Assembly (NCBI GenBank): GCA_938091985.1
Contig: CALKOE010000313.1
Span: forward strand, 1 to 13,154
DNA length: 13,154 nucleotides
Direction: 5' to 3'
Source: an uncultured Acidimicrobiales bacterium
GTDB taxonomy: Bacteria; Actinomycetota; Acidimicrobiia; Acidimicrobiales; Aldehydirespiratoraceae
Shown: positions 1 through 13,154 of the stretch, in pieces
How positions within the stretch are numbered: the stretch's first letter is position 1
Layout: every line of letters starts with the position of its first letter
Notes under the pieces: model-generated
The model's input: only the letters and a program-made list of their open reading frames with translations
What the model was told of the DNA's origin: nothing
Database searches by the model: none
Made by a program: the position numbers and the translations under genes

Positions 1-462
1 GTCGAGAATCGAACGGCGGGATGCCTCTGTCGGGTGAGCGGTGAACACCGGACGAAGATCCAGCGACGCTGCGGCGGCGAGGATCTCCTCATCGCTGTGG
101 CCGAGGGACTGCAGCCGGGCCACTGTCTCGGGAAAGCGGCGGTCCTGGGCACGCACGGAACGCAACTCGTCGACCCGATGTACCTGCTCAGCTGTGTTCG
201 CGAGGTGGAAGTAGACGGTGAAGGCACGAACGAGGTGAATCGCATCGACGAGCTCGACGTCGGCCAACGCGTCGACGAGCTCTTCGGTCGACGCGGAATC
301 GCGGCGTAGATCGCGGGCGATCGCCCGCACTCGCTCGACCCGGTCGAGCAGACCCTGGCCGTGCTGGCGCACCAACGCGGCGCCGAGCTGGGCGCCAAGG
401 CGACGAATATCGCTGCGGAGTGCGGCATCGAGGGCATCGAGTTCGGGTTGCGCATCAGGCAT
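1..462 (-). CDS. ppc: Phosphoenolpyruvate carboxylase, N-terminal part (cut by window edge)
   Basis: The reverse strand read from an ATG at 462 stays open for 154 codons to the left edge. Residues 141-146 are TAHPTE followed by ASRRSIL, the conserved N-terminal motif of PEP carboxylase. Its histidine (here H143) corresponds to the catalytic H138 of the E. coli enzyme. RAFTVYFHLANTAEQ at 80-93 is another family signature. The enzyme carboxylates phosphoenolpyruvate with bicarbonate to oxaloacetate in the cytosol and so refills the TCA cycle. The distance from the start to the His motif matches the family, which supports this ATG, although no Shine-Dalgarno sequence precedes it. The rest of the protein, with the second catalytic half, lies outside the window. 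The gene is divergent from the amidohydrolase, only 33 bp away. Confidence 0.93.
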   Translation of the reverse strand, partial: MPDAQPELDALDAALRSDIRRLGAQLGAALVRQHGQGLLDRVERVRAIARDLRRDSASTEELVDALADVELVDAIHLVRAFTVYFHLANTAEQVHRVDELRSVRAQDRRFPETVARLQSLGHSDEEILAAAASLDLRPVFTAHPTEASRRSILD

Positions 463-484
463 GGCCGCACTGTCGCACACGTCG

Positions 485-490
485 TATGGT
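485..490 (+). promoter_or_regulatory. Putative -10 box (TATGGT) for a leaderless amidohydrolase transcript
   Basis: TATGGT fits the actinobacterial TANNNT -10 consensus and lies 5 nt before the ATG at 496. No Shine-Dalgarno sequence is present, so transcription may begin at or next to the start codon. No convincing -35 was found; any such element would lie in or next to the start of ppc. Confidence 0.4.
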
Positions 491-495
491 CGCGC

Positions 496-1674
496 ATGGC
501 CTATGCACCCTCTGATCGGAAGTTCTACGACGCCGACAGCCACATCATGGAGCTTCCTCGCTTCCTGATCGACTACGCGGACGCCGATATCGCCGCCGAA
601 CTCCAGCCGGTCAGCTACCACACGTCGATCGTCACCGACGACGAGGTCGAGACCCTCGTGGCCCAGGGTGGGCACACCCCGCAGCACGTGGAAGCACAGA
701 TCGCCATGGGTGATCAGCTCATCGCCCAGTCCAAGGAGATCCAGGCGCTCGGTGCCTTCGATCGCGAAGAGCGCACCACAGCGATGGACATGCTCGGCTT
801 TGCCAAGCAGCTCGTGTTCGCGACTCACAGCGTGAAGCCCATCTTCCATCCGAGCGACACCATGAGCACCCGGCTTCGCTACGGGGCGACCCGCGCCCAC
901 AACCGAGCGATGAGCGAGTTCTGCGCCGAGGACGACAGGCTGATGGGTGTTGGTGTCGTGCCGTTCAACGACATCGACGAGGCGATCGTCGAGCTCGATT
1001 GGGCGCTCGAGGCCGGACTCGAGGCGATCTGGGTGCCCCACGGTCTCGTCGGCGGGCGCTCCCCCGGCCATGTCGACCTCTACCCGTTCTGGGCGCGCCT
1101 CGCCGAGGCCGGCGTGCCCTTCGTGCTCCACGTCGGCGGCGCGCCGCTGCAGCTCGACCCAGGGTGGGGAAACACCGGTCGCCCGCCCGCTCGCGACTGG
1201 ATGGGCGGCGGCGAGAACGTCCGCAGCAAGGACTTCGCCGTGATGCACCACGGTCCGGAGACCTTCGTCTCGATGATGGTGCTCGACGGCGTATTCGAGA
1301 AGTTCCCGTCGCTACGGGGCGCAGCGGTAGAGCTCGGCGCCGGCTGGGTGCCTGCCCTTCTCACCCGGCTCGACATGTTGATTCGCACCTGGAGTCGGGT
1401 CGACGTCTACCTGGCCGAACTCGAGCGCACCGCCACCGAAACACTGCGGGCGCAGATGGGGTTCACCCCGTTTGTATTCGAAGACATCGGCGGCCTCGTC
1501 GACCAGACCCACGACGACCTCTACCTCTTCTCGAGCGACTACCCGCACACCGAAGGCGGTCGCGATCCGATCGGTCGTTTCGAGTCGTCGCTCGGCGACC
1601 GCAGCGAGGCCGTGCGCGATGCGTTCTACAGCGACAACTTCTTGAAGCTGTGGCCCGACGCACGCGTGGCGTGA
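496..1674 (+). CDS. Amidohydrolase family protein (Amidohydro_2, TIM-barrel metal enzyme)
   Basis: This 392-aa protein has the layout of Amidohydro_2 (PF04909), the group that contains ACMSD-like decarboxylases and metal hydrolases. The N-terminal YDADSHIME (11-19) is the strand-1 metal motif, with D-x-H in place of the classical H-x-H. LHVGG supplies H212, MHH is at 250-252, the GAGW segment is at 281-284, and FSSDYPH (345-351) supplies the metal-binding D348. Family members cleave C-N or C-C bonds of ring compounds using one divalent metal; the substrate here is unknown. The frame is open upstream to 361, but the ATG at 496 is preferred because it puts the metal motif near the N terminus, follows a TATGGT box, and avoids overlapping ppc. 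A crotonase-family gene follows after 10 nt, which suggests co-transcription. Confidence 0.85.
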   Translation: MAYAPSDRKFYDADSHIMELPRFLIDYADADIAAELQPVSYHTSIVTDDEVETLVAQGGHTPQHVEAQIAMGDQLIAQSKEIQALGAFDREERTTAMDMLGFAKQLVFATHSVKPIFHPSDTMSTRLRYGATRAHNRAMSEFCAEDDRLMGVGVVPFNDIDEAIVELDWALEAGLEAIWVPHGLVGGRSPGHVDLYPFWARLAEAGVPFVLHVGGAPLQLDPGWGNTGRPPARDWMGGGENVRSKDFAVMHHGPETFVSMMVLDGVFEKFPSLRGAAVELGAGWVPALLTRLDMLIRTWSRVDVYLAELERTATETLRAQMGFTPFVFEDIGGLVDQTHDDLYLFSSDYPHTEGGRDPIGRFESSLGDRSEAVRDAFYSDNFLKLWPDARVA

Positions 1675-1684
1675 GACCCACCTC

Positions 1685-2500
1685 GTGAGCAGCGCCTCGC
1701 TCACCCGACCTCACGATGGCGTTGCGCTCGTCACACTTGACGCACGCGACCGCGGCGGCTTCATGTCGTGGGAGGCCGTGGGCGCCGTCGCCGACGCAAT
1801 GACCGAAGGCCGCGAGGGCGGAGCGCGCGTGACGGTGCTGGCCTCTGCTGCAACCGACTACTGGTTCCAACACGCCTGGCTTCCCGACCTGATCGCAATG
1901 GCCGAGGGTCGGCCCACCAGCGCCGAACCCGATGTGTGGTGGCGGCTGCTGGCCGAGATCGCCCATGTCGACGTGGTCACGATCGCCGCTATCAACGGCG
2001 ACTGCTCCGGCGGCGGAGCCGAGTTCGGATGGGCCTGCGACCTTCGAGTCGCGTCGGTCAACGCTTGGTTCGGCCAACCCGAGGTGCGAATCGCGCTCGC
2101 CACCGGCATCGGTGGCACCTCGCGGCTTGCCCGACTCATCGGTCGGACCGCCACTGCCGGCATGGTCTTCGACGGGCGACCGGTCACCGCCTCGAGGATC
2201 AACGAGCTCGGAGCGCTGAACCGATTGGTGGCAGAGGGTGCTGCCATCGACACCGCGGTGGAATGGGCAGCCGAGTTGGCCACCCGACCACATGCGTCGC
2301 TCACCGCCGAGAAGCAGATGCTCAACGACAACGACGACTTGTCACTGCACGATGCCCTCCGCAACGAGCAACGACTCTTCGGCGGCACCGTGAACAGTCC
2401 CGAGGGAGTGGCCGCCATGAAGGCCACGCAGGCTCGCTTCGATGGAGGCGAGACGGTCCGCGAGGTCTACGGCGCGCCGGAACCCACCGCTCTGTCCTGA
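1685..2500 (+). CDS. Enoyl-CoA hydratase/isomerase (crotonase) family protein
   Basis: The 271-aa product is a crotonase-fold protein. The core motif INGDCSGGGAEF (103-114) gives the second oxyanion-hole region and E113. The run from WACDLRVAS through WFGQPEV holds E133. These match the two catalytic glutamates of enoyl-CoA hydratase (E144 and E164 in the rat enzyme). GIGGTSRLARLIG (141-153) is the usual following helix. The first oxyanion loop is atypical: where relatives have a FCAGADL-like motif, this protein has FQHAWLPDL (61-69). The fold is therefore secure, but hydration of an enoyl-CoA is only one of the possible reactions (hydratase, isomerase, hydrolase). The start is a GTG 10 nt after the amidohydrolase stop, and the two genes are probably one transcript. 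Residues 200-260 contain the usual C-terminal helical segment. Confidence 0.87.
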   Translation: MSSASLTRPHDGVALVTLDARDRGGFMSWEAVGAVADAMTEGREGGARVTVLASAATDYWFQHAWLPDLIAMAEGRPTSAEPDVWWRLLAEIAHVDVVTIAAINGDCSGGGAEFGWACDLRVASVNAWFGQPEVRIALATGIGGTSRLARLIGRTATAGMVFDGRPVTASRINELGALNRLVAEGAAIDTAVEWAAELATRPHASLTAEKQMLNDNDDLSLHDALRNEQRLFGGTVNSPEGVAAMKATQARFDGGETVREVYGAPEPTALS

Positions 2501-2527
2501 GCGTCGACAACCTGCAAACATGCGGAC

Positions 2528-3898
2528 ATGAGTGCCGCGCTGCTTCTCGACCGACTGACCCTCGACGCCGATCAGATCCTGACCGGCGATGCCATCAACG
2601 AGGACTACAGCCACGACGAGTGCGTCAACGTCGCTGCGGTGATGCCCGCCGTCGTGCTCACGCCGCGGTCGGCCGAGGAGGTCAGCCAGATTCTCACGCT
2701 CGCCAACGAACTCGGCGTGGCAGTGACGTGTCGAGGCGCGGGCACAGGGTTGTCGGGCGCCGCGATTCCTGACACCGACGGGATTCTGCTGTCACTCGAA
2801 CGGATGGCCGCGGTCATCGAGATCGACGAGGCCAACCACGTGGCCGTCGTGCAGCCGGGCGTGACCCTCGGCGAACTCGACGAGGCCCTCGCGCCCTATG
2901 GCCTCGTCTACCCGATCCTTCCTGGCGAGGAGTCGGCATCGCTCGGCGGCAACGTCGCCACCAACGCCGGCGGAATGCGCGCCGTGAAGTACGGCGTCAC
3001 CCGCCATCAGGTGCTCGGCATGGAGGCGGTGCTCCCCACCGGCGAGATCATCCGCAGTGGTGGCAAATACGTGAAGTTCACGACGGGCTACGACCTCGGG
3101 CAGCTGATCATCGGGTCGGAGGGCACGCTCGCCGTGGTCACCGAAGTGACGCTCAAGGTCGTGCCGCGGCTGGCCCACAAGGCCACGTTGCTGGCGCCGT
3201 TCGCGACATTGGCCGAGGTCACCGAGGCAGTGCCCACGATCCTCCATGCCGGCCTCGTCCCGCTCATGCTCGAATACGTCGACGCCATGGCGATGTCGGC
3301 CACATCGGAGTCACTCGGCCTCGATCTGGGCATGCCCGCCGAGATCAAGGAGGGCGCGCTCGCGTACCTGCTCGTGGTGCTCGAGTCGTCCGACGACGAC
3401 CGGCTCCAGGCCGACCTCGAACGAGCCGGCAGCATCGTCGGCGAGGCCGGAGCGATGGACATCTATGTCCTCCCGGCCGCCGCCGGCGCGCAAGTGCTCG
3501 AGGCGCGCGAGAAGGCGTTCTGGGTGGCGAAGGAGCACGGCGCCAACGACATCATCGATGTCGTCGTCCCCCGAGCGTCGATTCCCGAATACCTCGACAC
3601 AGTCGGGGGCCTCGCAGCCGAACACGAAGCCTGGGTTGCCGGCGCGGGCCACGCCGGCGACGGCAACGTCCACCTGTCGGTCTTTCAGGGCGACGCCGAG
3701 AAGTGTTCGGCGCTCATGACCGCGATCCTCGCGGCCGGCATGGAACTCGGCGGCACCATCTCAGCCGAACACGGCATCGGCCTCGCCAAGCGCGACTACG
3801 TCCGCGCGTTGGAGGACCCGGCAAAACTCGCACTGATGCGGCGCATCAAGCAGGCCTTCGACCCCAATGGCATCCTCAACCCCGGCAAGATCTTCTAA
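2528..3898 (+). CDS. FAD-linked oxidase, GlcD / D-lactate dehydrogenase type
   Basis: This 456-aa protein matches the glycolate oxidase subunit GlcD/D-lactate dehydrogenase group of the VAO flavoprotein fold. The FAD-binding half starts with DYSHDE (26-31) and has RGAGTGLSGAA (69-79), SLGGNVATNAGGMRAVKYG (138-156) and IIGSEGTLAVVTEV (194-207). The C-terminal substrate cap has GHAGDGNVH (374-382), AEHGIG (413-418) and the typical ending FDPNGILNPGKIF. The group oxidises 2-hydroxy acids such as glycolate, D-lactate or 2-hydroxyglutarate and passes electrons to a quinone or partner protein. No glcE or glcF partner is visible, so a stand-alone 2-hydroxyacid dehydrogenase is more likely than three-subunit glycolate oxidase. 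The ATG lies 27 bp after the crotonase stop with no clear ribosome-binding site. It converges on the SDR gene. Confidence 0.93.
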   Translation: MSAALLLDRLTLDADQILTGDAINEDYSHDECVNVAAVMPAVVLTPRSAEEVSQILTLANELGVAVTCRGAGTGLSGAAIPDTDGILLSLERMAAVIEIDEANHVAVVQPGVTLGELDEALAPYGLVYPILPGEESASLGGNVATNAGGMRAVKYGVTRHQVLGMEAVLPTGEIIRSGGKYVKFTTGYDLGQLIIGSEGTLAVVTEVTLKVVPRLAHKATLLAPFATLAEVTEAVPTILHAGLVPLMLEYVDAMAMSATSESLGLDLGMPAEIKEGALAYLLVVLESSDDDRLQADLERAGSIVGEAGAMDIYVLPAAAGAQVLEAREKAFWVAKEHGANDIIDVVVPRASIPEYLDTVGGLAAEHEAWVAGAGHAGDGNVHLSVFQGDAEKCSALMTAILAAGMELGGTISAEHGIGLAKRDYVRALEDPAKLALMRRIKQAFDPNGILNPGKIF

Positions 3899-3909
3899 CC
3901 GCTCCGTCG

Positions 3910-3942
3910 CAGATGTAGCAGGTGTCAGACACCAGATGTAGC
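3910..3942. repeat. Direct repeat pair flanking a 13-bp palindrome between convergent genes
   Basis: CAGATGTAGC occurs at 3910-3919 and again at 3933-3942. Between them is the palindrome GGTGTCAGACACC (3921-3933), which shares one base with the second repeat. The palindrome has 6-bp arms around a single central base, too tight for a normal RNA hairpin, so a DNA-level site or an extragenic palindromic repeat is likelier than an intrinsic terminator. It fills most of the 47-bp gap between two convergent stop codons. Confidence 0.75.
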
Positions 3943-3945
3943 GGG

Positions 3946-4692
3946 TTAGGCGGTGCGGGCGTCGAGTTTGAGTTCGGAGGCGTCGATCTCGGGGTGGTCG
4001 AGGACCACGGCGAGGGCTTCGGCGAGCGAGGCACCCACGTCGTCGACGTCCATCATCCCGCCGGGGATCGCCTGTCGACCCCACTCCTCGAGCGCCTCCC
4101 CGAGCAATGCCATGTCACCCATGTTGTTCGCGAAGTCGGTCGGTCCGCAGTTGCCCATGACGATGCGGACGAAACGTCGGTCGGGGTGCTCGAGGCGCCA
4201 GACCCGGATGCACTGGTCGAGCGCTGCCTTCGACGACGAGTACGCACCGAAGAACGGGTTGGCGTCTTCGACCGTGCGAGACGACACGAACGCGCACACG
4301 CCATCACGATCCATGTGGCCCAGCGCCGCAGCAGCGGCGAGGTTCGCTCCGAGCACATTGACGCGGTAGACGTCGGCCCAGAGATCGACATCACACTCGG
4401 TGATCTTCTGCAGCGGCCCGTAGCCGGCGACGTAGAGCATCAGGTCGAGCCCGCCCATTGCGGCGGCGGCCTCGGCGGCCACGCGCTCTGCATCCTCTCG
4501 GATCGCCGCGTCGCCGACGGCGACGTGGCCCGAACCCATCTCGTCGACGAGTGCGCGCAGCGCATCTTCGCGGCGCGCCGACACCGTCACCTCTCCACCG
4601 GCCGCAACCACGGCGCGCGCAGCGGCGGCGCCAATGCCCGACGACGCTCCGACGACCAGCACGCGGCGCCCGTTCATGGCCGACTCGTTCAT
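3946..4692 (-). CDS. Short-chain dehydrogenase/reductase (SDR)
   Basis: The 248-aa product has a classical SDR layout: the nucleotide-binding loop GASSGIG (15-21), N112 in VNVLG, the serine pair S137/S138 in VSSR, and the YSSSK motif giving catalytic Y151 and K155. SAR at 38-40 after the second strand suggests NADP(H) preference, but this is not decisive. The usual NNAG motif is replaced by YVAG (87-90). Such proteins carry out NAD(P)-dependent oxidation or reduction of alcohols and ketones; the substrate is unknown. The ATG at 4692 is preferred because GGGAGG (4705-4700) lies 7 nt upstream. A longer reading from TTG at 4707 would put this ribosome-binding site inside the gene. It lies 63 bp downstream of the membrane-anchored protein gene on the same strand. 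Confidence 0.9.
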   Translation of the reverse strand: MNESAMNGRRVLVVGASSGIGAAAARAVVAAGGEVTVSARREDALRALVDEMGSGHVAVGDAAIREDAERVAAEAAAAMGGLDLMLYVAGYGPLQKITECDVDLWADVYRVNVLGANLAAAAALGHMDRDGVCAFVSSRTVEDANPFFGAYSSSKAALDQCIRVWRLEHPDRRFVRIVMGNCGPTDFANNMGDMALLGEALEEWGRQAIPGGMMDVDDVGASLAEALAVVLDHPEIDASELKLDARTA

Positions 4693-4699
4693 CTCACTA

Positions 4700-4730
4700 C
4701 CTCCCAACGCAGGAGTGAGGAGGACTCCTG
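4700..4730 (-). promoter_or_regulatory. SDR leader: hairpin with CCTCC loop upstream of a strong Shine-Dalgarno
   Basis: In the minus-strand RNA, CAGGAGT (4730-4724) and ACTCCTG (4716-4710) form a 7-bp stem around the loop CCTCCTC (4723-4717). The SDR ribosome-binding site GGGAGG (4705-4700) lies just downstream and is complementary to the loop. Two alternative foldings are possible: the 7-bp hairpin, or CCTCC paired with GGAGG, which would mask the ribosome-binding site. The hairpin could also simply be a weak terminator for the upstream gene; it has no U tract. Confidence 0.45.
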
Positions 4731-4755
4731 TCGCGTCGTCGGACCGTAGCGGCCG

Positions 4756-5328
4756 TCAGGCGGGCGAACCGCAATCGGTGAACCACGTATAACGGCCATC
4801 GACGGCTTGCCAGTGCGTGGTCTGGGGCAGTGTCTGACCATTGATCGTGCGTTCGAGCTCCGCCGCGATCACCCCGGCCACGGTCGTGGTGAGATCGTCG
4901 GTCGTGTAGTCCCAGGAGTCGACTTCGCTCGTCGACAACAGCGTGCCTTCGAGCCCTTCGCCGGCGACCGATTCGACGTAGGCCTGGCACTGCGAAGCGC
5001 CGTATCGGTCGACCACCGCGGGGTTCAGCCGCTCGATCAACACATCGCTGTCGGCCCGGTCGAAGGCGCCTTGAAAGACCGCGAAAAACTCGGCCGGCGA
5101 CTCAGCGGCAACCGGCACCGTGGAGGTCGTCGTGGTCGTCGTGGTGGACGTTGTTGTAGTGGACGTTGTTGTCGAGCTGGACGTCGTCGACGAGGGCGGC
5201 GTTGATGTGGTCGACGTCGGGGAGCTGGTCGGGGTGTCGTCGCCACCGGTCGCGAGAATGACCACGCCCGCGGCCACGAGCACGACCCCCAGGGCCATCA
5301 AGATCTTGGCGAGCATCGATCGATCCAT
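4756..5328 (-). CDS. Membrane-anchored protein with Thr-rich stalk and small extracytoplasmic (NTF2-like?) domain
   Basis: This is a 190-aa protein of unrecognised function. Residues about 7-27 (KILMALGVVLVAAGVVILATG) form one hydrophobic membrane segment or uncleaved signal anchor. Residues 32-71 are almost only Thr, Ser and Pro, a flexible wall-spanning stalk that could be O-glycosylated. The C-terminal domain (about 77-190) begins SPAEFFAVFQGAFDRAD and carries two cysteines, C114 and C186, which could form a disulfide outside the cell. Its pattern of an early helix pair followed by strands resembles NTF2/SnoaL-like domains, which is inference only. The start may be the ATG at 5328 or the in-frame ATG at 5316; both lie in the arms of a hairpin. 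The SDR gene follows on the same strand. Confidence 0.72.
   Translation of the reverse strand: MDRSMLAKILMALGVVLVAAGVVILATGGDDTPTSSPTSTTSTPPSSTTSSSTTTSTTTTSTTTTTTTSTVPVAAESPAEFFAVFQGAFDRADSDVLIERLNPAVVDRYGASQCQAYVESVAGEGLEGTLLSTSEVDSWDYTTDDLTTTVAGVIAAELERTINGQTLPQTTHWQAVDGRYTWFTDCGSPA
5144..5172 (-). repeat. 15-bp period tandem repeat in the Thr-stalk coding region
   Basis: GTGGACGTTGTTGT (plus strand) occurs at 5144-5157 and 5159-5172, a 15-bp period equal to five codons of the Thr/Ser stalk. The wider stretch 5118-5200 is built of degenerate ACN-type codons on the minus strand. The number of units could vary by replication slippage without breaking the reading frame. Confidence 0.65.
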
Positions 5329-5335
5329 GCTCGCC
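5308..5335 (-). promoter_or_regulatory. 9-bp inverted repeat over the start codon of the stalk protein
   Basis: GGCGAGCAT (5308-5316) and ATGCTCGCC (5327-5335) are perfect inverted repeats with a 10-nt spacer that itself contains the palindrome CGATCG. In the minus-strand mRNA the stem contains both candidate start codons, at 5328 and 5316, and the only SD-like bases. If formed, the hairpin would hide the translation start. Confidence 0.5.
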
Positions 5336-5493
5336 AGTGTTGTCGCGCTCCGTCATCGAAGCGTCACCCCACACCTACAGGCGAAGAACCAGGCCGCGCC
5401 GCGGTCGGCCGCCGAGGGGCTCTGTGCAAGTGACCGGGTGCTGCGTACTCATCAATCCCGCCTCGCGCGCATCCAGGGGGTCACGCCCGCCCG

Positions 5494-5499
5494 TAGAAC
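5494..5499 (+). promoter_or_regulatory. Weak candidate -10 box (TAGAAC) before the DUF427 gene
   Basis: TAGAAC lies 6 nt before the ATG at 5506, where a leaderless -10 would sit. It misses the final T of TANNNT, and no -35 is evident. The divergent 177-bp region 5329-5505 must hold promoters for both neighbours; nothing else recognisable was found in it. Confidence 0.25.
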
Positions 5500-5505
5500 T
5501 GAGTT

Positions 5506-6000
5506 ATGTCCGGTCCCGAACGCATCCCACCAGGCCCCGGCCAAGAGTCGGTGTGGGACTACCCGCGACCGCCGCTGCTCGAAGCCAGTGGATTGCGCGT
5601 CCAGGTGTTGTCCAACGGCACCCTGCTTGCCGACACCACCAGGGCATTGCGAGTGCTCGAGACCTACCACCCGCCGACGTTTTATCTGCCCCCTGGCGAC
5701 GTCTACACCCGGGCCCTGCGGCCGGTGCGCGAGACCTCGTATTGCGAGTGGAAGGGTTCGGCGTCGTACTTCGACGTCGACACGGGCCCAAAGCGGCTGG
5801 AACGAGCGGCCTGGACCTACTTCGACCCGATGGAGCCCTATGCGGCGCTCAGTGGCTACATCGCGTTCTACCCCTCGATGCTCGACTGCACGGTCGACGG
5901 TGAGGCGGTGCAACCCCAACCGGGCGTGTTCTACGGCGGCTGGGTGACCTCACATGTCACCGGGCCATTCAAGGGCTCGGTTGGAATGGACGGCTGGTAA
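5506..6000 (+). CDS. DUF427 domain-containing protein
   Basis: The 164-aa product matches the DUF427 family (PF04248), small proteins common in actinobacteria and of unknown biochemical function. Visible family marks are VWDYPRPPLLE (16-26), a GTLLADTTRALRVLETYHPP segment (about 38-57), FYLPPGDV (59-66) and YCEWKGSASYFDV (84-96). The second half repeats the strand-rich pattern and ends in AFYPSMLDCTVDGE. No signal peptide or membrane segment is present, so the protein is probably cytosolic. No Shine-Dalgarno site precedes the ATG. The gene converges on the Anbu operon, with 14 bp between stop codons, and is not part of it. No function is proposed. Confidence 0.88.
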   Translation: MSGPERIPPGPGQESVWDYPRPPLLEASGLRVQVLSNGTLLADTTRALRVLETYHPPTFYLPPGDVYTRALRPVRETSYCEWKGSASYFDVDTGPKRLERAAWTYFDPMEPYAALSGYIAFYPSMLDCTVDGEAVQPQPGVFYGGWVTSHVTGPFKGSVGMDGW

Positions 6001-6014
6001 CAGCACCGGCGCGT

Positions 6015-6842
6015 TCAGCGCAGCTGCTGGCGACTGCTCACATCATCGAAGGGCAGGCCCGGCTCCGCGATCGCTGTCACTTCGATGCCGGTGAGATCGA
6101 GACGGCCACCGATCGTCGTGAGAAACGCGGTATCGGCCGCATCGGCCCCGGTAGCGATTCTCACGAGCGACTGCCGCGGCGCAAGGCCCGTGGGATCGAC
6201 CACGATCCATCGCCCGTCAACCAGCGCTTCCGTGACTGCGTGGAAGTCCATCGGGCTCAACCCGGGGGCGTAGACCGAGACAACGCGAGCAGCGACGTCG
6301 TTGGCCCGCAACAGCGCGCAGGTGAGATGCGCGAAGTCGCGACACACACCTTCACCAGCCATGAGCGTCGCCACCGCACCATCGGTCGGCCGAGACACTC
6401 CTGGCACGTAGAAGACCCGGGCCGCGACCCAGCCGGGAATCGCAGCGACCAACACGGCGGGGGTCAAGGATCCGAACTCCGAGCGAGCGAAGGGACCGAT
6501 GCGGTCGGACTCGCAGTATCGGCTCGGGCGCAGATAGCGGAGCCACTGAGTGTCGTCGACCGACGCCGGTTCGGCGTCGCCGTGGACGGTCGCGTGGTAG
6601 TCGATCACGAGCCGACCCGGCGTGACGTCGCGCAGCAGATGGACCCGCCCGTCGTGATCAGCTGCGACGTCGTCGACTCGGAGCGAGACACCGTCGAGCG
6701 TCGCCACCAACTGCTCGTCGACCGCATAGCCCGCAGCAACCCCGATCGCGAGCGCCTGCGTGGACTGATCGACCACGGTGGCTTCGATATGGGCACTGAC
6801 CACCCGTCTTTCGGGACGGGCGGCTCCCTCGATGTCGGTCAT
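6015..6842 (-). CDS. Transglutaminase-like (papain-fold) protein 2, last gene of the Anbu operon
   Basis: This 275-aa protein has the bacterial transglutaminase-like core (COG1305). The catalytic triad can be read: C167 in GEGVCRDFAH, H201 in MDFHAVTEAL and D216 in IVVDPTG. Residues 1-110 form an N-terminal strand-rich domain with the motif WLRYLRPSRYCESD at 100-113, typical of this subfamily. In bacteria these enzymes usually hydrolyse amide or peptide bonds rather than cross-link proteins. In this neighbourhood a role in cleaving or transferring a peptide made by the ATP-grasp enzyme has been proposed. The ATG is 6 nt after the Anbu stop, so the two are likely translated together. It is the promoter-distal gene of the operon. 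No signal peptide is seen, so it should act in the cytosol. Confidence 0.9.
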   Translation of the reverse strand: MTDIEGAARPERRVVSAHIEATVVDQSTQALAIGVAAGYAVDEQLVATLDGVSLRVDDVAADHDGRVHLLRDVTPGRLVIDYHATVHGDAEPASVDDTQWLRYLRPSRYCESDRIGPFARSEFGSLTPAVLVAAIPGWVAARVFYVPGVSRPTDGAVATLMAGEGVCRDFAHLTCALLRANDVAARVVSVYAPGLSPMDFHAVTEALVDGRWIVVDPTGLAPRQSLVRIATGADAADTAFLTTIGGRLDLTGIEVTAIAEPGLPFDDVSSRQQLR

Positions 6843-6848
6843 CGATGC

Positions 6849-7592
6849 TCAGCGGTACTGATCGAAGTCGAAGTCTGGCAGCGACTGAAAGGCCCGCCGC
6901 AGAGCCTCGCCCCAGCCTTCGGAAAGCGAGGAGAAGTAGTCATCGGTTGCCTCGATTCGGCGGATCGGTCGCGCCTCGAGCGAATCGGTCTCGTAGACGG
7001 AGAAGTCGATCGGCGCGCCGACCGAGAGATTCGCCTTGATCGTCGAGTCGAACGAGACCAGCAGCAGCTTCATCGCATCTTCGTAGGACATGGTCGGGTC
7101 GTAGGCCCGCAGGAGGATCGGGCGGCCATATTTCGTCTCGCCGATCTGCATGAACGGCGTGTCGGCCCCCGCCTCGATGAAGTTCCCCTCGGGATAGATC
7201 AGGAACAGTCGAGGCGGCATGCCGGCGATCTGCCCACCCACGATGAGTGTGGCGTTGAACTTGGATTCCGCCTGCTGCCCGCCCTCGAGGTGCCGAGCAA
7301 TCGTGTCACGCACGAGTGCTCCGATGAGCTCGGCGACCTGAAACATGGTGGGCACTTCGAGGATCGACGGCGACCGCTCCTCGGGCACCTTGGTCCGCTC
7401 GTCGAGCAGGCTGACCACCGACTGCGTCGTGCCGAGGTTGCCGGCGCTCATCACTGTGATCACGCGCTCGCCAGGCACCGACCACTGGTGCATCTTGCGA
7501 AAGACCGAGATGTTGTCGACGCCGGAATTGGTCCGGGTGTCGGACATGAAGACAAGCCCACAATCGAGCTGCATACCCACGCAATACGTCAT
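6849..7592 (-). CDS. anbu: Anbu proteasome-like peptidase (ancestral beta subunit, COG3484)
   Basis: The 247-aa product is an Anbu-type Ntn hydrolase, related to proteasome beta subunits and HslV. It begins MTYCVGM: removal of Met would expose the nucleophile Thr, so the ATG at 7592 is essentially fixed. SDTRT supplies D18 and FRKM supplies K33 (precursor numbering), completing the Thr/Asp/Lys site. SAGNLG (49-54) is the family glycine loop. Length fits the family. Anbu proteins form open, helical-type rings without a known unfoldase partner, and their substrate is unknown. Its neighbours ATP-grasp, alpha-E and two transglutaminase-like proteins are the known Anbu gene set. The start has no Shine-Dalgarno of its own and overlaps the last micro-ORF stop of a 17-bp repeat ladder (ATGA), so translation probably depends on re-initiation. 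Confidence 0.94.
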   Translation of the reverse strand: MTYCVGMQLDCGLVFMSDTRTNSGVDNISVFRKMHQWSVPGERVITVMSAGNLGTTQSVVSLLDERTKVPEERSPSILEVPTMFQVAELIGALVRDTIARHLEGGQQAESKFNATLIVGGQIAGMPPRLFLIYPEGNFIEAGADTPFMQIGETKYGRPILLRAYDPTMSYEDAMKLLLVSFDSTIKANLSVGAPIDFSVYETDSLEARPIRRIEATDDYFSSLSEGWGEALRRAFQSLPDFDFDQYR

Positions 7593-7637
7593 TGCTTGCC
7601 CAACATCACTGCTTGCCCAACATCACTGCTCGCCCAA
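7587..7637 (-). repeat. Three tandem 17-bp repeats spanning the Anbu start codon
   Basis: On the minus strand the units are TTGGGCGAGCAGTGATG (7637-7621), TTGGGCAAGCAGTGATG (7620-7604) and TTGGGCAAGCAATGACG (7603-7587). The first two differ at one base and the third differs from the second at two. The third includes the Anbu ATG and most of its Thr codon. A partial, one-base-shorter copy (GGGCAGCAGTGATG, 7651-7638) lies in the end of the upstream transglutaminase gene. The pattern looks like duplication of the original gene junction by slippage. Confidence 0.92.
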
Positions 7638-7640
7638 CAT
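7589..7640 (-). promoter_or_regulatory. Ladder of three five-codon ORFs with overlapping stops and starts before Anbu
   Basis: The transglutaminase 1 stop (TGA, 7642-7640) overlaps an ATG at 7640. That ATG opens MLGEQ-stop (7640-7623), whose stop overlaps the ATG of MLGKQ-stop (7623-7606), whose stop overlaps the ATG of a second MLGKQ-stop (7606-7589). The last stop overlaps the Anbu ATG as ATGA. Only the first ATG has a good ribosome-binding site, GGAGG at 7654-7650, 9 nt upstream. Ribosomes would reach Anbu by repeated termination and re-initiation. The pattern is directly visible; its use in the cell is inferred. Confidence 0.7.
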
Positions 7641-8455
7641 CACTGCTGCCCTCCGCTTCCCGCCTGAACTTGGAGTTCGACCTCGAGTGTCTCTTCGCCC
7701 GCGCCGTAGGTCACCCCACGGATCGGCGCCGCGGCTCGATAGTCGAGTCCGGTAGCGACACGAACGTAGCGGTCGTCAGGTGAGATTCCATTGGACACAT
7801 CGAACCCCACCCATCCAAGCCCGTCGATCCACGCCTCGGCCCATGCATGTGAGGCGTCCTGCTCGACCGTGTTGGCGAGAAGGAGGTAGCCGCTCACGTA
7901 GCGAGCGCTGTAGCCCAGGTTTCGCGCCGCCGCGATGAAGATGTGGGCATGGTCTTGGCAGACCCCGGCGCCCGCGTCGATCGCGTCTTCTGCGGAGGAC
8001 GCCACATCCGACTCACCCGGCCGGTACGCAACGTCGTCGCGGATGCGTGACGACAGGCTGTGGAGCCGATTGACGTCGTCGGATTCATCTCGGACGAGAT
8101 CACAGAAGCGCCGCACCCCCTTGCCAACGACTGTGCGTTCGGTCGCGCGCAAGTAGAACCACAGCGCGGTGTGGCCAAGATGCTTGGTCGCGACGCCGGC
8201 AGTGTCGAGCGTGTCGACTTCACCCCGGGCCGTGATCGTGGTTTCGGTCGCACCAGGCGTGAGGCTCACGAGCTCGACCCGATTGCCATAGTGGTCATCA
8301 AACGAGAGTTCGTGCGCTCCACCATCGACGGTGATCTCCCACCCGACCACAGTTTGGGTGGTCTCGTCGCGCGGCCGGAGCCGCAGCTCCTGCAACCCAT
8401 ACCGCACGGGGCTGGCGTAGCGATACGTCGTGGTGTGGGAGATGTTGAGGCGCAT
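7640..8455 (-). CDS. Transglutaminase-like protein 1 with N-terminal Bact_transglu_N domain
   Basis: The 271-aa protein has the two-part build of COG1305 members. An N-terminal strand domain (Bact_transglu_N, PF08379) starts with MRLNISHTTTYRYASPV and contains ELRLRPRDE (23-31). A transglutaminase core carries C166 in GAGVCQDHAH, H203 in ASHAWAEAWI and D219 in VGFDVSNG, a complete Cys-His-Asp triad. Members are thought to act as cytosolic amide hydrolases or peptidases. It shares the core but not the N-terminal domain sequence with transglutaminase 2, so the two are likely distinct enzymes and not a recent duplication. It starts 2 nt after the alpha-E stop. Its last codons hold the ribosome-binding site for the micro-ORF ladder before Anbu. 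Confidence 0.94.
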   Translation of the reverse strand: MRLNISHTTTYRYASPVRYGLQELRLRPRDETTQTVVGWEITVDGGAHELSFDDHYGNRVELVSLTPGATETTITARGEVDTLDTAGVATKHLGHTALWFYLRATERTVVGKGVRRFCDLVRDESDDVNRLHSLSSRIRDDVAYRPGESDVASSAEDAIDAGAGVCQDHAHIFIAAARNLGYSARYVSGYLLLANTVEQDASHAWAEAWIDGLGWVGFDVSNGISPDDRYVRVATGLDYRAAAPIRGVTYGAGEETLEVELQVQAGSGGQQ

Positions 8456-8457
8456 CG

Positions 8458-9399
8458 TCAGGCCGTGAACCGGTAGTCGCGTTCAATCGCACCGCCGAGC
8501 GTGTTGGTCGCCTTGATGCAATCACCCAAGAACTCGTGGAGACCGTCTTCGAAGATCGAGCCGATGTCGCGCCCCGTCAACCGCAGGAGCAGGTCGTGTG
8601 ACAGCTCGTGGCATCGGTGGTGCTCGCCATAGTCGGCGGCGAGGTAGCCGAGGTTCTCGTCGATCTTGCGATAGCAGAACACCAGCGACCGTGGCAGCTG
8701 TTGGTCGAGGATGAGGAAGTCTGCGATCCCCATCGCGCTGGCGTCGCCGGCGCTGCGCCAGCGATAGGCACGCTGCGCAGATACGGATCGCAAGATGGTT
8801 TCCCACTGGACGTTGTCGAGCGAAGTACCGACGTACGACGCCGACGGCAAGAGTACGTAGTACTTCACGTCGAGAATGCGGGCGGTGTTGTCCGCTCGTT
8901 CCATGAACGTGCCGATACGAGCGAAGTTGTAGATGTCGTTGCGGAGCATGGTGCCGTGCAGGGCCCCGCGCACAAGGGCGCTCTCACGGCGAATCACCCC
9001 GAGCACATCGGGCAGTTCCCGGTCGAGCACCGGCCGCGCCAACGTGTCTCGCACCGTCAACCAGGTGTCGTTCGTTGCCTCCCAGACCTCTCGAGTGAGT
9101 GCAGTGCGAACTTCTCGGGCATTGGATCGGGCAGCCTCGACGACAGAGCGCACGCTCGACGGATTGGTTCGATCACGCAGCAGAAAGTCGATCACGTTTG
9201 CCTGCTCGAACCGATCGTGACGCTCGAGGAATGCGTCCTTTTGTCCGGCGGTCGTGACGACCGATTTCCATTCCTTCTCGACATCGTCGGAGCGCGTGAG
9301 CGCGATCCGCATCCCGGCCTCGATCAGGCGGGCCGTGTTTTCGCTGCGTTCGAGATGGCGAAACATCCAGTAGAGGCCGCCGGCGGTGCGTCCGAGCAT
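8458..9399 (-). CDS. Alpha-E domain protein (DUF403, COG2307)
   Basis: This 313-aa, largely helical protein belongs to the alpha-E family (DUF403). The N-terminal signature is GLYWMFRHLERSENTARLIE (8-27). A second copy of the key motif, ERADNTARILD (167-177), matches ERSENTARLIE (17-27), so the protein appears to be an internal duplication of a helical unit. No enzymatic activity is established. Alpha-E proteins are nearly always encoded beside, or fused to, circularly permuted ATP-grasp enzymes and are taken to be their partners. The ATG overlaps the ATP-grasp stop by one base (TGATG, 9401-9397), with GGAGG 4 nt upstream, so the two are translationally coupled and probably made in matched amounts. 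Confidence 0.93.
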   Translation of the reverse strand: MLGRTAGGLYWMFRHLERSENTARLIEAGMRIALTRSDDVEKEWKSVVTTAGQKDAFLERHDRFEQANVIDFLLRDRTNPSSVRSVVEAARSNAREVRTALTREVWEATNDTWLTVRDTLARPVLDRELPDVLGVIRRESALVRGALHGTMLRNDIYNFARIGTFMERADNTARILDVKYYVLLPSASYVGTSLDNVQWETILRSVSAQRAYRWRSAGDASAMGIADFLILDQQLPRSLVFCYRKIDENLGYLAADYGEHHRCHELSHDLLLRLTGRDIGSIFEDGLHEFLGDCIKATNTLGGAIERDYRFTA

Positions 9400-10826
9400 C
9401 AGTCCTCCATCACCCAGGTGTCCTTGGTGCCGCCGCCCTGGCTCGAGTTCACGACGAGCGACCCGCGCTTCATGGCCACACGGGTGAGGCCGCCAGGAGT
9501 GATCCGGATGTTGTTGGGCGCGACGAGGGCGAACGGCCGAAGATCGACGTGGCGCGGAGCGAGACCGTTGCGCGTCAGGATCGGCACGGTCGACAACGCG
9601 AGGGTCGGTTGGGCGATGTAGTTCGCTGGCTTGGCCTTCAGCTTGCGGGTGAAGCGCGCAATCTCACGCTTGCTGGCAGCGGGGCCCACGAGCATGCCGT
9701 AGCCACCCGAGCCGTGGACTTCCTTCACCACCAACTCGGCGAGGTGCTCGAGCACGTAGCCGAGCGAGTCGGGCTCGGAGCATCGCCACGTGGGCACGTT
9801 TTGCAGCAGCGGCTTCTCACCGGTGTAGAAGTCGATGATCTCCGGCATGTAGGAGTAGACGGCCTTGTCATCCGCGATGCCGGTGCCTGGTGCGTTGGCG
9901 ATCGTGATGCCCCCTGAGCGGTAGACATCCATCACCCCCGGCACTCCCAGCTGGGAGTCGGGCCGAAAGGTCAGCGGGTCGAGATAGGCGTCGTCGACAC
10001 GTCGGTAGAGCACGTCGATCGGCTCGGGACCCTCCGTGGTGCGCATTGCGACGCGGCCATCGACCACCGAGAGGTCGTGACCCTCGACGAGCTCGGCGCC
10101 CATCTGATCCGCGAGAAACGCATGCTCGAAATAGGCCGAGTTGTGGATGCCGGGAGTGAGAACGGCCACGACCGGGCGACCGACCGTTCCGTGTGGCGCG
10201 GCCGCCGCCAGCGACGTGCGCAGATCGCGGGGGTACTCAGCCACCGGGCGGACCCGACTCTTCACGAAGAGCTCGGGGAACATCTGCAGCATCGTCTCGC
10301 GGTTCTCGAGCATGTACGACACGCCGGAGGGTGTGCGCGCGTTGTCCTCCAACACGTAGAAGTCGTTGTCGTCGGTTCGCACCAGATCGGTCCCGACGAT
10401 GTGGGTGTAGACGCCCCCCGGCGGAGTGAACCCGATCATCTCGGGGAGGAACGCGTCGTTGTCGGCGATCACTCCGGTGGGAATCCGGCCGGCTCGCAGG
10501 ATCTCCTGGCGGTGGTAGATGTCGTGAAGAAACGCATTGATCGCGCGGACTCGTTGCTCGATCCCGCGCTCTATGCGGGCCCACTCGCGCGCCGCGATGA
10601 TGCGAGGCACGATGTCGAACGGGATCAGACGCTCGTCTCCCTCTTCACTGCCGTAGACGTTGAACGTGATGCCGGTCCGGCGAAACAGCGCCTCGGCATC
10701 TGCCGACTTCTTCAGGAGTCGTCTCGGGTCCTCCTGCGAGAACCACTCGTCGTAGTTGCGATAGGGACGTCGCAGCTCGGTTCCGTCGCCGTGCATCTCA
10801 TCGAAATAGCCCGGGCGAACGTCCAC
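9399..10826 (-). CDS. Circularly permuted type 2 ATP-grasp protein (COG2308), first gene of the Anbu operon
   Basis: With the start at GTG 10826 the protein has 475 aa, usual for this family (DUF404/DUF407). It opens with VDVRPGYFDEMHGDG. Family blocks are EDNARTPSGVSYMLENR (160-176), LTPGIHNSAYFEH (223-235), the glycine-rich VKEVHGSGGYGMLVGP (367-382), RHVDLRPF (425-432) and SSQGGGTKDTWV (461-472). ATP-grasp enzymes activate a carboxylate as acyl phosphate and join it to an amine or thiol. This branch is predicted to be an amide or peptide ligase; substrates are unknown. A longer reading from TTG 10874 was rejected because the extra 16 residues do not look like the family and would cover the TAGGTT box. 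The gene is divergent from the lipoprotein-like gene by 93 bp, and the operon promoter must lie there. Confidence 0.93.
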   Translation of the reverse strand: MDVRPGYFDEMHGDGTELRRPYRNYDEWFSQEDPRRLLKKSADAEALFRRTGITFNVYGSEEGDERLIPFDIVPRIIAAREWARIERGIEQRVRAINAFLHDIYHRQEILRAGRIPTGVIADNDAFLPEMIGFTPPGGVYTHIVGTDLVRTDDNDFYVLEDNARTPSGVSYMLENRETMLQMFPELFVKSRVRPVAEYPRDLRTSLAAAAPHGTVGRPVVAVLTPGIHNSAYFEHAFLADQMGAELVEGHDLSVVDGRVAMRTTEGPEPIDVLYRRVDDAYLDPLTFRPDSQLGVPGVMDVYRSGGITIANAPGTGIADDKAVYSYMPEIIDFYTGEKPLLQNVPTWRCSEPDSLGYVLEHLAELVVKEVHGSGGYGMLVGPAASKREIARFTRKLKAKPANYIAQPTLALSTVPILTRNGLAPRHVDLRPFALVAPNNIRITPGGLTRVAMKRGSLVVNSSQGGGTKDTWVMED

Positions 10827-10833
10827 GCCGTCG

Positions 10834-10839
10834 AACCTA
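10834..10839 (-). promoter_or_regulatory. Putative -10 box (TAGGTT) for the Anbu operon
   Basis: On the minus strand TAGGTT, an exact TANNNT match, lies 7 nt before the GTG at 10826, so the operon message could be leaderless. The same bases could instead be read as a weak ribosome-binding site (GGTAGG) on a longer message. No good -35 is seen 16-18 bp upstream. Confidence 0.4.
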
Positions 10840-10905
10840 CCCACTTCGCGGCACTCGGGTCCGGCCGGAAACAAAGCGGTAACGAAACCTGATCCGGGTG
10901 CCGTC

Positions 10906-10911
10906 TACCCT
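10906..10911 (+). promoter_or_regulatory. Putative -10 box (TACCCT) for the lipoprotein-like gene
   Basis: TACCCT fits TANNNT and is 8 nt before the ATG at 10920. There is no Shine-Dalgarno site between them. It is back-to-back with the Anbu operon promoter candidate, 66 bp away. Confidence 0.38.
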
Positions 10912-10919
10912 CGCGACGC

Positions 10920-12134
10920 ATGCGGCGCCTCGTGATCCTCTCTCTGGCGGTGTGCTTCTCGGCGGCCGCCTGCGCTGACGATGCCACTGTCGACGAAACC
11001 ACTGCGCAGCCCCAGCGCGTGGCCATCGAGATCGACATGGCCGTGACCCAGACCGAGGATCGGACCTGGGACTGGCACTCGAGCGGTTGGTGGGACGGCG
11101 AGATCTCGGCCGCGGTGCTCACCGAGGACGGCGAGCCGATATGGCACGAACGAGATGGACTTGTGACCCGTCTCGGTGTGATCGTCCCCGATCTCCTTAC
11201 GCCGTGGTCGCAGTTCGATCTGGCCACCTGGGGAACGATCGACCGAGCCGATCGCGACTTCTTCGAGCTCGGTTCCGTGGTGGAGGTGTGGGGTGTTCCG
11301 ACCATCGAGTCGCTGATCTCCTTGCGTGATCTGGTCGCCGCACAAGGTCCCGCCGACGGCACCGCCACCACGGTCATCGATGGCGCAGAGTTCTTGGGTG
11401 CCGTCGACGTGTTCGTCGCCAACCGTTCGCTCGTCGACTGCGCCGGGTCGACTGAGATCGAGACGACGGTGGTCGACGGTGTGATCACCGAGATGTCACT
11501 CGATATCGACACCGGCACCCACCTGCGCTCGGTGACCGTCACCTTCGCTCCGTGGGAAGGCGAGCTACCGCCGCCACCGGACGAGGCGGAGATCACGCGG
11601 GCGCGTCACCATCGGCGCGATGCCCCACGCCCGGCCCGACCGGCACTCGTGGCGTGTGATCATGAGGTCCAACAGGCCGTCGACTTCGACCGCGACGCTT
11701 GCCCCGCCCCCACCTCACGTCACAGCGGCTTCTTCTTCACGGTGATCGAACGTCACGCCGAATTCACGCCAGCCGCCCCGGCCCGGCTGTGGCTGAGTCT
11801 CGCCCGTCCGTTCGACTTCGATGAACTCCGTGAGCGCATCGCCGACCAGGGACTCGCCGTCACCGGACTCGCTGCGCAGGCCCCCATTCCCGCGGGCGGA
11901 GTGATGAACATGCACGGCATCGAGGTCGACGAGACTCCCGGCACCCAGGAAGAGTTCGACGCGCTGCTGACCGCAGAGATGCCACGGCCCTTCGTCGAAG
12001 GCGCGGCCGTGATCTCGTCGATCGCAGTCAACGGTACGTGGGGCGACATCGCCCGCTTGGCCTCCGATTGCGCAATCCACGACGCCGGCCACGGCAACGG
12101 CATTCCCGCACAAGCGGATCTCATCGACGACTGA
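10920..12134 (+). CDS. Putative two-domain secreted protein/lipoprotein of unknown function
   Basis: The 404-aa product begins with a signal peptide (MRRLVILSLAVCFSAAACAD). C18 follows AAA, a weak lipobox lacking the usual Leu at -3, so it could be a lipoprotein or a plainly secreted protein. Residues 30-215 form one strand-rich domain with many Trp and acidic residues, ending near GELPPPPDE. A Pro/Arg/His-rich stretch at about 225-245 separates it from a second domain of about 160 residues containing RLWLSLARPFDFDELRERI and three of the protein's cysteines. No family was recognised. A frame change in the linker was considered, but G/C at third positions continues in this frame and the other frames soon stop. 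It is divergent from the Anbu operon and may have nothing to do with it. Confidence 0.72.
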   Translation: MRRLVILSLAVCFSAAACADDATVDETTAQPQRVAIEIDMAVTQTEDRTWDWHSSGWWDGEISAAVLTEDGEPIWHERDGLVTRLGVIVPDLLTPWSQFDLATWGTIDRADRDFFELGSVVEVWGVPTIESLISLRDLVAAQGPADGTATTVIDGAEFLGAVDVFVANRSLVDCAGSTEIETTVVDGVITEMSLDIDTGTHLRSVTVTFAPWEGELPPPPDEAEITRARHHRRDAPRPARPALVACDHEVQQAVDFDRDACPAPTSRHSGFFFTVIERHAEFTPAAPARLWLSLARPFDFDELRERIADQGLAVTGLAAQAPIPAGGVMNMHGIEVDETPGTQEEFDALLTAEMPRPFVEGAAVISSIAVNGTWGDIARLASDCAIHDAGHGNGIPAQADLIDD

Positions 12135-12149
12135 ACGCCGAAGTTCTCC

Positions 12150-12165
12150 TCGCCGCGAGCGGCGA
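12150..12165 (+). terminator. GC-rich hairpin after the lipoprotein-like gene
   Basis: TCGCCGC (12150-12156) and GCGGCGA (12159-12165) are perfect inverted repeats and fold as a 6-bp stem with a CGAG tetraloop, 15 nt after the stop codon. A clear U tract is missing, as is common for actinobacterial terminators. It probably separates this gene from the MMPL gene. Confidence 0.5.
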
Positions 12166-12175
12166 TCCGTGATTG

Positions 12176-12181
12176 TATCAG
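12176..12181 (+). promoter_or_regulatory. Weak candidate -10 box (TATCAG) before the MMPL gene
   Basis: TATCAG followed by T lies 5 nt before the ATG at 12187, the same place as the box of the amidohydrolase gene. It deviates from TANNNT at the last base. No Shine-Dalgarno site is present. Confidence 0.25.
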
Positions 12182-12186
12182 TCGAT

Positions 12187-13154
12187 ATGAAATCGCTCTT
12201 CGACTTCTATGGCCGCTTCGTTGCCCGCCGACCCTGGCTGGCGCTCGCGCTCGTGGGGCTCTTCTCGGCTCTCGCAATCGTGGGATTCACCCTCACCGCC
12301 GATCAAGCAGACGAGAACGAGGCCTTCCTCCCCGATGGCAGCGAGTTGATCGCCGCCCAGAAGAAGCTGACGGCGAACTTTCCGCAGTCAGCGGGTCTCG
12401 AAGCCGTGCAGGTCGTCTTCCGCGGCGACGTGCTCACGCCCGCCGGACTGGCGGAAACCCGCCAGCTCACCGCATCGCTGGCGGGCGGAACCATGGCTCC
12501 CTTCGTGGTCGCCAATCCAGCGCCGACCTCACCCGGCCACCTGGTCTCCGTGCTGCTTGCCGCCGGCGGTGATCCGAGCACTGTGGATCTCGCGGCTGCC
12601 AGTCAGGCCGAGATCAACGGAGCGATCGACGCGGCGCGCAACAACCCCGACACCGCGGCGGTCGTACAGGCGCTCGACTCTCTCGTCGGCGAACGAGACG
12701 GCCAGACCGTCGGCGGCATCGGAGTCATCACCGTCAACAACGAGATCGATCCCGACGGGTTGATCGCGGCACAGCTCACCGCCGACGACCTCGTGGTCGC
12801 GACCGAACTCGAATCTCTCGACTCGGCCCGCACCATTTCGCTCGGCAAGACGGGCCAGGAGTCCGACGACTCGTCACAGTCATCGCTCGCGTTGTTGATG
12901 GGCATCGCGTTCCTGGTGATCGCGGCGCTGCTGGCGCTCTTCTACCGCCAGCTCAGCGATGTGCTCCTCAGCCTCGGCGGTCTGATCCTCACCATCGTGT
13001 GGGCGCTCGGCTTCCAGGGGCTCCTGGGCCCCGACGGCCTCGGCCTGATCGGTGCTCCCTCGGTGCTCGGCACGATGGTGCCGGTCATGATGATCGGCCT
13101 CTGTGTCGACTACGGCATCCAGGGCACGAGTCGCTATCGCGAGTCGGTCGAGGA
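12187..13154 (+). CDS. MMPL/RND-superfamily exporter, N-terminal part (cut by window edge)
   Basis: From ATG 12187 the frame stays open for 322 codons to the right edge. TM1 is at about 16-36 (PWLALALVGLFSALAIVGFTL), followed by a large extracytoplasmic domain at about 38-230. Three further hydrophobic segments lie near 234-253, 259-281 and 292-310. The last contains GLCVDYG (304-310), the GxxxDY motif of MMPL/RND transporters, whose Asp (D308) belongs to the proton relay. FLPDGSELIAAQKKL after TM1 is also typical. These proton-driven transporters move lipids, hopanoids or drugs out of the inner membrane; the substrate cannot be told. The second half, with the repeated loop and TM bundle, is outside the window. 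It follows the hairpin after the lipoprotein-like gene and probably has its own promoter. Confidence 0.9.
   Translation, partial: MKSLFDFYGRFVARRPWLALALVGLFSALAIVGFTLTADQADENEAFLPDGSELIAAQKKLTANFPQSAGLEAVQVVFRGDVLTPAGLAETRQLTASLAGGTMAPFVVANPAPTSPGHLVSVLLAAGGDPSTVDLAAASQAEINGAIDAARNNPDTAAVVQALDSLVGERDGQTVGGIGVITVNNEIDPDGLIAAQLTADDLVVATELESLDSARTISLGKTGQESDDSSQSSLALLMGIAFLVIAALLALFYRQLSDVLLSLGGLILTIVWALGFQGLLGPDGLGLIGAPSVLGTMVPVMMIGLCVDYGIQGTSRYRESVE

Follow-up and report, generated by a model that had tools for sequence, protein, structure and literature searches.

A tandem array of 17-bp stop-start repeats between a transglutaminase-like gene and the Anbu gene of an Acidimicrobiales bacterium, a probable junction minisatellite

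Results

The Anbu operon and its neighbors

The window analyzed here, a stretch of 13,154 nucleotides from the draft genome of an uncultured Acidimicrobiales bacterium, carries an Anbu operon on its minus strand. A gene for a circularly permuted ATP-grasp protein (9399..10874, start codon provisional; Pfam CP_ATPgrasp_2, E = 5e-166) is followed by an alpha-E gene of the same operon (8458..9399; Alpha-E, 5.6e-91), the stop of the first overlapping the start of the second by one base. Next come a transglutaminase-like gene (7640..8455; Bact_transglu_N and Transglut_core, 2.3e-23 and 4.5e-22), the Anbu gene (6849..7592; Proteasome, 7.4e-07) and, downstream of Anbu, a second transglutaminase-core gene (6015..6842; Transglut_core, 1e-17), all on the minus strand. 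In a phmmer comparison with the solved Anbu structures, the Anbu product (MTYCVGM...) matched 5loy best (E = 2.1e-88), followed by 5nyj (4.4e-73) and 5nyf (1.6e-72). Its first residues, M1 T2 Y3 C4 V5, are invariant in an alignment of seven sequences that includes the window's, which places the conserved Thr2 directly after Met, without a propeptide. The operon context of ATP-grasp, alpha-E and transglutaminase genes, as read from Pfam, agrees with this assignment. The gene identities given in a preliminary description of this DNA are therefore borne out, by Pfam domains in general and for Anbu by similarity to solved structures. In Anbu, the propeptide has been reported to be absent and the threonine to be exposed once Met is removed, and modification of the N terminus was reported to abolish inhibitor binding (PMC5666114).

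Three 17-bp units chain the transglutaminase stop to the Anbu start

The stop codon of the transglutaminase-like gene (TGA, 7642-7640, after final residues GSGGQQ) and the Anbu ATG are kept apart by three near-identical 17-bp units at 7592-7642 on the minus strand. Read 5' to 3' on that strand, the junction consists of GGAGG (7654-7650), GCAGCAG, unit 1 (TGATGTTGGGCGAGCAG, 7626..7642), unit 2 (TGATGTTGGGCAAGCAG, 7609..7625), unit 3 (TGATGTTGGGCAAGCAA, 7592..7608) and TGACG, and the 3' end of the transglutaminase gene reads ...GGA GGG CAG CAG TGA. Unit 1 holds the transglutaminase stop together with the ATG of the first mini-ORF, and the final A of unit 3 is the first base of the Anbu ATG. An additional copy, GGGCAGCAGTGATGTT, is one base shorter and takes in the end of the transglutaminase gene. 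TRF found a 17-bp unit in 3.8 copies (7589-7651, 91% matches) with a score of 105, against 60 for the second-best of the seven arrays in the window.

The four TGA codons begin at 7642, 7625, 7608 and 7591, in frames 0, 2, 1 and 0. Because a G precedes each of the first three, every one of these stops overlaps both a GTG at -1 (GTGA) and an ATG at +2 (TGATG), which share a frame. The resulting minus-strand mini-ORFs, five codons long counted from ATG and six from GTG, are mini-ORF 1 at 7623..7643, (GTG) ATG TTG GGC GAG CAG TGA or (M)MLGEQ; mini-ORF 2 at 7606..7626, (GTG) ATG TTG GGC AAG CAG TGA or (M)MLGKQ; and mini-ORF 3 at 7589..7609, (GTG) ATG TTG GGC AAG CAA TGA, again (M)MLGKQ. A TGATG overlap, occurring three times, and then an ATGA link the transglutaminase stop through the three mini-ORFs to Anbu; in the ATGA, the stop of mini-ORF 3 overlaps the Anbu start. 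Reading the sequence and running TRF thus reproduced the anatomy first described for this site, namely 17-bp repeats encoding MLGEQ, MLGKQ and MLGKQ with chained stops and starts. The array halts all three frames no more than 34 nt past the transglutaminase stop, with every stop linked to Anbu, whereas two ladder-free congeners (L003 and L004, see below) each leave at least one other frame open for 450 nt or more. The ladder is known from one draft assembly, which is 66% complete; in that assembly, the 141 bases around the junction matched only themselves, with no second match.

A strong Shine-Dalgarno (SD) sequence stands ahead of the first start of the chain. From the minus-strand GGAGG (7650..7654) it is 6 nt to the GTG overlapping the transglutaminase stop and 57 nt to the Anbu ATG. 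With the anti-SD sequence at the 3' end of the 16S in two congeners, we obtained pairing energies of -10.8 kcal/mol ahead of the first start and of -2.4 to -3.2 kcal/mol ahead of the later mini-ORF starts and Anbu, where the background median at random places in the same locus is -2.4 kcal/mol. These energies uphold the preliminary view that only the first start has a good SD, with 57 nt to the Anbu ATG.

Operon-bearing congeners lack the ladder

The genus comprises seven genomes, five of which, including the window's, contain the operon. In the closest relative (L003; Anbu 88% identical), the junction reads GGGAGGGCAACA-GTGACGTACTGC: the stop and the Anbu GTG overlap as GTGA with no insert, and GGGAGGGCAACA, with its GGAGG, stands immediately ahead of that GTG. 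L004 likewise has GTGA without an insert and a weaker SD (-5.4). In L005 and L006, the Anbu start is 16 nt downstream of the first base of the stop, and an ATGA junction is found in a member of the same family (L007) and in one of the same order (L011). The preliminary description had proposed a dosage step ahead of Anbu, to be checked by comparing repeat number in close relatives; all four operon-bearing congeners lack the ladder and any extra unit, against three units here.

The plain GTGA in the two nearest congeners points to tandem duplication of an overlapping junction, by which the Anbu start was moved 51 nt. The best reading of this comparison is that three 17-bp copies were inserted into such a junction; the ancestral GTG, 6 nt past GGAGG, is apparently still in place, now opening mini-ORF 1. 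Each half of the unit has a similar sequence in the flanking DNA (GGGCAGCA to the left and GTGACGTA to the right), which is what a tandem duplication would leave. We rejected a conserved regulatory element because the congeners lack the ladder. We also asked whether the boundary between the transglutaminase and Anbu genes is a hot spot for tandem duplication, which occurs in 2 of 94 distinct junctions compared with 6 of 1,880 control windows; the case is weak, since the window itself is one of the two. In L016, the tail and stop of the transglutaminase gene have been duplicated as a perfect 17-bp copy that arose separately and forms no ladder.

Similar ladders recur between unrelated genes

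The pattern TGATG-N12-TGATG-N12-TGA was found in 47 of the 397 genomes of the order, with 74 matches compared with 19 for a reversed control (overlapping matches counted); the 74 rows include five places, left outside the array counts, where the units match at 6 to 9 of 17 positions. With 80% or higher identity required of the first two units, short-period units excluded and one array kept per identical place, 34 distinct near-identical 17-bp TGATG arrays were obtained, the window's included. Sixteen of the 34 pass a chain test, in which the chain had to lead from an ORF of 100 codons or more into one of 80 codons or more; these ORFs are open frames in mostly GC-rich DNA, some of which may not be genes. 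At one of the 16 (L267), the chain test gave a direct link without a mini-ORF, and another reading gives two mini-ORFs.

Fifteen hand-chosen ladders all have a Pfam match in the downstream gene, 11 have one upstream and 11 on both sides (E 0.001 or better). These 11 represent 10 distinct gene pairs, with names read from Pfam domains: an ABC pair, modA-modB (in two species), cysN-cysC, wzm-wzt, CoA transferase-NMO, ECH-LplA, htpX-pspAB, wzt-methyltransferase, prmC-sua5 and hisG-CSD (cold-shock; this CSD match is below Pfam's cut-off). The pairs look like ordinary operon neighbors. Except for the modA-modB pair, the unit sequences of the ladders are mutually unrelated. Because similar 17-bp stop-start arrays lie between unrelated genes, nothing binds the ladder to Anbu. 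The recurring ladders offer as many as five reinitiation steps. Some carry an SD inside the units (in L136, -9.3 at all starts past the first), in which the window's ladder differs, and others have none. Viral contigs yielded 0 matches to the unit, and no 17-bp stop-start ladder is described in any title or abstract that we found.

That copy number could change, as the preliminary description suggested, holds at such junctions: at modA-modB, sister species carry either no extra unit or three. The genomes concerned belong to a sister genus: G027 (modB 95% identical) keeps a plain TGATG without an extra unit, G007 has three units (17+17+17), and G016 has 18+17+17, with mini-ORFs of 11 and 5 codons and an unbroken chain. 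G022 has two extra 73-bp ATGA units, identical at 69 of 73 positions; the chain passes over the middle copy, and a single 49-codon mini-ORF reaches modB. Since 73 bp is 1 mod 3, this junction chains solely because two copies were added. Elsewhere (G032), four mini-ORFs of 6, 6, 5 and 5 codons join two genes through diverged steps of 17, 17, 14 and 14 nt.

Unit length modulo 3 gives no consistent signal of selection

Step-by-step chaining of a duplicated GTGA/TGATG junction needs a unit of 2-mod-3 length, which is one length in three, and no earlier stop. This is why every unit at the Anbu junction shifts the frame and yet each stop meets the next ATG. A 0-mod-3 unit would either extend the Anbu N terminus or leave Anbu uncoupled, and a 1-mod-3 unit, whose chain skips one copy, stays linked only if the extra copies are even in number. 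Given what Anbu needs at its N terminus, a 2-mod-3 unit preserves both coupling and that N terminus at any copy number.

We searched for periods of 17, 16 and 18 bp in 397, 298 and 298 genomes, respectively. The chain test was passed by 16 of 34 arrays at 17 bp, by 4 of 20 at 16 bp (p = 0.079 against 17 bp) and, among the matches listed, by 1 of 20 at 18 bp (p = 0.0018), the listed period-18 matches being mostly in-frame coding repeats inside genes. With a strict GC3 coding filter in the same 298 genomes, the corresponding numbers were 4 of 24, 2 of 20 and, among the 18-bp matches listed, 0 of 21, and the differences from 17 bp were not significant (p = 0.67 for 16 bp and 0.11 for the listed 18-bp matches). 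This filter also removed the window's own ladder; over all 397 genomes, it left 8 of 34 arrays at 17 bp. Near-identical arrays occur at a similar rate at the two shorter periods (20 at 16 bp and 24 at 17 bp in 298 genomes), and three of the 16-bp arrays (L198, which is in the window's own genome, L202 and L207) have Pfam-matched genes on either side. An all-period survey of 2.0 Mb from two genomes found 8, 7 and 3 duplicated junction motifs with unit lengths of 2, 0 and 1 mod 3; a smaller run (1.2 Mb, higher identity cut) gave 5, 1 and 1, and a broader version (28 rows) gave 12, 14 and 2. Taken over the chain test, the strict filter and the all-period survey, unit length modulo 3 shows no consistent selection signal.

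Among the 1,119 close co-directional gene pairs that the 2.0-Mb survey covered in two relatives, 328 are chained directly, 53 via one mini-ORF and 13 via two, and only 2 pairs have chains of three or more mini-ORFs that reach the next gene; most of the chained pairs have no repeats. These counts indicate that chance commonly produces chains of a single step, whereas long chains are rare.

Discussion

Our results support a model in which the array is a junction minisatellite, that is, a tandem duplication of a stop-start junction that preserves coupling and is tolerated as near-neutral, with no dedicated dosage switch, and we regard this reading as probable. An ancestral GGAGG-6 nt-GTGA junction like that of L003 would have been duplicated in tandem, yielding three extra 17-bp copies. 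With a 2-mod-3 unit, the start in each copy would be closed by the stop of the following copy, so the chain would stay intact at any copy number and Anbu would keep its own Met-Thr start, which the N-terminal nucleophile needs. Ribosomes that end translation of the transglutaminase gene, or that load at GGAGG and start at the old GTG, would then restart three times before reaching Anbu. The preliminary proposal that ribosomes reach Anbu by termination-reinitiation is supported to this extent by the overlapping stop/start anatomy. Some ribosomes are expected to be lost at each step, which would put Anbu output below that of the ancestral junction. As a by-product, the TGAs in all frames would stop out-of-frame ribosomes and link them to Anbu.

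A 2025 review puts the optimum for coupling at spacings between -4 and +3 nt and reports a 3- to 10-fold drop by about +40 (PMC12548453). If so, coupling would suffer from a bare 51-nt insert, whereas the ladder holds each step at the best spacing. The same review also cites spacings of up to +25 without effect, coupling at distances of +50 or more, and in vitro coupling that was equal at +1 and +39 (PMC12548453), and from these studies a plain 51-nt spacer might couple too. Anbu is probably made at a somewhat lower level than from the unexpanded junction but at a higher one than behind a plain 51-nt spacer.

A purely neutral origin, in which duplications that are not multiples of 3 survive in gene-dense genomes only outside reading frames, as at TGATG-rich junctions, and translation of the mini-ORFs is irrelevant, is possible but doubtful. 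The 16-bp arrays, which are not chained step by step, are about as frequent as the 17-bp ones, some of them lie between Pfam-matched genes, and the counts of 8, 7 and 3 in the open survey fit this explanation as well. However, complete chains are more frequent at 17 bp than at 16 bp, if only at p = 0.079, and the mini-ORF starts stand in configurations in which coupling is established (PMC6728339), so use by ribosomes is expected. At the other extreme, the ladder could be a selected translational attenuator, with a copy number varied by slippage that sets Anbu relative to its partners. The single strong SD at the first start, from which three extra reinitiations should cut output, would suit such a dosage step, as would the differing copy number among sister species at modA-modB and the diverged four-step chain that joins two genes in G032. 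A conserved dosage step was nonetheless not borne out by the four ladder-free congeners or by the like arrays between unrelated genes, and the frame preference is inconsistent across tests; we consider selected dosage control unlikely.

An alternative of a different kind casts the repeats as binding sites in DNA or RNA, or as a promoter or terminator for Anbu, with reading frames that are incidental. Direct repeats ahead of a gene are a common form of regulator sites. However, a consensus scan of 7450-8500 found no promoter, as far as sigma-70-like promoters are concerned, and no terminator, and the RNA folds no better than shuffled sequences (z = 0.60). The lack of a second match to the junction in the incomplete genome and the unrelated unit sequences of the other ladders also argue against binding sites, which makes this alternative very unlikely. 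A broader claim, that ladders form a general and partly selected class of frame-neutral, copy-number-adjustable reinitiation steps that work best at 2-mod-3 lengths and double as frame catchers, strikes us as improbable.

The junction minisatellite that we favor shares features with several known systems. Every rung of the ladder is an overlapping stop-start junction. The closest of these systems are the mycobacterial interspersed repetitive units (MIRUs). MIRU units are about 53-101 bp long; the window's unit, at 17 bp, differs in length, resembles the local junction and has counterparts in other ladders that are unrelated in sequence. MIRUs are alike in being junction repeats with a small ORF coupled to the downstream gene, in their case at -4 nt, and their insertion is reported to have likely little effect on expression (PMC12548453). 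They are also described there as apparently mobile and present in many mycobacteria (PMC12548453), whereas the junction DNA here has a single match in its 66%-complete genome rather than dispersed copies. Each ladder unit does contribute a small ORF that overlaps the start and stop of its neighbors, and by analogy the logic of the ladder is comparable to that of mycobacterial MIRUs, outside membership of that family.

Termination-reinitiation at overlapping stop-start pairs (ATGA/TGATG) is established (PMC6728339, PMC12548453), and the three TGATG overlaps and final ATGA have the spacing of such pairs. Ordinary overlapping pairs, however, consist of one junction, without the tandem series of mini-ORFs seen in the ladder. 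The TAACTGA heptamer direct repeats of Beggiatoaceae and cyanobacteria place stops in three frames, often just before starts (PMC4679880), which they share with the ladder; they carry no start codons, unlike the ladder units. Phase-variable repeats, of which Moraxella cases are described, are slippage-prone repeats ahead of a start (PMC4679880). The repeats in those cases lie between promoter and start, whereas in the ladder the units themselves contain the stop and start codons, and a 2-mod-3 unit keeps both gene frames however many copies there are.

Duplicating an overlap with a 2-mod-3 unit offers a simple route by which operon junctions may gain repeats without loss of coupling. If the frame-catching role were real, ladders would collect ribosomes that have slipped in the upstream gene and restart them for the downstream gene. 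In genome annotation, such mini-ORFs are likely to escape gene callers, which may also put start codons in the wrong place at these junctions. The ladders that recur between unrelated genes within one order supply natural constructs with which the efficiency of serial termination-reinitiation, and its dependence on distance, become measurable.

Duplications at other junctions

Tandem units of a quite different length occur at the modA–modB junction of the related genome G022 (locus L306), which carries two extra ATGA-type units of 73 bp each. These are identical at 69 of 73 positions and are chained to modB via a single mini-ORF of 49 codons; in sister species, the same junction has 17-bp ladders or none. 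At another transglutaminase–Anbu junction (L016), we observed a perfect 17-bp tandem duplication (CAGGTGCAGCAGTGAGC), a separate event that spans the transglutaminase tail and stop codon and that formed no ladder between the two genes. The window's own genome also contains a 16-bp tandem duplication (TGATGACTGAGCTGCC; contig C50, L198 1501–1535), flanked by genes encoding an FAD-binding oxidoreductase and a PAP2 protein, where the stop and start remain near each other without step-by-step chaining.

Transglutaminase genes of the Anbu operon

Downstream of Anbu lies a divergent second transglutaminase-core gene (window 6015–6842), and weak matches to the first transglutaminase are likewise found downstream of Anbu in four related genomes (G002, G003, G004 and G005). 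Across 94 distinct junctions of Anbu operons (loci L002–L109), the first transglutaminase (gene end at window 7640–7654) has a C-terminal Gln in 88 and terminates in QQ in 76; at the same loci, Gln is the last residue of Anbu in 0/94 and of alpha-E in 1/93. Pup has a C-terminal Gln. The operon transglutaminase likewise ends in a conserved Gln, and the operon also encodes an amidoligase of the ATP-grasp type and an Ntn hydrolase; the Gln might serve as a site for processing or ligation.
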